Shown here: piece after piece, positions 1 through 64,000 of the stretch | Layout: each line of letters opens with the position of its first letter | Numbering within the stretch: the first letter of the stretch is position 1 | Source: Halorubrum depositum | Lineage (GTDB): Archaea > Halobacteriota > Halobacteria > Halobacteriales > Haloferacaceae | DNA: 64,000 nt | Reading direction: 5' to 3' | Assembly: GCF_007671725.1 (NCBI RefSeq) | Contig: NZ_VCNM01000002.1 | Location: 1 to 64,000 of the forward strand | Made by a program: the position numbers and the translations under genes | The notes under the pieces: generated by a model | Told to the model about the DNA's origin: nothing | The model's database searches: none | What the model saw: only the letters and a program-made list of their open reading frames with translations

Positions 1-221
1 TGAGCGATCCTCTGGGAACCGCGGTTCGCCGCCTGCCCATTCATATGGGGCGATTGCCCCACCCGTTTTCAATCGACGCCGAGAGGAGCGGTCGGCTGTC
101 GTGCCACCCTCAAACCGACGATTTCCGTACGAGACCACGTCACGTCGACAGCGCGATCTCGCGTCGCATCGCCGCTCGGCCGCCCCGCGCCCGAATTTCA
201 ATATTGAGATGTCTACCCATA

Positions 222-230
222 AGTTTATCA
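222..230 (+). promoter_or_regulatory. TATA box for the first gene
   Basis: The A/T-rich string AGTTTATCA lies about 32 nt before the ATG at 258, inside an otherwise G+C-rich leader. The spacing fits a haloarchaeal promoter with a very short or absent 5' leader. The rest of bases 1-257 holds no gene that I can support. Confidence 0.5.
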
Positions 231-257
231 ATTTTGTCGCTGAAGCTAACGTTATAG

Positions 258-1148
258 ATGGCCGTTCCGACGGATCCCGACCACAACGTCACGGTGCGAC
301 TGTCCGCGACTGGACAGCCACCGGTCCGTGACGGTGTGCCGCTGGAGCGGATGATCTCCGTGCTGTTCGGAACCGGAATCGAGGAGTGGCGACGCGGATG
401 GCGCAGCTCGCCCGGATCGGGACCGTCTCGTGAGGCGATCGTTTCCGCGAGCGACACCACTCGGGGATCGACGGCGACGACGCAGGTCGTGCCGGGGCGG
501 CGGCTCGCGTACACGATGCTCGACGCGTCAGCGTCGCTCGATCGCGTGATGGACGCCGTGTCGACGTACGTCGACGACTTCGAGGGGGAAGCGCCCGCCG
601 TCGTCATAGACGACATCGCTCCGGTGATAACCGAACGGGGCGCCGAAGCGACTCGGTCGTTCGTGACGGCGCTGCGCGGACTGTCCGGCGTCGGCGACGT
701 GATCGTCGGGTGTTCGTACCGCCCCGAAGTGGCGGCGGACGTCCGATCGGTGTTCGATCTCACCGGCGACGTGGGGCGCGTCGACCATCCCGTGGCGGGA
801 GCGCTGGACCGACTGCACCGCGACGATCCGACGACGTTCGGGTACGTTCGCCGTCACTGGGCGGAGGCGCGCGACGGAATAGAGCGCTGTACGCGGAACT
901 ACCCCCAGTCGCGGCAGGTCCACGCCGCCCTCTCCGACCCGGAGACGACGCCGCGGACGCTCGGCGCGACGCTGTCCGGGCTCGTGCGACTCGGCGTGCT
1001 CGACACGTGGGGGGAGACCGTCGGCTCGACGCGGTACGACCTCACCGCGTACGACCTCGATCGGATGTGGGTCGTCGGAGCCGTTCTCGCGGCGTCGGCG
1101 GACGAATCGGGGCCGGACGGCGGGCCGGAGACCGTCGGCGACGACTGA
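258..1148 (+). CDS. Conserved haloarchaeal-type protein, possible RecA-like ATPase relative with winged-helix tail
   Basis: A 296-aa acidic soluble protein of unknown function. The middle has a hydrophobic strand ending in two acidic residues (AVVIDDIAP, about residues 114-122), which resembles a Walker B strand. No clear Walker A loop is visible, so nucleotide binding is uncertain. Residues of about 215-275 (from SDPETTPRTLGATLSGLVRLGVL onward) read like a winged-helix fold of the kind found at the end of haloarchaeal signalling ATPase-like proteins. The last 20 residues are low-complexity and acidic. The start at 258 is supported by a TATA-like box 32 nt upstream. It could be a regulator or a degenerate ATPase; I cannot name the family. 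Confidence 0.6.
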   Translation: MAVPTDPDHNVTVRLSATGQPPVRDGVPLERMISVLFGTGIEEWRRGWRSSPGSGPSREAIVSASDTTRGSTATTQVVPGRRLAYTMLDASASLDRVMDAVSTYVDDFEGEAPAVVIDDIAPVITERGAEATRSFVTALRGLSGVGDVIVGCSYRPEVAADVRSVFDLTGDVGRVDHPVAGALDRLHRDDPTTFGYVRRHWAEARDGIERCTRNYPQSRQVHAALSDPETTPRTLGATLSGLVRLGVLDTWGETVGSTRYDLTAYDLDRMWVVGAVLAASADESGPDGGPETVGDD

Positions 1149-1180
1149 GCGGTCGGTCTCGTGGCGTTCACCCGTCCGAT

Positions 1181-1477
1181 TCACTCCGTCCCGTCGCCCG
1201 GCGCTGCCGCCGGAGGGTCGAGCTCGTGTGACACGACGGTGCCGTCCGGTTCGAGCGTGACCGTGCCGAGGGTGACGGTCGTCCCCGTCTCGAACCGTTC
1301 GGCGATGGTCCCGAGGACGGCCCGCTGATCGAGCAGGTCCCAGACGGTCTCGGCGACCAGCGACTGGAACGCCTCGGGGTCGGTCCACCCGGAGTCGACG
1401 TCCGACGGGACGTGAACGACGAACTGGAGCTCCTCCTCGGTGAGGTGAACGCCCACGCCGAACGTGTCTGCGCACAT
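1181..1477 (-). CDS. Small hypothetical protein
   Basis: A 98-aa acidic protein beginning MCADTFGVGVHL. The frame stays open upstream to 1531, but that extension is Arg-rich and does not look haloarchaeal, so I take the internal ATG at 1477. The fold looks mixed alpha/beta, with alternating hydrophobic strands (ELQFVVHVP, VTLGTVTLEP). There is no signal peptide, membrane segment or metal motif. It is convergent with the preceding gene and divergent from the transporter at 1585. Function unknown; it may be specific to haloarchaea. Confidence 0.6.
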   Translation of the reverse strand: MCADTFGVGVHLTEEELQFVVHVPSDVDSGWTDPEAFQSLVAETVWDLLDQRAVLGTIAERFETGTTVTLGTVTLEPDGTVVSHELDPPAAAPGDGTE

Positions 1478-1584
1478 GCGCCGACGTTCGGACCGGAGTC
1501 GCAAATCTCCGTCGGCGCGTCCCGGCCGCACCGCTTCGTCCCGAAACCGGTAAGCGACGGGGGCCGGAACCGACTGACGACTCG

Positions 1585-2472
1585 ATGTCGACCGATCCCC
1601 GCGTCCCGCCGGCGGCCGCCCTCGCCACCGCGGTGGTCGCGGTGAGCGCCGGGGCGATCCTCGTCAGGCTCAGCGAGGCGCCGAGCTCGGTGGCCGCGTT
1701 CTACCGGGTGTTGTTCACGACGCTGCCGCTGCTCCCGGTCGCGCTCTGGCGGTACCGGACCGAGTTCACACGGATCGGGCGCCGCGACCTCGCGTTCGCG
1801 ACGCTATCGGGCGTCGCGCTCGCGCTCCACTTCGCCGCCTGGTTCGAGAGCCTGGAGTGGACGAGCGTCGCGGCGAGCGTCACGCTCGTCCAGGCGCAGC
1901 CGGTGTTCGTCGCGCTCGGCGCGTGGCTGCTCCTCCGAGAGCGCGTGACGCGCCGAATGGCCGTCGGCATCGCGGTCGCGGTCGCGGGGATGGTCGCGAT
2001 GTCAGTCGGCGACCTCCTCGGCGGGGTGCTCGTCGGGCCGCGACCGCTCTACGGAAACGGCTTGGCGCTGTTCGGCGCGGTGACGGCGGCCGGCTACGTC
2101 CTCGCCGGTCGGTCGCTCCGGCAGCGCGTCTCGCTCGTCCCGTACGTGGTCGTCGTCTACGGGGTCTGTACCGCCTCGCTCCTCGCCCTCGTCCTCGCGG
2201 AGGGGCACCCGCTGGCCGGGTATCCGTCGCGCGAGTGGGCGATCTTCGCGGGGCTGGCACTCGGCCCGGGCCTGCTCGGACACACCGTCCTCAACTGGGC
2301 GCTCGCGCACGTCGAGTCGAGCGTGGCGTCCGTGTCGCTGCTCGGCGAACCGGTCGGCGCGACGCTGCTCGCGTTCCTCCTCCTGTCCGAGGCGCCGACG
2401 CCAGTCACGCTCGTCGGCGGCGCCGTCGTCCTCGCCGGAATCGCGCTGACGTCGACGGGCGCGTCGGGCTGA
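1585..2472 (+). CDS. EamA/DMT-superfamily permease
   Basis: A 295-aa integral membrane protein with about ten hydrophobic helices in two repeated five-helix halves, the layout of EamA (DUF6) drug/metabolite transporters. The first half contains AAFYRVLFTTLPLLP and a VQAQPVFVALGAWLLLRERV stretch. The second half ends with ASVSLLGEPVGATLLAFLLL and a final helix. Both match the typical 'pivot' helices of the family. Members move small metabolites, amino acids or nucleobases across the cytoplasmic membrane; the substrate cannot be read from sequence. It is a single gene, divergent from the small gene at 1181-1477. A second EamA gene lies at 53768. Confidence 0.85.
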   Translation: MSTDPRVPPAAALATAVVAVSAGAILVRLSEAPSSVAAFYRVLFTTLPLLPVALWRYRTEFTRIGRRDLAFATLSGVALALHFAAWFESLEWTSVAASVTLVQAQPVFVALGAWLLLRERVTRRMAVGIAVAVAGMVAMSVGDLLGGVLVGPRPLYGNGLALFGAVTAAGYVLAGRSLRQRVSLVPYVVVVYGVCTASLLALVLAEGHPLAGYPSREWAIFAGLALGPGLLGHTVLNWALAHVESSVASVSLLGEPVGATLLAFLLLSEAPTPVTLVGGAVVLAGIALTSTGASG

Positions 2473-2488
2473 CGTCGGAGTCGATCCG

Positions 2489-2986
2489 TCACGCCTCGAA
2501 CCGCTCGATCGTCCGCCGGTGTCGGTCGCGGAACATCCCTTCGAATCCGACCTTCGCGAACGGCCCGGCGAGGTCGCCGAGCGGCCCGAGCGGGAGCCGG
2601 TACGAGACAGTGTCGACGAGGAGGGTCTCCTCGCCGTCGTCGTAGAAGGCGTGCGTGTGCTCCCACCGTCGGAAGGGGCCGCCGACCATGTCGTCGACGA
2701 AGCGCGCGCTCCCCTCGACCGAGGCGTCGCCGTCGGGCTCCCGCTCCACGATCCGGGAGACCCACCGCTGTCTGGGCCCGACGCCGAACGGCCGCATCGA
2801 CATCCGTATCCGCGACCCCTCGGCGAGCACTTCCGGGTCCGGCTCCCCGTCCGGTCCCTCGACGCCGCCGATGCGGAGGTTCATCCAGTCCGGCGTGAGC
2901 GCGCGGAGGCCGTCGATCGTGGAGTGAAACGCCCACACCTCGTCGATGGGCGCGGGCACGCGCGTCGTCCGGCGGTACGTCGGCAT
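2489..2986 (-). CDS. SRPBCC (START-like) family protein
   Basis: A 165-aa protein starting MPTYRRTTRVPAPIDEVWAF, the standard opening of SRPBCC/polyketide-cyclase-like proteins, where the first strand is followed by a P-x-x-VW helix. Later strands (RMSMRPFGVGPRQRWVSRI, LVDTVSYRLPLGPLGDLAG) and a long C-terminal helix ending RRTIERFEA complete the helix-grip fold, a hydrophobic-ligand pocket. The upstream open frame is Arg-rich and antisense to other genes, so I use the ATG at 2986. It is convergent with the transporter, with only 16 bp between stops. The ligand is unknown; many haloarchaea have several such proteins. Confidence 0.8.
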   Translation of the reverse strand: MPTYRRTTRVPAPIDEVWAFHSTIDGLRALTPDWMNLRIGGVEGPDGEPDPEVLAEGSRIRMSMRPFGVGPRQRWVSRIVEREPDGDASVEGSARFVDDMVGGPFRRWEHTHAFYDDGEETLLVDTVSYRLPLGPLGDLAGPFAKVGFEGMFRDRHRRTIERFEA

Positions 2987-3152
2987 ACCCTCGCTACGTG
3001 GCGACCGGGCAAAAACCCCGCTTCGCCCGTGGGGGTTGCCGGCGATTCGCCCGCGGTGTCGTCGACGCCGAACCCCGACACCGATGGCGCGACGTCGCGA
3101 GCCTCGGCCGGTACCGAAATCCGAATACCGCTGCGACTCCCTCGGATCGGTA

Positions 3153-4079
3153 ATGGAACGAGGCGCGATCGACATCGCGGAGTTGGCCGGTCCGTTCGAC
3201 CTGCAGGCGACCGTCGAGAGCGGCCAGAGCTACCTCTGGAACCGCGCCGACGGGGACACCTACGCGGATCTCCACGCTCACGGCGGCGACGAGTGGTACG
3301 AGACGGTCGTCTCGCCGATTCCCGGCGTCGTCGACGAGCGCGTCCCCCTGCGGGTCAGACACGAGGGCGGTGTCCACGACGGGACGCTCTACTGGGAGTC
3401 GGCGACCGACGCCGTCCCGCTGATCGAACACCTGTTCCGGCTCGACGACGACCTCGACGCGATCCTCGACGCGACCCCGGACCTCCCCCTGCTCGAACGG
3501 GCGTACGACGCGTACGAAGGGATGCGACTCACCCGCGACCCGGTCTTCCCGTGTCTCATCTCCTTTATCTGCTCGGCGCAGATGCGCGTCGCGCGGATCC
3601 ACGGAATGCAGCGACGCCTCCGGGAGACGTACGGCGACGTCGTCGAGCTCGGCGGGGAGAGATACCACGCGTTCCCGACGCCCGAGCAGCTCGCCGCCCG
3701 GACGGAAGCGGAGCTTCGCGACCTCTCCTTAGGCTACCGCGCGCCGTACGTCCAGCGGACGGCCGAGATGGTCGCGTCGGGCGAGGCGGACCCGCTTACG
3801 GCCGCGGACCTCCCGTACGAGGAGGCGCGAGAGTCGCTGACGCGGTTCGTCGGCGTCGGCGACAAGGTCGCCGACTGCGTGCTGCTGTTCTCGCTCGGCT
3901 TCCTGGAGGCGGTGCCGCTCGACACCTGGATCCGGACGACGATCGAGGAGTACTATCCCGACTGCGAGCGCGGGAACTACGCCGAGACGTCGCGGGCGAT
4001 CCGCGAGCGCTTCGGCGGCGAGTACGCCGGCTACGCCCAGACGTACGTGTTCTACTACCTCCGGGCGGGCGGCGAGTGA
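3153..4079 (+). CDS. 8-oxoguanine DNA glycosylase, OGG1-like (HhH-GPD)
   Basis: A 308-aa base-excision repair enzyme. The N-terminal domain has FDLQATVESGQSYLW (residues 15-29), the signature opening of OGG-type glycosylases. The HhH-GPD hairpin is VGVGDKVADC, whose Lys238 corresponds to the Schiff-base lysine of OGG1; Asp257 in VPLDTWI is the catalytic aspartate. Together these predict a bifunctional glycosylase/AP-lyase that removes oxidised guanine. The segment that in human OGG1 reads SSNNNIAR is SAQMRVAR here, so recognition of the opposite base may differ. The start MERGAIDIAELAG was chosen because the upstream extension is Arg-rich. UPF0212 follows 88 bp downstream on the same strand. 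Confidence 0.85.
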   Translation: MERGAIDIAELAGPFDLQATVESGQSYLWNRADGDTYADLHAHGGDEWYETVVSPIPGVVDERVPLRVRHEGGVHDGTLYWESATDAVPLIEHLFRLDDDLDAILDATPDLPLLERAYDAYEGMRLTRDPVFPCLISFICSAQMRVARIHGMQRRLRETYGDVVELGGERYHAFPTPEQLAARTEAELRDLSLGYRAPYVQRTAEMVASGEADPLTAADLPYEEARESLTRFVGVGDKVADCVLLFSLGFLEAVPLDTWIRTTIEEYYPDCERGNYAETSRAIRERFGGEYAGYAQTYVFYYLRAGGE

Positions 4080-4167
4080 GTCGGGCCGGTCGCGGGCGGC
4101 CGTCGTTTCGGCGCTTCGACCTGTCGGCCGAAGTTTCATATTGGATCGTGTGGTAGGTGGTACCGTG

Positions 4168-4554
4168 ATGGACTGCCGAGTCGCCGTGGAGGCCGCCGTC
4201 CCGGTGTACGACGTTGGGACCGCCGACGAAGCCGTCCGGATCGCGATATCGAAGACCGGCGAGATGCTGAATCCGGACCTCAGCTACGTCGAGATCGACA
4301 CCGGGAGCCGCACGTCGCCCGCGGGCGAGGAGCTACCGCCCGCCTTCGTCGCCGCCGACGAGGCGCTCGTCGCTCTCGAACTCCACATGGACGTGTTCAA
4401 CGTCGAACGCGCCGAACACGCCAGTCGGGTCGCGCGGAAGGAGATCGGCCAACGGCTCCGAAACATCCCGCTGAAGGTGCTCGACGTCGAGGTGATCGAA
4501 GCGGACGACGAGGACGAGACCGAGCCGGACTCGCACCCTGACGACGAACCGTAG
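4168..4554 (+). CDS. UPF0212 / DUF555 family protein lacking the cysteine pair
   Basis: A 128-aa protein whose N-terminus MDCRVAVEAAVPVYDV and C-terminal RKEIGQRLRNIPLKVLDVEV match the archaeal UPF0212 (DUF555) family closely. Its role is unknown. As I remember the family, the centre carries a CPxC-type zinc-binding turn followed by GEELPPAF. Here that turn is RTSPAGEELPPAF, with no cysteine, although the residues after it are kept. The rest of the fold (ADEALVALELHMDVFNVERAEHA) is intact, so the gene looks functional. The tail is acidic (EADDEDETEPDSHPDDEP). The start at 4168 is the only ATG that gives the family N-terminus. Confidence 0.85.
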   Translation: MDCRVAVEAAVPVYDVGTADEAVRIAISKTGEMLNPDLSYVEIDTGSRTSPAGEELPPAFVAADEALVALELHMDVFNVERAEHASRVARKEIGQRLRNIPLKVLDVEVIEADDEDETEPDSHPDDEP

Positions 4555-4725
4555 CGCCTCGGACTCTCCCGGCGAACTCCGGCGGGGTCGGAGCGAGCCG
4601 AAGGCTCCCTCGTGTCGGCGGATCCCGTACGGAACTGGTCTACCGGGATCGACCGTTCGAGGGACGAACGCACGGGTGCGGCTGCCGCTAGACGGGTGAG
4701 GAACGACGGGAAGCGGAACGAAATC

Positions 4726-4959
4726 TCAGTCTGCGGTCGGGGCCAGCGGCTCCGATTCGGACTCCTCCATCGGCTCCGTGATCCCCTCGGTCAGCTTAAA
4801 AACGGCCGCTTTGTGGTCGGTCTTCGACTTGTGAATCGATGTCGGCTTGACGCCCAGTTCTTCGTAGGCTTCGAGGTCGATGTCCTCGTTCCAGAACTCG
4901 CACTGTTTTCGTACCTCCGCGAGAAGGCCGTGAAGATGGATGAGCTCCTGCTTCTTCAT
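4726..4959 (-). CDS. UPF0058 family protein
   Basis: A 77-aa acidic protein opening MKKQELIHLHGLLAEVRKQCE, with the family hallmark SIHKSKTDHKAAVFKLTEGI. This is a small archaeal family of unknown function, sometimes described as metal-binding. The first helix and the H-x-S-K-T-x-H segment provide conserved histidines. A TATA-like element lies about 32 nt upstream (4986-4996). It is a single gene flanked by UPF0212 (convergent) and the small zinc ribbon. A longer paralogue is at 33494-33772. Confidence 0.85.
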   Translation of the reverse strand: MKKQELIHLHGLLAEVRKQCEFWNEDIDLEAYEELGVKPTSIHKSKTDHKAAVFKLTEGITEPMEESESEPLAPTAD

Positions 4960-4985
4960 GAGTAACAGCCCTTTGCTACCGGAGG

Positions 4986-4996
4986 TTTATATTATT
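4986..4996 (-). promoter_or_regulatory. TATA box for the UPF0058 gene
   Basis: On the minus strand the sequence reads AATAATATAAA, centred about 32 nt before the ATG at 4959. It lies in the only A/T-rich patch of the intergenic region 4960-5227. The rest of that region holds no feature I can support. Confidence 0.5.
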
Positions 4997-5227
4997 ATCT
5001 TGAGTCACGTTACCAAGGGGCTTCGCGTATTCGCCGTCTAGGAGGCGTAGACGGGTATTTTCGGGTTATCGATCGGGAAGGTTCTACCGGCCGACGATCG
5101 TCGATCGGACTCCGAGACGCGGCGCTGTCGCGCCGGGAGGTCGGTTCGCCGGTCTCGGGCGCGACGGTCCGCCCAGAGCGACGATCCGCCGAGGAGATCC
5201 CGCGGGCGCGAGCGCAGCCGCAGCGAG

Positions 5228-5407
5228 CTACTGGAACTGTTTGACCGCTTCGAGGTCGCGCTCGGTCCGCATGAACTCCGTCAGCCGACGGGTCGCGTGG
5301 CATTCGGGACAGCTGAAGTTCGAGCGGAGGTTCTGGAGATCAGCGGGGTTGTCCTGCCACTCCTTGGTGCACTCCGGACAGACGAGTCTGACGAACGCAT
5401 CCACCAT
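5228..5407 (-). CDS. 59-aa zinc-ribbon protein
   Basis: A 59-aa frame reading MVDAFVRLVCPECTKEWQ and, later, FSCPECHATRRLTEF. The two CPEC knuckles are separated by 21 residues and would bind one zinc ion in a rubredoxin/ribbon fold. The C-terminus is a short charged helix ending KQFQ. Small proteins of this design are widespread in haloarchaea and are presumed nucleic-acid- or protein-binding; the function is unknown. A TTTTTAA box about 27 nt upstream implies a leaderless transcript, which supports both start and reality. It lies between UPF0058 and the first TFB on the same strand, each with its own promoter-like sequence. Confidence 0.85.
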   Translation of the reverse strand: MVDAFVRLVCPECTKEWQDNPADLQNLRSNFSCPECHATRRLTEFMRTERDLEAVKQFQ

Positions 5408-5430
5408 GGCCGGCCGTACACGCGGCCGGG

Positions 5431-5437
5431 TTAAAAA
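5431..5437 (-). promoter_or_regulatory. TATA box for the zinc-ribbon gene
   Basis: On the minus strand this is ACGTTTTTAACC, with the T/A core about 27 nt before the ATG at 5407. That is ideal spacing for a leaderless haloarchaeal transcript. Confidence 0.55.
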
Positions 5438-5515
5438 CGTACGTGGCGAGAGCGATTCGAGGGCGCTCGAACGCGGAGAGAAAATGACAGGGAGAGAACC
5501 GTTCGGACGGCCGTG

Positions 5516-6520
5516 TCAGGGCGCCAGCCCCTCGCTCGCCTCGAGGAGTTCCTTGTACCGGTTCCGGATAGTGACCTCGCTGATGTCGGCCACGTCGGAC
5601 ACCTGGCTCTGCGTCACCTTCTCGTTCGAGAGGAGCGCCGCCGCGTAGACCGCGGAGGCGGCGAGCCCGACCGGGGACTTCCCGCTCGTGATGCCGCTCT
5701 CCTTCGCACCGTCGAGGAGCTCGCGGGCCAGCCGCTGGGTCTCCTCGGAGAGCTCAAGCCGCGAGACGAACCGCGGGACGTAGCTCTCGGGGTCGGCCGG
5801 CTGGACGCGCAGCCCCAGCTCGCGGATGACGTAGCGGTACGTCCGCGTGAGCTCCATCTTGTCGACGCGGGAGACCGCGGTGAACTCGTCGAGGCTCCGC
5901 GGGTTCCCCACCTGCCGAGCGGCCGCGTACAGCGACGCGGTGGCGACCCCCTCGATGGAGCGGCCGGGAAGGAGGTTCTCGCTCAGCGCGCGGCGGTAGA
6001 TGACGGAGGCGGTCTCGCGGACGTTGTCCGGGAGGCCGAGCGCCGAGGCCATGCGGTCGATCTCGCCGAGCGCCTGCTTGAGATTGCGCTCCTTGGAGTC
6101 GCGGGTGCGGAACCGCTCGTTCCAGGTGCGGAGCCGCTGCATCTTCTGGCGCTGCCGGCTCGACAGCGACTTCCCGTAGGCGTCTTTGTCCTGCCAGCCG
6201 ATGTTCGTCGAGAGCCCCTTGTCGTGCATCATGTTCGTCGTCGGGGCGCCGACGCGCGACTTGCTGTCTCGCTCGCCGGAGTTGAACGCGCGCCACTCCG
6301 GCCCGCGGTCGACCGAGTCCTGCTCGACGACGAGCCCGCAGTCGTCACACACCGTCTCGCCGTGCTCCGTGTCGGTGACGAGGCTCCCGCCGCACTCGGG
6401 ACAGGTCGTGGTCCGCTCCGCCGCCGTCGACTCCGACTCGTCGGTCTCCGTCGTCCGATCCCGGCTCGTTCGCTCTCGCTCCGTTTCTCCGCCGTAATCG
6501 CGCGTACGTGTTTCTGTCAT
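5516..6520 (-). CDS. tfb: Transcription initiation factor IIB (TFB), first copy
   Basis: A 334-aa TFB, which bridges TBP at the TATA box and RNA polymerase. A divergent, Arg/Glu/Thr-rich N-terminal tail (about 38 residues) precedes a zinc ribbon (CPECGG...CDDCGLVV). The B-finger/linker follows ([30 protein letters not shown]), then two cyclin-like repeats. The second repeat ends with the helix-turn-helix [20 protein letters not shown], which contacts the BRE. Haloarchaea carry several TFBs that pair with different TBPs; a second is at 29206. The start at 6520 follows a TATA box at 6601-6610. The upstream open frame is A/T-rich leader, not protein. Confidence 0.95.
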   Translation of the reverse strand: MTETRTRDYGGETERERTSRDRTTETDESESTAAERTTTCPECGGSLVTDTEHGETVCDDCGLVVEQDSVDRGPEWRAFNSGERDSKSRVGAPTTNMMHDKGLSTNIGWQDKDAYGKSLSSRQRQKMQRLRTWNERFRTRDSKERNLKQALGEIDRMASALGLPDNVRETASVIYRRALSENLLPGRSIEGVATASLYAAARQVGNPRSLDEFTAVSRVDKMELTRTYRYVIRELGLRVQPADPESYVPRFVSRLELSEETQRLARELLDGAKESGITSGKSPVGLAASAVYAAALLSNEKVTQSQVSDVADISEVTIRNRYKELLEASEGLAP

Positions 6521-6600
6521 GGGTTCTCTCCGATCGAACTCCCGACTGAAATACTGGTGCCGGGCGAGCCGATTCGTTAACCAATAGTAAGTCGTCAGAG

Positions 6601-6610
6601 TATATAAATA
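6601..6610 (-). promoter_or_regulatory. Strong TATA box for the first tfb gene
   Basis: On the minus strand this reads TATTTATATA, a near-ideal archaeal box A. It lies about 85 nt before the ATG at 6520, so a leader of roughly 55-60 nt is implied, unlike the leaderless genes nearby. A second A/T-rich string (ATTTATATA, about 6731-6740 on the minus strand) could be an alternative distal promoter. Bases 6521-6815 hold nothing else that I can support. Confidence 0.55.
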
Positions 6611-6815
6611 CTTCGTGAATCGAGTTAGCATACATCTCGGAGAATCGGCTCGATAGTCGCGATAACGACCGTTTACGGCACTTCGAACTCTCGGCGTGAT
6701 CGACGACGCGACAGCGAACCGAAACTTCCCGGTATATAAATCATGTTGGATCCGCGGGTCACTGCCGGTCGGTGCCGCCGGCGACCGCGTCATCGGTCGC
6801 CGATATCGCCGTCCG

Positions 6816-7772
6816 CTACCGGTTCCGACTCACCGGGAACGCCACTCGGTCGGGCGCGTCGTTGAAGCGGTCGAGGATCCGCTCGTACAGCCGGTTCTTC
6901 ACGCGCTGTCCCCGACGCGGGTGCGTGAGGTACCGGACGCGGAGCTCCACCCACGACTCGCCCTGCGTCACGTTCACCGTCGGCTTGTCGTACACCTCCA
7001 GCTCCACGGGCGTCTCGGCGAGCGCCTCACGGTACGCCGCGATGCCGGCGGCCATCTCGTCGCCGAGCAGGTCGCTCGCCTCCTCGGCCATGACCTCGCG
7101 CACGAAATCGAGGTCGGTCTCGTAGGCGACCTGCACGCCCACTTCGTTCCACACGTACGGAGAGCCGCCCCCGCCGAAGTTGACGACGTTCGAGGAGAGC
7201 ACGACGCTGTTGGGCACCGTCACCACCCGCCCCGACGGCTGGTTCGTCGTGACGAGCTCGCCGTTGATCTCCCACAGCGTCGTCACGAGGAAGTCGACGC
7301 CGATCACGTCCCCCTTCGCGTCGTCGATCCGGACCCGGTCGCCGACGCCGTACGGCTGTTTGACCGTAATGTACACCCACGCGATAAGCGACAGGAGCGG
7401 CTGCTGGAGCGCGAACGTGACCGCGAAGCCGATGACTCCGAGCGAAAAGAGGAGGCCGAGCCAGTTCTCGGTCAACACCGCGAGCGTCGCGATCGTCCCC
7501 ACGAAGCCGAAGACGAGCCGCAGGAGGTTGCGCGTGTTGTACGCGCGCCGCTTGTTCGCCGACCGCATCAGGACGCCGACCACGAGGAGGTACGACCCGT
7601 ACAGCAGCGCCCCCACGGCGACGACGAGCAGCGCCCGCTCGACGACGATCGTCGCGGGATAGCCGACCAGGTCGGGCCAGTCGCCGAGGGCGCCCGTCGT
7701 CCCCACCAGCGTGCCGGCGGCGGCGGCGACGACGCCGAGCGCGACGGCGGCGAGCGCGAGTGAACGTCTCAC
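6816..7772 (-). CDS. MscS-family mechanosensitive channel
   Basis: A 318-aa membrane protein. About four hydrophobic helices cover residues 1-150. They are followed by the pore-lining/beta-domain transition typical of MscS, VGDRVRIDDAKGDVIGVDFLVTTL, and by NGELVTTNQPSGRVVTVPNSVVLSSNVVNF, where the PNS motif is diagnostic. The remaining C-terminal alpha/beta domain forms the cytoplasmic vestibule. The protein would release solutes when the membrane is stretched by hypo-osmotic shock, which fits a high-salt lifestyle. The first helix could also be read as a signal anchor. It is transcribed toward tfb. Confidence 0.9.
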   Translation of the reverse strand: MRRSLALAAVALGVVAAAAGTLVGTTGALGDWPDLVGYPATIVVERALLVVAVGALLYGSYLLVVGVLMRSANKRRAYNTRNLLRLVFGFVGTIATLAVLTENWLGLLFSLGVIGFAVTFALQQPLLSLIAWVYITVKQPYGVGDRVRIDDAKGDVIGVDFLVTTLWEINGELVTTNQPSGRVVTVPNSVVLSSNVVNFGGGGSPYVWNEVGVQVAYETDLDFVREVMAEEASDLLGDEMAAGIAAYREALAETPVELEVYDKPTVNVTQGESWVELRVRYLTHPRRGQRVKNRLYERILDRFNDAPDRVAFPVSRNR

Positions 7773-7848
7773 GCTCGCCGGTCGCGGCCGACCGGCAAAA
7801 CGGTTGTGACGTCCGGTCGTCCGATCCGACCGCGACGCTCCGGACCCG

Positions 7849-9117
7849 TCACTCCCCGCCGACCGCGACCCGCGCCAGCGCCCCCGCCAGCACCTCGGTC
7901 GCGGCCGCGCAGTCCGCCCAGTCGGTCCACTCGCGGGGGTTGTGCGAGATTCCGTCCCGCGAGGGCGCGAACAGCAGGGAGGCGTCGGTGACGCGGGCGA
8001 CGCGCATCGCGTCGTGCGCCGCGCCGGAGTGGAGGTCGATCGCGGTCCGCCCGGCGTCGGTTGCGGCGGCGTGCGCGGCCTCCCGGAGCCGGTCGCTCAT
8101 CGGCGTCGGCGCCACGTCGAAGGGGCGTTCGAGCGACGTCTCGACGCCCCGCTCGCGCTCCAGCCGGGCGAGCGACTCGCGCGCGGCCGAGACGATTGTC
8201 TCCATCGACGCGGCCTCGACGTCGCGCACGTCCACGCCGGCGTCGACGCGGCCCGGGACGACGTTCGTCGCGTTCGGCGAGACGGTGAGCGACCCCACGG
8301 TGCCGACCGCGGAGGCGCTCGACTCGTCGACGACCGCGTTCGCGGCCGACTCCACGTCGAGGACGAACTCGCTCGCGGCCGCGAGCGCGTCGGTCCGGTC
8401 GCCCATCGCGGTCGCGCCCGCGTGGTTCGCCTCGCCCTCGATCGCGACCTCGCAGTGGGTGATCCCGGTGATCGTCGTCACCACGCCGGCGTCCGCGCCC
8501 GCATCCTCCAGAACGGTGTCCTGCTCGACGTGGAGCTCGTAGAACGCCGCCCACCTCGCGGGGCCGATCGCGTCGTCGCCGCGGTAGCCGATCCGGTCGA
8601 GCGCCTCGCCCAGCGTCTCCCCGTCGTCGCTCTCTGACGCGAGGGCCTCGTCGAGGGTCGTCTCGCCGGTCGCCACCGACGACCCGAGCAGCCCGTTCCC
8701 GAACGTGGACCCCTCCTCCTCGGTGAAACTGACGACGCCGACCGGGCGCTCGGGATCGACGCTCGCGGCCTGCATCGCCCGCACCGCCTCCAGCGCGGCG
8801 TACACCCCGAGCGGGCCGTCGAAGATCCCGCCCTCGGGGACGCTGTCGAGGTGGCTCCCGCTCACGACGGGCGCCGCCTCCGGGTCCGCCGACTCCGGTG
8901 TCCACGTGCCGAGGACGTTTCCGACCTCGTCGACGGCGACGTCGAGGCCGGCCGCCTCCATCCGTTCCACGAGCCGGTCGCGGGCGGCGGCGTTCGCCTC
9001 GCTCCCGGTCCGGTTCGTCCGGCCGCGCTTCTCCGGGTCGTCGTACTCGACGCGTCCGAACGCCGCGTTCGCTTCCAGGTCCGCGCGGAGGCGGTCGGCG
9101 TCGATTGTCAGGTCCAT
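7849..9117 (-). CDS. M20-family Zn-dependent amidohydrolase (allantoate/N-carbamoyl-amino-acid type)
   Basis: A 422-aa cytosolic metallohydrolase of the hydantoinase/carbamoylase branch of M20. Metal-ligand motifs are visible: SGSHLDSVPEGGIFDGPLGV (His and Asp), FTEEEGSTFGNGLLGS (Glu pair) and ELHVEQDTVLED (His). A dimerisation-domain segment TGITHCEVAIEGEANHAGATAMGDR follows, and a late His is in SGAAHDAM. Members cleave carbamoyl or amide bonds, for example allantoate, N-carbamoyl-amino acids or ureidoglycine; the substrate is not decided by sequence alone. The start MDLTIDADRLRADLEANAAFG is the family-like N-terminus. No purine-catabolism genes are adjacent, so the pathway is open. Confidence 0.85.
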   Translation of the reverse strand: MDLTIDADRLRADLEANAAFGRVEYDDPEKRGRTNRTGSEANAAARDRLVERMEAAGLDVAVDEVGNVLGTWTPESADPEAAPVVSGSHLDSVPEGGIFDGPLGVYAALEAVRAMQAASVDPERPVGVVSFTEEEGSTFGNGLLGSSVATGETTLDEALASESDDGETLGEALDRIGYRGDDAIGPARWAAFYELHVEQDTVLEDAGADAGVVTTITGITHCEVAIEGEANHAGATAMGDRTDALAAASEFVLDVESAANAVVDESSASAVGTVGSLTVSPNATNVVPGRVDAGVDVRDVEAASMETIVSAARESLARLERERGVETSLERPFDVAPTPMSDRLREAAHAAATDAGRTAIDLHSGAAHDAMRVARVTDASLLFAPSRDGISHNPREWTDWADCAAATEVLAGALARVAVGGE

Positions 9118-9246
9118 GCGCGGATCGGAGCGCCGCCGGACCAAAACGGTTCGTGGTCGGGGCGGGGCCGAGGGCGACGCCGCCATCGCAGCCGGAGACG
9201 GGGCCGAGCGCGACGATTTCGGGGCAGCGATCCGAGCCCCAAAGAC

Positions 9247-9254
9247 ACTTATTA
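9247..9254 (+). promoter_or_regulatory. TATA box for the 70-aa membrane protein
   Basis: The A/T-rich ACTTATTA is centred about 26 nt before the ATG at 9277. This suggests a leaderless transcript. Confidence 0.45.
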
Positions 9255-9276
9255 CGTCCCCGAGTGAGTTCGACCG

Positions 9277-9489
9277 ATGTCCCCGATACTGCTGCAGGAG
9301 GCCCTGGCCGGCGGGATCGCCTTCCTGTTCGGTCTGCTGGTGCTGCTCGTACAGCTCGCCATCATCGTCTGGATCTACTCGGACGCGAAGCAGCGCAGCG
9401 ACCAGCCCGCGTTCCTGTGGGCCATCGTCGCCTTCCTCGCGCCGCTGCTCGGCCTCGTCCTCTACTTCATCATCGGTCGGAACCGGTAG
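9277..9489 (+). CDS. Small two-helix membrane protein (PLDc_N-like)
   Basis: A 70-aa protein with two hydrophobic helices. The first, about residues 12-35, ends in the cytosolic YSDAKQRSDQPAFLW turn. The second, about residues 46-66, ends FIIGRNR. The arrangement resembles the short phospholipase-D N-terminal (PLDc_N) membrane domain, which often occurs alone. Function unknown. A TATA-like box at the right distance supports expression. It is convergent with the exchanger gene, with 4 bp between stops. Confidence 0.75.
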   Translation: MSPILLQEALAGGIAFLFGLLVLLVQLAIIVWIYSDAKQRSDQPAFLWAIVAFLAPLLGLVLYFIIGRNR

Positions 9490-9493
9490 GCGC

Positions 9494-10525
9494 TCACACG
9501 CCCCGCAAGAGGCTCGTCGCTCCGACCGTTTCTGCGACCACCCACGTCACGAACAGCAGGTACGCCGCGAGCAGGAGGTACGACTCCCGGCTCGTGAGCG
9601 ACAGGTCCGTCCGGAGCGCCGCGAACAGAAGCACCGTCGCCAGCGTGAGCACGCCGAACATCGGGACGGCCGTCGAGAAGTTCACCTCGACGCGGCCGAC
9701 GATGAGCACCCCGAGCGGGATGGCGACGAGGAGGTCGAACGTGTTCGAGCCGAGCACGTTCCCGAGGCTGGTCGCGCCGCGCCCCTCCTCCGCCGTCCGG
9801 AGGCTCACTAGGGTGTCGGGGAGGCTCGTCGCCGCCGCGACGATCGTGACGCCCGCGAGGAACTCGGGGATACCGAAGGTCGCGCCGAGCGACTCCACCG
9901 ACGCGACCAGCCGTTCGACGGTCACCACGATGACGAGCAGTCCGGCCGCGAGCTTCCCCCACTCCCGGCCGACGTCGACCCCCTCGCGGACCGTCTCCAC
10001 GTCGGCGTCGCCCACGTCCTGGTACTGGATGAACAGGTAGAGCCCGTACAGCGTCAGCGGGATGAGCGCCAGCGGTCGGGTCAGTTCGCCCGCGATCCCC
10101 TCCGAAGGGACCGGGACGTAGATGACCGCGAGCGAGAACGTCACGACGAGCGCCGCGACGGCGATCATGTAGAACTGCGCCTCCTTGTACACGATCGTCC
10201 GGCTGGACTCCAGCGGGCCCTCCGCGTTGAGCCCCGACAACGCGGGGATCACGAGGATGTTGAAGATGGCGGAACCGACGAGCGCGCCCACGCCCATGTC
10301 GAAGACGCCGACGAGCGCGGTGACGAGCACGCTCACCAGCTCCGGGAAGCTCGACCCGACGGCGACGACGATCGACCCCTGCACGACGGCCGGCAGCCCG
10401 TAGTACGCGGAGAGCGTCTCGGCCGCCTCCTCGAGCCATCCGCTGCCGATCCAGATGGCAGCGGTCGCGGCGACAATCACCGCGACGTGGACGAGCGGCG
10501 AACTTGGGATGATGCTCCCGAGCAC
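9494..10525 (-). CDS. Cation/Ca2+ antiporter (CaCA family, YrbG-like)
   Basis: A 343-aa membrane protein of about ten helices with the two inverted alpha repeats of the Ca2+:cation antiporter superfamily. Alpha-1 has GSSFPELVSVLVTAL followed by GSAIFNIL. Alpha-2 has AATSLPDTLVSL and GNVLGSNTFDLL. The acidic residues in these repeats (E and D after P) coordinate the ion, so the protein probably exports Ca2+ in exchange for Na+ or H+. Its start lies 4 bp downstream of the malQ stop on the same strand, so the two may be co-transcribed, although they share no obvious function. Confidence 0.88.
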   Translation of the reverse strand: MLGSIIPSSPLVHVAVIVAATAAIWIGSGWLEEAAETLSAYYGLPAVVQGSIVVAVGSSFPELVSVLVTALVGVFDMGVGALVGSAIFNILVIPALSGLNAEGPLESSRTIVYKEAQFYMIAVAALVVTFSLAVIYVPVPSEGIAGELTRPLALIPLTLYGLYLFIQYQDVGDADVETVREGVDVGREWGKLAAGLLVIVVTVERLVASVESLGATFGIPEFLAGVTIVAAATSLPDTLVSLRTAEEGRGATSLGNVLGSNTFDLLVAIPLGVLIVGRVEVNFSTAVPMFGVLTLATVLLFAALRTDLSLTSRESYLLLAAYLLFVTWVVAETVGATSLLRGV

Positions 10526-10529
10526 CGCG

Positions 10530-12020
10530 CTACCGGATGTGCCGTCCGGCGAGCTCCCACAGCCGGTCAGCGATCTCGTCGTCGAGCTGGTCCCGAGTGA
10601 CGCGCCACTCCCAGTTACCGTCGATCGTCCCCGGCTCGTTGAACCGCGACTCGCTGCCGAGCCCGAGCAGGTCCTGCATCGTCGTCACGGCGAGCACCGC
10701 CTCGGAGCTCCACACCTCGTCGATGACCTCCCACTCCGGCGCGCGGTCGCCGTCGGCGCCGACGTTGTACCTGAAGCAGTCGCGTTGGCGCTCGGGGAGG
10801 TCCTCGAAGTAGCCGACCCACGTGTCCGTGTCGTGGGTGGACGTGTAGCCGACGACGCCCTCGGGGTAGTGCATCGGCTGGTACGGGTTCCCCTCCTGAC
10901 ACCAGTCGGCGTACTGCGGGACGCGCATCCCCGGGAAGCCGAACTCGGCCATCAGCTCGTTCATCGCCGGCTCTTCGAAGCCGAGGTCCTCGGCGATGAA
11001 CGGAGCCTGCCCCAGCTCGCGCTCGACCGTCTCGAAGAAGTCGCGACCCGGTCCCTCCCGCCACTCGCCGGCGGCCGGGTCGTCGCGGTCGGCCGGGATC
11101 GCCCAGTACTTCGCGAACCCGAGGAAGTGGTCGAGCCGCGCCACGTCGGCGAGCTCGAACAGGCGCCGGAACCGGGCGATCCACCAGTCGTACTCTCGCT
11201 CGGCGAGCCGCTCCCAGTCGTAGACGGGGTTCCCCCAGCGCTGCCCGTCGTCGCCCGGGTTCGGCGGGACGCCCGCGACCTCGGTCGGGCGGTTCCCCTC
11301 GTCGAGCCGGAACGCCTCCGGGTTCGCCCACACGTCGGCCGAGTCGAGCGCGACGTAGATCGGCACGTCGCCGACGATCGAGACGCCCTCCTCGGCCGCG
11401 ACCGCGCGGAGGTCGCGCCACTGCCGGTCGAACGTCCACTGCACGAACTCCCGGAACCGGACCTCGGTCGCGTGCTCCTCGCGGGCGTCGGCGAGCGCCT
11501 CGGGGTCGCGGGTGCGGAGCGGCTCCGGCCACTCGACCCACGTCCCCTCGGGGCGCGCCTCGGCGAGCGCCCGGAACAGCGCGTAGTCGTCGAGCCAGGG
11601 CTCGCGCTCGCGGAAGGCGTCGAGGTCGGCCTCGGCCTCGGGCGCGTCCGCGGCGTCGAACCGCTCGAATGCGTCGCGCAACAGCGGGAGCTTGTACTCG
11701 CGGACCGCGCCGTAGTCGACCCGGTCGTCGGGGAAGTCGGGGACCGGTTCGAGGTCGGCCTCGTCGAGCCGGCCGTCGGCGACGAGCCCGTCGAGATCGA
11801 TCAGGAGGGGGTTGCCGGCGAACGCCGACGGCGACTGGTACGGCGACTCCCCGGCGCCGTGTATCGTCGGCCCGAGCGGGCAGATCTGCCAGTGGTCGAC
11901 GTCGGCGTCGCCGAGGAACGAGAGGAACGCCTCCGCGCCGTCGCCGAGGTCGCCGATCCCGTGTCGTCCCGGCAGCGAGGTGACGTGGCAGAACACGCCG
12001 TCGGAGCGGTCGAATCGCAT
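10530..12020 (-). CDS. malQ: 4-alpha-glucanotransferase (GH77)
   Basis: A 496-aa amylomaltase that moves alpha-1,4-glucan segments between maltodextrins, or to glucose. GH77 landmarks in order are CHVTSLPGRHGIGDLG (start), SPYQSPSAFAGNPLLIDL, DVWANPEAFRLDE, AGVPPNPGDDGQRWGNP, VARLDHFLGFAKYW (nucleophile Asp), FIAEDLGF (acid/base Glu) and TSTHDTDTWVGY (third Asp). No signal peptide, so cytosolic. It is the middle of a glucan-processing block with the GH13 enzyme upstream (103 bp gap, same strand) and the GH15 enzyme. The ATG at 12020 gives the conserved N-terminus; the upstream extension is Ser/Arg-rich read-through. Confidence 0.95.
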   Translation of the reverse strand: MRFDRSDGVFCHVTSLPGRHGIGDLGDGAEAFLSFLGDADVDHWQICPLGPTIHGAGESPYQSPSAFAGNPLLIDLDGLVADGRLDEADLEPVPDFPDDRVDYGAVREYKLPLLRDAFERFDAADAPEAEADLDAFREREPWLDDYALFRALAEARPEGTWVEWPEPLRTRDPEALADAREEHATEVRFREFVQWTFDRQWRDLRAVAAEEGVSIVGDVPIYVALDSADVWANPEAFRLDEGNRPTEVAGVPPNPGDDGQRWGNPVYDWERLAEREYDWWIARFRRLFELADVARLDHFLGFAKYWAIPADRDDPAAGEWREGPGRDFFETVERELGQAPFIAEDLGFEEPAMNELMAEFGFPGMRVPQYADWCQEGNPYQPMHYPEGVVGYTSTHDTDTWVGYFEDLPERQRDCFRYNVGADGDRAPEWEVIDEVWSSEAVLAVTTMQDLLGLGSESRFNEPGTIDGNWEWRVTRDQLDDEIADRLWELAGRHIR

Positions 12021-12123
12021 GCGTCCCCCTGCGACCCCCACCGACTCAAGCGTTGCGTCCGTGTCACTATCGCGGGCGGCGCCCCGGACCGACGCTGAGG
12101 CGGGGATCGACCCCGCCCGACGC

Positions 12124-14250
12124 TCACTCCCGCTCCCGGACGACAGCGACCTCGTCGACGCTGATCCGCTCGGTCCCCTCGCCGTCGACGACGACGCAGG
12201 AGTCGCCGGTGACCAGGTCGCGGTCCGCGTGGTCGGCGTCGACCGCGACGCTCGCCGGCTCCGGGGCGAAGTTGAGGACAACGATCAGCGACTCCGCGTC
12301 GTCGCGCCGGCGGAACGCCACCACGTCGTCGGGGTGGACGTCCCCGCTGGCGACGATCGGTCGCTCGTCGAGGTCGCCGCTGGCGACGTGGTACCCCACC
12401 CGTTCGAGGTCGCCGTCGGCGCCGAGCGCCGGATGGTCCTCTCGGGTCGCGATCAGGCGCTCGTAGCGCTCGCGGACCGGTTCGCGCGCGTGGTCCCACG
12501 CGATCGCGTCCCGGCGGCCGCGCTGCCCGATCTCCTGGCCGGCGTACACCATCGGCACGCCGGGGAGCGTGAACGTCGCGGCGCCGGCGGCGGCCGCGGC
12601 CGCGTCCCCGCACTCGACGCGGTAGCGCGTCTCGTCGTGGTTCTCGATGTACTGGAGGAAGCCGGCGTGGTCGGGGAAGCCGATCTCCGCGCGCTGGTCG
12701 ATCGCGTCCAGCACCGACGCGGCGGGCTCGGCGCCGCGGCCGACCTGTCGGAGCTGGAAGTACAGCGTCGCGTCGAAGTGGACGTCGAACATCCCCTCGT
12801 GGAAGCCGGGGATGTACGGGATCGTCTCGTCCATCAGCAGGAACTCGCGGTCCTTCGCCTTCACCCGGTCGCGGAGCTCGCGCCAGAACGAGTCGGGCAC
12901 GGCCCACGCCATGTCGCAGCGGAACCCGTCCACGAGCGGCGCCCACTCGTCGATCACGTCGAGCAGGAACCGCCGCACGTCGAGGTTCGCGTGGTTCAGA
13001 TTCGCGATCAGCTCCCAGTCGAAGTACGTCCCCGGCTCGCCAGACTCCTGCCACTCGAAGCGGTCGCGGTACGGCGACTCCGGATTCCGATAGGCGTCCC
13101 GGAACCACTCGTGGTCGCGCGCGGTGTGGTTGGCGACGAAGTCGAACAGCACCCGCATCCCGTTGTCGTGGGCGGCCTCGACGAGCGCCTCGTAGTCGTC
13201 GCGGTCGCCGAGGTCCTCGGCCACGTCGAAGAAGTCGACGATGTTGTAGCCGTGCGGCTTCCCGTCGTGCTGGAGGACGGGGGTGAGCCACAGCGTGTCG
13301 ACGCCGAGGGCGGCGATCTCCGGGATCCGGTCTTCGATCGCCGCGAACGCCTCCCCCTCGTCGGCGTCGGCGAACGTCCGGACGTACACCTCGTAGACGG
13401 TCGCGTCCGCCGTCCACTCGGGCGGCTGGTTGAGCCGGACGGTCTCGAAGGCGGGCCCGTCGGCGCCGGTCGCGGCCGTCGGGTCCGGGTCGTTCGCCTC
13501 GTCCGCGTCGGGAAGCGCCCCCTGACCGGCTCGCTCGACCGCGACCGCGTCGGCGACGCTCACCCGCTGTTCGCGCCCCGGCTCGCGGGCGACGGCGACC
13601 CCGTGGACGCGGAGCCGGTCCGGCACGGCGTCGGTCGGGACCCGGAGGGCGCGCCCGTCGTCGGTCGTCCGGGCCGCGTCCCGCGGGTCGCGTCGCCCCT
13701 CCGCGACCGCGCGCTCGACGTCGCGGTCGTCGACGACGAAGGCGACGGCCAGGTCGGACGCGTCGAGGGCGGACTCGGGGTTGGGCGTCGGCGTCGCCCG
13801 GACGACGACTTCGGCGCTCTCGCCGCCGACCGCGCCGCTCCCGCTCGGTTCGCCTCCCGCCGCCTCCTCGACGGTCGCGTCGAGCCGAACGCGCGGCTTT
13901 CCGACGCCCTCGTGGGCGCGCTCGGCGCCGTAGTCGATCGCGGCGTGGTCGGCGTCGCGGTCGCGGATCGCCGTGCCGCTGCCGCCGGCGACGTCGACGC
14001 CCTCGTAGCTCGCCGCGAACGCGCGGACCGTGAGGAGGTGGTCGCCGTCGGGCGCGTCGAGGCCGAGGCGGTAGCGTCCGGGAGCGTCCGGCGTGAACTC
14101 CGTCACCGATTCGTCGCCGACGGTCGCCTCGCTGTCCGGCGGCGCGTCGGCGACGCGCCACTCGTAACTCGCCGTCGGGTCCGGGTCCCGCGGCGCGAGC
14201 TGCGTCGTCTCCCCGGTCGAGAGGAATCGGGGGGGTCCAGGGTGGTGCAT
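12124..14250 (-). CDS. GH13 alpha-amylase / cyclomaltodextrinase-like glycosidase
   Basis: A 708-aa enzyme. Residues 1 to about 280 form beta-rich accessory domains with Asp/Ala-rich linkers. The (beta/alpha)8 catalytic domain begins near WTADATVYEVYVRTFAD. The four GH13 regions are present: DFVANHT (I), GFRCDMAW with the nucleophile Asp (II), LLMDETIPY with the acid/base Glu (III) and YIENHDETRY (IV). A C-terminal beta domain ends in VAVVRERE. There is no signal peptide, so it most likely degrades internal maltodextrin or glycogen, handing products to MalQ and the GH15 enzyme. An in-frame ATG 9 nt upstream is possible, but MHHPGPPRFL looks more natural. It is divergent from the glucoamylase. 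Confidence 0.92.
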   Translation of the reverse strand: MHHPGPPRFLSTGETTQLAPRDPDPTASYEWRVADAPPDSEATVGDESVTEFTPDAPGRYRLGLDAPDGDHLLTVRAFAASYEGVDVAGGSGTAIRDRDADHAAIDYGAERAHEGVGKPRVRLDATVEEAAGGEPSGSGAVGGESAEVVVRATPTPNPESALDASDLAVAFVVDDRDVERAVAEGRRDPRDAARTTDDGRALRVPTDAVPDRLRVHGVAVAREPGREQRVSVADAVAVERAGQGALPDADEANDPDPTAATGADGPAFETVRLNQPPEWTADATVYEVYVRTFADADEGEAFAAIEDRIPEIAALGVDTLWLTPVLQHDGKPHGYNIVDFFDVAEDLGDRDDYEALVEAAHDNGMRVLFDFVANHTARDHEWFRDAYRNPESPYRDRFEWQESGEPGTYFDWELIANLNHANLDVRRFLLDVIDEWAPLVDGFRCDMAWAVPDSFWRELRDRVKAKDREFLLMDETIPYIPGFHEGMFDVHFDATLYFQLRQVGRGAEPAASVLDAIDQRAEIGFPDHAGFLQYIENHDETRYRVECGDAAAAAAGAATFTLPGVPMVYAGQEIGQRGRRDAIAWDHAREPVRERYERLIATREDHPALGADGDLERVGYHVASGDLDERPIVASGDVHPDDVVAFRRRDDAESLIVVLNFAPEPASVAVDADHADRDLVTGDSCVVVDGEGTERISVDEVAVVRERE

Positions 14251-14332
14251 GGGACACACATCAACGCCCGGGGTCTTCGGTGTTGCTCTTCGCTCGATCG
14301 CGTCGGGGCCGACGGCTCGCCTCGTTCGTCAA

Positions 14333-14342
14333 GGCTTTTACC
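14333..14342 (+). promoter_or_regulatory. TATA box for the glucoamylase gene
   Basis: GGCTTTTACC is centred about 26 nt before the ATG at 14363, fitting a leaderless transcript. It lies in the 112-bp divergent region between the GH13 and GH15 genes. A shared operator is possible, but I do not see a convincing palindrome there. Confidence 0.5.
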
Positions 14343-14362
14343 GAGGGAATCGCAGGGCGACT

Positions 14363-17300
14363 ATGCGACTGCGTACCGCTCTCACGGAGCACGAACGTCG
14401 GCGCGGCGAGCGCTATCCGGCGGAGCGTCCCACGACCGCCGGCGCGTTCACGGGCGACGACGGCCGTCTGGTCCACGTCGGACCCGACGGCACCGTCCAC
14501 GACTGTTCGTACTCCCTGTCGGGAGTCGGCGGGGCCGATCGGCTCCGAATGGGGATCACGGCCGGTCGCGGCGTCCGCTGGTTCGACGACCTCACCACGA
14601 CGCGTCAACACTACGACGGCGACACCCCGCTCGTCGAGACCGAGTACGACGCGGGGCGGTACACGATCCACCAGTTCGACCTCGTCGTGAGCGACACCCA
14701 CCTCACCCACGTCGAACTGCGCGGCGCGCCGCCGGCCGGTGCCGAACTGGTGGCCGCCTGCGCGTTCTCGCCCGACATGGTCGAGGGCCGCGTCGGGAAC
14801 CTGGTCCACCAGGAGGCGGGGCCGGCCGACGGGAGCGTCGTCGAGGTGTACCACCGCTCCGAGCACGACTTCCTCACTGCGTCGACGGGGCTCTCGGCGG
14901 CGCACGGCCAGCGGCTCCGCACGATCACGGAGCTGCTCGGCGAGGACGAGAACGGGTTCCCCCACCGCGGGGAGATCGACCAGCGCGAGGACTCGCGGCT
15001 CACCCCCGACGTCGTCGTCCGCGCGCCGTTCGAGCGCGACGGCCGGACCGAGCGCGTCACGCTGGCGAGCCGCGCGGTCGTGGACCGGCAGGAGACCCGG
15101 GACACCGGAGAGGACGCGATGGCCGCGCTCTCCGACGGCCCCGACCGCCAGCGGCGGATCGAGGAGCTCTCGCGGATCGCGACCGCCTACCCCGACGCCG
15201 ACGACCTCCGCGAAGCGGCGGCGGGCCGGGGGCCGACGGTCCCCGAGGACGTCCCGCGCCGGGGCGTGATCGCGAGCGACCTCCGCGCGCTCGACCTGCT
15301 GACGGCCGAGTCCGGCGCCCGGATCGCCGCCCCCGAGTTCGACCCCTTCTACTCGACCTCCGGCGGCTACGGCTACACCTGGTTCCGCGACGAGGCGGAG
15401 ACCGCGACGGCGCTGCTGAGCGCGAGCGAGGAGATCGGTCTCGACGCCGACGAGGAGCTGCTCGCGACGGCCGCCTTCTTCTGTCGCACGCAGGACGCCG
15501 ACGGCTCGTGGCCCCACCGCGTCTGGGCCGACTCCGGCAAGGTCGCCCCCGGCTGGGCGAACGCCCGGATCGAGGGCGCCAACGGGACAGCCGGCCCGAA
15601 CGACCAGCTCGACCAGCCCGCGTCCGTGGTCGCGTTCCTCGCCCGGCTCCGACGAACGACGGACCTCCCCGAGGAGTGGCGCGAGCGGATCGACGCGACG
15701 ATCGCCGACGCGGTCGCCTTCCTCCGCGAGACGACCGAGGACGACGGGCTCCCCCGCCGCTGTCAGAACTGCTGGGAGAACGCGCTCGGGCGGTTCACCC
15801 ACACCGGGGCGACGTACCTCCGCGCGTTCGCCGCGGTCGCCCGCGCCCCGGTCGACGACGAGACGCGCGTCGCGGCGGCCGCGGCGGCCGACGAGGCGCT
15901 CGCCGGGCTCGACGGCCGCTGGAACCCCGACACCGAACGGTTCCCGCAGCGCGCGAGCGCTGGGAGCCGCGACGACCGAGCGGACGCCAGCACGTTCGCG
16001 CTCGCGGGCGCGACCGCAGAGTACGCGGCGCTGCGAGAAGAGCGCGCCGAGGTCGACGGCGCGGTCACCGATGGCTCCGGCGCGGCGGTCGCGACGGCCG
16101 ACTTCGAGCTGTTCCTCGACCGCGTGTCGACCCACGTCCGGAACTCGGTCGAGGCGCTCCGCCGCGAGACGGCCGACGTCGAGGGGCTCGTCAGGTTCAC
16201 CGGCGACGACTGGCGCACCGCCGAGCAGGGCGCCGCGAAGGTGTGGTCGATCGCGACGCTGTGGGGCGCGACGGCCGCTGCCGGGCTCGGCGGGCTGATC
16301 CGCGAGCGCGACGGAGACGGTGACGGCGACGGCGAGGGCGCCGACGATGACGACGCCGACGAGCTGTTCGGGGCGGCCCGCGACCTGTACCGGCTCTGCG
16401 AGCCGGACGGCCACTTCGTTAACGACGCCGGGCTGTTCGCCGAGCAGGCGTTCGACGACGGCGACCTCGACAGCGCGACGCCGATCGGGTGGTCGCACGC
16501 GCTCCGGATCGAGGCGACGGTGACGCTCGCGAAGCACGGCGCGCTCCCGGTCCCGCACGACCGGCCGACCGGGCCGGACGAGGCGCCCCACTGGACGACG
16601 GGCCGGAAGTTCGGCGTCGGCACGCCCGCCGACCACGAGACCGACGACCCGGTCCCGGTCTGGTTCACGCTGACCGAGGGCGCGCTCACCGAGGCGCGGT
16701 TCCCCCGGATCGACGTGATGAACGTCCGGACGTTCGACTTCCTCATTGCCGACCCGGAGACGGGCCACACCGTCCGGACGTTCGACGAGACGAGTCACGT
16801 CACCACGACGGAGACGGTGGAGCGGACGACGGAGCCGACGGTCGGCGACGCGCTGGCGTACACGCAGACGATCCGAGAGACCGGCGACGGCCACGGCCAC
16901 GAGTGGACGCTCACCGTCGAGTACGCGGTCGACACGGACGGCGACGCGGTCCTCGCCGACGTCGACTTCGAGGGCGAGCGGGAGTACGACGTGTACGCCC
17001 TCGTCGACACGACGATCACGAACGTCGGCACCAACGACCGGGGCGACCGCGTGGCGGGCGCCGACGGCTACCACCTGCTCGCCCGCAACGACGACGCGGC
17101 GGAGCGGAACACGGGGAAGCTCGTCGACGACGACGGCGACTCCTTCGAGGTCGCGCTCGCGCTCGCCAGCGACGACCGGTTCGAGTGGGCCAGCGTCCTC
17201 GCGGCCGGCGGCGGGGAGGCCGACGCCCTGTTCGGCGACGGCGAGCGCGGCGAGGGCGCCGCGGAGGCGACCGGCAACGTCGTCCTCGCCGGACTCGTCG

Positions 17301-19126
17301 GGAGCGGGACCGCGGTCTCCGACACGGTCGCGCTCGGGTTCGCCGAGAACGCGGACACCGCGGCCGCGCTCGGCGAGGCCCGCGGCGCCATCTCGCGCGG
17401 CTTCGACGACGTCTCCGCCTCGTACGTCGAGACGTGGCGCGACTGGCTCTCCGGCCGGGAGTTCCCGGACTCGGTGACCGGCGACGCGGACTTGGAGGCG
17501 CAGTACCGCTTCGCGCTGATGACCCTCGCGGCCGTGGAGGACAAGCGCCACGACGGCGCGGGGATCGCTAGCCCGTCGGTGCCGTGGGGCGAGACCGAGT
17601 ACGCCGCCGAGGACCGCGGCTACGGCTACAACTTCGTCTGGTCGCGCGACCTCTACCAGGTGTTCACGGCGCTGATCGAGGTCGGCGAGGTCGAGCGGGG
17701 CGCGAACGCGCTCGCGTACCTCTACAACACCCAGCAGGACGCGGACGGCTTCCTCCCGCAGAACACCTATATCGACGGCCGCACCCGGTGGGGCGGCGAG
17801 CAGATGGACAACATCGCGTTCCCGTCGGTGATGGCGTGGCAGCTGTACGAGCACGGCATGACGCCGGCGGACGCCGACTACAGCTACGACCAGGTCCGGC
17901 GATCGCTCGGCTACATCGCCGAGAACGGCCCGGAGACGGCACAGGAACGGTGGGAGGAGGAGGCCGGCTTCTCGCCGTCGAGCATCGCCGCCGAGATCGC
18001 CGGGCTCGTCTGCGGCGCCGCGCTCGCGCTCGCGGAGGCCGATCGGGCCGAGTCGGGCGGCGGCGCGACCGGTTCGGGCGGCAGTCCCGCTCCGGAAGAG
18101 CTCCGCGCCGACGCGCTCGCGTGGCTCGGGCTCGCGGACGACTGGGCCGCGCGCGTCGAGGAGTGGTGCGCGACGTCGACCGGGACCGAGCGCCACGCCG
18201 AGACGCCGTACTACCTCCGGATCACCGCCGACGGCGATCCGGAGTCCGGGCGGCCGCGGACGATTGCCAACGACGGGCCGACGTACGACGAGCGGGAGAT
18301 CGTCGACGGCGGATTCTTAGAACTCGTCCGGCTCGGCGTGAAGCCGGCCGACGACGAGACGGTCCGGAACTCCGTCTCCGTCGTCGACGACTCGATCCGC
18401 GTCGACACGCCGTACGGCCCCGCGTGGTACCGCTACGTCGGCGACGCCTACGGCGAGATCGCCGCCGGCGACCCGGGCGCGCCGTGGGCCGGCACCGGCG
18501 ACGGCCGCGGGCGCCTGTGGCCGATCTTCACCGGCGAGCGCGGCGAGTACGAGCTCCGCGCCCGCGCCGACGGCCCGGACGCCTTCGGCGGCACCGACGA
18601 GGCGGAACTCGAGCCCGACGCCCTCTTGGAGACGATGGCCGGCTTCGGCAACTCCGGGCGGATGCTCCCCGAGCAGGTGTGGGACCGCGAACACCCGACC
18701 GACTACGGCTGGGAGTTCGGCGAGGGCACCGGGGGGGCGACCCCGCTCGCGTGGTCGATGGCCGGCTACATCCGGCTCGCGCACGGCGTCGACGCCGGCG
18801 AGCCGGTCGAGACCCCGACCGCCGTCCGCGAGCGCTACGTCGAGCGCGACCGGCCCGCGGGTCCCGACCTTACCGCCGCCGTCGAGTACGCGGGCGGGGA
18901 CCTGGTGGTCTCCGGCGAGACCGACGGCGACGCGGTCGCGGTGTACGCCGCCGACGGCTCCACGCTGGCGACGGCCGACGACGGCGAGTACGAGGTCCGG
19001 CTCGACGCCGACCTCGAGGCCACCACGGTGGTCGTCGCGGCGGCGACCGCCGACGGCGACGACGCGGACGCGGCCCTCGCCGACTTCGGCGACGCCGGCA
19101 CGTCGGTCGAGCGGTTGCGGCTGTAG
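14363..19126 (+). CDS. Double-module GH15 glucan 1,4-alpha-glucosidase (glucoamylase)
   Basis: A 1,587-aa protein, more than twice the size of usual archaeal or bacterial glucoamylases. Residues 1 to about 720 form one GH15-like unit: a beta-sandwich followed by an (alpha/alpha)6 region with GYTWFRDEAE (near 336), QNCWENALGRFTHT and WRTAEQGAAKVWSIATLWG. A Gly/Asp spacer and a second unit follow. The second unit has a bacterial-glucoamylase-type N-domain (RKFGVGTPADHET, near 750) and then a full catalytic domain: YNFVWSRDLYQ (about 1090), WEEEAGFSPSSIAAE with the likely acid Glu (about 1197), and WEFGEGTGGATPLAW (about 1450). The C-terminal 100 residues are acidic and beta-rich. No export signal. 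It would release glucose from alpha-glucan ends. The fused pair may be a duplication with specialised halves. Confidence 0.9.
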   Translation: MRLRTALTEHERRRGERYPAERPTTAGAFTGDDGRLVHVGPDGTVHDCSYSLSGVGGADRLRMGITAGRGVRWFDDLTTTRQHYDGDTPLVETEYDAGRYTIHQFDLVVSDTHLTHVELRGAPPAGAELVAACAFSPDMVEGRVGNLVHQEAGPADGSVVEVYHRSEHDFLTASTGLSAAHGQRLRTITELLGEDENGFPHRGEIDQREDSRLTPDVVVRAPFERDGRTERVTLASRAVVDRQETRDTGEDAMAALSDGPDRQRRIEELSRIATAYPDADDLREAAAGRGPTVPEDVPRRGVIASDLRALDLLTAESGARIAAPEFDPFYSTSGGYGYTWFRDEAETATALLSASEEIGLDADEELLATAAFFCRTQDADGSWPHRVWADSGKVAPGWANARIEGANGTAGPNDQLDQPASVVAFLARLRRTTDLPEEWRERIDATIADAVAFLRETTEDDGLPRRCQNCWENALGRFTHTGATYLRAFAAVARAPVDDETRVAAAAAADEALAGLDGRWNPDTERFPQRASAGSRDDRADASTFALAGATAEYAALREERAEVDGAVTDGSGAAVATADFELFLDRVSTHVRNSVEALRRETADVEGLVRFTGDDWRTAEQGAAKVWSIATLWGATAAAGLGGLIRERDGDGDGDGEGADDDDADELFGAARDLYRLCEPDGHFVNDAGLFAEQAFDDGDLDSATPIGWSHALRIEATVTLAKHGALPVPHDRPTGPDEAPHWTTGRKFGVGTPADHETDDPVPVWFTLTEGALTEARFPRIDVMNVRTFDFLIADPETGHTVRTFDETSHVTTTETVERTTEPTVGDALAYTQTIRETGDGHGHEWTLTVEYAVDTDGDAVLADVDFEGEREYDVYALVDTTITNVGTNDRGDRVAGADGYHLLARNDDAAERNTGKLVDDDGDSFEVALALASDDRFEWASVLAAGGGEADALFGDGERGEGAAEATGNVVLAGLVGSGTAVSDTVALGFAENADTAAALGEARGAISRGFDDVSASYVETWRDWLSGREFPDSVTGDADLEAQYRFALMTLAAVEDKRHDGAGIASPSVPWGETEYAAEDRGYGYNFVWSRDLYQVFTALIEVGEVERGANALAYLYNTQQDADGFLPQNTYIDGRTRWGGEQMDNIAFPSVMAWQLYEHGMTPADADYSYDQVRRSLGYIAENGPETAQERWEEEAGFSPSSIAAEIAGLVCGAALALAEADRAESGGGATGSGGSPAPEELRADALAWLGLADDWAARVEEWCATSTGTERHAETPYYLRITADGDPESGRPRTIANDGPTYDEREIVDGGFLELVRLGVKPADDETVRNSVSVVDDSIRVDTPYGPAWYRYVGDAYGEIAAGDPGAPWAGTGDGRGRLWPIFTGERGEYELRARADGPDAFGGTDEAELEPDALLETMAGFGNSGRMLPEQVWDREHPTDYGWEFGEGTGGATPLAWSMAGYIRLAHGVDAGEPVETPTAVRERYVERDRPAGPDLTAAVEYAGGDLVVSGETDGDAVAVYAADGSTLATADDGEYEVRLDADLEATTVVVAAATADGDDADAALADFGDAGTSVERLRL

Positions 19127-19137
19127 GCGGTTCGCGG

Positions 19138-19143
19138 TTTTTT
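19138..19143 (+). terminator. T-run after the glucoamylase gene
   Basis: Six thymidines occur 12 bp after the stop codon in an otherwise G+C-rich context, matching the oligo-T type of archaeal terminator. No strong hairpin precedes it. Confidence 0.4.
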
Positions 19144-19233
19144 CTCGTTCCGTTGAAATCCGCGACAGATGACGGGAGTTAGGAGCCGTGCTGAACAGAG
19201 AGGCGCTTATCGATCGCGAATACGCGTCGCAGA

Positions 19234-19253
19234 TATGTTTAACCGAATCGGTT
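19234..19253 (+). promoter_or_regulatory. TATA-like box plus inverted repeat before a small frame
   Basis: TATGTTTAAC (19234-19243) is an archaeal TATA-like element about 24 nt before the ATG at 19261. Overlapping its right side is the perfect inverted repeat AACCGA-A-TCGGTT (19241-19253), at the position where a repressor or activator would act. The nearby FilR1-like regulator is an obvious candidate binder, but that is inference. Confidence 0.4.
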
Positions 19254-19260
19254 CGTTCAG

Positions 19261-19380
19261 ATGATTTGCGTACCGCTGAAGGGGTTTATGGCGATCTATG
19301 ACGATACCCTGCTGTATGGGTTGGAAGAATCTTTCTGGCACTTTATCCGAGGATTCTCCAAGAGAATGAAGGGTCGGTGA
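19261..19380 (+). CDS. Possible 39-aa leaderless peptide
   Basis: A short frame starting MICVPLKGFMAIYDD and ending in the basic RGFSKRMKGR. It begins exactly 24 nt after a good TATA-like box that carries an inverted repeat, and ends just before the regulator gene. The composition (aromatic centre, basic tail) differs from the Asp/Arg-rich chance frames common in this genome. No family is recognised. It could be a leader peptide, a small regulatory protein or chance. The surrounding 250 bp are markedly A/T-richer than the flanks, so frames here are less shaped by G+C bias. Confidence 0.3.
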   Translation: MICVPLKGFMAIYDDTLLYGLEESFWHFIRGFSKRMKGR

Positions 19381-19466
19381 CAGTCACACACCCTCCGTAT
19401 CCCGTTAGATGTAGTCGCCACACCCCCGAAGCGAATGATTATTATCGTACCTCAGCTATGTATGGT

Positions 19467-20276
19467 ATGAATTCACTTGCCAGTGATTCGCCGATCGCCG
19501 ACATCGGGTACCTCTCTCGATCCGAACATCGCATCCCGATGCTCGTCGCGCTGACGGAGCGTCCCCGGAGTCGCTCCGAACTCTGTGAGCTGACTGAGAT
19601 GTCGTCGTCGACGGTCCGACGAACGTTAAGCGAATTCGAAGACCGCGCTTGGGTTCGAAAGGACGGGTACAAGTATGTGGCAACGCGGTTGGGAGAGGCC
19701 ATCGCGACCGGGATGGAGGATCTGATCGAACTTTTCGAAACCGAGCGGAAGCTGCGTGACATCTGGCACTGGCTTCCAGACGAGATGGTTGAAGTCCCGA
19801 TCGAGACATGGGATGAGACGACTGTCACACTTTCGGAGCCCGATTCACCCTACCGTCCCGTGAACCGATTCAAGTCGCTGCTCAGGCAGACGAACGAGGT
19901 CCGCTATCTCCGACCAGAGGTTGCCTTGATGGAGCCCTGCTTCGACGTGCTCCTCTCGTTGATCGACGCCAGTGTAGACATAACGTTAGTCGACCGACCG
20001 AGATGTCACGCATACTTCATCACGACGTATCCCGAGCGCAGTTTAGAGATGGAGAAACGAGACAATTTCACGGTTCTCGAGCATGACGAACTCCCCAAAT
20101 GCGGAATTGGCCTGCTAGAAACCCGAGTTACCATCAGCTGTTACGAGCAGGACAGCGGGTCAGTCCAGGCACTGATCGACACCGACGTTCCGGCTATCCG
20201 CGAGTGGGCAGAATCGACGTATGCATCCTTCGAGACCGATGCGCGACCGGTCACCCCCGAAGCCTACATGGAGTGA
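19467..20276 (+). CDS. FilR1-like winged-helix transcriptional regulator
   Basis: About 269 aa from MNSLASDSPIADIGYLSRSEHR. An N-terminal winged helix-turn-helix is visible (LTERPRSRSELCELTEMSSSTVRRTLSEFEDRAWV). It is followed by a linker helix and a C-terminal ligand-sensing domain of the FilR1/DUF1724 type (NEVRYLRPEVALMEPCFDVLL, VDITLVDRPRCHAYFI, VTISCYEQDSGSVQALI). Such regulators are abundant in haloarchaea and control nearby genes or stress responses. An A/T-rich GATTATTATCG at 19437-19447 is about 25 nt before 19467; ATG 19458 is the alternative start. Base composition is clearly A/T-richer than the rest of the window, suggesting transfer. The 3' neighbours (OsmC, methyltransferase) may be its targets. 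Confidence 0.75.
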   Translation: MNSLASDSPIADIGYLSRSEHRIPMLVALTERPRSRSELCELTEMSSSTVRRTLSEFEDRAWVRKDGYKYVATRLGEAIATGMEDLIELFETERKLRDIWHWLPDEMVEVPIETWDETTVTLSEPDSPYRPVNRFKSLLRQTNEVRYLRPEVALMEPCFDVLLSLIDASVDITLVDRPRCHAYFITTYPERSLEMEKRDNFTVLEHDELPKCGIGLLETRVTISCYEQDSGSVQALIDTDVPAIREWAESTYASFETDARPVTPEAYME

Positions 20277-20329
20277 CGCTCCCGGTCCCGTGAGCGCGAT
20301 GTCCATCCGGTCGCTCAGTGCCTCCTCTT

Positions 20330-20446
20330 CTACTTCGCAGCACGGGCCGGTCTGTCATCGTTTTCTCGGCGGAGTTCAGTGAGCACCTGTTGCCGCGTGT
20401 GCAGTCGCTGAAAGAATAGCCGGGCCTGCCGAAATCGCACGAGATA
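20330..20446 (-). pseudogene. Possible C-terminal remnant of a lost gene
   Basis: On the minus strand a 38-codon stretch ending at a stop (TAG, 20330-20332) reads YLVRFRQARLFFQRLHTRQQ and then a charged tail ending RPARAAK. It has natural protein-like composition with a basic amphipathic helix, but upstream codons soon become Arg/Ser-rich and there is no sensible start. It may be the tail of a gene cut off when the neighbouring OsmC gene arrived, or simply chance. No family is assigned. Confidence 0.2.
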
Positions 20447-20482
20447 GCTACAACGTCTCAGGGGTCGTCGTGTCGCTTGTCG

Positions 20483-20488
20483 GGAGGT
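20483..20488 (+). promoter_or_regulatory. Shine-Dalgarno site deciding the OsmC start
   Basis: GGAGGT lies 11 nt before the ATG at 20500 and favours MTDDRQLMHG over an in-frame ATG at 20470. Shine-Dalgarno sites are rare among the mostly leaderless genes here, so this transcript probably has a leader. Confidence 0.6.
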
Positions 20489-20499
20489 ACAACGAAACA

Positions 20500-21105
20500 A
20501 TGACTGACGACCGGCAACTCATGCACGGGATCGACCTCGAAACACTCGAAGGATTCGCCGAACACGCGGCCGAGAATCCCGAAGCCGTTCAGCTCGGCCT
20601 CGGGGCGGCCGCGACCTACGAGGGGACGGCCGCGCACAGCCTGGCAAAGATCGATAGCTACGACCTCGGCGGCGAGACAGTCGCTCGCGAGACGCGTGAA
20701 TACACCGTTCCGTACGGCGCCTGGAAGGAGGTGCTGGACGCCGGTGGGTGGGTCGGTGCGACCGATCGAATCGAACCCATCGAAGCGGCGCTGTCTGCGC
20801 TCGCCGCCTGTATCAACGTCGGCATCACGATCAACGCCGCCGCGAACGGCGTCGACATCGACCGTCTTCGGACGCGCGTCGGGACGGATTTCGATCCGGC
20901 GGTCCTCTTTAGTCTCGCTGAACTCAAGGAGGCCGACTCGGTGTACGAGAATCTGACCGCGGAGGTCGAAATTGACGGGGAGGACATCGACGACGACCTG
21001 ATCGATGAGTGGGCGCGACGAGCGCCCGTCTACACGCTGTTATCACTCGCTCAAGACATCCAGCTACACATCAAAACCCCCGCCGAAGCGACGGGAGACG
21101 ACTGA
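20500..21105 (+). CDS. OsmC/Ohr-family peroxidase-like protein
   Basis: A 201-aa protein with the OsmC core. The central long helix ALSALAACINVGITINAAANGVDID contains the conserved Cys (AAC). A beta-meander precedes it (ATYEGTAAHSLAKIDSYDL), and the C-terminal APVYTLLSLAQDIQLHI follows. OsmC proteins reduce organic hydroperoxides through two cysteines. In this sequence the second, normally early, cysteine is not evident, so the redox role is uncertain and a thiol-transfer or sulfur-related role is possible. It is probably co-transcribed with the methyltransferase 13 bp downstream and perhaps controlled by the FilR1-like protein. Confidence 0.8.
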   Translation: MTDDRQLMHGIDLETLEGFAEHAAENPEAVQLGLGAAATYEGTAAHSLAKIDSYDLGGETVARETREYTVPYGAWKEVLDAGGWVGATDRIEPIEAALSALAACINVGITINAAANGVDIDRLRTRVGTDFDPAVLFSLAELKEADSVYENLTAEVEIDGEDIDDDLIDEWARRAPVYTLLSLAQDIQLHIKTPAEATGDD

Positions 21106-21118
21106 TCGGTGAACAACG

Positions 21119-22204
21119 ATGAGTGAATCATTAGACACAGACAAACTCGAACCGATAAACGAAGCGAAACTAAGCGAACTCGTCGCGACTTCCCTCGTCG
21201 ATCTCGGTGCGACGGTTCACGCCGCACTGGTCGTCATCGGCGACGAGCTCGGGCTGTACGAGACGCTTGATGACGAGGGGCCGCTCACGTCATCTGAACT
21301 CGCCGACAGAACCGAAACCGTCGAGCGGTACGTTCGTGAGTGGCTGCGCTCGCAGGCCGCGGGCGGGTACGTGACCTACGACACTGAGACTGACCGGTAC
21401 TACCTCACCCCGGAGCAGGCGCACATCTTGGCCGACGAGGAGAGCCCCGTGTTCATGCCCGGTGCGTTCCAGCTGGTCGGGTCAGTGGCAAAGATAGGCC
21501 CCGAACTCAAGGAGGCTTTCCGAACGGGCGAAGGCATCGGCTGGCACGAACACGACGAGGACGTGTTCCACGGGACGGAACGTTTCTTCGGGCCGTCCTA
21601 CGGGGCGTTCCTGCTCGACTGGGTCGGAGCGCTCGACGGCGTCGATGACGGGCTGAAATCGGGAGGCCGGATCGTCGACGTGGGATGTGGTCACGGCGCG
21701 CCGACGATCCGCATGGCCGAAGCGTACCCCAATTCGACTGTCGTCGGCATCGACTACCATGAGGAATCGATCGAGGTAGCGCGCGAGCGGGCGCAAGAGG
21801 CGGGTGTGGCCGACCGCGTTAGCTTCGAAGCGGCGACCGCGCGGGAGTACACCGGCTCCGACTACGACCTCGTGACGATGTTCAACTGCTACCACGACAT
21901 GGGGGATCCCGTCGGGGTGGCTGCTCACGTTCGAGAGACGCTAAGCGAGAACGGTGCGTGGATGATCGTCGAACCGTACGCCGATGACCAGGTCGAAAAC
22001 AATCTCACCCCGTTTGGCCGCCTCGGATACTCTATTTCGACACTTGCCTGTACGCCAAATTCGCTCAGTCAAGACGTCGGGTACGGGCTCGGCGCGCAGG
22101 CGGGAGAGGACCGAACGCGAGAGGTCGTCACCGGAGGCGGGTTCACGCGTTTCCGCCGGGCGGCCGAGACGCCGACCAGTCTGGTCTTCGAAGCAAAACC
22201 CTAA
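21119..22204 (+). CDS. Winged-helix SAM-dependent methyltransferase (Rv2258c-like)
   Basis: A 361-aa protein with an N-terminal winged-helix dimerisation domain (residues 20-100; GPLTSSELADRTETVERYVREWLRSQ) and a class I Rossmann methyltransferase domain. Motif I is IVDVGCGHGAPTIRMAEAYP, followed by VVGIDYHEESIEVARERA and the catalytic-region segment YDLVTMFNCYHDMGDPVGVAAHVRETL. The family methylates small molecules in Mycobacterium and relatives; the substrate is unknown. A GGTGA sequence ahead of the ATG may be a ribosome-binding site, and the short gap suggests coupling with osmC. The second half of the gene shares the more A/T-rich composition of the island. Confidence 0.85.
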   Translation: MSESLDTDKLEPINEAKLSELVATSLVDLGATVHAALVVIGDELGLYETLDDEGPLTSSELADRTETVERYVREWLRSQAAGGYVTYDTETDRYYLTPEQAHILADEESPVFMPGAFQLVGSVAKIGPELKEAFRTGEGIGWHEHDEDVFHGTERFFGPSYGAFLLDWVGALDGVDDGLKSGGRIVDVGCGHGAPTIRMAEAYPNSTVVGIDYHEESIEVARERAQEAGVADRVSFEAATAREYTGSDYDLVTMFNCYHDMGDPVGVAAHVRETLSENGAWMIVEPYADDQVENNLTPFGRLGYSISTLACTPNSLSQDVGYGLGAQAGEDRTREVVTGGGFTRFRRAAETPTSLVFEAKP

Positions 22205-22490
22205 CTTCTTCTCTGAGGGAATTCCGTTCTACTTTCGCTGGTCGCCTGATCGAGAACCGTGCAGCGACGTCCGTCTTCTCGCCCCGTCGTCTGGTAGAAG
22301 TTGTCAAAATGTGCCGACTGTATTCGTTCCGGGGCCCTAGGCAAGGATGCCTCGCTAACTAGCGGCTATTTTAACCGCAGAATGTTTCGAATGGACGACT
22401 GACAATTCTGCTGATCAGATACTCTGTATCCGGCACGGATTCTCTATCGAGCAATACGGATCTCAACAGAGGCGTTTTAAACGGTCGGAG
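22205..22490 (+). other. A/T-richer intergenic stretch without a gene
   Basis: 286 bp between two convergent genes. It is clearly richer in A/T than the flanks and contains TATTTTAACC (about 22367-22376) and GCGTTTTAAACGG (about 22472-22484), which could be promoter or terminator elements. All frames are short and unconvincing. It marks the right edge of the A/T-rich island that begins near 19130. I see no direct repeats or integrase remnants. Confidence 0.5.
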
Positions 22491-22952
22491 TCACCCGAGC
22501 GCGGTCACGTCGACCTCGCGGGTCGTGTCACCGACCGCGACCTCGACTACCGAGACGATCGACTCTCTGACGCGTTCGCGCCACGACTCGACGGCCGCCT
22601 CGTGGAGTTCACGACGCCTCTCGATGTCCGCGTCGGGGTGGTCCGACGCCGTCTCGTCGACCTCCGGATACGGCGGAACGTCGGCGACGAGGTCCCGCGG
22701 ATCGACGCGGATCGGAGCCGGGCCGTCGTCGCTCTCGCTCGCCCCGCGGCCGTCGGGTGCGTCCGCGTCGACCGCGTGCAACCGGGCGCGCATTCGCCTC
22801 GAGAAGGGCGGCGTCACCCGGAGGACCACGTCGCGGTCGCTCCGGAGCGTCGCTTCGAGCGCGCTCGCGACGTCCTCGCGGTGGACCGCGATCGACCGGA
22901 TCCGGTCGGCTCCCCCCGCGCCGCCGGGACCGTCCGACCCGCCCTCAGTCAT
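22491..22952 (-). CDS. Hypothetical partner protein of the MutS2-like ATPase
   Basis: A 153-aa acidic protein starting MTEGGSDGPGGAGGADRIRS, with a Gly-rich disordered N-terminus. A compact domain with DVVLRVTPPFSRRMRARLH follows, then a helix (ERRRELHEAAVESWRERVRESI) and a final strand. The start overlaps the stop of the upstream mutS2-like gene by 8 nt, so the two are translationally coupled and probably work together. No recognised family motif; this is a haloarchaeal hypothetical as far as I can tell. Confidence 0.75.
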   Translation of the reverse strand: MTEGGSDGPGGAGGADRIRSIAVHREDVASALEATLRSDRDVVLRVTPPFSRRMRARLHAVDADAPDGRGASESDDGPAPIRVDPRDLVADVPPYPEVDETASDHPDADIERRRELHEAAVESWRERVRESIVSVVEVAVGDTTREVDVTALG

Positions 22953-24777
22953 CGTCTCCCGCCCACTCGGCGTCCGACAGGGTACGCTGGACGGCCTCCT
23001 CGCCGACGGCGCCGGCGAGGTGTTCGAAGCCGGCCCGGACGCCGCGGTCGCTCGCGTTCGCGACGAGCCGCGAGACGATGAACTCCGGCGTCGACTTGCC
23101 GACCGTGCCGAAGCGCGGCTGGTAGTCGACGCGGAGCTCCAGGTCGTTCGTGAGCCCCTCCGCAAAGATCCCGTCGATCCGGGCGGCGTCCGGGAGCGGG
23201 CTCAGGTCCTCCGCGAGGTGCGTGACGTACACGCCGAGCGCGCCCCGCTCGACCGTGAGGGTCACGAGCCCGTTCAGCAGGTCGGCCGCGCGCCCCGGCT
23301 CCGTGATCGCCTCGAACTCATCGACTAACATTAGCGTCCGCCCCTCTTCGACCAGCGGCGGGACCACCGACTTCAGCGTCGATTCCAGCACGCCGGCGTT
23401 GAACGAGGCGTGCCGGCGGTGGAAGACGATCCGGTCGAAGGAACCGACCTGGGCCTCCTCGGCGGGCACCGGGAGCCCCATCGACGCGAGCAGCGCCACC
23501 GCACAGACCGTCTCCAAGAGGGTCGTCTTCCCGCCCGAGTTCGCGCCCGTGAGGACGCTCACGCGGTCGCCGGTCGGCGGCGCGTCGACGCTCGCGACGC
23601 CCGCGTCGCCCGCGAGCGAGTGGGTCCCGACCGCGTACGACACCGGCTGCACGTCGCCGGCGATAAAGGGGTTCCGCGCGTTTCGCACCGCGATCCCGTC
23701 GTCGACGAGCGTCGGGCGAACGAGGTCGTACGCGGCCGCGAAGCGCGCGAGCGAGAGCAGGAAGGCGGCGTCCGAGACGGCGCTGACGGCGCGGGCGACG
23801 TCGCCGTCCCGCGCCCCGTCCTCGCCGTTCTCCCCGTCGGTCGCCGTTCCGCCGAGGCGCTCGCGGACGTCGGCGGCGACCGCCGCCTCGCGCTCACCGA
23901 CCTCCGCCTCCAGCTCCGCCGCGAGGTCGCGGAGGGTCGCCGAGACGAAGTCGGCGGCGTCGAGCGCGTCGTCCGGCGCGACCGATCGGACCGTCGCCGG
24001 GTCGACGCCCGTCTCGCTCGCGACGTGGTCGATCGTCGCGGCCTCCAGCGCCTCGAAGTCGCGCAGCGATCCGTCCCGGACCGCGTCGAGCACGTCGAAC
24101 GCGGAGTTCGCCAGCCCCTCGGCCGCGTCGCGTTGATCACGCAGGCGATCCAGCTCCGCGTCGGCGCCGCGAGCGATCTCGATCTCCCCGTCTTCGATCG
24201 CCGTCGGGTCGATCGACCCGCGCACGTCTGCGAGGGCGTCGGCGGCCTCCCGGAGGCGCTCGGCCTCCAGCTCGCCGACCGCCTCGAACGGGCCGTCGTC
24301 GAGCCCCGCCTCCCGCAGCGCGAGGGCCGTCTCGACGGCGGCGAGGTCGGAGCCCTCGGCGTCGTCGTACGCGTCGAACGCCTCGGTCACCCGCTCCCGG
24401 TCGGCCTCGTCGAGCCCCTCCCACGCGTCCCGGGCGGCGACGACGCCGTCGAGCCGTTCCTCGACCGCCTCCCGGTCGGTAAGCGGCGTCAACACCCGGA
24501 TCCGGTCGGCGGCGTGGGCCGTCAGCGCGTGGCCGGCGGCCAGCGAGAGCAGGTCGTCGTACACCGACCGGGTGTCTCCCGTCGCGAGGACGTCCATGCC
24601 GGCCTCGCCGTTGGCCCGGCGGAGGATCCGGGTGGCGCGCCCGCGGTGGAGCCCGGCGTCGACGAGCGCCCGCACGTCGGCCGACTCGATCGCTTCGATC
24701 GCCCGCGAGGTCCCCAGCGCCGAGACGAGCCGCTCGCTCGTCTTCGGGCCGATCCCCCAGTAGTCCTCGAGTCGCAT
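22945..24777 (-). CDS. MutS2-like DNA-binding ATPase with N-terminal helix-hairpin-helix
   Basis: A 610-aa protein. Residues 1-60 carry a helix-hairpin-helix DNA-binding motif (DYWGIGPKTSERLVSALG). The centre is a long helical clamp/lever with low-complexity Asp/Glu/Ala helices. The C-terminal third is a MutS-type ABC ATPase with Walker A GANSGGKTTLLE (about residue 410), the signature-like ASFNAGVLESTLKSVVPPL, Walker B TLMLVDEFEAITEPG (about 480) and a final THLAEDL. No C-terminal Smr nuclease domain is present, unlike bacterial MutS2. The family is tied to recombination control or to stalled-ribosome rescue in bacteria; the archaeal role is unproven. The ATG at 24777 begins at the HhH; upstream is Arg-rich. 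Confidence 0.88.
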   Translation of the reverse strand: MRLEDYWGIGPKTSERLVSALGTSRAIEAIESADVRALVDAGLHRGRATRILRRANGEAGMDVLATGDTRSVYDDLLSLAAGHALTAHAADRIRVLTPLTDREAVEERLDGVVAARDAWEGLDEADRERVTEAFDAYDDAEGSDLAAVETALALREAGLDDGPFEAVGELEAERLREAADALADVRGSIDPTAIEDGEIEIARGADAELDRLRDQRDAAEGLANSAFDVLDAVRDGSLRDFEALEAATIDHVASETGVDPATVRSVAPDDALDAADFVSATLRDLAAELEAEVGEREAAVAADVRERLGGTATDGENGEDGARDGDVARAVSAVSDAAFLLSLARFAAAYDLVRPTLVDDGIAVRNARNPFIAGDVQPVSYAVGTHSLAGDAGVASVDAPPTGDRVSVLTGANSGGKTTLLETVCAVALLASMGLPVPAEEAQVGSFDRIVFHRRHASFNAGVLESTLKSVVPPLVEEGRTLMLVDEFEAITEPGRAADLLNGLVTLTVERGALGVYVTHLAEDLSPLPDAARIDGIFAEGLTNDLELRVDYQPRFGTVGKSTPEFIVSRLVANASDRGVRAGFEHLAGAVGEEAVQRTLSDAEWAGDDD

Positions 24778-24922
24778 ACGCCGACGTGACGGCGCGGCGT
24801 CTTGGCGTTTTCGTCGGCGGCGGGGCGGGCGCCGGACGCGGCGCGTCCCCGCGGTCCCCCGGCCGCCGGCCCCACACCCGCCGGTCGCCACCGTCAAACC
24901 CCGACGGTCGCTACCACCCGCC

Positions 24923-25597
24923 ATGGCCACGGAACTCGCGGACGGTGTGTGGCGGTTCGAGCTGCGCGGCGTCAGCGCCTACCTCGTCGACGACGACGTG
25001 CCCACGCTCGTCGACGCGGGAACGCCGTGGGACGAGGAAGCGATCCGGGAGGGGCTCGCCGACGCCGGCTTCGACGTCTCGGACGTCGGCCGGGTGCTCC
25101 TGACCCACTACGACCTCGACCACGTCGGGACGCTCGACGCGCTGACGCCGGAGCTCGACGCGACCGTGTACGCCGGCGGGTTCGACGCGGCGATCCTCCG
25201 GGGCGAGCGGTCGCCGCCGTGGCGGAACCACAAGGGGGCGTTCCAGCGGCTCGCCGGGCTCTTCGCGACGCGGCCGGACCTGGAGATCGAGTCGGTCAGG
25301 GACGGCGAGTGCCTCGGCTCGTTCACCGCCTACCACACGCCCGGCCACACTCCGGGCCACGTCGCGTACGTGAGCGAGGAGCTGAGCGTCGCGCTGCTGG
25401 GCGACCTCGTCTCGGAGTCCGACGGAGCGCTGGAGCCCTCCGAGTGGGTCATCAGCTACGACACGGATCGGGTGCTGGACAGCATCCGGGACCTCGCCGA
25501 CCGCGCCCCGGCGTTCGAGGTGGCCTGCGTCGGCCACGGCGACCCGCTCGCGTCGGGCGGAGGCGACGCCCTCGACGCGCTCGCGGATCGGATTTAA
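24923..25597 (+). CDS. Metallo-beta-lactamase-fold hydrolase
   Basis: A 224-aa MBL-fold protein. The metal site motif is LLTHYDLDHVGTLDAL, where the canonical HxHxDH reads H-Y-D-L-D-H, so the second metal-binding His is replaced by Asp. Later motifs are intact: TPGHTPGHVAYV, LLGDLVSESDGALEP and CVGHGDPL. It is likely a glyoxalase-II-like or thioesterase-like hydrolase; the exact substrate is not readable. It is divergent from the mutS2-like gene across 145 bp and convergent with the acyl-CoA dehydrogenase. Confidence 0.85.
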   Translation: MATELADGVWRFELRGVSAYLVDDDVPTLVDAGTPWDEEAIREGLADAGFDVSDVGRVLLTHYDLDHVGTLDALTPELDATVYAGGFDAAILRGERSPPWRNHKGAFQRLAGLFATRPDLEIESVRDGECLGSFTAYHTPGHTPGHVAYVSEELSVALLGDLVSESDGALEPSEWVISYDTDRVLDSIRDLADRAPAFEVACVGHGDPLASGGGDALDALADRI

Positions 25598-25623
25598 AAT
25601 AGGGGCGGCCCGCCGCGGCCGGC

Positions 25624-26772
25624 CTACCGCGACTGCCGGTAGATCAGGTTCCGCTGGATGTCGTTCGCTCCCTCGTAGATCACCGGGATGCGCACGTCGC
25701 GGTAGACGCGGGCGATCCGGCGGTCGATGAGGATCGACCGGCCGCCGTGGAGCTTCATCCCCTTCTCGGCGCAGTCGGTGGCGACCTCCGTGGACTTGGT
25801 CTTCGCGAGCGCGGCCCAGTACCCCGCGTCCTCGTTGTCCGCGACCTTCTCGCAGGCGCGCCAGTTGAGCGCGCGCGCCGACTCGAAGCCGATCCGCATG
25901 TCCGAGAGCGTGTGCTGGACCGCCTGGAACTCGTTGACGGTGCGGCCGAAGGCGTTGCGCCCGTGGACGAACTCCTCGGCCTCCTCGATGGCGGCGGCGG
26001 CGAGCCCGAGGCCGTGCCCGCCGACGACCACGCGACCGTGGTTGAAGAAGTCCGCGAGGACGTAGAAGCCGCCGCCCTCGCTGCCGACGACGTTCTCCTC
26101 CGGGACGAAGCAGTCCTCGAAGACGATGTGGCCCTGCTTGGAGGCGCGCATCCCCATCTTCTCCGGGATGTGCTCCGCCTCGTACCCCTCGCTGTCCGTC
26201 TCGACGATGAACAGGGTGTAGTTCGAGTAGCGGTCGTCGCTCTCGCCGGTCTTCGCGTAGACGGTGAGCCAGTCGGCCTCGACCGCGTTGCCGACCCAGT
26301 ACTTCTCGCCGGTGAGCTCGTACCCCCCCTCGACCTTCTCCGCCTTCGTCGTCATCCCGGCGAGGTCGGAGCCGGTCTCGGGCTCGGAGACGGCGAGCCC
26401 CGATATCTGGTCGTTCTCCGCGACCGGGCGGAGGTACTCCTCCTTCTGACCGTCGGTGCCGTACTGCTCGACCATCTCGCAGCCGAAGCTCGCGAGCTGG
26501 AGGGTGAGCGCGATGCCGGCGTCGGCCCGGTAGAACTCCTCCGCTATCGCGAGTATCTGCGCGAGGTCGAATCCCTTCCCGCCGTACTCCTCGCCGATGT
26601 CTTGCGCGACGAGCCCGGCGTCCATCCCCGCCTCCAGCACCTCCCACGGGTAGTCGCCCGAGTCGTAGTACGCCTCGGCGTTCGGCGCGATGTGCTCGGC
26701 GGCGAACTCGCGGGCCTCGGCCTTCACGTCGCGCGCGTGCTCCGGCACGACGCTGTCGTCGAGTAGATCCAT
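25624..26772 (-). CDS. Acyl-CoA dehydrogenase
   Basis: A 382-aa flavoenzyme oxidising acyl-CoA thioesters to 2-enoyl-CoA. Domain order is typical: an N-terminal helical domain (MDLLDDSVVPEHARDV...GLVAQDIGEEYGG), the FAD-binding middle domain (LAVSEPETGSDLAG, KYWVGNAVEADWLTVYA) and a C-terminal helical domain ending VIYEGANDIQRNLIYR. The acidic residue in YEGAND is at the usual catalytic/flavin position. Electrons would pass to an ETF. It sits downstream of menE on the same strand (61 bp), but a functional link to menaquinone synthesis is not established; the substrate chain length is unknown. Confidence 0.92.
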   Translation of the reverse strand: MDLLDDSVVPEHARDVKAEAREFAAEHIAPNAEAYYDSGDYPWEVLEAGMDAGLVAQDIGEEYGGKGFDLAQILAIAEEFYRADAGIALTLQLASFGCEMVEQYGTDGQKEEYLRPVAENDQISGLAVSEPETGSDLAGMTTKAEKVEGGYELTGEKYWVGNAVEADWLTVYAKTGESDDRYSNYTLFIVETDSEGYEAEHIPEKMGMRASKQGHIVFEDCFVPEENVVGSEGGGFYVLADFFNHGRVVVGGHGLGLAAAAIEEAEEFVHGRNAFGRTVNEFQAVQHTLSDMRIGFESARALNWRACEKVADNEDAGYWAALAKTKSTEVATDCAEKGMKLHGGRSILIDRRIARVYRDVRIPVIYEGANDIQRNLIYRQSR

Positions 26773-26833
26773 GTCCGATCCGCGCCCCCCGCGACCAAAA
26801 CGTTCGTGGAACAACGAAAAACCGTGGGTGAGT

Positions 26834-28627
26834 TTATTCTCCGCCTCGCGTCTCCTCGGCGTCGACGACCTCGTCGTCGACCGCGGCGGGACTCTCGTCC
26901 TCTCGGCCTTCCCCGTTTCGGTCGGCGGGGTCGTCGTCGTCGCCGTCTCGGCCGCCGGAGTCGGCGTCCCCCGCGGTGTCGACGTCGGCGTCGCCCTCGC
27001 TCTCGCCGTCGCCGTCCGGCGGTTCGGCCGGATCGCAGGGCTCGAAGCCGGCCGTCTCCAGCTCGGTCTCGGGATCGGGGTCCAGCGCCCGACCCCCCTC
27101 CCGAAGCGCCTCCCGCGCGGCCTCCCGGTCGACGGTGCCCGAGACGGTCCGCGGGAGCTCGTCGACGAGGGCGATCGTTTTCGGGATCTTGAATCCGCTG
27201 AGTCGCTCCCGCGCGAACGACGCGAGGGCCGCCTCGTCCACCTGCTCCCCGATCCCGTCGTCGACCGCGAGCAGCGCGGCGACCCGCTCGCCCCACGTCT
27301 CGTCGTCGAGGCCGACGACGGCGACGTCCTCGACCGTGGGGAACCGCCGGAGCACGTCGCTCACCTCGCCGGGCTCGACGTTCTCGCCGCCGGTGATGAT
27401 CCGGTCGTCGAGCCGGTTGAGCACGTAGAGGTAGCCGTCCTCGTCGAACCGTCCCACGTCGCCGGTGTGGAGCCCGTGCGGACCGAACGCGGAGCGGTCG
27501 AGCTCGGCGGCCGCCCCCTCACCTGGGTCCGGCGGGCGTTCCAGGTACCCCGGCGTCACCGTCGGGCCGTCGACGACGATCTCGCCCGTCTCGCCGGCCT
27601 CGACCGGCGCGCCGTCTTCGTCGACGACCGTCACGTCGGTGCCGAACAGGGGGCGTCCGACGGTGCCGAGCCGGCCCTTCGTCTGCCGGGGGGTGGCCGT
27701 CGCGATCTGCGAGGCCGACTCGGTCATCCCGTAGGTCGGATAGACTGGGACCGAGTAGTCCCGACAGCGCTCCAGCAGCTCGTCCGGCGCCGGCGCGCCG
27801 CCGAGCAGGACCGCGCGGAGCGTGTCCGAGAGGGTGCCGCGCCTGTCGAGCATCCGCTTGAGCATCGTCGGCACGAGCGAGACGCCGGTCACGTCGTACG
27901 CGTCGATGTCGTCGGCGGTGCCGCCGGCGTCGAACCCCTCTCGGAGCACGAGGGTCGTCCCGTACAGCGCGGAGCGGTAGACCGGTGCGAGCCCGCCCAT
28001 GTGGTGCAACGAGAGGGAGACGAGCCAGCGGTCGCCGGGGTCGACCCCGAGCCGGAACGCGGAGGCGACGGCGGAGCTGTACACGTTGCCCGCGGTGAGC
28101 GGCACCGGCTTGGGCTCCCCCGTCGTGCCCGAGGTGAAGAGGATACAGAGGTGATCGCCGAACTCCCACTCCGGAGGGTCGATCGTCGCCGGCTCCACGT
28201 CGTGGACGGCGGTGACGGTCGCGTCGGCGGGGTCGTCGACGGAGAAGACGGGCGTGTCGTCGATGCCGTCGACGGCCGCCAGCGCGTCGTCCTCTGTCGG
28301 CTCCGCGCAGACGACCGCCGAGAGCTCCGCCCGTTCGATCCGCTCCGAGAGCTCCCTGGGCGTGAGTCCCTGCCCGAGCGGGACGAAGGTCGCGCCGATC
28401 CGCATCGCCGCGTGGACCAGCCCGACCGTCCCGACGTACGGCGGCGTGAGCACGCCGAGCCTGTCGCCCGCCTCGATCCCGTGGGCGACCAGGCGCCCGG
28501 CCGTCTCCGAGACGAGCCGGTCGAGGTCAGTGTACGTCCACGCCTCGCCGTCCTCGGCCCGCACGAGCGCCGCGTCGTCCGGCGAGGCGGCGACCCGGTG
28601 TGACAGCCAGTCGCGCACGGGGGTCAC
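26834..28627 (-). CDS. menE: o-succinylbenzoate--CoA ligase
   Basis: A 597-aa acyl-adenylate-forming enzyme; in menaquinone synthesis it activates o-succinylbenzoate with ATP and CoA. Motifs: the P-loop ILFTSGTTGEPKPVPLT (A3), YPTYGMTESASQIATA (A5), HTGDVGRFDEDGYLYVLNRLDDRI (A7/A8) and FKIPKTIALVDELPRTVSGTVDR (A10 region). In A10 the usual catalytic Lys (normally ...GKxxR) reads GTVDR, so Lys is absent at that point. The last 80 residues are a disordered acidic tail (DGESEGDADVDTAGDADSG). Assignment as MenE rests on general resemblance and on menF 6.5 kb away; another acyl-CoA synthetase role is possible. Confidence 0.75.
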   Translation of the reverse strand: MTPVRDWLSHRVAASPDDAALVRAEDGEAWTYTDLDRLVSETAGRLVAHGIEAGDRLGVLTPPYVGTVGLVHAAMRIGATFVPLGQGLTPRELSERIERAELSAVVCAEPTEDDALAAVDGIDDTPVFSVDDPADATVTAVHDVEPATIDPPEWEFGDHLCILFTSGTTGEPKPVPLTAGNVYSSAVASAFRLGVDPGDRWLVSLSLHHMGGLAPVYRSALYGTTLVLREGFDAGGTADDIDAYDVTGVSLVPTMLKRMLDRRGTLSDTLRAVLLGGAPAPDELLERCRDYSVPVYPTYGMTESASQIATATPRQTKGRLGTVGRPLFGTDVTVVDEDGAPVEAGETGEIVVDGPTVTPGYLERPPDPGEGAAAELDRSAFGPHGLHTGDVGRFDEDGYLYVLNRLDDRIITGGENVEPGEVSDVLRRFPTVEDVAVVGLDDETWGERVAALLAVDDGIGEQVDEAALASFARERLSGFKIPKTIALVDELPRTVSGTVDREAAREALREGGRALDPDPETELETAGFEPCDPAEPPDGDGESEGDADVDTAGDADSGGRDGDDDDPADRNGEGREDESPAAVDDEVVDAEETRGGE

Positions 28628-28645
28628 CCCCGTCGCGGCGGCGAC

Positions 28646-29080
28646 TCACTCATCGGTCGGGTGTCGAACGGTGAGCACCGGCACGTCGGAGGTCCGGACG
28701 ACCCGCTCGGTGACGCTGCCGAGGAGGTACCGGTCGAGCCCCTTCCGGCCGTGCGTCCCCATCACGATCATGTCGACGTCGTGCTCGTCGGCGTAGTCGC
28801 GGATCGAGCGGTACGCGGTCCCCGTCGCGACGGTCGTCTCGCAGTCCACGCCGGCGCGTTCGGCCGCGTCCGCGACCCGCCGCGTGGCCTCCTTCCCCTC
28901 GGATTCGAGGGCGTCGACGACGACCTCGGCGCCCGCTTCGAGCGTCGAGTACGCCGCGCCGTCGACGACGTACAGCGCGTGGAGCGTGGCGCCGTACTGG
29001 CCGGCGAGGTCGATCGCGTGTTCGATCGCGGCGTCCGACGCGGGACTGCCGTCGGTCGGAACGAGGATCTGCGAGTACAT
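28646..29080 (-). CDS. Universal stress protein (UspA family)
   Basis: A 144-aa cytosolic protein with the alpha/beta Usp fold. It starts MYSQILVPTDGSPASDAAIEHA and has the nucleotide-binding pattern GTHGRKGLDRYLLGSVTERVV (G-x2-G-x9-G-S), so it probably binds ATP. It ends with the usual final strand DVPVLTVRH. The start at 29080 is preferred over a more distant ATG because MYSQILVPTDGS is the family N-terminus. Only 18 bp separate it from menE, so readthrough into menE is possible. A second Usp is at 57024. Confidence 0.92.
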   Translation of the reverse strand: MYSQILVPTDGSPASDAAIEHAIDLAGQYGATLHALYVVDGAAYSTLEAGAEVVVDALESEGKEATRRVADAAERAGVDCETTVATGTAYRSIRDYADEHDVDMIVMGTHGRKGLDRYLLGSVTERVVRTSDVPVLTVRHPTDE

Positions 29081-29205
29081 CGTACCCTCGCTACGCTCGG
29101 TATCGATTAAAAACCCGATCACCAGCGGCGCCTCGCGAGAAGACCGCGCGACGCAGTCGCGTTTCCGATCGCGCCGAGTGAACGTCGCCTCCGCCCGCGT
29201 CGCCG

Positions 29206-30162
29206 CTAGCGGAACCCCATCGCTTCGATCTGCTCCTGGTAGCGGTTACGGATGGTGACCTCGGTCACCTGCGCGACGTCGGCGACCTCGCGCTGAGTCT
29301 TCTTCTCGTTACACAGAAGCGAGGCCGCGTAGATCGCGGCGGCGGCGAAGCCGGTCGGGGACTTCCCGGAGAGGAGTCCCTGCTCGGCGGAGACGTCGAT
29401 TATCTCCGTCGCCTTCGACTGGACCTCCTCGCTCAGCTCCAGCGAGGAGGCGAAGCGCGGAACGAACTGCTTGGGGTCGACGGGTTTCAGCTCTAAGCCG
29501 AGCTCCTGGGAGATGTAGCGGTACGTCCGGCCGATCTCCTTCTGCGGCACGCGCGAGACGTCGGCGACCTCGTCGAGCGACCGCGGAATGCCCTCCTGCC
29601 GACAGGCGGCGTAGAGGGCGGCGGTGGAGACGCCCTCGATCGACCGCCCGCGGATGAGGTCCTCGTTGAGCGCGCGTCGATAGATAACTGAGGCGACCTC
29701 GCGTACCGACCGCGGAACGCCGAGCGCGCTGGCCATGCGGTCGATCTCCGAGAGCGCGAACTGGAGGTTGCGCTCGCCCGCGTCCTTCGTCCGAATCCGC
29801 TCCTGCCACTTCCGTAGCCGGTGCATCTGCGACCGCTTCTCCGAGGAGAGCGACCGGCCGTACGCGTCCTTGTCCTTCCAGTCGATCGTCGTCGTCAGCC
29901 CCTTGTCGTGCATCGTCTCGGTGATGGGGGCACCGACGCGCGACTTCGACTGCCGCTCCGAGTGATTGAACGCGCGCCACTCCGGGCCGCGGTCGATGTT
30001 CCGCTCGTCCAACACCAGCCCGCAGTCCTCGCACACGAGCTCCTGGTCGGCGTCCGTGACGATCTCTTCCGACTCGCACTCCGGGCAGGAGAGCGTCTCC
30101 GTCTCGTCCGACTCTCGCTCGGTGTTCCGCTCCTGTTGACGCTGGCGGCTCGGACGTTCCAT
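29206..30162 (-). CDS. tfb: Transcription initiation factor IIB (TFB), second copy
   Basis: A 318-aa TFB with a short charged N-terminus ([18 protein letters not shown]). A zinc ribbon (CPECES...CEDCGLVL), the B-finger ([15 protein letters not shown]), a conserved linker and two cyclin repeats follow. The end [25 protein letters not shown] is the DNA-contacting helix-turn-helix. Compared with the copy at 5516 it is shorter at the N-terminus and closer to what I remember as the main haloarchaeal TFB. A TTTAAA box 29 nt upstream implies a leaderless mRNA, whereas the first copy has a leader. Multiple TFBs with different promoter preferences are known in haloarchaea. Confidence 0.95.
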
Positions 30163-30186
30163 TATAAGGTTTCTGGTTATTGCCGC

Positions 30187-30195
30187 ATTTAAACC
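30187..30195 (-). promoter_or_regulatory. TATA box for the second tfb gene
   Basis: On the minus strand this is GGTTTAAAT, centred 29 nt before the ATG at 30162, so transcription would start at or next to the start codon. It lies in the 290-bp divergent region 30163-30452. Apart from this box and the one for the gene at 30453, I see no feature in that region. Confidence 0.6.
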
Positions 30196-30424
30196 TTTGT
30201 CCCGGATCCGCACGCGCCGTCGGTCGGTAGCGACTCGTCTGATCCGGCCTGAGTACGGCCTCCGGCGCTTCACGCGCACGTTTCTGACGATCTCGCGCGG
30301 ACGCTACCGCCCGCAGAGACGTCGCCGCCGCCGGACGTCGAACACGAAACGTGACCGTCGTGGTGGGTCACATTCGGCTCTCGGCGCTCGACCCAATAAT
30401 TACTACTAGGCATTCACAAAGACT

Positions 30425-30434
30425 TTTGTATAAC
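30425..30434 (+). promoter_or_regulatory. TATA box for the gene at 30453
   Basis: TTTGTATAAC is centred about 23 nt before the ATG, inside a distinctly A/T-rich stretch (30406-30450). It fits a leaderless transcript carrying the gene at 30453 and the downstream methyltransferase. Confidence 0.5.
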
Positions 30435-30452
30435 TACAACATATTGGTTTCC

Positions 30453-30854
30453 ATGAGCACGACGCAGTCCGACGGGATCGAGGGGACGCTCCGCGGCTGT
30501 CGACCCGCGGAGATCGACCCGATCGTCATCGACGCCGCCGACCTCGACAGCACCGCGCCCGAACACCTCCGCGACCTCAAGGCCGAGCTCTCGGCCCGCG
30601 GCTACCAGCCGGCGACGCTGTCGGTCGACGCCTGCTTCGACTGCGAGGACACGCTCTCGACGCAGCGGGAGGCCGACCGGCTCCGCGAGTACGTCCGCGC
30701 GGCGTCGTTCCTCGGCGCCGGTCGGATCGAGGTCCGTCTGGGTGAGGTTTCCGATCCCGCCGCCGCGGAGCCGGCGCTGTCGGCGCTGGCCGAGCGCGCC
30801 CGTCGGGAAGGGGTCGAGCTCGTCCGGACCGGCGGCGACGCGACGGCGGCCTGA
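30453..30854 (+). CDS. Conserved hypothetical protein, TIM-barrel-half-like
   Basis: A 133-aa acidic protein (MSTTQSDGIEGTLRGCRPAE). Its second half (READRLREYVRAASFLGAGRIEVRL, ALSALAERARREGVELV) reads like two beta/alpha units of a xylose-isomerase-like or AP-endonuclease-type TIM barrel, but the remaining units are missing. That similarity is by eye only. Residues 40-65 (EHLRDLKAELSARGYQPATLSVDACFDCEDT) include two cysteines in CFDC. It is followed after 3 bp by the METTL5-like gene, indicating an operon. Function unknown. Confidence 0.7.
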   Translation: MSTTQSDGIEGTLRGCRPAEIDPIVIDAADLDSTAPEHLRDLKAELSARGYQPATLSVDACFDCEDTLSTQREADRLREYVRAASFLGAGRIEVRLGEVSDPAAAEPALSALAERARREGVELVRTGGDATAA

Positions 30855-30857
30855 CGG

Positions 30858-31481
30858 ATGGCGTCGAAGCGCTCGCTCGCGACGAAGCTCGGCGTCGTCG
30901 CCGGGTTCGAGGAGCCGCGCGTCGCGCTCGAACAGTACCCCACGCCGCCCGATCTGGCCGCGCACGTCGTCCACCTCGCGGACCTCCACGGCGACGTCGA
31001 CGGGCGGACCGTCCTCGATCTGGGCACCGGGACGGGGATGCTCGCGCTCGCCGCCGCCCTCCGCGGCCCCGCCCGCGTCCTCGGCGTCGAGCTCGACCGC
31101 GACCCGTTGATCACCGCGATCGCCAACCAGCGCCGGGTGGCCGCGAGCGCGCCCGTTCACTGGATCCAGGCTGACGCGACGCGGCTCCCGTTGGCCGTGC
31201 CAGACCCCGTGACGGTCGTGATGAACCCCCCGTTCGGCGCGCAGGACGGGAACCGCAATGCCGACCGCGGGTTCCTGACGACGGCGAGCCGGGTCGCGAC
31301 CGTCTCCTACTCGGTCCACAACGCCGGAAGCGAGGGGTTCGTCGAGGCGTTCGCGGCCGACAACGGCGGCGAGGTGACCCACGCGTTCGCCGCCGACTTC
31401 GCGATCGACGCGCAGTTCGACCACCACGAAGACGAGTCGCGCGAGGTCGACGCCGAGGTGTACCGGATCGAGTGGGCGTGA
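30858..31481 (+). CDS. METTL5-family RNA/DNA N6-adenine methyltransferase
   Basis: A 207-aa class I SAM methyltransferase. It begins with the family element MASKRSLATKLGVVAGFEEPRVALEQYPTP. Motif I is VLDLGTGTGMLALAAAL, and the catalytic motif IV is VVMNPPFGAQDG (NPPF type), which methylates exocyclic adenine amines. This is the archaeal counterpart of METTL5, which in eukaryotes modifies 18S rRNA; a rRNA target is probable but not shown here. It is encoded in a two-gene unit with the small hypothetical protein 3 bp upstream. The end is convergent with the rhomboid gene. Confidence 0.88.
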   Translation: MASKRSLATKLGVVAGFEEPRVALEQYPTPPDLAAHVVHLADLHGDVDGRTVLDLGTGTGMLALAAALRGPARVLGVELDRDPLITAIANQRRVAASAPVHWIQADATRLPLAVPDPVTVVMNPPFGAQDGNRNADRGFLTTASRVATVSYSVHNAGSEGFVEAFAADNGGEVTHAFAADFAIDAQFDHHEDESREVDAEVYRIEWA

Positions 31482-31509
31482 GGCCGTCGGTCCCTCTCAC
31501 CCGCCCGCG

Positions 31510-33417
31510 TCACTGCCGCCCCTCGTACCGCTCCCGCGTCGCGATCCGCACCCGCGTCTCCCCGCGCTCCGCGAACACGGCGTCGTCCTCCCGGACGAAC
31601 GCGACGCCCTGCAGCGCCACCGACTCGTTCGCCGCGGGGAGCGCCGCCCGTTCGGTCTCGCCCTCGTGGGCGACGCGCAGCTCGAACCCCCCCTCGACGG
31701 CGGCGACGGTGACGTTGCGCCCGTCGATCCGCGGCTCCGCCCGCACCGGCTCGCTCGTGAACAGCGTCGAGCGCGTCTCGTTCCGGACCGCGTCGACCCG
31801 GTAGGCCGGTCCGCCGTTCGACGCCACCCAGCCGACCCGCTGGACCCAGACGGTCTCGCGCCACCCCGTCCCGCCCACGTCGACGGCGCGGTACTCCCAG
31901 AAGGCGAGGCTCCCCCGCGAGACCGCCGTCGTCCAGATCTCCCGGTCCGCGTTCTTCACGATCACCCCCGAGGTGTTGACGCTCGTCGACCGGCCGAACG
32001 CCTCGACGTCGACGACGCTCACCTGCTGATTCTCCACGTCCTCCGCGTACGTCACCTGGTATCCGTCGATCTCGATCGGATCGCCCGGCAGGTCGCCGTC
32101 GTCGACGGCGACGAGGTTCGGGACCACGCCCGGCCCGGCGACGACCGCCAGCGCCGACGCGAGCAACAGGAGGCCGACCCCGGCCGGCGTGGCGGACCGG
32201 ACGGCCCCCCGGACCGTCTCGGGCGACGGCACGGCCAGGTCGGGCCGCAGCGGCTCGTCCCGTCCCGCGACCGCGAGCGCGACGATCGCGGCGAGCGCCG
32301 CGAGCAGTCCGAACCCCAGCGCCCGATACAGCTCGTACCGCTCGTTCCCGAGGTACCAGTACACCGCCCAGAGCCGACGGGAGACGCCGAAGAGGAGGAC
32401 CGCCCCGAACGCGACGAGAGCGGTCGTTCGGCGGTCGTCGACGGCGGTTTCAGCTCCAGATCGGATGTCGGCGCCGACGTCGCCGTCGACTCCTTCCCGC
32501 CGCCGCCGGACCAGCCACGCCGCGGCGAGGACCCCTGTGAGGAGTCCGAGCGCGTGGTCCTGGATCGCGACGTTCGCCCATCCCGGCGGCCCGTAGAAGC
32601 CGCTCGCCCCGGCGGTGACGACCGGATTCCGGAGGGTCTCGTAGGCGACGTTCACCAGCGTCGCGCCCGTGAGCGCCACGATCGTGCCGACGGGGTGGAA
32701 GACGAGCGCGAACCCCCACAGCGCGAAGACGACCCCGGAGAACCCGATGACCGGTCCCAGCGCGAACAGCGCGGCGACGACGCCGAACAGCGCCATCGCC
32801 CCCGGCACGACCGCGAACGCGCGGACGTACGGGTTCTCGGCGAGCGTACCGACGTCCGTGCGCGACGCGAGCGCCGAGAGCGACGCGAGGGTCGGGAGCC
32901 CGACGGCACCGAGGCCGAACCCGGCACCCCCCTCGAACCGAATCCGGCGAAGCGACTCGCGCGAGGGGAGCGACTCGCGTGGGGGAACCGCCCCTCGCAG
33001 CGTTCCCGTCTCCTCGTCGACGTCGCGACCGCCGGGGAAGTGACCGTAGGCGTACTCGGCGATTCCTCCCGCGACGAGCGTCGACAGGAGGTTTCCCGTG
33101 ATGTGTCCCCGGCCGGCGTGCGCGAAGCTCGACCAGAGAATCCCCTCGGGGTAGAGGTACGACCACGAGCGGAACGGGATCACGACCGGGCGGTCGGGGT
33201 TCTCCAGCCCGCTCTGGACGAAGAGGTACACCCCGATCACGCCGGCGACGGCGACGAGGGTCCCCCACGGCACGCCGAGCAGGAAGCGCGAGCGGAGCGC
33301 GCGGGTCCACGCCCCGTTCGGCCGGTCCGTCTTATAAACTACGGCGAGCGCGACGGCGACGAGCGCGCCACCGACGGCGAGGTGAGCGGCGTCGGACGTC
33401 AGCGCCTCCGAGACCAT
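31510..33417 (-). CDS. Rhomboid-family intramembrane serine protease with large extra domain
   Basis: A 635-aa membrane protein. The N-terminal part (to about residue 310) has seven or more helices with rhomboid features: a His/Asn element HAGRGHITGNLLS, the GxSG motif GFSGVVFALWG with nucleophile Ser227, and DHALGLLTG with His288. Catalysis is therefore plausible. The segment between helices 2 and 3 includes an unusual charged loop (DVDEETGTLRGAVPPRES). After further membrane helices, residues of about 430-635 form a beta-rich extracytosolic domain of unknown role. Substrates are unknown. It is convergent with the METTL5-like gene and divergent from the cluster at 34419. Confidence 0.82.
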   Translation of the reverse strand: MVSEALTSDAAHLAVGGALVAVALAVVYKTDRPNGAWTRALRSRFLLGVPWGTLVAVAGVIGVYLFVQSGLENPDRPVVIPFRSWSYLYPEGILWSSFAHAGRGHITGNLLSTLVAGGIAEYAYGHFPGGRDVDEETGTLRGAVPPRESLPSRESLRRIRFEGGAGFGLGAVGLPTLASLSALASRTDVGTLAENPYVRAFAVVPGAMALFGVVAALFALGPVIGFSGVVFALWGFALVFHPVGTIVALTGATLVNVAYETLRNPVVTAGASGFYGPPGWANVAIQDHALGLLTGVLAAAWLVRRRREGVDGDVGADIRSGAETAVDDRRTTALVAFGAVLLFGVSRRLWAVYWYLGNERYELYRALGFGLLAALAAIVALAVAGRDEPLRPDLAVPSPETVRGAVRSATPAGVGLLLLASALAVVAGPGVVPNLVAVDDGDLPGDPIEIDGYQVTYAEDVENQQVSVVDVEAFGRSTSVNTSGVIVKNADREIWTTAVSRGSLAFWEYRAVDVGGTGWRETVWVQRVGWVASNGGPAYRVDAVRNETRSTLFTSEPVRAEPRIDGRNVTVAAVEGGFELRVAHEGETERAALPAANESVALQGVAFVREDDAVFAERGETRVRIATRERYEGRQ

Positions 33418-33493
33418 GTGGGAGAAGGAGCGGTCGGCCGCATATCAATCCGCGGGTCGGGCGACGGTCCGAGGGGCAGGCGACGCCCCGTCC

Positions 33494-33772
33494 TCAGATC
33501 TTGCTCTCGGCGTCGTCCGCGAGCTCCTCCATGCGCTTCCCGACGCGGCCGGCGGGGGAGAACTCGTCCTCGCTCATCGCGTTCGCCAGGGCGTTGCCGA
33601 GCACGAACACGGCGTGTTTGTGCTCGCTCTTCGACTTGTGGACGTGCGAGGGGTCGACCTCCAGCTCGTCGTACGGGTCGAACAGCGAGCCGTCGACGGT
33701 CTCGTGCGAGCGGAAGTGCTCCATGATCGTCACCATCTGTTCGTGGAGTTCGAGGAGCTCGTCTTTGTGCAT
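33494..33772 (-). CDS. UPF0058 family protein, longer copy
   Basis: A 92-aa acidic protein starting MHKDELLELHEQMVTIMEHF, with the family core HVHKSKSEHKHAVFVLGNAL and a C-terminal helix FSPAGRVGKRMEELADDAES. It resembles the 77-aa copy at 4726 but carries an inserted acidic stretch (VDGSLFDPYDELEVDP). A CTTAAAG box about 27 nt upstream suggests a leaderless transcript. Function unknown. A ribbon-helix-helix gene follows upstream on the same strand, but it has its own promoter. Confidence 0.85.
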   Translation of the reverse strand: MHKDELLELHEQMVTIMEHFRSHETVDGSLFDPYDELEVDPSHVHKSKSEHKHAVFVLGNALANAMSEDEFSPAGRVGKRMEELADDAESKI

Positions 33773-33795
33773 ACCCGGGATACGGGGCGTAGACA

Positions 33796-33802
33796 CTTTA
33801 AG
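33796..33802 (-). promoter_or_regulatory. TATA box for the second UPF0058 gene
   Basis: CTTAAAG on the minus strand is centred 27 nt before the ATG at 33772, consistent with a leaderless mRNA. Confidence 0.45.
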
Positions 33803-33882
33803 CGTTGTTGAGGGGAATACGCACGGCTGTCGGGCGTCGTCGGACACGAACGAAAACGCCGACCGCGGAGCCGGCCGCCGGC

Positions 33883-34098
33883 TCAGAACACGTACTCGTC
33901 TTCGTGGCCCATCATGCCCTCGTCCTCGAACCCGCCGGAGTCGTCCTCGTCTCTCGGTCCGCTCGTCTTGTACGCCTTGATTCCCGTCGAAAGGAGCTCT
34001 TCCACCGCCTCCTCCCGGTTGAGGAACTCTCCCTGCTCGACCATCTGGGCGATCTGCATCTCCAGATGCTCCGGCACGGTTATCTCTACTCGTGGCAT
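33883..34098 (-). CDS. Ribbon-helix-helix (CopG/Arc-type) DNA-binding protein
   Basis: A 71-aa protein. Its first 45 residues (MPRVEITVPEHLEMQIAQMV, then FLNREEAVEELLSTGIKAYK) form the ribbon-helix-helix dimer: an initial beta strand with alternating polar residues followed by two helices. The tail is acidic and Gly-rich (DEDDSGGFEDEGMMGHEDEYVF), probably disordered. It is likely a small transcription regulator of the haloarchaeal family I remember as DUF7120. A strong ATTTATATA box lies about 32 nt before the start, and the gene is probably autoregulated, as is common for this fold. Confidence 0.85.
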   Translation of the reverse strand: MPRVEITVPEHLEMQIAQMVEQGEFLNREEAVEELLSTGIKAYKTSGPRDEDDSGGFEDEGMMGHEDEYVF

Positions 34099-34418
34099 TT
34101 CCTGCCCGGGAGTAATGGCAATGGGTATATAAATGTGGCGTCGACGATACGGTTATGGGAAATCTCATAGCGGCAGATCCGAAACTTCAGTTCGAACTAT
34201 CTAAACTCTAGATCCGTTATACGAAATTTCTAGAATATATACGACACGTTTCGCCGCACCTGCGTTCCCACCGATCGATCGGCGGGCTTCCGTCGTCGCT
34301 GGCGACGACTTCGTTTCCCGCGAGCGACGGCTGCATCCCCGCCACCGGCGTCGCTCCCCGAGCCGGGAGTGCGACGCGGAGCGATACCCATAGGTGGGCG
34401 CGACGCCTACGCCGGCGC
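34099..34418. other. 320-bp A/T-rich intergenic region
   Basis: It holds the ATTTATATA box (34126-34134, minus strand) of the ribbon-helix-helix gene. A cluster of short palindromic or near-palindromic A/T strings follows: TATGGGAAATCTCATA (about 34154-34169), the perfect GAAATTTC (34223-34230), and TCTAGAATATATACG near 34229-34243, which may be a second TATA box. A frame of 18 codons at 34155 is too short to claim. No gene is supported. Base composition drops sharply in A/T-poor surroundings, so regulatory content is likely. Confidence 0.5.
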
Positions 34419-35057
34419 ATGAGTGGATCCGGCGCCTCGGACGCCGCGGCCGAGACCGACGGCGATGTCGACGACCTCACCGGGCTCTACCGCGAGTACG
34501 GCGACGACCGACTCCCCCCGGGCCAGCGCGAGACCGACCGGTTCCCGGTGCTCTCGAAGAGCGGGACGCCCTCGTGGAGCCCCGAGACGTTCGCGTTCGA
34601 GGTCTGGGGCGCCGTCGACGACCCCCTCGCGTACTCGCTCTCGGAGTTCCGCGAGCTTCCGGCCGTCACCCAGCGACAGGACTTCCACTGCGTGACCGGG
34701 TGGAGCAAGTTCGACTGCGAGTTCACCGGCGTCGAGTTCGCCGAGATCGTCGACCGCGCCGGGGTCCGCGACGACGTCGAACACGTCCTCTTCCACGCGC
34801 TCGACGGCTACACCACGAACCTCTCGCTCGACGAGTGCACGCGCGACGGCGTCCTGTTCGCGTACGGCTACGACGGCGACGACCTCCCCGCGGACCACGG
34901 CGGACCGATCAGGGTCGTCACCCCGCACAAGTACGCGTACAAGGGCGCCAAGTGGGTCTCGGGGGTCGAGTTCCTCACGGAGAAGGAGCTCGGCTACTGG
35001 GAGAAGCGCGGCTACAGCGACACCGCGAACCCGTGGAACGAGGAGCGGTACGGCTGA
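34419..35057 (+). CDS. Sulfite-oxidase-like molybdopterin oxidoreductase (YuiH-type)
   Basis: A 212-aa protein with the Oxidored_molyb fold: FPVLSKSGTPSW, DDPLAYSLSEFRELP, DFHCVTGWSKFD with the molybdenum-ligand Cys91, GYTTNLSLDEC, and TPHKYAYKGAKWVSGVEFL. This YuiH/SorA-like short form binds molybdopterin and acts without a heme domain. The N-terminal 45 residues are acidic and contain no Tat signal, so it is cytosolic and its electron acceptor is unknown. The aldehyde-oxidoreductase homologue at 59287 is the other candidate molybdo/tungsto-enzyme in the window. Confidence 0.88.
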   Translation: MSGSGASDAAAETDGDVDDLTGLYREYGDDRLPPGQRETDRFPVLSKSGTPSWSPETFAFEVWGAVDDPLAYSLSEFRELPAVTQRQDFHCVTGWSKFDCEFTGVEFAEIVDRAGVRDDVEHVLFHALDGYTTNLSLDECTRDGVLFAYGYDGDDLPADHGGPIRVVTPHKYAYKGAKWVSGVEFLTEKELGYWEKRGYSDTANPWNEERYG

Positions 35058-35068
35058 CGATCGGACGC

Positions 35069-35096
35069 CCCCGATATCGACGCCCCGATATCGACG
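35069..35096 (+). repeat. Two perfect 14-bp tandem repeats
   Basis: CCCCGATATCGACG occurs twice without spacer, at 35069-35082 and 35083-35096, between the stop of the molybdoenzyme and the promoter of menF. Each unit contains the palindrome CGATATCG. It may be a binding site or a slippage-prone duplication. Confidence 0.6.
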
Positions 35097-35120
35097 CCCC
35101 CGCCGACCCCCGCGATAGTC

Positions 35121-35129
35121 AAGATAAAG
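35121..35129 (+). promoter_or_regulatory. TATA-like box for menF
   Basis: AAGATAAAG is centred about 30 nt before the ATG at 35155, just downstream of the tandem repeat. The spacing fits a haloarchaeal promoter. Confidence 0.4.
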
Positions 35130-35154
35130 GGGCCGCGGTACCGACCGTCGTTCA

Positions 35155-36516
35155 ATGGAACGGGCGCGTTCGACGTCGGCTCCGCCCCTCGTCAGCCGCA
35201 CGACCGCGGTCGACGCGCCCCCGTTCGCGGCCGCGTTTGACGCCCTCTCGGCGCCGCGGACGACGTGGAGCGCGCCCGACGACGCCCTCGTGCTCGGGAG
35301 CGGCGCGGCCGCGACGCTCACCGCAAGCGGGCCGGAGCGGTTCGCCGATATCCGGAGCGCCGCCGCCGAGCTGTTCGACTCCGGCGACGTCCACGCCGGG
35401 ACCGAGGCCGCTCGCCCCCGGGTGTTCGGTGGATTCGCCTTCCACGAAGGGGCCTGCGGCGGCGACCCGTGGGGGCCGTTCCCGGAGGCGCGCTTCGTGC
35501 TCCCGCGCGTCCAGCTCACGTTCGCGGACAACGGGACCTGGCTCACCGTGAACGCCGCCGGGCCGGACGCCGCCGTCGACGCGGTCGAGGACCGGCTCGC
35601 GGACGAGGTCGAGCGCCTCTCCGCGGTCGACGCCGACGGGAGCGACCCGCCGCGCCCCGGCATATCCGAGACCCGTCGGACCACGAGCCGGGAGGCGTGG
35701 CGCGAGAGCGTCGAGGCCGCGGTCGACCGCATCCGCGGCGGCGACCTGCGGAAGGTCGTCCTCGCGCAGGCGCTGGAGGCGGACCTCGCGGCCGATTTCC
35801 CGCGAGCGGCGACGCTGGAGCGGCTCGCGAGGAAGTACCCGGACTGCCACCGGTACTACTTCGAGCCGGACGGCGGCGGGAGCGCCTTCTTCGGCGCGAC
35901 CCCGGAGCGGCTGGTCTCGCTGCGCGGGCGGACCGTCGAGACCGACGCGCTCGCGGGGACCACCGGCCGGGGCGAGACCCCGGAGGAGGACGAGTGGCTC
36001 GCCCGGGAGCTGCTCGACGACGCGAAGAACGTCCACGAGCATCGGCTCGTCGCCGACACCGTCCGCGAGCAGCTGGAGCCGTTCGCGGCGTCGGTCTCCG
36101 CCGGCGACCGTCGTGTCCGCCGGCTCGCGACGGTCCAGCACCTCCACACGCCCATCACGGCCGAGCTGCGCGACGACCGCCACGTGCTCGAGCTCGTCGA
36201 GGCGCTCCACCCGACCCCAGCGGTCGGCGGGCTCCCGCCGGACCGCGCGCTGGAGACGATCCACGAGACGGAGCCGTTCGACCGCGGCTGGTACGCGGCG
36301 CCCGTGGGCTGGATCGACGCCGCCGGCAACGGCGCGTTCGCGGTCGCGATCCGCTCGGCGGTCGCGACCGCCCGCCGGGCCACCCTCTTCGCCGGGGTCG
36401 GGCTCGTCGCCGACTCCGATCCCGACCGCGAGTGGGACGAGATCCAGCTCAAGTACCGCCCGATCCTCGACGAGCTGGAGGCGGGGGCCGGCTCGGTCGT
36501 CGCGGGCGACGACTGA
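35155..36516 (+). CDS. menF: Isochorismate synthase
   Basis: A 453-aa chorismate-binding enzyme. After a divergent N-terminal half it has the conserved DLRKVVLAQALEAD and PDCHRYYFEPDGGGSAFFGATPERLVSL. Further on it has TDALAGTTGRGETPEEDEWLARELLDDAKNVHEH (family LLxSxKNxxEH) and VQHLHTPITAEL, then HPTPAVGG and GWIDAAGNGAFAVAIRSA. This is the isochorismate/salicylate synthase type, and it makes isochorismate for menaquinone. In haloarchaea men genes are often clustered; here the gene stands alone, followed by a convergent PAC2 gene, so menD and menB must lie elsewhere. The start has a TATA-like box upstream. Confidence 0.88.
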   Translation: MERARSTSAPPLVSRTTAVDAPPFAAAFDALSAPRTTWSAPDDALVLGSGAAATLTASGPERFADIRSAAAELFDSGDVHAGTEAARPRVFGGFAFHEGACGGDPWGPFPEARFVLPRVQLTFADNGTWLTVNAAGPDAAVDAVEDRLADEVERLSAVDADGSDPPRPGISETRRTTSREAWRESVEAAVDRIRGGDLRKVVLAQALEADLAADFPRAATLERLARKYPDCHRYYFEPDGGGSAFFGATPERLVSLRGRTVETDALAGTTGRGETPEEDEWLARELLDDAKNVHEHRLVADTVREQLEPFAASVSAGDRRVRRLATVQHLHTPITAELRDDRHVLELVEALHPTPAVGGLPPDRALETIHETEPFDRGWYAAPVGWIDAAGNGAFAVAIRSAVATARRATLFAGVGLVADSDPDREWDEIQLKYRPILDELEAGAGSVVAGDD

Positions 36517-36539
36517 GGCCACGCGTATCTGCGCGCCGC

Positions 36540-37280
36540 CTACTGGAACATCTTCAGCGGCTCGGCCTGCGAGCTCTCCTCGGTCGCCTGCTGCATCCGC
36601 TCGGCGAACGCCTGCTTCGCCTCCCGGATCTCGGACGCCTGATCGACGAGGCCGTCGGTCGGCGTCTCGGTCCCCGCGATCGGGTCGATCCCGTTCCTGA
36701 TGAGGACGCGCGCGGCCTCCGGGTCGGGGAACTGCGGGTCCGACTCGACGACGAGCCCGACGGCGTCGCGGTCGCGCTCCAGCGACTCCGCCAGCATCGC
36801 GCCGGTCGGTCCGGAGACGAGCCCGGCCTCGGGGGGGTCCTCGACGTCGGCGCGGTCGAGGGCGTCGCCGCCGTCGCCGGTCGCGACGCCGTAGATCGCC
36901 GGCGGCGCCTCCCCCTTCTCCTTCCCGAGCCCGGAGAGGAAGACCGGGAACGTCGCCGTCTCGGCGAACCAGCTCTCCAGGCAGCCGGCGACCTCGGTCG
37001 CGGCGCCGGGGTTCACCGGCACGTCGCTGCGGAGCGCGACGAGGTCCTTCTCCGCGTCGACGTACAGCCGGACCGGCGTCGTCAGCGCCCGGTTGTCCTC
37101 GCGGTAGACGGCCACCCGCGGGAGCCCGTCGCAGTGGACGTTCGCGTAGTGGTCCATCTCGTGCGCCTCGATCATGTGGTCCGTCGCGATCTTCCCCACG
37201 AGACCGACTCCGGGGAACCCCTCTACCAGCGTCGGCTCCTCCAGCGAGACGTCGTCGTCGAGGACGGAGATGCGTGCCAT
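36540..37280 (-). CDS. PAC2-family proteasome assembly chaperone-like protein
   Basis: A 246-aa protein starting MARISVLDDDVSLEEPTLVEGFPGVGLVGKIATDHMIE, the PAC2 family opening, where the GFPGxGLVG glycines are invariant. Other landmarks are HYANVHCDGLPRVAVYREDNRAL and VFLSGLGKEKGEAPPAIYGVAT, and a C-terminal helix EIREAKQAFAERMQQATEES. In eukaryotes PAC2 helps assemble the 20S proteasome alpha ring. Archaeal members are presumed to do similarly but are not proven to. It is a single gene, convergent with menF. Confidence 0.85.
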   Translation of the reverse strand: MARISVLDDDVSLEEPTLVEGFPGVGLVGKIATDHMIEAHEMDHYANVHCDGLPRVAVYREDNRALTTPVRLYVDAEKDLVALRSDVPVNPGAATEVAGCLESWFAETATFPVFLSGLGKEKGEAPPAIYGVATGDGGDALDRADVEDPPEAGLVSGPTGAMLAESLERDRDAVGLVVESDPQFPDPEAARVLIRNGIDPIAGTETPTDGLVDQASEIREAKQAFAERMQQATEESSQAEPLKMFQ

Positions 37281-37396
37281 GGGTTCGCCTACTCCGGGCA
37301 GCGACCTAAAGGTACGGCGGCGAGGGGGCGAGCGCGCGGGACCGCCGGCCGCGCCCGTCCCGAAACCGACTAACGGGCCGGCGCGAAAGAGGGGCC

Positions 37397-38344
37397 ATGA
37401 ATCCGTTAGAGCGGTACGAGCCGCTCGTCGACGACGCGGCGGCGTTCCGCGCGGCCTGCGACCGACCGCTTCCCTCCGTCGTCCGCGTGAACGAGATGGC
37501 GGCCTCGCCCGCTCGGGTCCGCGAGGCCTTCGACGAGGAGGGCGTCGCCTACGAGCCCGTGGCGTGGCACGACGGCCTCTTTCGACTGCCCGACGGGAAC
37601 CCCGGCGGCAACTGGCCGTACGTCCACGGCTGGACCCACGGCCAGGAGGAGGTCTCCGTCTTGCCGGGGCTCGCCTTGGACCCGCAGCCCGGTGAACGCG
37701 TCTGGGACGCCTGCGCGGCGCCCGGCAGCAAGACGACCCAGATCGCCGACGCGATGGACGACGAGGGGACCGTCGTCGCCAACGACAACAACCTCGGGCG
37801 GCTCTCCGCGCTCCGTCACAACGCGGAACGCCTCGGGATCACGAACGCGATCGTCACGAACCAGGACGCCCGCAACTTCTCGACGAAGCCGCTCGCGTTC
37901 GACGAGTTCGACCGCGCCCTCGTCGACGCCCCCTGCTCCTGTGAGGGCACCTGTCGGAAGAACCCGGACGTCGTCGACCAGTGGACCCTCGACCACGTCC
38001 ACGCGGTCGCCGGGATCCAGAAGGGGGTCCTGGCGCGCGCCGTGCAGGCGACCCGGCCCGGCGGCACCGTCGTCTACTCCACCTGCACGTTCGCGCCGGA
38101 GGAGAACGAGGCGGTGCTCGATCACGTCCTCGCGAACGAAGACTGCGAACTCGTCGAGTTCGACCTCCCGCTGGACACGGTCCCCGGCGTCACCGAGTGG
38201 GAGGACGAGACGTACGACGAGTCTGTGACGCGCGCGCACCGCGTCTACCCCCACCACAACGACACGGGCGGGTTCTTCTGCGCGAAGCTGCGCGTGGGCG
38301 GCGAGGGCGACGAGAGCGCGAGCGACGGCGAGGTGGCCGCATGA
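37397..38344 (+). CDS. RsmB/NOP-family RNA m5C methyltransferase
   Basis: A 315-aa SAM-dependent enzyme methylating cytosine C5 in rRNA or tRNA. It has a short N-terminal domain, then motif I DACAAPGSKTTQIADAM. The two catalytic cysteines are in VDAPCSCEGTCRKNPDV and YSTCTFAPEENEAVLDH, as in NOP2/Sun enzymes. It lacks the C-terminal PUA-like domain that many members carry. The very next gene encodes such a domain separately and overlaps by 4 nt (ATGA), so the two proteins probably form a complex. No signal or membrane segment. Confidence 0.92.
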   Translation: MNPLERYEPLVDDAAAFRAACDRPLPSVVRVNEMAASPARVREAFDEEGVAYEPVAWHDGLFRLPDGNPGGNWPYVHGWTHGQEEVSVLPGLALDPQPGERVWDACAAPGSKTTQIADAMDDEGTVVANDNNLGRLSALRHNAERLGITNAIVTNQDARNFSTKPLAFDEFDRALVDAPCSCEGTCRKNPDVVDQWTLDHVHAVAGIQKGVLARAVQATRPGGTVVYSTCTFAPEENEAVLDHVLANEDCELVEFDLPLDTVPGVTEWEDETYDESVTRAHRVYPHHNDTGGFFCAKLRVGGEGDESASDGEVAA

Positions 38345-38874
38345 CCGCCGACGGCGCTCCCACCAACGACGGGCAGCGGTTCGCCCGCCTCCCCGAGACC
38401 CCGGCCGACCGCGAGGTCGAGGGGCGGGCGAGCCGGCGGGAGGTGCTCGACTGGTGGGCGGAGCGGTTCGGGGTGGACCCGAGCGTCTTCGAGGGGTACA
38501 GCTTCTGGGAGAAGGGCGCCGGGAAGGTGTGGATCTTCAACGGCGAGGCGACCGACCCCAGCGAGGTGGAGGCGATCGGGATGACCCTCCTCCGGACGCG
38601 ACAGGAGCACTGGAAGCCGACGAGCAGGGCGGCCACCCGGTTCGGAGGTCACGCGACGAAGAACGCTATCGAGCTCGGCTCCGAGCAAGCTGTGTCCTTC
38701 ATGGCCGGCGACGACCAGGACCTCCCGGAGTGGGACGGCGACTGGGGGTACCTGATCGCGACCCACGAGATAGCCGGCGGGCAGGAGCCGATCGGCGTCG
38801 GGCTCTACCTCTACGACGAGCTGCGCTCGGTGGTGCCGAAGGGGAGCCGGGCGGACCTGCCGGTCGTGGAGTAG
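38341..38874 (+). CDS. Stand-alone RNA-binding partner of the upstream methyltransferase
   Basis: A 177-aa protein (MTADGAPTNDGQRFARLPE). Residues from about 40 (EVLDWWAERFGVDPSVFEGYSFWEKGAGKVWIFNGE) and GWYL/RYEIAGGQEPIGVGLYLY-like features resemble the NOL1/NOP2/Sun C-terminal PUA-like domain (RsmF C-terminal type). That identification is by eye. Translational coupling (ATGA overlap) with the methyltransferase at 37397 strongly implies a shared substrate, with this subunit positioning rRNA or tRNA. The family may be one I remember as DUF7122; confidence in the exact label is low. Confidence 0.75.
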   Translation: MTADGAPTNDGQRFARLPETPADREVEGRASRREVLDWWAERFGVDPSVFEGYSFWEKGAGKVWIFNGEATDPSEVEAIGMTLLRTRQEHWKPTSRAATRFGGHATKNAIELGSEQAVSFMAGDDQDLPEWDGDWGYLIATHEIAGGQEPIGVGLYLYDELRSVVPKGSRADLPVVE

Positions 38875-38910
38875 GCGTCGCGGCGTCGAGACCCCGGTCG
38901 ACCCGTGCCG

Positions 38911-40428
38911 CTACTCCGCCTTCTTCCGCACCGTCCCGCCGTCCAGCCCCTCCCACTCGACGCGGAATCCGAGCCGCGAGAGGGCGGCGCTCGCGTCGTC
39001 GATGCCGTAGTCGTCGAGGATCGACTCGGCGGCCGAGAGAGCCATCCCCGCCTCGATCCCCTCGCCGGCCGCCTCCAACACCGCCGGCCGCACGAGCGTC
39101 CGCCCGACCAGCTCGTGGTCGGGGAACTCCTTGCCCTCGATCGCCTCGACGCTCACGCCCCGTTCGGCCGCGAGGTCGTTGAGCGCGATCGCGTCGGAAT
39201 CCGGCGACAGCGACGCGGGGAGGTCGGCCGCCGCGTCCGCGACGAACTCGGACTCGTACTCGCGGAGCACGTCGACGATCGCCTTCACGCGGACGGTCCC
39301 CGAGTAGGTCACGACGCGGTGGTCGCGCGCGGCGATCTCCTCGCCGACACCGAGGCTCTCGTCGACGGCGACCAGCAGGTCAACGTCCTCGACGTCGGCG
39401 AGCTGGCCGAGCTTCTTCGCGACGTACTCAGGGGTCCAAAACCCCATCACCTCGAAGAACAGCCGGAAGTCGGCGTGGTCGTAGTCGAACGCGAAGTCGG
39501 GGATCATCACCCGCGTCCCCGTTTCGAGCGGCTCCGGCTCCCGCACGAGCGTCCAGTCGAGGTCGAGCCCGCGGAACCGCCCGGCGAAGTCGGCCTCGAC
39601 CCCGCTGTCGAAGTCGGGCTCCGCGACCGGCTCGACGCCCGGCACCGTCACGTCGCCGTCGGAGAGGCGCATGGTGCGATCGCGGCCGCGGTCGTCGATG
39701 GTCGCCTCCAGCGACCACTCCGCCGACTCGGCGACGGTCCGGAGCAGCCGCGCGAACGCGGTCCCGTAGCGTCGGGTCCGCGAGAACAGCGCGTCCGGCC
39801 CGGTGACGACGAGCTCGCGCCCCTCGGGGGTCTTCTCCAGCTCGTACATCAGCCGGAGCCGCTTCACCGCCGAGACGAGCCGCTTCGGGTCGTTCGACCG
39901 GATCCGAACCTCGGTCGCGTCGAAGAGGGCGGTCTGGGCCAAGGAGAGGTCGTACTGTGTCAGGAGCGAGTCCGGGTCCCATCGCACGTCGGCGTCGACG
40001 AGGACCTCGTTGACGTCGCGGTCGGCGTACAGCGACGCCTCCACGTCGCCCGGCTCGATTCCCAACGCGTCGGCGGCGCGGTCGACCGCGGTCTCCCGTT
40101 CCGCCTCGCTCGCGACGCCGACCGCCTCCGCAGCCTCGAACGCGGCCCGCCGGACGCGGCGCGGGGGGACCGCGGCCCGCGTCTCAAACTCGCACTCGCG
40201 CTCCACCAGCGCGGCGAGTCCCCGGACGAGCTTGAAGTCGCCGCCGGCGTCGCCGGCGTCGGCCTCCAGCGCGGCCAGCGCGTCGTCGAGGGCGCCGCGG
40301 CGCTCCCCGACGCAGGACTCGAACGTCCCGAGCACCCGCGCCGCGAGCGGGCGGTGCTCGCGAGTCGTAAAGCGCGGGCGGTAGCCGCCGCCGGCCCGCG
40401 AGACGCGCAGGAGGTCCTTGCGTAGCAC
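38911..40428 (-). CDS. DUF790 (Bax1-like) endonuclease
   Basis: A 505-aa protein beginning MLRKDLLRVSRAGGGYRPRF, the Bax1/DUF790 opening. It contains a helical domain (RDVNEVLVDADVRWDPDSLLTQYDLSLAQTALFDATE). A C-terminal nuclease-like domain follows (VMIPDFAFDYDHADFRLFFEVMGFWTPEYVAKKL). The PDF and FEVMGFW elements are typical of a PD-(D/E)xK core. In several archaea Bax1 partners the XPB helicase and cuts bubble structures in excision repair, usually from the same operon. Here no helicase is adjacent, so the partner must be elsewhere. Divergent or convergent neighbours are unrelated. Confidence 0.85.
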   Translation of the reverse strand: MLRKDLLRVSRAGGGYRPRFTTREHRPLAARVLGTFESCVGERRGALDDALAALEADAGDAGGDFKLVRGLAALVERECEFETRAAVPPRRVRRAAFEAAEAVGVASEAERETAVDRAADALGIEPGDVEASLYADRDVNEVLVDADVRWDPDSLLTQYDLSLAQTALFDATEVRIRSNDPKRLVSAVKRLRLMYELEKTPEGRELVVTGPDALFSRTRRYGTAFARLLRTVAESAEWSLEATIDDRGRDRTMRLSDGDVTVPGVEPVAEPDFDSGVEADFAGRFRGLDLDWTLVREPEPLETGTRVMIPDFAFDYDHADFRLFFEVMGFWTPEYVAKKLGQLADVEDVDLLVAVDESLGVGEEIAARDHRVVTYSGTVRVKAIVDVLREYESEFVADAAADLPASLSPDSDAIALNDLAAERGVSVEAIEGKEFPDHELVGRTLVRPAVLEAAGEGIEAGMALSAAESILDDYGIDDASAALSRLGFRVEWEGLDGGTVRKKAE

Positions 40429-40503
40429 GCTCCCGTGGTACGGTCCGGTCGACCTAAAACGGGCGGATCCGGTCGAGGGACGCGGGCGTCGTTCGAGAGT
40501 CCG

Positions 40504-41952
40504 TCAGTCGTCGGCGTGTCCGGTGTCCGGCGTGAACGTGACGCCGTCGATCTCGATCTCGTCCGGAACACGGCCGGTGTCGTGCGTGCCGACCGGCGGT
40601 ACGTTCACCGCGGCGGCGACGGACTCGTCGAGGTCGGTCGCTCCGTCGATGGCGGCCATCTCGCCGTCCGCGTCTCGGGCGTCCTGATCGATGCGCATCG
40701 AGCAGAACTCCGCGCCGCACATCGAGCAGAACCGCGCCTCCTTGTAGTTGTCTCCGGGGAGCGTCTGATCGTGGTACGAGCGAGCGCGCTCGGGATCGAG
40801 CGCCAGGTCGAACTGCCGGCGCCAGTCGAACTCGTAGCGCGCCTCCGAGAGGGCGTCGTCCCAGTCGCGCGCGCCGGGGAGGTCGTTCGCCACGTCGCCG
40901 GCGTGGGCCGCGATCCGATACGCCGCGAGCCCGTCTCGCACGTCGTCCGCGTCGGGAAGGCCGAGATGCTCTTTCGGCGTGACGTAGCAGAGCATCGCCG
41001 CGCCCGCACGCGCCGCCTCGGTCGCGCCGATCGCGCTCGTGACGTGGTCGTAGCCGGGGGCGATATCCGTGACGAGGGGTCCGAGCACGTAGAACGGCGC
41101 CCCGTCGCACACCTCTTGCTGTCGTTCGACGTTGTCGGCGATCTCGTCCATCGGGACGTGGCCGGGCCCCTCGACCATCACCTGCACGCCGTGGTCCCAC
41201 GCGGTGCGCGTGAGGTCGCCGAGGGTGTCGAGCTCGGCGAACTGCGCCTCGTCGCTCGCGTCGGCGAGACAGCCGGGCCGGAGGCCGTCGCCGAGCGAAA
41301 TCGTCACGTCGTGTTCGGCGAGTATCTCGCAGATCGCCTCGTACTTCGCGTACAGCGGGTTCTGCATCCCGTTCTCCTCGATCCACCGGGCGAGGATCGA
41401 GCCGCCGCGGGAGACGATCCCGGTCTTGCGACCGTCGGTCAGCGGCAGGTGCTCCATCAACACCCCCGCGTGGATCGTCATGTAGTCGACCCCCTGTTCG
41501 GCCTGCTTCTCGATCACGTCGAGCAGCAGCTCGTGGGTGATCTCGGCCGGATCGTCCGCCCGCTTCACCGCCTCGTATATCGGCACCGTGCCGACCGGAA
41601 CCGGCGAGTACGCGACGTTCGCCTCGCGGGTCTCGTCTAAGCGCTCGCCCGTCGAGAGGTCCATGACCGTGTCGGCGCCGTAGTGGACCGCCGCGTGGAG
41701 CTTTTCGAGCTCCGCCGTCCGGTCGCTCGTCGTCTCGCTGTTCCCGATGTTCGCGTTGACTTTCGTCGAGAACTCCCTGCCGATGATCATCGGATCCAGC
41801 GAGTCGTGCGCGTGGTTGTTCGGAATCACCGCCTGTCCGTCCGCGACCTGTCGACGGACGAACTCCGGATCGCGGTTCTCTCGCTCCGCCACGCGCTCCA
41901 TCGCCGGAGTGATCTCGCCGCTCCGAGCCCGCTGAATCTGTGTCGAGGACAT
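40504..41952 (-). CDS. thiC: Phosphomethylpyrimidine synthase (ThiC)
   Basis: A 482-aa radical-SAM enzyme converting 5-aminoimidazole ribotide to hydroxymethylpyrimidine phosphate for thiamine. Family blocks are visible: [90 protein letters not shown] and [26 protein letters not shown]. The C-terminal iron-sulfur site is CSMCGAEFC (C-x2-C-x4-C). The promoter carries a perfect inverted repeat just downstream of the TATA box, suggesting a thiamine-responsive repressor. No TPP riboswitch is visible in the 90-bp upstream region, which is too short for one. Confidence 0.95.
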
Positions 41953-41959
41953 TGATTAC

Positions 41960-41985
41960 TTAGTTATACCACTAACTAATATATT
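41960..41985 (-). promoter_or_regulatory. thiC promoter with palindromic operator
   Basis: The TATA-like AATATATTA (minus strand, about 41977-41985) is centred about 29 nt before the ATG at 41952. Overlapping and following it is the perfect inverted repeat TTAGTTA-N6-TAACTAA (plus strand 41960-41966 and 41973-41979). A protein bound here would cover the transcription start, the classical position for a repressor. In Haloferax a ThiN-domain regulator (ThiR) controls thiamine genes; its binding here is inference. Confidence 0.65.
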
Positions 41986-42043
41986 CTTGGATGAGAGGTT
42001 CGTCCCGCCGCCCCGGTCCGGTCGACGCGAGCGGGTGCGACAC

Positions 42044-42050
42044 GCTTAAC
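42044..42050 (+). promoter_or_regulatory. TATA-like box for elp3
   Basis: GCTTAAC is centred about 29 nt before the ATG at 42076, within the 123-bp divergent region shared with thiC. Confidence 0.4.
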
Positions 42051-42075
42051 TCCGAAACCCGTCGATCGGAGCGTA

Positions 42076-43824
42076 ATGAGTACCGACGCGGCGAGTGACG
42101 CGGACGCCGGCGGCGAGAACGACGGCGGGGACGCAGGCGAGGGGGCCGACGCCGAGTCCGAGGCGTTCGTCCGCACCTGCGAGCACCTCGTCGACCGGAT
42201 CCTCGCGGGCGAAATCGATCGCGACGACCTCGAGTCCGCCAAGCTCGACGCATGCTCGAAGTTCTCCTCGCCGAAGGTCCCGAAGAACACCGAGATTCTG
42301 GACCACGCCCCGTCCGAGGCCCGCGACGACGTGATCGAGGTGGTACAGCGGAAGCCGGTCCGGACCGCGTCCGGGGTTTCGCCGGTCGCTATCATGACCT
42401 CGCCGAAGCTCTGCCCGCACGGGAAGTGCCTCTACTGCCCCGGCGGGCCGGCCTCCGAGTTCTCCTCGGCGCAGTCGTACACGGGCCACGAGCCCGCCGC
42501 CGCGCGCGGCGAGCAGAACGACTACGACCCGTACGGACAGGTCACGCTCCGGCTCGAACAGCTCCGGAAGATCGGGCACCCGGTCGACAAGGTGGAGCTG
42601 ATCCTGATGGGCGGGACGATGACTGCGCGCTCGCACGACTACCAAGAGTGGTTCGTCAAGCGCGCGCTGCAGGCGATGAACGACTACGACCTCGACAAGG
42701 AGCCGGAGCCGGCCGAGGGCGAGTCGTTCGCACCCGCCCCCGAGGAGACCGAGTTCGAGTACCTCGAGGACGTGATCGCCACGAACGAGACCAACGAGAT
42801 CCGCAACATCGGGACGACGTTCGAGACGAAGCCCGACTGGTGCGACCCCGAGCAGATCGACCGGATGCTCGACCTGGGCGGCACCAAGGTCGAGGTCGGC
42901 GTCCAGACCACCTACGAGCGGATCAACCGCGAGATGCACCGCGGCCACGGCAACGAGGCCTCCCGGAACGCCAACCGGCGCCTGCGCGACGCCGCGTTCA
43001 AGGTGGGGTTCCACATGATGCCGGGCCAGCCGGGGATGACCCGCGAGATGTGTATCGAGGACTTCCGGCAGCTGTTCGAGAACCCCGACTGGCGGCCGGA
43101 CTACCTGAAGATCTACCCGACGCTCGTCGTCGAGGGGACCCGCGTGTACGATCGGTGGCGCCGCGAGGAGTTCGACCCCCTGACGAACGAGGAGGCGGCC
43201 GACGTCGTCGCCGAGGCGATGGACCACGTCCCGAAGTACACCCGGCTCCAGCGCGTCCAGCGCGACATCCCCGCCGACTTCATCGAGGGCGGCGTCTGGA
43301 AGTCGAACCTCCGACAGCTCGCGGACCAGCGGGCCGAACAGAAGGGGATCGTCCAGCGCGACATCCGCGCCCGCGAGGTGGGCCACAACGACGCCGACCC
43401 GGACCCGGACGACGTCGAACTCGACGTGATGACCTACGAGGCGGGCGGCGGGACGGAACACTTCATCTCCTTCGAGGACCCCGTCCGCGACCTGCTCGTC
43501 GGGTTCTGTCGCCTGCGGTTCCCCTCGTTCGCGCCCGACCAGCCCGGCGCGCCCGGCACCGAGGACGACGCGATCCGCCGGGAGCTGGAAGACGCCGCCC
43601 TGATCCGCGAGCTGCACGTGTACGGCAGCGAGGTCGCCATCGGCGGCGACGGCGACTGGCAGCATCAGGGGTACGGGACGAAGCTGCTCGAACGCGCTGA
43701 GGAGCTCGCCCGCGACGCCGGCTACCGCAAGATGGCCGTCATCTCCGGCATCGGCGCGCGGGAGTACTACCGGAACAAGCTCGGCTACCACCAGGACGGG
43801 CCGTACGTGTCGAAGCGGCTGTAG
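42076..43824 (+). CDS. elp3: Elp3-like tRNA uridine-34 modifying radical-SAM/acetyltransferase
   Basis: A 582-aa enzyme that forms the carboxymethyl side chain at wobble uridine in tRNA. A short acidic N-terminal tail precedes KPVRTASGVSPVAIMTSPKL, then the [4Fe-4S] radical-SAM site CPHGKCLYCPGGPASEFSSA (C-x4-C-x2-C, the compact archaeal spacing). The rest of the SAM barrel follows (ILMGGTMTARSHDYQEWFV, GFHMMPGQPGMTREMCI, LKIYPTLVVEGTRVY). The C-terminal GNAT domain ends HQGYGTKLLERAEELARDAGYRKMAV and GAREYYRNKLGYHQDGPYVSK. Archaeal Elp3 acts without the rest of the Elongator complex. It has its own TATA-like box and is divergent from thiC. Confidence 0.95.
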   Translation: MSTDAASDADAGGENDGGDAGEGADAESEAFVRTCEHLVDRILAGEIDRDDLESAKLDACSKFSSPKVPKNTEILDHAPSEARDDVIEVVQRKPVRTASGVSPVAIMTSPKLCPHGKCLYCPGGPASEFSSAQSYTGHEPAAARGEQNDYDPYGQVTLRLEQLRKIGHPVDKVELILMGGTMTARSHDYQEWFVKRALQAMNDYDLDKEPEPAEGESFAPAPEETEFEYLEDVIATNETNEIRNIGTTFETKPDWCDPEQIDRMLDLGGTKVEVGVQTTYERINREMHRGHGNEASRNANRRLRDAAFKVGFHMMPGQPGMTREMCIEDFRQLFENPDWRPDYLKIYPTLVVEGTRVYDRWRREEFDPLTNEEAADVVAEAMDHVPKYTRLQRVQRDIPADFIEGGVWKSNLRQLADQRAEQKGIVQRDIRAREVGHNDADPDPDDVELDVMTYEAGGGTEHFISFEDPVRDLLVGFCRLRFPSFAPDQPGAPGTEDDAIRRELEDAALIRELHVYGSEVAIGGDGDWQHQGYGTKLLERAEELARDAGYRKMAVISGIGAREYYRNKLGYHQDGPYVSKRL

Positions 43825-43900
43825 CCGGCCGCCGGCGCGGCCGCCCGCTCCTCGACGACCCGTTTGCCCGCTCCTCGATGGCGCGTCCCCACAACGACAC

Positions 43901-43910
43901 GCCTTTTTCC
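43901..43910 (+). promoter_or_regulatory. TATA-like box for rqcH
   Basis: GCCTTTTTCC is centred about 27 nt before the ATG at 43933. Haloarchaeal boxes with a T-run of this kind are common. Confidence 0.35.
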
Positions 43911-43932
43911 GGCCCGCGAGTCTCTGTCGCGT

Positions 43933-46140
43933 ATGGACCAGAAGCGGGAGCTGTCGAGCATCGACCTCGCGGCCCTCGTCACCGAGCTCAATCGGTACGA
44001 GGGCGCGAAGGTCGACAAGGCGTACCTCTACGACGACGACCTGCTCCGGCTGAAGCTCCGCGACTTCGACCGCGGCCGCGTCGAGCTCATGATCGAGGTG
44101 GGCGACGTGAAGCGCGCCCACGTCGCGGACGCCGACCACGTCGCGGACGCGCCCGGGCGCCCGCCGAACTTCGCGAAGATGCTCCGGAACCGGATGTCCG
44201 GCGCCGACTTCGCGGGCGTCGAGCAGTACGAGTTCGACCGGATCCTCACCTTCGAGTTCGAACGCGAGGACGAGAACACGACGCTCGTCGCCGAGCTGTT
44301 CGGGCAGGGAAATGTCGCCGCGCTCGACGAGACCGGCGAGGTCGTCGGGTCGCTGTCGACGGTCCGGCTCAAGTCCCGAACCGTCGCGCCCGGCGCGCAG
44401 TACGAGTACCCCGCCTCGCGGCTCAACCCCCTCGACGTGAGCCTCGGCGGGTTCGAGCGGCACATGCGCGAGTCCGACAGCGACGTGGTGCGGACCCTCG
44501 CCACGCAGCTCAACCTCGGCGGGCTCTACGCCGAGGAGGTGTGCACCCGCGCCGGGGTCCCGAAGGAGACGCCGATCGAGGAAACGACCGACGACCAGCT
44601 CCGCGCGCTCCACGAGGCGCTCGAACGCATCGGCGACCGGCTTCGCTCCGGCGATATCGACCCGCGCGTCTACGAGGAGGCGCTCGACGAGGAAGACGAG
44701 AGGGACGGCGACGAGGACCGCGACCCCCGCGTCGTCGACGTCACGCCCTTCCCGCTCTCCGAGCACGAGGGGCTCCCGAGCGTCGGCTTCGACTCGTTCA
44801 ACGCCGCCGTGGACGAGTACTTCTACCGGCTCGAAAACGAGGACACCGACGCGGGCGAGGCCCCGTCGGACGCGAGTCCCTCTCGGCCCGACTTCGAGGG
44901 AGAGATCGCCAAACAGGAGCGGATCATCGAACAGCAGAAGGGGGCGATCGAGGGGTTCGAGGAGCAGGCGGAGGCGGAGCGCGAGCGCGCCGAACTGCTG
45001 TACGCGAACTACGACCTCGTCGACGAGGTGCTCTCGACGGTCCAAGAGGCCCGCGAGAACGAGGTCCCGTGGGACGAGATCGCCGAGACGCTCGACGCGG
45101 GCGCGGAGCGCGGCATCCCGGCGGCGGAGGCCGTCGTCGACGTCGACGGCGGCGAGGGGACCGTGACGGTCGCGCTCGAGGCCGGAAGCGACGAGGACGG
45201 CGAGGACGCCGACTCGGTCCGCGTCGAGCTCGACGCGAGCACCGGCGTCGAGGTCAACGCCGACCGGCTCTATCAGGAGGCGAAGCGCATCGAGGGGAAG
45301 AGGGAGGGCGCGATGGAGGCGATCGAGTCGACCCGCCGCGAGCTGGAGGCGGTCGAGGAGCGCAAGGCGGAGTGGGAGGCGAAACAGGCGGCCGACGACG
45401 GCGACGCCGGCGGCGACGACGAGACCGACGAGGACGACGAGGAGTACGAGACCGACTGGCTCTCGCGCGCCTCGATCCCGATCCGGAGCCCCGACGACTG
45501 GTACGACCGCTTCCGGTGGTTCCACACCTCGACGGGCTACCTCGTCATCGGCGGGCGCAACGCCGACCAGAACGAGGAGCTCGTCAAGAAGTACATGGGC
45601 AAACACGATCGGTTCTTCCACACGCAGGCGCACGGGGGGCCGGTGACGCTGCTGAAGGCCGCCGGACCATCCGAGTCCGCGGACCCGGTCGATTTCTCCG
45701 ACCAGACGCTGCGGGAGGCCGCGCAGTTCGCGGTCTCGTACTCCTCGGACTGGAAGGACGGCCGCGGCGCGGGCGACGCGTACATGGTCGCGCCGGACCA
45801 GGTGTCGAAGACGCCCGAGAGCGGCGAGTACATCGAGAAGGGGAGCTTCGTGATCCGCGGCGACCGCACCTACTTCGAAGACGTGCCCTGCCGGGTCGCT
45901 GTCGGCGTCCAGTGCGAGCCGGTCACCCGAGCCATCGGCGGGCCGCCGTCGGCGATCGTCGACCGCGCGGCGACCTCGATAACGCTGGAGCCGGGGATGT
46001 ACGCGCAGAACGACGCCGCGATGATGGTCTACCGCGAGCTGAAAGGGCGGTTCGCCGACCAGTCGTTCGTCCGGAAGGTGGCGAGCGCGGACCAGCTTCA
46101 GGAGTTCCTCCCGCCGGGCGGCTCCGACGTCGTCGACTGA
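43933..46140 (+). CDS. rqcH: Ribosome rescue protein RqcH (NEMF/Rqc2 family)
   Basis: A 735-aa protein that binds 60S/50S-peptidyl-tRNA after a ribosome splits and adds C-terminal tails to stalled chains. The NFACT-N domain (MDQKRELSSIDLAALVTELNRYEGAKVDKAYLY) contains the conserved Asp-Arg in EQYEFDRILTFEF (near residue 101). A long coiled coil (EIAKQEERIIEQQKGAIEGFEEQAEAE-like region, about 320-360) and further helices follow. Then comes the NFACT-R domain (WYDRFRWFHTSTGYLVIGGRNADQNEELVKKYM, DAYMVAPDQVSKTPESGEYIEKGSFVIRG). An inserted Asp-rich segment (DDGDAGGDDETDEDDEE) joins the domains. The start gives the conserved N-terminus. Confidence 0.93.
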   Translation: MDQKRELSSIDLAALVTELNRYEGAKVDKAYLYDDDLLRLKLRDFDRGRVELMIEVGDVKRAHVADADHVADAPGRPPNFAKMLRNRMSGADFAGVEQYEFDRILTFEFEREDENTTLVAELFGQGNVAALDETGEVVGSLSTVRLKSRTVAPGAQYEYPASRLNPLDVSLGGFERHMRESDSDVVRTLATQLNLGGLYAEEVCTRAGVPKETPIEETTDDQLRALHEALERIGDRLRSGDIDPRVYEEALDEEDERDGDEDRDPRVVDVTPFPLSEHEGLPSVGFDSFNAAVDEYFYRLENEDTDAGEAPSDASPSRPDFEGEIAKQERIIEQQKGAIEGFEEQAEAERERAELLYANYDLVDEVLSTVQEARENEVPWDEIAETLDAGAERGIPAAEAVVDVDGGEGTVTVALEAGSDEDGEDADSVRVELDASTGVEVNADRLYQEAKRIEGKREGAMEAIESTRRELEAVEERKAEWEAKQAADDGDAGGDDETDEDDEEYETDWLSRASIPIRSPDDWYDRFRWFHTSTGYLVIGGRNADQNEELVKKYMGKHDRFFHTQAHGGPVTLLKAAGPSESADPVDFSDQTLREAAQFAVSYSSDWKDGRGAGDAYMVAPDQVSKTPESGEYIEKGSFVIRGDRTYFEDVPCRVAVGVQCEPVTRAIGGPPSAIVDRAATSITLEPGMYAQNDAAMMVYRELKGRFADQSFVRKVASADQLQEFLPPGGSDVVD

Positions 46141-46197
46141 GGCGATTGTCGGGCGCTGTCGGAGCGAGATGACCACCTCCCCGCCCCGGAGCGCGAC

Positions 46198-46206
46198 CCT
46201 TTCAAG
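46198..46206 (+). promoter_or_regulatory. TATA-like box for the gene at 46228
   Basis: CCTTTCAAG is centred about 26 nt before the ATG, the spacing expected for a leaderless haloarchaeal promoter. Confidence 0.4.
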
Positions 46207-46227
46207 CCTCCGCCCCCGACTCCGCCC

Positions 46228-46611
46228 ATGAGCTTCGAGGCGCTGCCGGACGGCTGGCGGGTGTGGAACGAGGAGCCGAGCGGGCGGGCCATCCTCGTCT
46301 ACCGGCCCGACGTGTTCGACGGCGACGAGCTCCCCGCGGAGTGTCTGCCGACCATCTACCTCACGAACGGCGCGCGCACGGCCCGGCCCGGCTCCGGCCA
46401 GTACGCGACCGACGAGTGGCACGTCGTCCTCTTCTTGGAGCCCGAGGTCGAGGCGGTCTCGGAGACCCGCGACGACCGCGAGGCGGGCGCGGCCGCCGCC
46501 GTCGCCGTCGCGGAGCGGTTCGCCGCTGGCGAGGTCGACTACCGCGCCGCTTACCAGGTGCCGCGCGAGGAGTACTTCGAGCGGTTAGATGAGCTGATCG
46601 AGGGCGAGTGA
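46228..46611 (+). CDS. Small haloarchaeal conserved protein (DUF5820-type)
   Basis: A 127-aa acidic protein, MSFEALPDGWRVWNEEPSGRAILVYRPDVFDG. Conserved-looking segments are LPTIYLTNGARTARPGSGQYATDEWHVVLFLEPEVE and FAAGEVDYRAAYQVPREEYFERLDELI. I recall this pattern as a haloarchaeal family of unknown function (DUF5820). There is no metal site, signal or membrane helix. It is preceded by the convergence-free gap after rqcH and followed by purF; a TATA-like box upstream gives it its own promoter. Confidence 0.75.
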   Translation: MSFEALPDGWRVWNEEPSGRAILVYRPDVFDGDELPAECLPTIYLTNGARTARPGSGQYATDEWHVVLFLEPEVEAVSETRDDREAGAAAAVAVAERFAAGEVDYRAAYQVPREEYFERLDELIEGE

Positions 46612-46705
46612 GCGCGGCCGGCCGGTCGGCGACTTCGCCGTGTTCGATCCGCGTTCGTGTATACATGCGTCGTCGTAAAACCCGATAGCACCACGAACAC
46701 GAGGA

Positions 46706-46712
46706 TTTTTAT
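46706..46712 (+). promoter_or_regulatory. TATA box for purF
   Basis: TTTTTAT is centred about 29 nt before the ATG at 46738, supporting that start over an in-frame ATG at 46657. Confidence 0.5.
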
Positions 46713-46737
46713 CGCCTGCCACCCCACCGTCGCGTAC

Positions 46738-48237
46738 ATGAACGCCGGTGGGGACCACACCGCTGACGAGCCGCGAGAGAAGTGCGGCGTCGTCGGCATC
46801 TCGCTCGCTGACCGCGAGGCCGCGCGCCCGCTGTACTACGCGCTGTACGCGCTCCAACACCGCGGGCAGGAGTCCGCGGGGATCGTCACGCACGACGGGT
46901 TCCAACAGCACAGCCACGTCGAGCGCGGGCTCGTCGGCGACGCGTTCGACGAGGGGGACCTGGCGTCGCTGTCGGGCGGGACCGGCATCGGCCACGTCCG
47001 GTACCCGACCGCCGGCAGCCTCGACAAGAGCTGCGCGCAGCCGTTCTCCGTCTCCTTCAAGTCCGGCTCGCTCGGGCTCTCGCACAACGGCAACCTCGTC
47101 AACGCGGACGAGGTGCGCGAGGAGCTCGCGGCGGCCGGCCACGCGTTCACCTCCGACGGCGACACCGAGGTGATCGCCCACGACCTCGCGCGCAACCTCC
47201 TCGAGGAGGACCTGGTGCGCGCCGTCAAACACACGATGAACCGCATCCACGGCTCTTACTCGCTGGCGATCACCCACGACGACACCGTGCTCGGCGTGCG
47301 CGACCCCCTCGGGAACCGCCCCTTGTGCCTCGGGAAGGTGGACGGCGGCTACGTGCTCGCCAGCGAGTCGGCCGCCATCGACACCCTCGACGGGGAGCTC
47401 ATCCGGGACGTGCGCCCGGGCGAACTCGTCGTCCTCGACCCCGACGGGACGGGGTACGACACGTACCAGCTCGTCGAGCGAGAGTCGACCGCCCACTGCT
47501 TCTTCGAGCACGTCTACTTCGCGCGCCCCGACTCCGTCATCGACGAGAACCTCGTGTACGAGGTCCGCCGCAAGCTCGGCCGGAAGCTCTGGGAGGAATC
47601 GGGCGTCGAGGCCGACGTGGTGATGCCGGTGCCCGACTCCGGGCGGGCGTTCGCCTCCGGCTACGCCGACGCGGCCGGCGAGACGACCGCCGACGGCGAG
47701 GTCCGTCCGGAGGGCGACGCCGGCATCGAGTTCGCCGAGGGGCTGATGAAGAACCGCTACGTCGGGCGCACGTTCATCATGCCGACGCAGGACGAGCGCG
47801 AACGCGCGGTCCGGCTGAAGCTCAACCCGATCAAGTCGACCGTGGAGGGGAAGTCGGTCACCATCATCGACGACTCCATCGTCCGCGGGACGACGTCGAC
47901 GCAGCTGGTCGATCTCGTCCGCGAGGCGGGCGCCGAGGAGGTCCACCTCCGCATCGGTGCGCCGGCGATCGTCGCTCCCTGCTACTTCGGGATCGACATG
48001 GCGACCCGCGAGGAGCTGATCGCGGCCGACGCGTCCACCGAGGAGATCCGCGAGGAGGTGGGCGCCGACTCCCTCTCGTACCTCTCGATCGACGCCGTCG
48101 CCGAGGCGCTCGGCGAGAGCCGCGCCGACCTCTGTCTCGGCTGCGTCACCGGCGAGTACCCGTTCGACGTCGAGGGCGAGGAGAGCGACCGCGACCTCGA
48201 CGCCGTCAGGCCGGACCCCACACCGGCGGACGACTGA
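46738..48237 (+). CDS. purF: Amidophosphoribosyltransferase
   Basis: A 499-aa enzyme catalysing the first committed step of purine synthesis: PRPP + glutamine to phosphoribosylamine. The nucleophile Cys is residue 16 (EKCGVVGISLADREA), so a 15-residue propeptide (MNAGGDHTADEPREK) must be removed to expose it. The glutaminase domain has YYALYALQHRGQESAGI, GIGHVRYPTAGSLDKSCAQPF and LSHNGNLVN. The PRTase domain has VVMPVPDSGRAFASG, MKNRYVGRTFIMP and the PRPP loop VTIIDDSIVRGTTSTQLV. A late CLGCVTGEYPF suggests the Fe-S or cysteine-rich subclass, as in Bacillus PurF. It is not in a visible pur operon. Confidence 0.95.
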   Translation: MNAGGDHTADEPREKCGVVGISLADREAARPLYYALYALQHRGQESAGIVTHDGFQQHSHVERGLVGDAFDEGDLASLSGGTGIGHVRYPTAGSLDKSCAQPFSVSFKSGSLGLSHNGNLVNADEVREELAAAGHAFTSDGDTEVIAHDLARNLLEEDLVRAVKHTMNRIHGSYSLAITHDDTVLGVRDPLGNRPLCLGKVDGGYVLASESAAIDTLDGELIRDVRPGELVVLDPDGTGYDTYQLVERESTAHCFFEHVYFARPDSVIDENLVYEVRRKLGRKLWEESGVEADVVMPVPDSGRAFASGYADAAGETTADGEVRPEGDAGIEFAEGLMKNRYVGRTFIMPTQDERERAVRLKLNPIKSTVEGKSVTIIDDSIVRGTTSTQLVDLVREAGAEEVHLRIGAPAIVAPCYFGIDMATREELIAADASTEEIREEVGADSLSYLSIDAVAEALGESRADLCLGCVTGEYPFDVEGEESDRDLDAVRPDPTPADD

Positions 48238-48313
48238 TCGGGTTTCGACCGCGATCTCCGACGCGTCTCGCGCGACGCCGGAGCGTTCTCACGCCGCGAG
48301 TCAGGAATCGGGA

Positions 48314-48322
48314 ATTTAAATA
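48314..48322 (+). promoter_or_regulatory. TATA box for halocyanin
   Basis: ATTTAAATA is a near-perfect palindromic archaeal TATA element, centred about 28 nt before the ATG at 48346. A GGGAGGT at 48333-48339 resembles a ribosome-binding site but would be upstream of the predicted transcription start. Confidence 0.6.
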
Positions 48323-48345
48323 CGCCCACGCCGGGAGGTACGGGT

Positions 48346-49047
48346 ATGACATCCGACGCCGACGACGCGACGATGAGCCGCCGCGGGCTGTTCAGGGTCG
48401 GCGCCGCGGGCGCCGCCGCCGCGACCGGCCTCGCCGCCGGATCCGGGACTGCCGCCGCCCAGTACGGCGGTTGGCTCGACGACGTGGACAACTACGACGG
48501 CACTCACGACTACACGGGCCAGGACGAGGTCACGGTCGACGTCGGCGCGGTCGACGGGCTCAAGTTCGGCCCGGCGGCGATCCTGATCGACCCCGGGACG
48601 ACGGTCGTCTGGGAGTGGACCGGCGAGGGCGGCGCGCACAACGTCGTCGCCGAGGACGGGACGTTCGACAGCGGCGAGACGGTCAGCGAGGCGGGGACCA
48701 CCTTCGAGCACACGTTCGAGGACGTCTCCGAGGGCGACACGTTCAACTACCTCTGTGTCCCCCACGAGGCGGTCGGCATGAAGGGCGCCGTCGCGATCGG
48801 GTCGGTCGACGACGACCTCGTCGAGCCGGACGCGGGCGGAGACGGCGGCGACGGTGGAGACGGCGGGAGCGGAGACGGCGGTGACGGCGACGATGGCAGC
48901 GACGGTGGTGACGGAGGCGACGGCGGCGGCGGTCGCACCCTCACCGCGGGAGACATCGGCGCGCTCGCGCTCGGCTTCGGGTTCGCCGGCGCGCTGCTCG
49001 TTCCGCTCTTCTACGCGGCCCACCGGATGGCGAACGACGAGGGGTAG
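48346..49047 (+). CDS. Halocyanin-like copper protein with Tat signal and membrane tail
   Basis: A 233-aa exported electron carrier. The N-terminus has a Tat motif (SRRGLFRVGAAGAAAATGLAA), with cleavage likely near AAAQ. The cupredoxin domain has type-I copper ligands His98 (GGAHNVV), Cys137 and His140 (YLCVPHEAVGM) and Met145. Residues of about 162-197 are an almost pure Gly/Asp linker (repeats of GGDGGDG). A hydrophobic helix, about residues 202-224, and short charged tail follow, so a C-terminal membrane anchor is likely, placing copper on the outside. It would shuttle electrons to a terminal oxidase. ATG 48373 is an alternative start, but the TATA box supports 48346. Confidence 0.92.
   Translation: MTSDADDATMSRRGLFRVGAAGAAAATGLAAGSGTAAAQYGGWLDDVDNYDGTHDYTGQDEVTVDVGAVDGLKFGPAAILIDPGTTVVWEWTGEGGAHNVVAEDGTFDSGETVSEAGTTFEHTFEDVSEGDTFNYLCVPHEAVGMKGAVAIGSVDDDLVEPDAGGDGGDGGDGGSGDGGDGDDGSDGGDGGDGGGGRTLTAGDIGALALGFGFAGALLVPLFYAAHRMANDEG
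48836..48936 (+). repeat. Gly/Asp-encoding low-complexity tract in halocyanin
   Basis: About 100 bp of imperfect GGCGGAGACGG-type repeats encode the Gly/Asp linker of the halocyanin-like protein. It is slippage-prone and likely to vary in length between strains. Confidence 0.7.
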
Positions 49048-49062
49048 GGGGCCGAGCCGGTC

Positions 49063-49629
49063 TCACTGACCGTTTTTCCGATCCGCGCCGGCGGCGACCC
49101 GCGACCGCAACAGGAGGAGGACGGCCGACAGCCACAGCGCCGCTTCGAGGAAGAAGGCGGAGGTCCCGATATAATAGAGCGCGAACTCGCCCGGCGGGAT
49201 CGCGAGCGGGTCGGACCGCGGGAGGACCGGCCACGCGAGGAACAGCGCGTCGCCCGCCCGCCCGTTCACGACCACGTGGAGCGCGTCGAGCGCGAGGTGC
49301 GACCCCCAGCCGACCGCGACCGCGAGCCCGCGTCGATGCCTCGCGGCCAGGGCGACGGCGAGCGGTGCGAGCAGCGCGGAGTGCCCGATAGACTGGTACA
49401 CGTCAAAGAGGCCGAGCACGCCGAGCGGCTTGTCGACCACGTCCGGGATCGCGGCGCCGGCGACGAGCCACCGGACCGAGAGTGGCGGTGCGGTCGAGAG
49501 CGTCGGCATCGCAACGCCGGCGAAACGCCGCCGGACTCGCGAGTGGCCCGTGAACCACCCGATGCCGACGGCGGCGAGGAGATGGGTCGCGAACAGCACG
49601 CCGATCCGTACGGACCGTGGCGGCTTCAA
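49063..49629 (-). CDS. Membrane-bound metal-dependent hydrolase (YdjM/DUF457-type)
   Basis: A 188-aa membrane protein with four hydrophobic segments. The family metal motifs are present: AAIPDVVDKPLG (Asp pair), SIGHSALLAPLAV and WGSHLALDALHVV (His/Asp). In E. coli YdjM is LexA-controlled and of unclear biochemical role. The first hydrophobic stretch (VRIGVLFATHLLAAVGIGWF) may be a signal anchor. It is 15 bp from the DUF420-like gene in the same direction, so the pair is probably co-transcribed. It is convergent with the halocyanin gene. Confidence 0.8.
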   Translation of the reverse strand: MKPPRSVRIGVLFATHLLAAVGIGWFTGHSRVRRRFAGVAMPTLSTAPPLSVRWLVAGAAIPDVVDKPLGVLGLFDVYQSIGHSALLAPLAVALAARHRRGLAVAVGWGSHLALDALHVVVNGRAGDALFLAWPVLPRSDPLAIPPGEFALYYIGTSAFFLEAALWLSAVLLLLRSRVAAGADRKNGQ

Positions 49630-49644
49630 GCCTCGGCGGCCGCC

Positions 49645-50205
49645 TCAGAACGCGTGGTACAACATGACGTACACGCCGATCCCCATCGCGAAGGAGACCA
49701 GCCAGAGGACGGCGGCGACGAGGCCGACCTGCGCGTGTCGCGTGTGGTACAGCTCCTCGTACGGTCGGGTCGCGGCGAGCAGGAGCGCGTGGAAAACGAA
49801 CGGGATACAGAGGATCGCGAGCAGGATGTGAATCGCGAGGAACGGGAGGTAGAGGTAGGTGTAGACGGCCTCGGGGCCGGGGAACTCGGTCGTGCCGACG
49901 TGGATCAGCCGGTAGAGGTAGGCGCCGAGGAAGGCCGTGAACAGGCCGAACGACGTCAGCATGAACGCGCGGTGTCGGTGCACGTCGCCGCGCGCGATGG
50001 CCCGCCAGCCGAGCACGATGGTGACGATGGCCGTCGCCGAGACGGCGGCGTTGAAGTGCGGGATGGCGGCGAGGACGGCGTCGCTCGCACGCGGGAGGAG
50101 TGCGCTCGGGATCGCGCCGCCGACGGCGCCGAACACCACGGCGAGCGCGGCGACGGAGCTGAGCGCGGTCAGAAGCGAGACGTTCTCGCGGGCCCACTCG
50201 GACAT
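49645..50205 (-). CDS. DUF420-family membrane protein (cytochrome oxidase-associated type)
   Basis: A 186-aa protein with five or six membrane helices. DUF420 features are visible: PHFNAAVSATAIVTIVLGWRAIARGDVHRHRAFMLTSF (HRxxM-type helix), YLPFLAIHILLAILCIPFVFHAL and TRHAQVGLVAAVLWLVSFAMG. Multiple histidines at membrane faces suggest heme or copper handling, and the family is associated with heme-copper oxidase biogenesis (CtaM-like). The start MSEWARENVSLLTAL avoids a long Arg/Ser-rich upstream extension. The halocyanin gene nearby supports a respiratory context. Confidence 0.8.
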   Translation of the reverse strand: MSEWARENVSLLTALSSVAALAVVFGAVGGAIPSALLPRASDAVLAAIPHFNAAVSATAIVTIVLGWRAIARGDVHRHRAFMLTSFGLFTAFLGAYLYRLIHVGTTEFPGPEAVYTYLYLPFLAIHILLAILCIPFVFHALLLAATRPYEELYHTRHAQVGLVAAVLWLVSFAMGIGVYVMLYHAF

Positions 50206-50336
50206 GGCGGATTCGAGGGTCGCCTCCCCCAAACGCGTGCCGGTTCCGGCGCGTCCGACCGACGCGCTCGACCGGCGATGCGTTCGACCCCGCCGACCGG
50301 TGTCACTCTCCGACACGGCACTGCCGAATGGAAGGG

Positions 50337-50345
50337 CTTTTAATT
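50337..50345 (+). promoter_or_regulatory. TATA-like box for the tRNA-Leu gene
   Basis: CTTTTAATT is about 43 nt before the mature tRNA 5' end, leaving room for a short 5' leader removed by RNase P. Confidence 0.45.
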
Positions 50346-50383
50346 GGGGGAAGGGTACGTGAGAACGCGACAGAACACCGCGA

Positions 50384-50468
50384 GCGTGGGTAGCCAAGCC
50401 AGGCCAACGGCGCAGCGTTGAGGGCGCTGTCCTGTAGAGGTCCGCCGGTTCAAATCCGGTCCCACGCA
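50384..50468 (+). tRNA. tRNA-Leu (anticodon GAG)
   Basis: 85 nt with a complete cloverleaf. The acceptor stem is GCGTGGG/CCCACGC followed by the discriminator A. The anticodon stem CAGCG/CGCTG encloses loop TTGAGGG, giving anticodon GAG, which reads CUC/CUU leucine codons. A long class-II variable arm (CCTGTAGAGG type) and a T-loop GGTTCAAATCC are present. No intron, and CCA is not encoded. The flanking sequence contains no integrase, and the CCCACGCA repeated at 50522 is only 8 bp. Confidence 0.95.
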
Positions 50469-50650
50469 TCGCTCGGCGGTACACCCGCCACACGATGCAC
50501 GGTGTTGTCTCTACGACAGCACCCACGCACAATTCCTACCGACCGCTACGATTCGAGCGACGGCTTCGTTTCGCGACAGGCCGACTCCAGGCTCGCTCCC
50601 GCGGTCGACGCCTCCCCGACGAACTGCCACCCTTTTAGTCCCGGCCTGCC

Positions 50651-50656
50651 GGAGGT
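50651..50656 (+). promoter_or_regulatory. Shine-Dalgarno-like site for gatE
   Basis: GGAGGT lies 8 nt before the ATG at 50664, supporting that start over a longer Arg/Ser-rich upstream extension. Confidence 0.5.
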
Positions 50657-50663
50657 ACGCGTA

Positions 50664-52547
50664 ATGAGCGAGGACGCGACCCCCGAGTACGACCACGAGG
50701 AGCTGGGGCTCGTCGCCGGGCTGGAGATCCACCAGCAGCTCGACACGGAGACGAAGCTGTTCTGCGACTCTCCGACGACCGAGCGCGACCCCGCCGACGC
50801 CGAGCGGGAGATCACCCGCCGGCTCCACCCGACGAAGAGCGAGCTCGGCGAGCTCGACGACGCCGCGATGGAGGAGAGCCGCGTCGACCGCGAGTTCACC
50901 TACCTCGCGTACGACACCACCTGCCTCGTGGAGGAGGACGACGAGCCGCCGCGCCGCGTCGACGACGAGGCACTCTCCGTCGCGCTGCAGATCGGGGATC
51001 TGCTCGACGTCTCGGTCGTCGACCAGGCGCACGTGATGCGGAAGCTCGTCATCGACGGCTCGAACACCTCCGGCTTCCAGCGCTCGATCCTGCTCGGCCA
51101 GGAGGGAGAGATCGAGACGAGCGAGGGACGCGTGTCCGTCGTCGACCTCATGCTGGAGGAGGAGTCGGCCAAGCGCGTCGAGGAGACTGACGACGGCGTC
51201 GTCTACTCGCTCGACAGGCTGGGTGTCCCCCTCGTCGAGATCGGGACCGGGCCGGACATCCGGAGCCCCGAGGGCGCCCGCGAGGCCGCCGAGCGCATCG
51301 GCATGCTGCTCCGGTCGACCGGTGCGGTCAAGCGCGGGCTCGGCACGATCCGCCAGGACGTCAACGTCTCCATCGCCGAGGGCGCCCGCGTCGAGGTGAA
51401 AGGCGTCCAGGACCTGCAGGGGATCGAGGACATCGTCCGCGGCGAGGTCGGTCGCCAGGCGGAGCTGCTCGCGATCCGCGACGAGCTCCGCGAGCGCGAC
51501 GCGAGCGTCGGCGACGTCTCGGACGTCACCGACGTCTTCGCCGACACCGACTCCGGGGTCATCCGAAGCGCGCTCGACGCGGGCGGGAAGGTGACGGCGG
51601 TCCCCCTGTTCGGCTTCGACGGCCTCGTCGGCCGGGAGCTCCAGCCCGACCGCCGGCTCGGCACCGAGCTCTCGGACCACGCCAAGCGACACGGCGCGGG
51701 AGGCATCTTCCACACCGACGAGCTGCCGGCGTACGGCGTCACGGACGAGGAGGTCGACGCCCTCCGCGAGGCGGTCGGCGCCGACCCCGAGGACGCGGTC
51801 GCCATCGTCGCCGCCGACCCGGAGACGGCCGACCTCGCGATCGAGGCCGCCGCCGACCGCGCCGCCGCCGCGATCGAGGGGGTCCCCGAGGAGACCCGCG
51901 GCGCCAACGAGGACGGGACCACGCGGTACCTCCGCCCGCTCCCCGGCGCCGCGCGGATGTACCCCGAGACGGACGTGCCGCCGGTCGAGCCGGACCCGTC
52001 CGACGTGGACCGGCCCGAGCTCTTGGACGAGAAGACCGACCGTTACGTCGAGGCGTTCGGGCTCGACCGCGGGCTCGCCGAGCAGGTCGCGTTCGGGCGT
52101 CGCTTCCCGCTGTTCGAGGCCGCGGTCGAGCGCGGCGTCGACCCCACCTTCGCCGCGTCGACGCTGGAGTCGACGACGACGGAGATCCGCCGCGAGGGGG
52201 CGCCCGTCGAGAACCTGACCGACGACCACTTCCTCGACCTGTTCGCACTCGTCGAGGACGGTGACCTCGCGAAGGAAGGCGTGCCGGAGGTGCTGACGAC
52301 GCTCGCGGAGGATCCCGACCTCACGGCCGAAGAAGCGGTCGAGGAGGCCGGGCTCTCCGGAGTGAGCGAGGCCGAGGTGCGCGATGCGGTCGTCGACGTC
52401 GTCGAGCGCAACGCCGACCAGATCGAGGCCGAGGGGATGGGCGCCTTCTCGGGACTGATGGGCGAGGCCATGGGCGCGCTCCGCGGGAAGGCCGACGGCG
52501 AGGTCGTCTCCGACGTGCTCCGCGAGGAGATCGGCAAGCGGTCGTAG
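50664..52547 (+). CDS. gatE: Glu-tRNA(Gln) amidotransferase subunit E
   Basis: A 627-aa protein, the larger subunit of the archaeal GatDE enzyme that converts Glu-tRNA(Gln) to Gln-tRNA(Gln). The GatB/E family core begins LVAGLEIHQQLDTETKLFC. Then come HPTKSELGELDDAAMEESRVDREFTYLAYDTTCLVEED and VIDGSNTSGFQRSILLG, and the kinase-like core GVPLVEIGTGPDIRSPEGAREAAERIGMLLRSTGAVKRGLGTIRQDVNVSI. A YqeY-like C-terminal helical tail ends KADGEVVSDVLREEIGKRS. An AspRS-like insertion (GVQDLQGIEDIVRGEVGRQAELLAI...TRYLRPLPGAARMYPETDVPPVE) marks it as GatE rather than GatB. gatD is not nearby. tRNA-Leu is immediately upstream. Confidence 0.93.
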   Translation: MSEDATPEYDHEELGLVAGLEIHQQLDTETKLFCDSPTTERDPADAEREITRRLHPTKSELGELDDAAMEESRVDREFTYLAYDTTCLVEEDDEPPRRVDDEALSVALQIGDLLDVSVVDQAHVMRKLVIDGSNTSGFQRSILLGQEGEIETSEGRVSVVDLMLEEESAKRVEETDDGVVYSLDRLGVPLVEIGTGPDIRSPEGAREAAERIGMLLRSTGAVKRGLGTIRQDVNVSIAEGARVEVKGVQDLQGIEDIVRGEVGRQAELLAIRDELRERDASVGDVSDVTDVFADTDSGVIRSALDAGGKVTAVPLFGFDGLVGRELQPDRRLGTELSDHAKRHGAGGIFHTDELPAYGVTDEEVDALREAVGADPEDAVAIVAADPETADLAIEAAADRAAAAIEGVPEETRGANEDGTTRYLRPLPGAARMYPETDVPPVEPDPSDVDRPELLDEKTDRYVEAFGLDRGLAEQVAFGRRFPLFEAAVERGVDPTFAASTLESTTTEIRREGAPVENLTDDHFLDLFALVEDGDLAKEGVPEVLTTLAEDPDLTAEEAVEEAGLSGVSEAEVRDAVVDVVERNADQIEAEGMGAFSGLMGEAMGALRGKADGEVVSDVLREEIGKRS

Positions 52548-52608
52548 ACATTGACGTGTGGTGCGACGGTCGTTTTTAAGCTATCGCTACTGGTGTTGCA
52601 GTAACCAT

Positions 52609-52678
52609 TTCGAAAGCCCCAGCCGCTCGGAGATACGTAGTTGACGCCGGATCGACGGTGACTCTTCGAAAGCCCCAG
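52609..52678 (+). repeat. Direct 14-bp repeat TTCGAAAGCCCCAG
   Basis: Two identical 14-bp copies (52609-52622 and 52665-52678), 56 bp start to start. They are the left part of the hairpin-rich element and may be its processing or binding boundary. Confidence 0.65.
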
Positions 52679-52708
52679 TCGCGAGGACTCGCGCGGCTCG
52701 GTGTCGTT

Positions 52709-52729
52709 CGAGACGCCTTCGGCGTCTCG
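52709..52729 (+). other. Perfect 9-bp-stem hairpin
   Basis: CGAGACGCC and GGCGTCTCG flank a TTC loop. It is the tightest of the hairpins in the element, with a stem that would be stable at high salt. Confidence 0.6.
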
Positions 52730-53102
52730 TGATGACGTGAGAGCTTTGCTCTCTCGAACCACGCTCCTCGCTCGCGGTGCTCGCTGCGGTGCTACCGTCG
52801 CCGGGCTTCGCCCTCGCGACTGCCCCTTTGAGTCCCCCCCGCAAAGTACCGCCGGAAGACGGTCGCCTCGCTTCGCTCGGCGCTGCGTCTTCCGTGCTCC
52901 CGCTCGCGCTGCTCGCGGGACCGCAGCCTCACGCCTCCCCAGCCTCGCGGCTCCCTTCGGTCGCCGCGTCCCTCGCACGACGCTCCTCGCGCCCTGCGGC
53001 CGCTCGGAGGCGCGCGCCACCGCACATCCATTATCTGTAATCGTCGCAACTCCCAGTTCTCCTTCAAAATGTCGTCGCCAACGCGGTGAGATCGCCTTCT
53101 CC

Positions 53103-53585
53103 TCAGTCCGTCAGCTCCGCGATCAGCGTGTCGAGGTCGTACGTCGCCGGCGCGCGCGGCTCGTCCCGGAGGGTCGCGATGGTGAACGTCGAGTTCGTGC
53201 GCTCGACCTCGGGGATCGCCTCGAAGTCGCTGATGAGTCGCTCGACGGTGTCCGACGACGAGAGCCGCGCGAGCACGACGAAGTCGGTCTCGCCCATCGT
53301 GAAGAACGCCTCCGTGACGCCCTCGACGGCGAGCAGCTCGTCGGCGAACTCCTCGTACGGCCCCTCGTAGCTCGCGAGCACCTCGACGATCACCGTGACG
53401 CCGAGCCCGAGCGCCTCGTGGTCGAGGTCGTACAGGTCGTTCTCGATCACGCCGTCCTCGCGGAGGTTGTTCAGCCGGTAGTGGATCGTCGACACCGGAA
53501 TCCCCGTCTCCTCGTGGAGCCGCTCGGGACTCCCCGTGCCGAGGTCCGAGATGGCCTTCAACAGCCGCACGTCGCGCTCGTCCAT
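53103..53585 (-). CDS. Lrp/AsnC-family transcriptional regulator
   Basis: A 160-aa regulator starting MDERDVRLLKAISDLGTGSP. It has a winged helix-turn-helix (PERLHEETGIPVSTIHYRLNNLREDGVI) and a C-terminal RAM ligand-sensing domain (LGVTVIVEVLA, EGVTEAFFTMGETDFVVLARL, IPEVERTNSTFTI). It would act as an octamer or dimer sensing an amino acid. It is divergent from an EamA transporter across 182 bp with TATA boxes for both, so it may regulate that transporter's expression. The start at 53585 follows an AATATAC-type box. Confidence 0.92.
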   Translation of the reverse strand: MDERDVRLLKAISDLGTGSPERLHEETGIPVSTIHYRLNNLREDGVIENDLYDLDHEALGLGVTVIVEVLASYEGPYEEFADELLAVEGVTEAFFTMGETDFVVLARLSSSDTVERLISDFEAIPEVERTNSTFTIATLRDEPRAPATYDLDTLIAELTD

Positions 53586-53612
53586 ACGGCCCCTTCGCGT
53601 GAGGGATTGTTG

Positions 53613-53619
53613 TATATTC
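53613..53619 (-). promoter_or_regulatory. TATA-like box for the Lrp-type gene
   Basis: AATATAC on the minus strand, about 30 nt before the ATG at 53585. It lies inside the A/T-rich divergent region shared with the transporter. Confidence 0.4.
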
Positions 53620-53732
53620 CGACCGATACACTTGTAGTCGAGTTCAACAACGGACCTCGTTTCGGGACCGAATTGCACTCAGTTCGTATGCGTGATTGTT
53701 CATTCTGAATATCGATGGATATAGGAGAATAG

Positions 53733-53740
53733 TTTAAACA
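53733..53740 (+). promoter_or_regulatory. TATA box for the EamA transporter at 53768
   Basis: GTTTAAAC is palindromic and centred about 31 nt before the ATG. Together with the divergent box for the regulator it makes a compact two-promoter region that one regulator could control. Confidence 0.5.
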
Positions 53741-53767
53741 TCACGAGGAACTTCGAACTGACACTCA

Positions 53768-54724
53768 ATGAAGCTACGGAACCTCCTCTCCACTTCGGAA
53801 TCTATCGTCGCCGCGTTCGTCCTCCTCGCGACCCTGTGGGGCACCTCGTTCGTCGCCATCGAGGCCGGGTTACACTACTTCCCGCCGCTGTTGTTCGCCG
53901 GCGTCCGGTACGCGATCGCCGGGGCGATCGTGCTTGGGGTCGCCGCGGTCACGTCCGGCCGGACGGTCCCCAGCGGCCGCGACGAGTGGCTCGGCGTCGC
54001 CGTCGCGGCGACGTTCGTGATCGCCGCCTACCACGGGCTGTTGTACGTCGGCGAGCTCTACATCTCCGGGGCGGTCACCGCGGTGGTCGTTAGCCTCGCG
54101 CCGGTGTTGACCGCGGTGTTCGCCGCCCTGCTCCTCCCGAGCGAGCGGCTCGGTCCCGTCGAGATCGGCGGGTTCGCGCTCGGGGTCCTCGGCGTGGTCG
54201 TGATCGCCGACCCGACGGCGGCCGGGGTCGGCGGCTCCACCCTGCTCGGCGTCGGGCTCGCGTTCGCCGGCGCCGTCGCCTTCTCGCTCGGCGCGGTGCT
54301 GCTCCGACCGCTCCGGACCGACCTCCCGATCGCCGCCCTCCAGGGGTGGGCGATGGTGCTCGGCGCCGGGCTCCTCTTCGTCGGCGCCGCCGCGTTCGGC
54401 GAGTCGCCGGCAGCGATCGAGTGGAACCGAACCGCTATCGTCTCGCTCGCGTACCTCACGCTGCTGTCGGGCGTCGTCGCCTTCCTGATCTACTTCGCGC
54501 TGCTCGACGCGGTCGGTCCCGCGCAGCTCCACCTCGTCGGGTACGCCGAGCCCGTGGTCGCCGCGGTCGGGAGCTGGGTCCTGTTCGGCAGCCTGATCGG
54601 GGCGGAGGCGATCGTCGGGTTCGTCGCGATCCTCGCCGGCTTCCTCGCGCTCGAACGCCGGGCGATCGCCGCGTACGTCGGATTCGACGCGTATCACTGG
54701 CCCGCGCTGACCGGGCGAAAGTAA
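53768..54724 (+). CDS. EamA/DMT-superfamily permease, second copy
   Basis: A 318-aa membrane protein with ten helices in two EamA repeats. First repeat: LLATLWGTSFVAIEAGLHYFPPLLFAGVRYAIAGAIVLG (the WGTxF and RY features). Second repeat: VSLAYLTLLSGVVAFLIYFALLDAVGPAQLHLVGYAEPVVAAVGSWVLFGS. Related members export amino acids or metabolites. The divergent Lrp-type gene makes an amino acid or its derivative a likely substrate, as in many Lrp-transporter pairs, but this is inference. It differs clearly from the EamA protein at 1585. Confidence 0.88.
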   Translation: MKLRNLLSTSESIVAAFVLLATLWGTSFVAIEAGLHYFPPLLFAGVRYAIAGAIVLGVAAVTSGRTVPSGRDEWLGVAVAATFVIAAYHGLLYVGELYISGAVTAVVVSLAPVLTAVFAALLLPSERLGPVEIGGFALGVLGVVVIADPTAAGVGGSTLLGVGLAFAGAVAFSLGAVLLRPLRTDLPIAALQGWAMVLGAGLLFVGAAAFGESPAAIEWNRTAIVSLAYLTLLSGVVAFLIYFALLDAVGPAQLHLVGYAEPVVAAVGSWVLFGSLIGAEAIVGFVAILAGFLALERRAIAAYVGFDAYHWPALTGRK

Positions 54725-54769
54725 GGACCGTCCGCACCGAGTCGTCGGAATTTCCGGCGATCGGACCCC

Positions 54770-55342
54770 TCAGCCCTCGACGTCCGCGGTCAGGCCAGCG
54801 CGGAGGTCGCGGCCGAGGTAGTGGCCGAGCAGCGCGACGACGAGCCCGAGCCCGCCCCCGATCGCGAGCAGGGAGAGCCCCCACTGCTGGAGGTAGTCGA
54901 CGCCGATCGGGAGGAAGCCGACGTTCAGGACGTTCGTCACGGCGACGAGCGCTCCCGCCGCGGCGCCGGCGACCCCCGTCTCGACGTACCGACGGGCGGA
55001 CAGCGCCAGCCCGATCAGGAACGCCGCGAGGAACACGCCCCCGGCCGAGCCGACCGTTCCACCGATGAGGGGGATCGCGCCGCCGAGGAAGACGCCGGCG
55101 GCGACGGCGGCGAGCGAGAGCGCGAACGCCCTCCCGGAGAACCAGCGGCCGCTCATTCCGACCCGGCCGCCGTCGTCGCCCGCGTCGACCGCCTGTCCGG
55201 ACGACCCGCCCGTCGCGGCGTCCGCCCCGCCGCGGTCCGACGCCGAGGGCTCCCCTCCCCCGGCGAGGTCGTCGTCGAGGAGGTCGTCGAGGTCGTCCAT
55301 CGGATCGCCGTCGGACGCCTCTTCCTCCTTGGAGGGTTGCAT
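54770..55342 (-). CDS. Membrane protein with acidic N-terminal tail
   Basis: A 190-aa protein starting MQPSKEEEASDGDPMDDLDDLLDDD. About 75 acidic, disordered residues are followed by four hydrophobic helices rich in Gly and Ala (FALSLAAVAAGVFLGGAIPLIGGTVGSAGGVFLAAFLIGL, GVAGAAAGALVAVTNVLNVGFLP, LSLLAIGGGLGLVVALLGHYLG). Short Gly-zipper motifs suggest helix packing or oligomers. No known function; a DUF456-like or small transport role is possible. The start at 55342 was chosen because MQPSKEEE begins the acidic tail after the short spacer. Confidence 0.7.
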   Translation of the reverse strand: MQPSKEEEASDGDPMDDLDDLLDDDLAGGGEPSASDRGGADAATGGSSGQAVDAGDDGGRVGMSGRWFSGRAFALSLAAVAAGVFLGGAIPLIGGTVGSAGGVFLAAFLIGLALSARRYVETGVAGAAAGALVAVTNVLNVGFLPIGVDYLQQWGLSLLAIGGGLGLVVALLGHYLGRDLRAGLTADVEG

Positions 55343-55505
55343 ACCGGAGCGTTCGCCCGTGAGGCCTTGTGTCTTGTGCACACGGGCGGATCGCCTCGCC
55401 GCCTCGCGCGCCGCGCGACGGCATCGAACTCCCCGCCGTTTTCACCGGAAACGAGGTGTCTCCGGGCCGAGCGACCGCGACGCGGGGCCCGGCCATCCTC
55501 GCGCG

Positions 55506-55853
55506 TCAGTCGTTCCCGTCGCGCTCCCGTGGCCCCCACACGCGCTTGTCGACGAGTTCGACCGTCATCGGCCCGTCGACGGTCACCTGACAGGAGAGCC
55601 GCGGGTAGCCGAACCGCGCCGCGAGGCGGTCGTGCCAGTGGTCCGGCGGCGGCCCCTCGCGGATCCGGACGCCGCAAGTGGCACACAGTCCGCGCCCGCC
55701 GCAGTTCAGTCGCCGCGTTGCGGCCGCGTACGGCGACAGGTCGGCGTCGAGCAGGGCGTGCCGCAGGTTCCGTCCCGGCTCGACCGCCAGCTCGGTGCGC
55801 TCGTCGCCGTCGACGACGATCAGGGGAACGCTCTCGGCGTCGGCCTCGGTCAT
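55506..55853 (-). CDS. 2Fe-2S ferredoxin
   Basis: A 115-aa electron carrier starting MTEADAESVPLIVVDGDERTELA. The cluster motif is LNCGGRGLCATCGVR (C-x5-C-x2-C), with the fourth cysteine in PRLSCQVTV, as in adrenodoxin-type ferredoxins rather than the plant-type spacing. The basic HWHDRLAARFGY before the last Cys is typical of the fold. The upstream extension is Arg-rich and not used. It is divergent from birA. The partner enzyme is unknown; nearby redox candidates are the AOR homologue and the halocyanin system. Confidence 0.88.
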   Translation of the reverse strand: MTEADAESVPLIVVDGDERTELAVEPGRNLRHALLDADLSPYAAATRRLNCGGRGLCATCGVRIREGPPPDHWHDRLAARFGYPRLSCQVTVDGPMTVELVDKRVWGPRERDGND

Positions 55854-55992
55854 GCGATATCTGGGATTACGCCCGTGGACCCATAGGTGAGCGGGTCCCT
55901 CGCGGGCGACACGGGACCCCTCGCACGCGACAACGGGCGCGTCGCGCGGGCGACCCGGAACGGCTTTCCACGGCCGCGCCGACCGCGTCGAC

Positions 55993-56985
55993 ATGGACAC
56001 GCGTCGCGCGCTGCTCGACGCCCTGGCAGACGCCCCGGTCTCGGGACCGGCGCTCGCCGCGGAGCTCGGCGTCTCGCGGGCGGCGGTGTGGAAGGCGGTC
56101 GAAACGCTCCGCGGGGAGGGGTTCGCCGTCGAGTCGACGCCGGAGGGCTACGTCGCCCCCACGGACCCCGCATACTGCGCGGCCGGGATCGAGTTCGGGA
56201 TCGACGCGCCGTACTCGGTCGAGTACCACGACAGCCTCCCGTCGACGAACGACCGCGCCCGCGAGCTGGCGAGCGAGGGCGCCGCCGACGTCGCCGTCGT
56301 CGCCGACGAGCAGACCGGCGGTCGGGGGCGGCTGGACCGCGAGTGGGTCGCCCCGAGCGGCGGCGTCTGGCTCTCGCTCGTCACGCGGCCGACGGTCCCG
56401 CCCGCACGCGCGCCGCTTTTCACCCTCGCCGCGGCGGTCGCGACGGTCGACGCCTGCAGCGACGTCAGCGTCGACGCGCACATCAAGTGGCCGAACGACG
56501 TGCTCGTCGGGGGCGACGAGGGAACCGAGAAAGGGGACGGGGACGCGGTCGAGCGCCCCGGACGCGGCGGTCGCAAGCTCGCCGGGGTCCTCACCGAGAT
56601 GGAGGGCGAGGCGGACCGAGTGTCGTGGCTCGTCGTCGGTGTCGGCGTCAACGCGAATCTCGACCCCGAGGTGCTCCCCGCCGACGCGACCTCGCTGCGC
56701 GCCGAGGCCGGCGGCGACGTCGACCGGCGGCGCTTCGCGGCGACGCTGCTCGAACGGTTCGCGGCGCTCGCGGAGACCGCGGACCGCTCCGACCGGATCC
56801 TCGCGGCGTGGCGCGACCGGGCGAGCACGCTCGGGCGGCGCGTCCGGGTGGAGACTCCGACGGGGGCCGTCGAGGGGACCGCGGTCGACGTGGAGTCGCC
56901 GGGCGCGCTCGTGATCGACACCGACGACGGGACGCAGCGCGTCCACGCCGGGGACTGCGAGCACCTCCGCGACGCCGACGGCTGA
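55993..56985 (+). CDS. birA: Biotin--[acetyl-CoA carboxylase] ligase / BirA repressor
   Basis: A 330-aa protein with an N-terminal winged helix (MDTRRALLDALADAPVSGPALAAELGVSRAAVWKAVETLRGEGFAV) and the catalytic ligase domain. Landmarks: LPSTNDRARELA, the biotinyl-5'-AMP loop GGRGRLDREW, IKWPNDVLV and WLVVGVGVNANL. A C-terminal SH3-like domain (GRRVRVETPTGAVEGTAVDVESPGALVI) follows. It attaches biotin to carboxylases, and the winged helix may repress biotin genes. No bio genes are visible in the window. An internal Lys/Gly insertion (EKGDGDAVERPGRGGRK) is longer than usual. Confidence 0.92.
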   Translation: MDTRRALLDALADAPVSGPALAAELGVSRAAVWKAVETLRGEGFAVESTPEGYVAPTDPAYCAAGIEFGIDAPYSVEYHDSLPSTNDRARELASEGAADVAVVADEQTGGRGRLDREWVAPSGGVWLSLVTRPTVPPARAPLFTLAAAVATVDACSDVSVDAHIKWPNDVLVGGDEGTEKGDGDAVERPGRGGRKLAGVLTEMEGEADRVSWLVVGVGVNANLDPEVLPADATSLRAEAGGDVDRRRFAATLLERFAALAETADRSDRILAAWRDRASTLGRRVRVETPTGAVEGTAVDVESPGALVIDTDDGTQRVHAGDCEHLRDADG

Positions 56986-57023
56986 CCGCGGCGGGACGCC
57001 GGGACCGACGCGCTCCGTCTACC

Positions 57024-57578
57024 TCACGTCCGGCCGGTCGCCTCCGACTCGGCGTCGTCGGTCGGCCCGTCGGTCGGCCCGTCGCTCGCGGTCGCGTCCT
57101 CGCCGGCGGCCTCCGCGACGCTCGGCTCCGCCGGCACGTCGCCGTCGATCCGGACCGTTAGGACCGGGACGGCGGACCCGCGTACGACCTTCTCGGCCAC
57201 GCTCCCGAGCAGGAGCCGATCGATCCCGCCGCGGCCGTGGGTCCCCATCACGACGAGGTCGCAGCCGTTGCCCTCGGCGTACCGGATGATCTCGCGGCTG
57301 GGCGACCCCTCGACGACCGCCGTCTCCACGTCGACGCCGGTCCCGTCGGACAGCTCCTCGACCGCGTCCACGGCCTCGTCGGCGTCGCCTCGGAGGAGGT
57401 CGCCGACCCCCTCCCACGACGCCTCCATCGGCATGCCCGCGTACCTCGCCGCGTCGACCACGTGGATCGCGTGGACGGCGGCGCCGTGGACCGCGGCGAG
57501 GTCCAACGCGTGCGCGACCGCGCGCTCCCCCTCGGCCGAGCCGTCGGTCGGGACCAGGATCCGGTCGTAAAGTGACAT
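57024..57578 (-). CDS. Universal stress protein with acidic tail
   Basis: A 184-aa Usp. The core starts MSLYDRILVPTDGSAEGERAVAHAL and has GTHGRGGIDRLLLGSVAEKVV, matching the ATP-binding pattern G-x2-G-x9-G-S, and then VPVLTVRIDG. About 35 extra C-terminal residues (AEPSVAEAAGEDATASDGPTDGP) are acidic and disordered, which the Usp at 28646 lacks. The ATG at 57578 gives the family N-terminus. A head-to-head gap of 137 bp separates it from the DUF5789-type gene. Confidence 0.92.
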   Translation of the reverse strand: MSLYDRILVPTDGSAEGERAVAHALDLAAVHGAAVHAIHVVDAARYAGMPMEASWEGVGDLLRGDADEAVDAVEELSDGTGVDVETAVVEGSPSREIIRYAEGNGCDLVVMGTHGRGGIDRLLLGSVAEKVVRGSAVPVLTVRIDGDVPAEPSVAEAAGEDATASDGPTDGPTDDAESEATGRT

Positions 57579-57686
57579 CTGTTCACATATAGCATGAACC
57601 TGCGATCGCATAACTCTTTGCAGGCTTTGCCGGTTCTTTGCGGCGGTTCGGCTCCTCGCCGGCCCGTCGCTGGACCATGGCACGCG

Positions 57687-57692
57687 TTTAAG
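57687..57692 (+). promoter_or_regulatory. TATA box for the DUF5789-type gene
   Basis: TTTAAG is centred about 26 nt before the ATG at 57716. Its position suits a leaderless transcript. Confidence 0.45.
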
Positions 57693-57715
57693 CTCCCGGA
57701 CGACGATATACCACT

Positions 57716-57973
57716 ATGCCATCCGAAGTACATCTCTCGCACGTCCAAGACGAGTTCCAAGATCACTCCTTCCCGGCGGCCCGGAGCGACCTCGCCGAGT
57801 CGTGCGCGGGGACCACCGTGCTGTTCGCCGACGGCGACGCCGACCTTGGCGAGCTGCTCGCCGAGATCGAACAGGAGCGGTTCGAGAGCCCCGAGGACGC
57901 CTTCGCCGCGCTCCAGAACGTCCTGCCGATCGAGGCGGTCGGCGAGCCGGGCCAGTCCGACGGCGACGCCTGA
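57716..57973 (+). CDS. Small haloarchaeal protein (DUF5789-type)
   Basis: An 85-aa acidic protein reading MPSEVHLSHVQDEFQDHSFPAARSDLAESCAGTTVLFADGDADLG. The later helix LAEIEQERFESPEDAFAALQNVLPIEAVGE is the conserved part of this family of unknown role (DUF5789/DUF2795-like). It is likely a small soluble protein. A TATA box 26 nt upstream makes it its own transcription unit; YchF follows in the same direction after 82 bp. Confidence 0.8.
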   Translation: MPSEVHLSHVQDEFQDHSFPAARSDLAESCAGTTVLFADGDADLGELLAEIEQERFESPEDAFAALQNVLPIEAVGEPGQSDGDA

Positions 57974-58055
57974 GCCGAACCGGGCCCTCGTCACCCGTAC
58001 GCACGCCACGGCGCGTCTCGCATCGCTTTTCACCGCGGGTCGCGCACTGATGGTA

Positions 58056-59258
58056 ATGAGCTATCGGATCGGCCTCGTCGGCAAGCCCTCCGTGGGGAAG
58101 TCGACGTTTTTCAACGCCGCGACGATGAACGACGTGCCCGAGGGCGCGTACCCGTTCACCACGATCGACCCGACCGTCGGCGAGGCGTACGTCCGCGTCG
58201 ACTGCGCCGCCCCCGAGTTCGACGAGAGCTGCACGCCGAACGTCGGCGTCTGCCGAGAGGGGACCCGGTACGTCCCCGTGAAGCTCGTTGACGTCGCCGG
58301 GCTCGTCCCGGGCGCCCACGAGGGGCGCGGGCTCGGCAACCAGTTCCTCACCGACCTGAACGAGACCGACGTGCTGATCCACGTCGTCGACTTCTCGGGG
58401 AAGACGGACATCGAAGGCGAGGCTACCGAGGGCCACGACCCGCGCGAAGACATCGACTTCCTCGAGGAGGAGCTCGACGAGTGGTACCTCGACGTGCTCC
58501 GGAAAGGGCTCGAGAAGTTCGAGACGCGCTACCACGGCTCCGAGGCCGCCATCGAGAGGGAACTCGCCGAGCAGATGTCGGCGTTCGGCATCGACAAGGA
58601 CCGGATGAAACGCGTCATCCTCGCGGAGGGGCTCGAACTCGACCCCGAGACGTGGGACGACGCCGACGAGGCGTCGCTCGCCCGCGAGATCCGCAAGCGC
58701 ACGAAGCCGATGGTCGTCGCCGCGAACAAGATGGACACGCCCGAAGCGCAGGCGAATTGGAAAGAGATCACGACCGACCCCGACTACGATCACCTCTCTT
58801 TCGTCCCCGCGAGCGCTCACGCCGAGAAGGCCCTCAAGAACGCGAACGAGTCCGGCGTCGTCGACTACACGCCCGGCGACAGCGCGTTCGACGTCGTCGG
58901 CGACGTCTCCGGCGAGCAGGCGGCCGGCCTCGACCGGATCGGCGAGTTCGTCGCCGACTACGACGGGACCGGGGTCCAGGGCGCGCTGGAGGCGGCCGTC
59001 TTCGACGTGCTCGGGTGCATCGCGGTCTTCCCCGGCACCGCGAACGGGAGCAAAGACGAGAAGGGTGTCTTCCGGGACTGCTTCCTCCTCCCCGAGGGGT
59101 CGACGACCGAGGACTTCGCGTTCCACATCCACTCGGACATCGGGGAGGGGCTCCTCCACGGCACCGACTGCCGGAGCGGGCGCCAGGTCGGGACCGGCCA
59201 CGAGCTCGACCACCGCGACGTGATCGAGCTGGTTTCGACGAAGCAGGCCGCGCCGTAG
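58056..59258 (+). CDS. YchF/OLA1-family GTPase
   Basis: A 400-aa Obg-related P-loop NTPase. G1 is GLVGKPSVGKSTFFNAAT, G3 is VDVAGLVPGAHEGRGLGNQF and the NKMD motif is VVAANKMDTP. The C-terminal TGS domain (DCFLLPEGSTTEDFAFHIHSDIGEGLLHGTDC) is present. Archaeal YchF binds ATP or GTP and associates with ribosomes. The family is well conserved and probably helps translation stress responses. ATG 58050 (M-V-M-S) is two codons upstream and could also be used. The gap to the next convergent gene is 28 bp, with a palindrome and T-run. Confidence 0.93.
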   Translation: MSYRIGLVGKPSVGKSTFFNAATMNDVPEGAYPFTTIDPTVGEAYVRVDCAAPEFDESCTPNVGVCREGTRYVPVKLVDVAGLVPGAHEGRGLGNQFLTDLNETDVLIHVVDFSGKTDIEGEATEGHDPREDIDFLEEELDEWYLDVLRKGLEKFETRYHGSEAAIERELAEQMSAFGIDKDRMKRVILAEGLELDPETWDDADEASLAREIRKRTKPMVVAANKMDTPEAQANWKEITTDPDYDHLSFVPASAHAEKALKNANESGVVDYTPGDSAFDVVGDVSGEQAAGLDRIGEFVADYDGTGVQGALEAAVFDVLGCIAVFPGTANGSKDEKGVFRDCFLLPEGSTTEDFAFHIHSDIGEGLLHGTDCRSGRQVGTGHELDHRDVIELVSTKQAAP

Positions 59259-59264
59259 TCGGCG

Positions 59265-59288
59265 AAAAGCGCTTTTAACCGTCTTTTT
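59265..59288. terminator. Bidirectional terminator-like palindrome and T-run
   Basis: Between the convergent stops of ychF and the AOR-like gene, the perfect palindrome AAAAGCGCTTTT (59265-59276) is followed by TTTTT (59284-59288). Both strands could use it to end transcription. Confidence 0.5.
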
Positions 59289-61170
59289 AACGGTCGCCGT
59301 CGGGATCCGGCACGCGCTCGGCCGAGCCGACCGGCGTCGCCGCGTCCGGCAGGTCGGCCAGCCCGAGCCGGTCGAGCAGCCGAGCCGTCGGCCGGCCCTC
59401 GCGGTCCCAGTCTCGGTACGCGTAGTACCGGTCGAGCAGCCGCTCGAACGCCTCGGGATCGAGCCCGTCGCGTTCGGTGTCCGAATCACCGTCGCGCTCG
59501 CGTCCCGGCCCGCCTTCGGTGTCCCTCGTCAGCGCCTCGGGGAGCGCGTCGTCATCCCTGGTGAACCCCTCCCGGAGGTTGAACAGCCGCGCGAGCGTCC
59601 ACACGCGCTCGCCGAGGAGTCTGAGGTCCTCGGGGTCGCGCTCGTCGCCGAGCGCCGCGAACCACTCGGCGGCGACCTCGGGACCGAAGGCGTCCGCGAG
59701 GAAGTCGTCGGCGACGAGACACCACAATGCGGCGCGGCGGTCCTGCTCGTCGGCGACGGTCGCGGCGCGCTCGGCCGGGCTCCATCCCGGATCCGCCACC
59801 GCCTCGGTCTCGACCGGGCGGGCGCGCCGGTGGCACCCGCCGCGGTCGCTCGTCGCGAACGCGAGCGCCATCGTCGCGGCGCCCCGCGGGTCGTACGACG
59901 CCAGCTCCATCCCCTTCACCGTCGGGACGAGGTCCGCGCCGCCGAACCGCTCGGCCGCGGCCTCGACACCGTCGGCGAGCGCGTCGCCGAGCGGCGTCCC
60001 CCGCGACGCGATCTCCTCGATCAGCGCCCGCGCCGCCGCCTCGTCGCCGAACGCGAGATCCCCCTCGACGCCGTGGTCGGCGGCGTCGATCAGGCCCGCA
60101 TCGCTCGCGCGGACCGCCCACGCGACCGCGTTGCCCGCGGAGATCACGTCGACCCCCAGCCGGTCGCAGACGCCCCCGAGCGCCGCGGCGGCGTCGAAGT
60201 CGTCGATCCCGAGCCCCGAGCCGAGGGCGATCGGAGTGCCGCCGCGAGGGACGGTCTCCGCGGGGTCGGAGCCGCCGTCAGCGCCCGATCGCTCCCCGTC
60301 GCCCGCGGGGATCCGGAACCCGCCGGGGACCGCTTCGTCCGGGCGCTCGCGGCCCGCGGCGCGCTCGCTCGCGCGCTCGACGCCGAGGCCGTCGGCCCCC
60401 TCGAACCGCCGCGCCTGCCAGCCCCGCGTCGGGAGCACGCCGGTCTCGTCCGCGAACGAGACCGTCTCGAGGGTGTCGCCCGCGGCGAGCCACCGGCCCG
60501 CGTCGCTGTCGGCGAACCGCTCCGCGTCGCGGTCGCGGAGGTCGCGGAGCGCCGGCGGCGTCTCGGGCGGCGGGTCGCGGGCGACGACCGCCTTCAGACG
60601 CTTCGATCCCATCACGGCGCCCGCGCCGCCCCGGCCGGCGTGGTGGTCGCCGCCGTCGGAGGCGATCGTCGCGTAGCGCACCCCGGCCTCGCCCGCGGGG
60701 CCGATACAGGCGACCGCGGCGTCGGGAAACGCTGCGTCGGTCTCGGCCGCGTCGAGCCCCTCGATGTCGCCCGCGGGCTCGATCGTCGCCTCGCCGCCGC
60801 CGATCGAGAGCGCCACCGGCTCGGCCGCGGCGCCCTCGATCACGACACCGAGGTGGTCCCCGAGCGACCCCGCCAGCCGGCTCGCGAACGACCCGCCGCC
60901 GTAGGAGTCGAGAAACGCACCGGTGAGCGGCGACTTCGTGACGGCGGCGTAGCGCGGCTCGCCGGGGAGGTGGCTCGTCAGCGGGCCGACGAGGAACGCG
61001 AGCCGGTTCGCCGGCGCCTCCGGGTCGACGCCGGGATCCGTCTCGTAGAGGTAGCGCGCGCCGAGCCCCTTTCCTCCCACGTACCGCTCGCGCCACGCCG
61101 CCGGGACGCGCTCGCTGCGCACCCGGCCGGCGGAGAGGTCGACGCGGAGGATCCGGTCGGGGACGCTCAT
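59287..61170 (-). CDS. Aldehyde:ferredoxin oxidoreductase homologue lacking the CxxCxxxC cluster motif
   Basis: A 627-aa protein of the tungsten-pterin AOR family. Landmarks: an N-terminal domain with RYVGGKGLGARYLYE, PLTSHLPGEPRYAAVTKSPLTGAFLDSYGGGSFA, GPAGEAGVRYATIASDGG and HHAGRGGAGAVMGSKRLKAVV. The pterin motif DRLGVDVISAGNAVAWAV follows. The family [4Fe-4S] ligand motif (C-x2-C-x3-C) that normally sits between the two halves is absent: the stretch after LPTRGWQARRFEG has no cysteine. The fourth ligand position may be the Cys of AALWC. It may therefore be a pterin enzyme without Fe-S, a chaperone or a sensor. A divergent yqeC gene lies 121 bp away. Confidence 0.88.
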   Translation of the reverse strand: MSVPDRILRVDLSAGRVRSERVPAAWRERYVGGKGLGARYLYETDPGVDPEAPANRLAFLVGPLTSHLPGEPRYAAVTKSPLTGAFLDSYGGGSFASRLAGSLGDHLGVVIEGAAAEPVALSIGGGEATIEPAGDIEGLDAAETDAAFPDAAVACIGPAGEAGVRYATIASDGGDHHAGRGGAGAVMGSKRLKAVVARDPPPETPPALRDLRDRDAERFADSDAGRWLAAGDTLETVSFADETGVLPTRGWQARRFEGADGLGVERASERAAGRERPDEAVPGGFRIPAGDGERSGADGGSDPAETVPRGGTPIALGSGLGIDDFDAAAALGGVCDRLGVDVISAGNAVAWAVRASDAGLIDAADHGVEGDLAFGDEAAARALIEEIASRGTPLGDALADGVEAAAERFGGADLVPTVKGMELASYDPRGAATMALAFATSDRGGCHRRARPVETEAVADPGWSPAERAATVADEQDRRAALWCLVADDFLADAFGPEVAAEWFAALGDERDPEDLRLLGERVWTLARLFNLREGFTRDDDALPEALTRDTEGGPGRERDGDSDTERDGLDPEAFERLLDRYYAYRDWDREGRPTARLLDRLGLADLPDAATPVGSAERVPDPDGDR

Positions 61171-61291
61171 CGTGACCACCGTCGCGCCCGCACGGGATTA
61201 AACCACACGCCGCCGCGGACGGTCCGCCGCCGCGGACGGTCCGACCGCCGCGACCGACGCGTTTTCGCCCCGGGCGCCCGATTGGGCGAGT

Positions 61292-62029
61292 ATGGACGAC
61301 GTCGTCGACGCGCTCGACGCGGCCGCGGGAACGACCTGTCTCGTCGGCGCCGGCGGGAAGAAGACCACCCTCTACGCGCTCGCCGACCGGCTCGACCGGG
61401 CGGTGCTCACGGCGACGGTTCGGATCCCGATCTTCGACCGCGAGGTCGCCGAGGTCCGCGTGAGCGACGACCCGGTCGGCGCGGTCGAGGCTGCGGCGAC
61501 CGAAGGGACTGCGTTCCCGCTCGGCCTCGTACCGGAGCGCGAGCGAGACGACCGCTACCGGGGGTACGACCCCGCCGTCGTCGACGAGATCGCGGTCGCT
61601 CACGACGGTCCGGTGCTCGTGAAGGCGGACGGCGCCCGGACGCGACTGCTCAAGGCGCCGAACGAGCGCGAGCCGCAGGTCCCATCGGGCGCGGACCGCG
61701 TGATTCCGGTGGCGAGCGTCGGGGCGGTCGGCGAGCCGCTGACCGCGGAGGCGGTCCACCGGCCCGAGCGCGTGGCCGCGATCACCGACGCCGAGGTCGG
61801 CGACGAGATCACCCCCGAACTGGTCGGGCGCGTGCTCGCTCACGAGGCGGGCGGACTGAAGGACGTGCCGCCGGAGGCGACACCGATTCCCATGATAAAC
61901 GCGGTCGACGACGACGCAGACGGGGAGACCGCGCGGGAGATCGCTCGCGTCGTTCACGAGCGCGCCGACGTGCCCCGGGTCGTGCTCGCGCGGATGATCG
62001 CGGGCGAGGTCGTGGACGTCGTCGACTGA
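61292..62029 (+). CDS. yqeC: YqeC-family protein (selenium/molybdenum cofactor-related P-loop)
   Basis: A 245-aa protein: MDDVVDALDAAAGTTCLVGAGGKKTTLYALADRLDRAVL, where GAGGKKTT is the nucleotide-binding loop. Further family landmarks are VLVKADGARTRLLKAPNEREPQVP and VASVGAVGEPLTAEAVHRPERVAA, then PIPMINAVDDD. In bacteria YqeC is associated with molybdenum-hydroxylase and selenium cofactor genes. Here it is divergent from the AOR homologue, suggesting that it helps that enzyme's pterin cofactor. No selenium genes are visible, so the bacterial 'selenium' label should be treated as a family name, not a function. Confidence 0.8.
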   Translation: MDDVVDALDAAAGTTCLVGAGGKKTTLYALADRLDRAVLTATVRIPIFDREVAEVRVSDDPVGAVEAAATEGTAFPLGLVPERERDDRYRGYDPAVVDEIAVAHDGPVLVKADGARTRLLKAPNEREPQVPSGADRVIPVASVGAVGEPLTAEAVHRPERVAAITDAEVGDEITPELVGRVLAHEAGGLKDVPPEATPIPMINAVDDDADGETAREIARVVHERADVPRVVLARMIAGEVVDVVD

Positions 62030-62125
62030 ATCCGGTCGGTTCCGCCGGCCGAACTCGGGCGGTCTCGCGACACGGGGCGGTCGGCCGAACGCACTTATAA
62101 GGCCGAGCCTCGCCTACCCGTTCCC

Positions 62126-62449
62126 ATGGAACGAACCGTGACGGTGGTCCCCGAGGCGGGCCTCCACGCGCGACCGGCCTCGAAGCTGGTGCAGGCGGTG
62201 AACCGCTTCGACGCCGACGTGTCGATCGGTCGCGCGGAGGACGGCGACGACGGGCTGGTCCGCGCCGACAGCATGCTCTCGGTGAGCGGACTGAACGTCG
62301 GCCACGGCGAGTCGGTCCGCGTCGTCACCGAGGGCCCGGACGCGGCCGACGCCCTCGACGCGGTCTGTGACCTGCTCACGAGCGAGGTCGAGGGGAACGG
62401 AGACGCCGAGAGCGGTCGGGACGGGACCGACGGCGGTGACCCGGAGTGA
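62126..62449 (+). CDS. ptsH: HPr phosphocarrier protein (PTS)
   Basis: A 107-aa protein carrying phosphate from enzyme I to sugar-specific EII. The active-site His14 is in PEAGLHARPASKLVQAVNRF, and the helix with the regulatory-type serine is ADSMLSVSGLNVGHGESVRV. An acidic tail (EVEGNGDAESGRDGTDGGDPE) is a haloarchaeal extension. A 4-nt overlap (GTGA) with ptsI indicates coupled translation. PTS systems in haloarchaea are known for fructose uptake, which fits a phosphotransfer role here, but the EII genes lie outside the window. Confidence 0.93.
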   Translation: MERTVTVVPEAGLHARPASKLVQAVNRFDADVSIGRAEDGDDGLVRADSMLSVSGLNVGHGESVRVVTEGPDAADALDAVCDLLTSEVEGNGDAESGRDGTDGGDPE

Positions 62450-64000
62450 GGACGCTCACCGGCGTGGGGAGCACGCCGCTCGCGGGCGTCGGGACGGCGC
62501 GCTGGTACCGGCCCGAGGCCGACCTGACGCTCCCCGACCGACCCGACCCCTCCGCAGTCGACGCCGACGCCGAACTGGCCCGCTTCGAGGACGCCCGCGA
62601 CGAGGCCCGCGAGGCGATCCGGAACGCGCGCGACCGGGCCGCCGAGCGCGTCGGCGAGGAGGAGGCCGCGGTGTTCGACGCGCACGAGGGGTTCCTCGAC
62701 GACCCGGAGCTCGTCGGGGACGTCGAGGAGGCGATCCGCGACGGGACGCCCGCCGAACACGCCGTCCGCGACCGGTTCGCGGCCGCGATCGAGCAGTTCG
62801 AGGACCTCGACGGACGGATGGCCGAGCGCGCCGACGACCTCCGGGACGTCCGCGACCGCCTGCTGCGCGTCCTGCTCGACGCCGACGCCCTCGTCGACCT
62901 CGGCGACCTCCCGGACGGGACCGTGCTGCTGGCCGAGCGGCTCACCCCGAGCGACACCGCGGCGCTGGACCCCGACGCGGTCGCCGGGATCGCGACCGTC
63001 GCGGGCGGGCGAACCGCGCACGCGGCGATCATCGCGCGGTCGCTGTCGATTCCGGCGGTCGTCGGCGTCGGCGAGTCGCTGCGCGACGTGGAAGACGGGG
63101 ACGACCTGCTCGTCGACGGCGAGGCCGGCCGAGTCGTCGTCGACCCCGACGCGGAGACGCGGGAGGGGGCCGGCGGGAACGAGGCGCCGGTGATCGCCGA
63201 GCGCGTCGCGACCGCCGACGGCAGGTCGGTCGAGGTGGCCGCCAACGTCGGGAGCGAGGCGGAACTGGCGCCCGCCGCCGACCGCGGAGCCGACGGGATC
63301 GGGCTGTTCCGGACGGAGTTCCTCTTCCTCGACCGCGAGGCGCCGCCGACCGAGGACGAGCAGTACGAGGCAGTGAACACTGCGCTCTCGGCGTTTCCCG
63401 ACGACCGGGTGGTCGTCAGGACGCTCGACGTCGGCGGCGACAAGCGGGTGCCGTACCTCGACCTGCCGACCGAGCCGAACCCGTTCCTCGGGCGACGGGG
63501 GATCCGGCTCTCGCTCGACGAGCACCGCGACCTGTTCGAGACGCAGCTCCGGGCGCTGTTGCGGGCGGCCGCGAGCGAGGGCGACGGCGAGGGGCTCGCC
63601 GTGATGGTCCCGCTCGTCTCCCGGATCGAGGAGGTCGAGGCGGCCGCGGAAGCGGTCGAGTCGGTCGCCGCCGACCTCGCCGCCGAGGGCGTCGACCACG
63701 CGGTTCCCGAGCTGGGCGCGATGATCGAGACGCCGGCGGGGGTCTTCCTCGCCGACGCGCTCGCCGAGCGGCTCGACTTCCTGAGCGTCGGCACGAACGA
63801 CCTCGCGCAGTACGTGATGGCGGCCGACCGCGAGAACGACGGTGTCGCCGACTACCACGACCCCCTCCACCCGGCGGTGTTGCGGGCGATCGACCACGCG
63901 ACGTCGGCCGCCGCAGGGACCGACGCGTGGGTCGGCATGTGCGGCGAGATGGCCGGCGACCCGGCGCTCACGGAGCTGCTGGTCGGGCTCGGGCTCGACG
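62446..64000 (+). CDS. ptsI: PTS enzyme I (PEP-protein phosphotransferase), 3' end outside the window
   Basis: At least 518 codons without a stop, starting at GTG overlapping the ptsH stop by 4 nt (VRTLTGVGSTPLAGVGTARW). Enzyme I transfers phosphate from PEP to HPr. Active-site His192 is in TVAGGRTAHAAIIARSLSIPAVVG. The PEP-binding barrel has GIGLFRTEFLFLDREAPPTEDEQY, TLDVGGDKRVPYLDLPTEPNPFLGRRGIRLS, ELGAMIETPAGV and SVGTNDLAQYVMAADREND. The catalytic Cys is in GMCGEMAGDP near the window edge. Only about 45 residues are likely missing, judging from the family's usual length of about 560-575. No upstream ATG fits, so the GTG start is used. Confidence 0.92.
   Translation, partial: MRTLTGVGSTPLAGVGTARWYRPEADLTLPDRPDPSAVDADAELARFEDARDEAREAIRNARDRAAERVGEEEAAVFDAHEGFLDDPELVGDVEEAIRDGTPAEHAVRDRFAAAIEQFEDLDGRMAERADDLRDVRDRLLRVLLDADALVDLGDLPDGTVLLAERLTPSDTAALDPDAVAGIATVAGGRTAHAAIIARSLSIPAVVGVGESLRDVEDGDDLLVDGEAGRVVVDPDAETREGAGGNEAPVIAERVATADGRSVEVAANVGSEAELAPAADRGADGIGLFRTEFLFLDREAPPTEDEQYEAVNTALSAFPDDRVVVRTLDVGGDKRVPYLDLPTEPNPFLGRRGIRLSLDEHRDLFETQLRALLRAAASEGDGEGLAVMVPLVSRIEEVEAAAEAVESVAADLAAEGVDHAVPELGAMIETPAGVFLADALAERLDFLSVGTNDLAQYVMAADRENDGVADYHDPLHPAVLRAIDHATSAAAGTDAWVGMCGEMAGDPALTELLVGLGLD

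Follow-up and report, generated by a model that had tools for sequence, protein, structure and literature searches.

The spacer downstream of gatE in Halorubrum depositum raises the question of what occupies half a kilobase of DNA on which two genes converge. The window analysed here is the whole stretch of 64,000 nucleotides at positions 1 to 64,000 of contig NZ_VCNM01000002.1 (assembly GCF_007671725.1). In it, the 555-bp spacer 52548–53102 lies between gatE, identified by its GatB/GatE Pfam matches, and an Lrp/AsnC-type gene on the opposite strand. A first-pass annotation, made from the letters alone, had described about 540 bp with no believable gene, holding a direct repeat and four stems preceded by a promoter-like sequence. 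It had suspected a multicopy repeat or a structured RNA in Halorubrum-type genomes.

We found that window positions 52573–53047 are a degraded, composite copy of a multicopy intergenic repeat, whose parts are listed in Table 1. The segment is not unique: the blastn comparison that the first-pass annotation had proposed gave 91 matches in its own genome at E ≤ 1e-3, arranged in blocks, and matches in 47 of 59 relatives (1e-6), including all 34 same-genus genomes.

The codon-usage caller accepted no coding frame in 52548–53102, in line with the expected lack of a gene. A protein-coding origin was rejected because the arm lengths vary freely among copies and the long frames, seen on either strand, are artefacts of high GC content. 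The direct repeat was confirmed: TTCGAAAGCCCCAG occurs at 52609 and 52665, with 0.01 matches expected by chance, and its 23-nt copies are 87% identical. The four stems are also real, namely GAGACGCC-TTC-GGCGTCTC (52710–52728), GAGAGC-TTT-GCTCTC (52739–52753), GGAAGACG/CGTCTTCC (52854–52893), and CCCGCTCGCG..CGCGGG (52899–52919), but they do not form one set: a nested double hairpin accounts for two of them, and a second insert for the others. The promoter-like sequence TTTTTAAG (52573–52580) is a degraded version of a box, TTTATAAR, found again in every 57-bp unit of other copies, and it does not indicate a promoter for the folded strand.

The wear of this copy is visible in both AT boxes, which are degraded, in the outermost P4 pair, which is a broken C-C, and in the two nested double hairpins that interrupt it. 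Modules D1 and X both fold on the minus strand, and the segment has a folding z of −5.7 on this strand vs −1.6 on the plus strand (relative to dinucleotide shuffles).

Table 1. Parts of the repeat copy in the gatE spacer (window coordinates)
Part	Position	Strand	Description
First tandem unit (~56-57 bp)	52573–52628	−	Degraded AT box TTTTTAAG at left end, CGAAAGCCCCAG near right end; direct repeat; 3' side of the element on the folding strand
Second tandem unit	52629–52684	−	Its AAAGCCCCAG is the 3' strand of X helix P4
Module X	52664–52840	−	CM R2, 59.1 bits, E = 2.4e-10; consists of a G-rich leader, helix P4, an internal GGG/GGG loop, a long stem of variable sequence, the conserved core, and a ladder at the apex that is interrupted in this copy
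11-bp stem adjoining P4, 3' strand	52676–52686	−	CCTCGCGACTG on minus; perfect complement of 52812–52822
11-bp stem adjoining P4, 5' strand	52812–52822	−	Perfect complement of 52676–52686
Nested double hairpin in X arm	52697–52763		~65-bp unit also in several other own copies
Rest of X conserved core and ladder	52766–52800	−	Alignment to R2
Second nested insert, two hairpins, between X and D1	52853–52919		Gap in own-copy alignments
Module D1	52920–53027	−	CM R1, 89.7 bits, E = 7e-14; covariation; helix P1 with GA/GA internal loop, variable hairpin P2, conserved GAGGCTGGGGAGGCGTGAGG
Degraded AT box TTATCTGT, then AATCGTCGC	53031–53047		Replaces TTTATAAR..TCGTCGC of other copies

Anatomy of the repeat

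Forty copies of the same genome, three of them in part, were read side by side with that of the window. On the window's plus strand, the order in these copies is one to several units of ~57 bp (TTTATAAR..GGATCGACGGTGAACACCTCCAAAGCCCCAGCCGC), a hairpin arm, CCCCTTTGAGTCCC, D1, and an AT box; about eight units occur in one copy of genome G074. Across three 400-kb stretches, 64 of the 65 unit hits adjoin D1 in a constant relative orientation. In 78 D1 flanks, the AT content is ~0.75 at −13 to −17 of TGGCGCG vs ~0.35 farther upstream.

Module X comprises helix P4 (SAAAG/CTTTS), a GGG/GGG internal loop, a long stem of free sequence, an asymmetric conserved core (CGACGYAAGCACCGC / GAGGNGCGCAGCGAG), and an apical ladder, and its conserved outer boxes are GGGACTSAAAGGGG and GGGGCTTTS. 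The outer P4 pair is C-G in 59 of 80 copies, G-C (the form in other genera) in 19, and C-A in 2. The D1 motif TGGGGAGG stands ahead of X in 16/44 G-type and 53/60 C-type copies, and therefore a D1-like leader predates Halorubrum. Alignments omitted L059 and L072 (no end anchor) and L049, L055, L057b, and L066 (length), and L052, L054, and L064 were excluded from alignment A2. Alignment A3 holds 39 X references, from 34 G-type and 56 C-type copies of suitable length, and the covariance model (CM) R2 was built from 39 sequences.

Smaller hairpin repeats are nested in the element. A double hairpin of ~65 bp (TCGTTCGAGACGCC..GTGATGAC..CTCTCGAACCACG) lies inside the X arms of the window copy and of L039, L046, L049, and L051, and also on plasmids of Natrinema, Halomicrobium, Natrarchaeobaculum, and Natronococcus; it is apparently a separate small repeat family. 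The double-hairpin type ..CTGGCAGCCGGCGGC.. sits inside element loops in both orientations, and the type ..CATCAGAACGC..TTGGCTCACGAGAGC.. is also found within element loops (together in L054, L055, L066, and L067; L049 and L067). The second insert of the window copy is missing from the other own copies aligned, and a similar unit is present in G003. In a sister genus, genomes G083 and G152 (L309, L310, L316, L317, and L323) carry a seemingly solitary D1-like module beside CGGGCGCACCGAGAGACCGCACC, possibly a related element with a different partner module.

Distribution and tests against known families

The repeat family is old, has many copies per genome, and is found in most haloarchaea examined. 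The CM for X matched 123 of 145 Halobacteria genomes of a class sample (about 85%) and 49 of 58 genera, while D1, largely restricted to Halorubrum as modelled, matched 19/145; these class-scan counts are lower bounds, with at most 24-26 candidates scored per genome, and the training sets of R1 and R2 overlap the genomes later searched. X had no match outside the order: the 21 matches in a phylum draw of 147 genomes all came from within it. A pattern scan of 84,980 species genomes returned at least 120 stretches, and all 80 listed belong to Halobacteria or haloarchaeal assemblies, with Natrinema, Natrialba, Haloglomus, Halonotius, Halobaculum, Haloparvum, Halogranum, and Haloarcula among the genera of the matches listed. 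Furthermore, a typical Halorubrum copy used as query found multicopy arm relatives in other genera. The suspicion of a multicopy repeat or structured RNA agrees with what we found: all Halorubrum genomes drawn carry the repeat in multiple copies. The family extends far beyond this genus.

In the 12 genomes scored for X at E ≤ 1e-4, the copies numbered 55 in the H. depositum genome, at least 150 in G065, 140 in G184, 132 in G026, 95 in G058, 78 in both G088 and G179, 40 in G076, 31 in G142, 10 in G019, 5 in G158, and 0 in G043. For D1, we counted 74 copies in the H. depositum genome (E ≤ 0.01), 138, at least 150, 124, 14, and 113 in five relatives, and 1, 2, and 1 in three genomes of other genera. 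Genome G019 holds 10-14 copies in 3.0 Mb vs 113 to at least 150 in its relatives, and this low count could serve as a natural contrast for finding a mobilising factor. Neither the 50,697 phage records nor the viral contigs of the pattern scan gave a match. On plasmids the repeat is rare and nearly always unannotated: among 13 matches, 11 had no feature, 1 fell on a hypothetical protein, and 1 was in a record without annotation.

Rfam gave no match at the gathering score in the whole window, and six loci searched at E ≤ 5 returned only sub-threshold miRNA and viral families, on which grounds Rfam families were rejected as the identity of the repeat. PATEs have near-terminal palindromes related to IS605-type transposons, and neither terminal inverted repeats nor target duplications. 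When four copies of the element were compared by blastn with 31 Y1 and TnpB loci, nothing was found at E ≤ 1e-3. The published PATE of Halorubrum virus HRTV-DL1 showed only chance matches of 9-14 nt and no match to the D1 HMM. A relation to IS605 ends or to this PATE was rejected, since neither comparison revealed similarity. The Y1 transposase domain PF01797 is absent from 7 of 29 genus genomes (that of H. depositum, G002, G004, G015, G017, G018, and G027), and all seven carry the element; TnpB has one match in the H. depositum genome. A literature search that included six sequence strings, and beyond which lay most subscription papers, found no description of the family, so that its absence in print is unproven.

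One strand is selected to fold

The identity of the repeat and its strand-specific fold are close to certain. In the apical ladder of X, 2-bp Watson-Crick rungs alternate with tandem G.A/A.G steps, and closure is mostly by GNA triloops. An exact length rule describes 77 of 116 distinct apical segments; within these 77, 421 of 450 rung pairs are Watson-Crick (24% in shuffles, at most 28%), with 19 GU and 6 AC, and GA/GA accounts for 138 of 148 steps. In a wider apical set, 120 of the 130 segments form symmetric hairpins, with 110 triloops, of which 79 are GNA and 90 are closed by C-G, and 10 tetraloops, of which 9 are GNYA and none GNRA. P1 tetraloops are similar (8/9 GNYA, 0/9 GNRA), and P1 triloops show no GNA bias (7/33).

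Multiple copies with compensatory stem changes, which the first-pass annotation had proposed to look for with covariance models, were found in both modules. For X, 93.8% of the cells are paired vs 73.8% in shuffled and 35-49% in slid alignments, and 22 of 33 pairs changed on both sides; for D1, folded on the minus strand with the GA/GA loop in P1, 98.0% of the cells are paired vs 89.6% shuffled, with two-sided change in 9 of 22 pairs. In neither case did any of 500 shuffles reach the score. The unpaired core bases of X are invariant across genera.

Selection acts on one folded strand. On this strand, GU exceeds AC in D1 (61 vs 2), in X (48 vs 19), and in the P4 stem of 58 distinct arms (18 vs 3). 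We considered a C-to-T strand mutation bias as the cause of this one-sided wobble. At paired D1 sites, C>T changes are 37/544 and G>A 9/576; at unpaired D1 sites, C>T changes are 4/192 and G>A 39/992, with no C>T excess. As the unpaired sites lack a matching bias, the one-sided wobble is not a mutation bias, which was rejected.

The nature of the folded strand is less clear, and we regard ssDNA as slightly more likely than RNA. GNA and GNNA loops are stable loops of DNA, and GNRA is a stable loop of RNA. This leaning rests on the apical loops, mostly GNA/GNYA and never GNRA, and on the lack of a promoter at the right distance. Against ssDNA counts the failure of the DNA energy model to yield the ladder, which is the optimal fold under the RNA model for most of the six X copies listed. 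G.U tolerance fits both RNA and ssDNA. A quadruplex formed by the G-rich leader (GGGYGGGACT, GGGG, GGGG) in the high-potassium cell is a speculative addition.

Turnover and candidate mechanisms

No predicted gene overlaps X in 104 copies. Copies lie in both orientations, and their orientation relative to neighbouring genes is mixed. Four head-to-head X pairs are separated by gaps of 36-81 bp, and one opposite-strand pair lies 492 bp apart. Runs of one orientation along the chromosome were rejected (33 runs vs 31.4 expected, in 62 copies listed for G065).

The first-pass annotation had also seen hallmarks of a non-autonomous mobile element without terminal inverted repeats, and this fits what we observed: occupancy of orthologous sites varies between species. 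Two species about 87% identical share 11/16 and 11/11 testable sites, and the comparison with the window's genome gave 1/12 and 2/11 sites, or 1/2 and 2/3 starting from the window's genome; this occupancy is D1-based, and a D1 loss is scored as an empty site even where other parts may persist. At least seven other species have the element downstream of gatE; in three species the spacer there is only 10-22 bp long. We caught no clean-ended insertion or target duplication, the single good empty site being already worn, and empty sites do not fix the exact ends because the spacers beyond the element fail to align.

At the 8 orthologous sites listed, most arms differ in sequence, with one case of near identity and one of inversion; arms are therefore exchanged and flipped. 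In the gatE spacer of G031 (L127) and near 86.7 kb in G073 (L288), the X arm is inverted within intact outer stems, which suggests recombination or template switching inside the palindrome. The best pairs among own copies are just 76-88% identical, which indicates no recent burst. Other gatE spacers differ: that of G034 (L140) holds a different 26-bp tandem array with TTATAAGG cores (GGTCCAGTCGGTAACGCCCTTATAA), and those of many Halorubrum species, including G007, G012, and G016 (L108, L114, and L119), have apparent open reading frames and no element.

Several known repeats resemble this one in part. REP/BIME sequences with their RAYTs are high-copy intergenic hairpins, often in inverted pairs, with strand-specific folding, a RAYT-type Y1 transposase, and a GTAG motif. 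The present repeat shares with them the high-copy intergenic hairpins, the opposite-orientation pairs, and the strand-specific folding, but X alone measures about 105-170 nt and is much larger, and the H. depositum genome has no Y1 match and no RAYT. The BOX elements of pneumococcus are modular repeats with a variable number of internal units; modularity, variable unit number, and covarying stems are alike, and sequence, domain of life, and fold are all different. Integron attC sites have RYYYAAC/GTTRRRY core boxes and a partner integrase. Variable sequence with conserved structure, a hairpin on one strand, and a variable terminal structure are common to both, whereas no core boxes or cassette arrays were recognised here, where the outer boxes are GGGACTSAAAGGGG / GGGGCTTTS. 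IS605 omega-RNAs and sense-overlapping transposase RNAs are haloarchaeal structured RNAs linked to mobile DNA, a description that the repeat may share, but unlike omega-RNA it has no TnpB partner or similarity. MITEs have terminal inverted repeats common to an autonomous transposon; none were seen in the copies read, in which the element ends are only roughly placed. The Haloquadratum PATEs/SMRs are described with no terminal inverted repeats, with near-terminal palindromes, and with small hairpin elements nested in palindromes (Dyall-Smith et al. 2011, PMC3119063). They and the present repeat are haloarchaeal, non-coding, multicopy, and palindromic, and host nested small mobile repeats; no terminal inverted repeat was seen in the copies read here. 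The present repeat differs in that no IS605-like ends and no tie to TnpA/TnpB were found, and it has a class-wide conserved fold, a GA ladder, and, in Halorubrum, tandem 57-bp units.

The explanation we favour, which we rate slightly below an even chance, is a non-autonomous REP/PATE-like repeat working via a folded single strand handled by a trans-acting enzyme. On this view the repeat would persist non-autonomously: much as happens with REP hairpins, the ends of IS200/IS605, or attC sites, a haloarchaeal enzyme acting in trans would recognise its folded single strand when copies are made, inserted, or exchanged. Its absence from phage records and viral contigs, unlike many mobile elements, speaks against it, as do the missing clean-ended insertions, the lack of a recent burst, the lack of a Y1 match in the H. 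depositum genome, the outcome of the DNA energy model, and the P1 triloops without GNA bias. A multicopy structured ncRNA, whose minus-strand transcript would fold and act in trans or bind a protein, the copies being dispersed RNA genes, is possible but somewhat unlikely. It would account for the covariation with one-sided G.U tolerance, for the lower RNA folding energy of the folding strand in 76/77 X copies, and for the high conservation of the unpaired core and G-rich segments. However, when haloarchaeal TATA spacing is used to place the start, the AT box by D1 would set it within helix P1; 21 copies from other genera have no AT-rich box upstream of X; and the mixed orientation to neighbouring genes, the lack of GNRA loops, and the arms flipped within otherwise intact copies also disagree with RNA genes. 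The lack of a fitting promoter, the two orientations, the species turnover, and the arm exchange together make us prefer the REP/PATE-like reading over a dispersed ncRNA.

The remaining explanations are less probable. A cis-acting spacer element at gene ends, such as a bidirectional terminator or insulator kept where genes converge, is improbable: with contexts assigned by a home-made codon-usage caller, convergent is indeed the commonest Halorubrum context (17/40 and 26/51 copies in two counts), but tandem (16/40) and even divergent (6/40) contexts are frequent, convergent is the rarest in other genera (6/40), and species with 10-22-bp gatE spacers manage without the element at the same site. 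That the repeat is itself a PATE, a degenerate IS605-type element mobilised by TnpA, is very improbable despite the features just described for Haloquadratum, given the lack of similarity to the 31 Y1/TnpB loci and the Halorubrum virus PATE, and the 74 and 113 D1 matches of G000 and G015, which have no Y1 match. Least probable of all is neutral hairpin debris, in which DNA-level quasi-palindrome correction would keep complementarity without selection. The wholesale replacement and inversion of arms and the small double hairpins accumulating in loops would suit it, yet such correction is strand-blind and the wobble is one-sided with a clean unpaired-site control, the unpaired core is invariant across genera, and rung and GA spacing is quantised.

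A more ambitious reading, which we consider unlikely, is a class-wide haloarchaeal element whose working form would be a folded single strand on the GA ladder (2-bp rungs, tandem sheared G.A, GNA loop) beside a G-rich, possibly quadruplex, junction suited to the molar-KCl cytoplasm, and which would be moved or exchanged by a putative enzyme. It would represent a separate kind of ssDNA-based (or RNA-based) archaeal mobile repeat.

Annotation and assembly are affected by the repeat, because its copies are usually unannotated gaps. Found in 123/145 genomes, often at tens to more than 100 copies, and absent from Rfam, it would rank among the commonest non-coding features of an archaeal class. Its strand-specific GA-ladder fold is a testable handle on the spread and recombination of archaeal repeats, and it also probes single-strand exposure in haloarchaeal cells and which protein reads folded strands.

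Follow-up and report, generated by a model that had tools for sequence, protein, structure and literature searches.

What does a protein of the aldehyde ferredoxin oxidoreductase (AOR) family do once the cysteines of its [4Fe-4S] cluster are gone, and what ties its gene to the yqeC gene beside it? The question is raised by a window of 64,000 nucleotides (positions 1 to 64,000 of contig NZ_VCNM01000002.1) from the haloarchaeon Halorubrum depositum. The AOR-type gene lies on the reverse strand at 59287..61170 and encodes 627 aa from the in-frame ATG at 61170; the open reading frame 59287-61179 gives 630 aa when read from GTG at 61179. A region of 121 bp (61171..61291) then separates this ATG from yqeC, which occupies 61292..62029 on the forward strand and encodes a P-loop (GAGGKKTTL) protein of a cofactor-maturation family, over the TIGR03172 cut-off. 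The coordinates agree with the preliminary description of a 627-aa frame facing away from yqeC across a 121-bp gap. Within this shared upstream region, most of 12 Halorubrum-type relatives share a TTTAATC box (61196-61202) located 25 nt upstream of the ATG of the AOR-type gene, which speaks for the ATG start and for short-leadered transcription. The conserved sequence on the yqeC side is CGAAA, or TTTCG when read on the forward strand. As a general feature, the divergent promoter was not retained: in other genera yqeC is found upstream or downstream, or mobA lies in between. The protein matched AFOR_N (1e-59) and AFOR_C (7e-86) in Pfam, and three other AOR paralogues are present in the window genome, all on the same contig. 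After yqeC, the window contains HPr and PtsI genes (62126-63999); the order yqeC-HPr-PtsI is found again in the Halorubrum group, where it is preceded by three genes resembling, by eye, a DhaK/DhaL/DhaM set.

We use the name clade A, coined here, for the haloarchaeal group of AOR-fold proteins free of Fe-S ligands, whose members have no annotation beyond "aldehyde ferredoxin oxidoreductase C-terminal domain-containing protein". Numbers such as Cys288 or Glu313 refer to Pyrococcus furiosus AOR (1AOR); those of the window protein are given as such. The window protein contains four cysteines in all (its residues 158, 338, 449 and 487) and no C-x2-C-x3-C, as first described. At the positions of Cys288, Cys291, Cys295 and Cys494 it carries D, V, F and D, so the fourth cluster ligand is gone too, since the Cys494 position holds Asp, and Glu313 is missing as well. 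According to the alignment, the former C-x2-C-x3-C site corresponds to its residues 281-288 (DEAVPGGF; 60316..60339, reverse strand), in a loop modelled with low confidence. On the same strand, its residues 312-314 (RGG; 60238..60246) stand in place of E311-Y312-E313, with loss of the catalytic Glu, its residues 486-491 (WCLVAD; 59707..59724) align with the second pterin motif DSAGLC, and its His450 (59830..59832) is the equivalent of the catalytic His448.

These changes are common to an alignment of 57 orthologues from across Halobacteria, about 50-90% identical: all four [4Fe-4S] ligands are absent from 57/57, which bears out the idea of a conserved subfamily. The Cys494 site is Asp, the Arg182 site His, the Tyr312 site Gly and the Asp489 site Trp in every one of them, and at the Glu313 site clade A carries Ala, Gly or Ser, with Glu kept in 0/57. 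Thr243, Tyr427, Cys447, His448 and Asp343 are all kept in 57/57, meaning that three residues of the second-shell set Thr243/Glu313/Tyr427/His448 are retained and Glu313 is missing. Of the two pterin motifs, only the first (D-x2-G-V-D) is kept; the second (DxxGLC) is replaced by W(C/S)L(V/I)xD. With Trp in place of Asp489, the way in which the second pterin is bound may differ. When 73 nearly invariant columns (93% or more) were defined in 36 Fe-S-bearing AORs, 59 of them were found retained at 90% or more in clade A, and exactly six were lost in over 90% of its members, namely C288, C291, C295, E311, E313 and C494. An AlphaFold2 model computed from 47 sequences (pLDDT 82, pTM 0.87), in which the former cluster loop (about 250-314) is poorly defined, matched AOR structures with Z 34-43 and 1AOR with Z 40.

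A displaced cysteine set was looked for against 1AOR and 9mqx and none was found. Cys338 and Cys449 of the window protein are the counterparts of Cys337 and Cys447 in 1AOR, and Cys158 also occurs in 9mqx; the conserved cysteines are thus inherited from Fe-S-bearing homologues, which have the four ligands besides. Selenocysteine was rejected too, as in-frame TGA or TAG codons in some orthologues came from alignments running beyond the true stop.

In a 60-protein tree, made by a quick method and with unequal composition noted, clade A was monophyletic, had a long stem (0.74) and was sister to a second haloarchaeal group, clade B (SH-aLRT 99-100), which also formed one group. Clade B, exemplified by Natrialba magadii NMAG_RS18645, is 44-46% identical to clade A by BLAST and shares Tyr93, His182 and His183 with it. 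Unlike clade A, it keeps all four cysteines and Glu311/Glu313, and it is present in some genomes without yqeC. Because the two clades are sisters and clade B keeps the ligands, the most economical reading would place the loss of the cluster after the split from an Fe-S-bearing ancestor. Among the best 80 matches listed in named genomes, all were from Halobacteria with one exception, a record named only as a Euryarchaeota MAG.

The distribution of clade A was compared with that of yqeC and formate dehydrogenase (FDH) in 292 Halobacteria genomes. Clade A was found in 159 and yqeC in 201, and all 159 clade A genomes contain yqeC (Fisher p about 3e-43, counting the genomes as independent and ignoring phylogeny). 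Nine genomes with intermediate E-values were assigned by targeted search, five to clade A (split alignments) and four to clade B only. Within the window's genus, 31 genomes carry both genes and four carry neither. The link to yqeC, checked in this way, was thus upheld, and it is specific to clade A rather than common to AORs, since 21 of the 292 genomes have an AOR-family protein without yqeC. Formate dehydrogenase alpha (TIGR01591, over cut-off) was detected in 152/159 clade A genomes, 191/201 yqeC genomes and about 211/292 Halobacteria; these counts are good to a few genomes. Occurrence is therefore nested: clade A is confined to genomes with yqeC, and most yqeC genomes have FDH. This pattern fits a partner of YqeC but also a client enzyme of YqeC. 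Since 42 genomes, most of them with FDH, have yqeC and no clade A, clade A is not generally required for FDH.

The selenium setting that yqeC would suggest was not borne out. Neither SelD nor YqeB was detected over cut-off in the window genome, and both are missing from 142/159 clade A genomes, so a selenium-cofactor role of clade A and its yqeC was rejected. Both proteins are over cut-off in the same 22/292 haloarchaeal genomes. Where coordinates are listed, for instance at G154:C7:245948-248808, it is a second yqeC copy that adjoins SelD/YqeB, so that the selenium-cofactor locus is distinct from the yqeC that goes with clade A.

Gene neighbourhoods were read with a GC3-based gene caller and direct tblastn markers. 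In 37 clade A loci of about 16 kb, YqeC was found 21 times, FdhA 20, a TorD-like chaperone 16, DUF7124 16 and MobA 13. At least one of FdhA, MobA, YqeC and TorD was nearby in 33/37 of these loci and in 66/80 named clade A loci. In contrast, none of the four was found near 22 ordinary AOR loci, nor near six clade B loci. In Haloarcula, clade A has MoaA (TIGR02668, over cut-off) and a MOT1 molybdate transporter as neighbours. Even when clade A is absent, yqeC lies beside MobA in 15/20 loci and beside FdhA in 13/20. The FDHs neighbouring clade A retain the Cys-His active-site motif and come in three architectures of about 700, 935 and 1100 aa, a variety that points to a common supply step rather than to a subunit. 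Two uncharacterised neighbours recur: in many genera the clade A gene is immediately followed by DUF7124 (L064:8714-9508), and a protein of about 185 aa (L040:13507-14067), without a match in Pfam or NCBIfam, adjoins fdhA/mobA; no functional clue was found from DUF7124, DUF7405 or this unnamed protein.

FdhD is an FDH sulfurtransferase and a carrier that binds bis-MGD (PMC13197769). It was found in 0/292 Halobacteria genomes with TIGR00129 and in 0/116 with Pfam FdhD-NarQ, while the same searches recovered the positive controls from E. coli, M. jannaschii, M. acetivorans and S. acidocaldarius. This indicates that the FDHs of Halobacteria are matured without a recognisable FdhD. In bacteria, YqeC has been linked to molybdenum enzymes that carry a labile chalcogen (PMC2276186), and we infer that it is the obvious candidate for FDH maturation without FdhD. 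The 11 sampled FDH-bearing genomes that lack yqeC (L244-L256) have a distinct FdhA of about 757-870 aa with the motif DNCNRLCHSS.

Altogether, these results suggest that the Fe-S-free AOR clade tied to yqeC represents a new step in the making of formate dehydrogenase by these archaea. We tentatively propose, as the best of the readings though one that may well prove wrong, that clade A is a disarmed AOR acting as a holder or carrier of cofactor for FDH. The protein would no longer oxidise aldehydes, and electrons could not leave it by the usual route. It would still bind the bis-pterin Mo/W cofactor, its pocket being mostly kept with one of the two pterin motifs, and would hold it or pass it on together with the P-loop protein YqeC and MobA. 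The cofactor would then be supplied to the haloarchaeal FDHs, which must mature without the sulfur-transferring carrier FdhD. The genomic link of clade A to Mo-cofactor genes (mobA, moaA, molybdate uptake) supports this carrier reading, and of the three roles first suggested for the protein, the chaperone fits best, given formate dehydrogenase, MobA, MoaA, MOT1 and TorD. The larger claim, in which a YqeC-based system replaced FdhD in haloarchaea and the former AOR, minus its Fe-S ligands and catalytic acids, became its cofactor-holding scaffold, is rather unlikely as it stands. FdhD is like the proposed role of clade A in being an FDH-linked cofactor carrier, so that clade A would fill the same gap, but the two families are unrelated. 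Several observations argue against a carrier. FDH does not generally require clade A, as the 42 genomes above show, and the second pterin motif has Trp at the Asp489 site. Thr243, Tyr427 and His448, invariant as described above, are residues that a pure carrier could do without. The FDH gene of the window genome is distant, with FdhA at contig positions 142163-144220, about 78 kb beyond the window end. Finally, some clade A loci point to one-carbon catabolism.

In the main rival reading, clade A is a working Mo/W-bis-pterin one-carbon enzyme without an Fe-S cluster, its cofactor matured by YqeC and MobA, and we regard this as possible though doubtful. The metal would pass electrons directly to a small acceptor, or the reaction would run without net electron exit; an electron acceptor other than the Fe-S route, already considered in the preliminary description, is possible. 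The three retained second-shell residues favour such an enzyme, as do neighbours connected with betaine, sarcosine, formaldehyde and formate-THF. Around HTUR_RS23010 we found glycine-betaine oxygenase, a DAO-GcvT protein, a NuoF-like protein, fdhF and glyA; formaldehyde dehydrogenase family genes lie beside clade A at some loci and formate-THF ligase in Halorussus; and FdhA of the window genome adjoins formate-THF ligase and a GcvT-like protein. Against it, Glu313, one of four second-shell residues conserved in aldehyde-oxidising WORs (PMC13328260, PMC12096430), is missing, the usual electron exit is lost, and at many clade A loci the neighbours include cofactor-making genes but nothing from one-carbon metabolism.

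It is improbable that clade A is a subunit or a stably bound partner of FDH. The fdhA and AOR-type genes are directly adjacent on one strand at two loci (L039 and L052) and yqeC-AOR-fdhA-mobA all lie on one strand at a third (L050), as a subunit would have it, but clade A is accompanied by three FDH architectures, fdhA is often distant, as in the window genome, and FDH is often present without clade A. There is likewise little to recommend a non-catalytic role in which the protein senses molybdate, tungstate, pterin or aldehyde and regulates yqeC or the FDH genes: the upstream region shared with yqeC in the Halorubrum group would suit it, but this arrangement is not kept outside that group, the two AOR domains alone match in Pfam, with no DNA-binding or signalling domain, and the sensor suggested at the outset gained no positive evidence. 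Sequencing error, pseudogene formation or strain-specific decay, with close homologues keeping the motif, has next to no chance and is refuted by the conserved clade, as all 57 orthologues share the loss with intact ORFs and with Asp and His at the Cys494 and Arg182 sites, and dN/dS between the window gene and four relatives is 0.19-0.40.

The Haloferax volcanii enzyme of WOR clade 83 (9q1t) and 1AOR have the same two Pfam families and fold, and Thr243, Tyr427, His448, Arg76 and DxxG(L/V)D in common with clade A; unlike clade A, they have the four Fe-S cysteines, Glu311/Glu313 and the second pterin motif. A June 2026 WOR classification makes the [4Fe-4S] cluster part of the large subunit and describes Thr243, Glu313, Tyr427 and His448 as conserved in most aldehyde-oxidising WORs (PMC13328260). 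A 2025 review states that the active-site layout is common to all tungstoenzymes and includes one or more Fe4S4 clusters close by, and gives three Cys and one Asp as the cluster ligands of WOR5/ASOR of P. furiosus (PMC12096430). WOR5 thus resembles clade A in belonging to the AOR family with an Asp among the ligand positions, but its three Cys and its cluster remain, whereas clade A has none of these Cys. No Fe-S-free WOR/AOR clade was found in the passages of these two sources that matched key terms or in the other literature searched. Selenium-trait YqeC of E. coli and C. difficile is like the window YqeC in scoring over the TIGR03172 cut-off and lying beside a MobA-type nucleotidyltransferase; the window YqeC differs in having no SelD/YqeB and in being tied to FDH, not to molybdenum hydroxylases. 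Deletion of yqeC in C. difficile gave no clear phenotype and the role of YqeC is unsettled (PMC11448449); a function of YqeC alone beyond the use of selenium has been proposed, though only in a general way (PMC5029168). In the literature searched, we found no paper joining YqeC with aldehyde ferredoxin oxidoreductase and no link of YqeC to FDH.

Over half of the Halobacteria species sampled thus carry an Fe-S-free WOR-family member, and since precisely the redox ligands and the catalytic acids have been cleanly lost, it offers a natural test of what the pterin scaffold can do by itself. For YqeC, a setting without selenium emerges that is linked to formate dehydrogenase, and the maturation of haloarchaeal FDH without FdhD becomes a testable gap. 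For Halobacteria, the labels "selenium cofactor biosynthesis protein" (TIGR03172) and "aldehyde ferredoxin oxidoreductase" should not be taken literally. As for clade B, its neighbours are FAD oxidoreductase, agmatinase-family, amidase or aldehyde dehydrogenase genes. On pNMAG01 of Natrialba magadii (L212, L218), clade B is surrounded by genes for an FAD oxidoreductase, an agmatinase-family protein, an amidase and an M20 hydrolase, which suggests an aldehyde step in the catabolism of an N-substituted compound.
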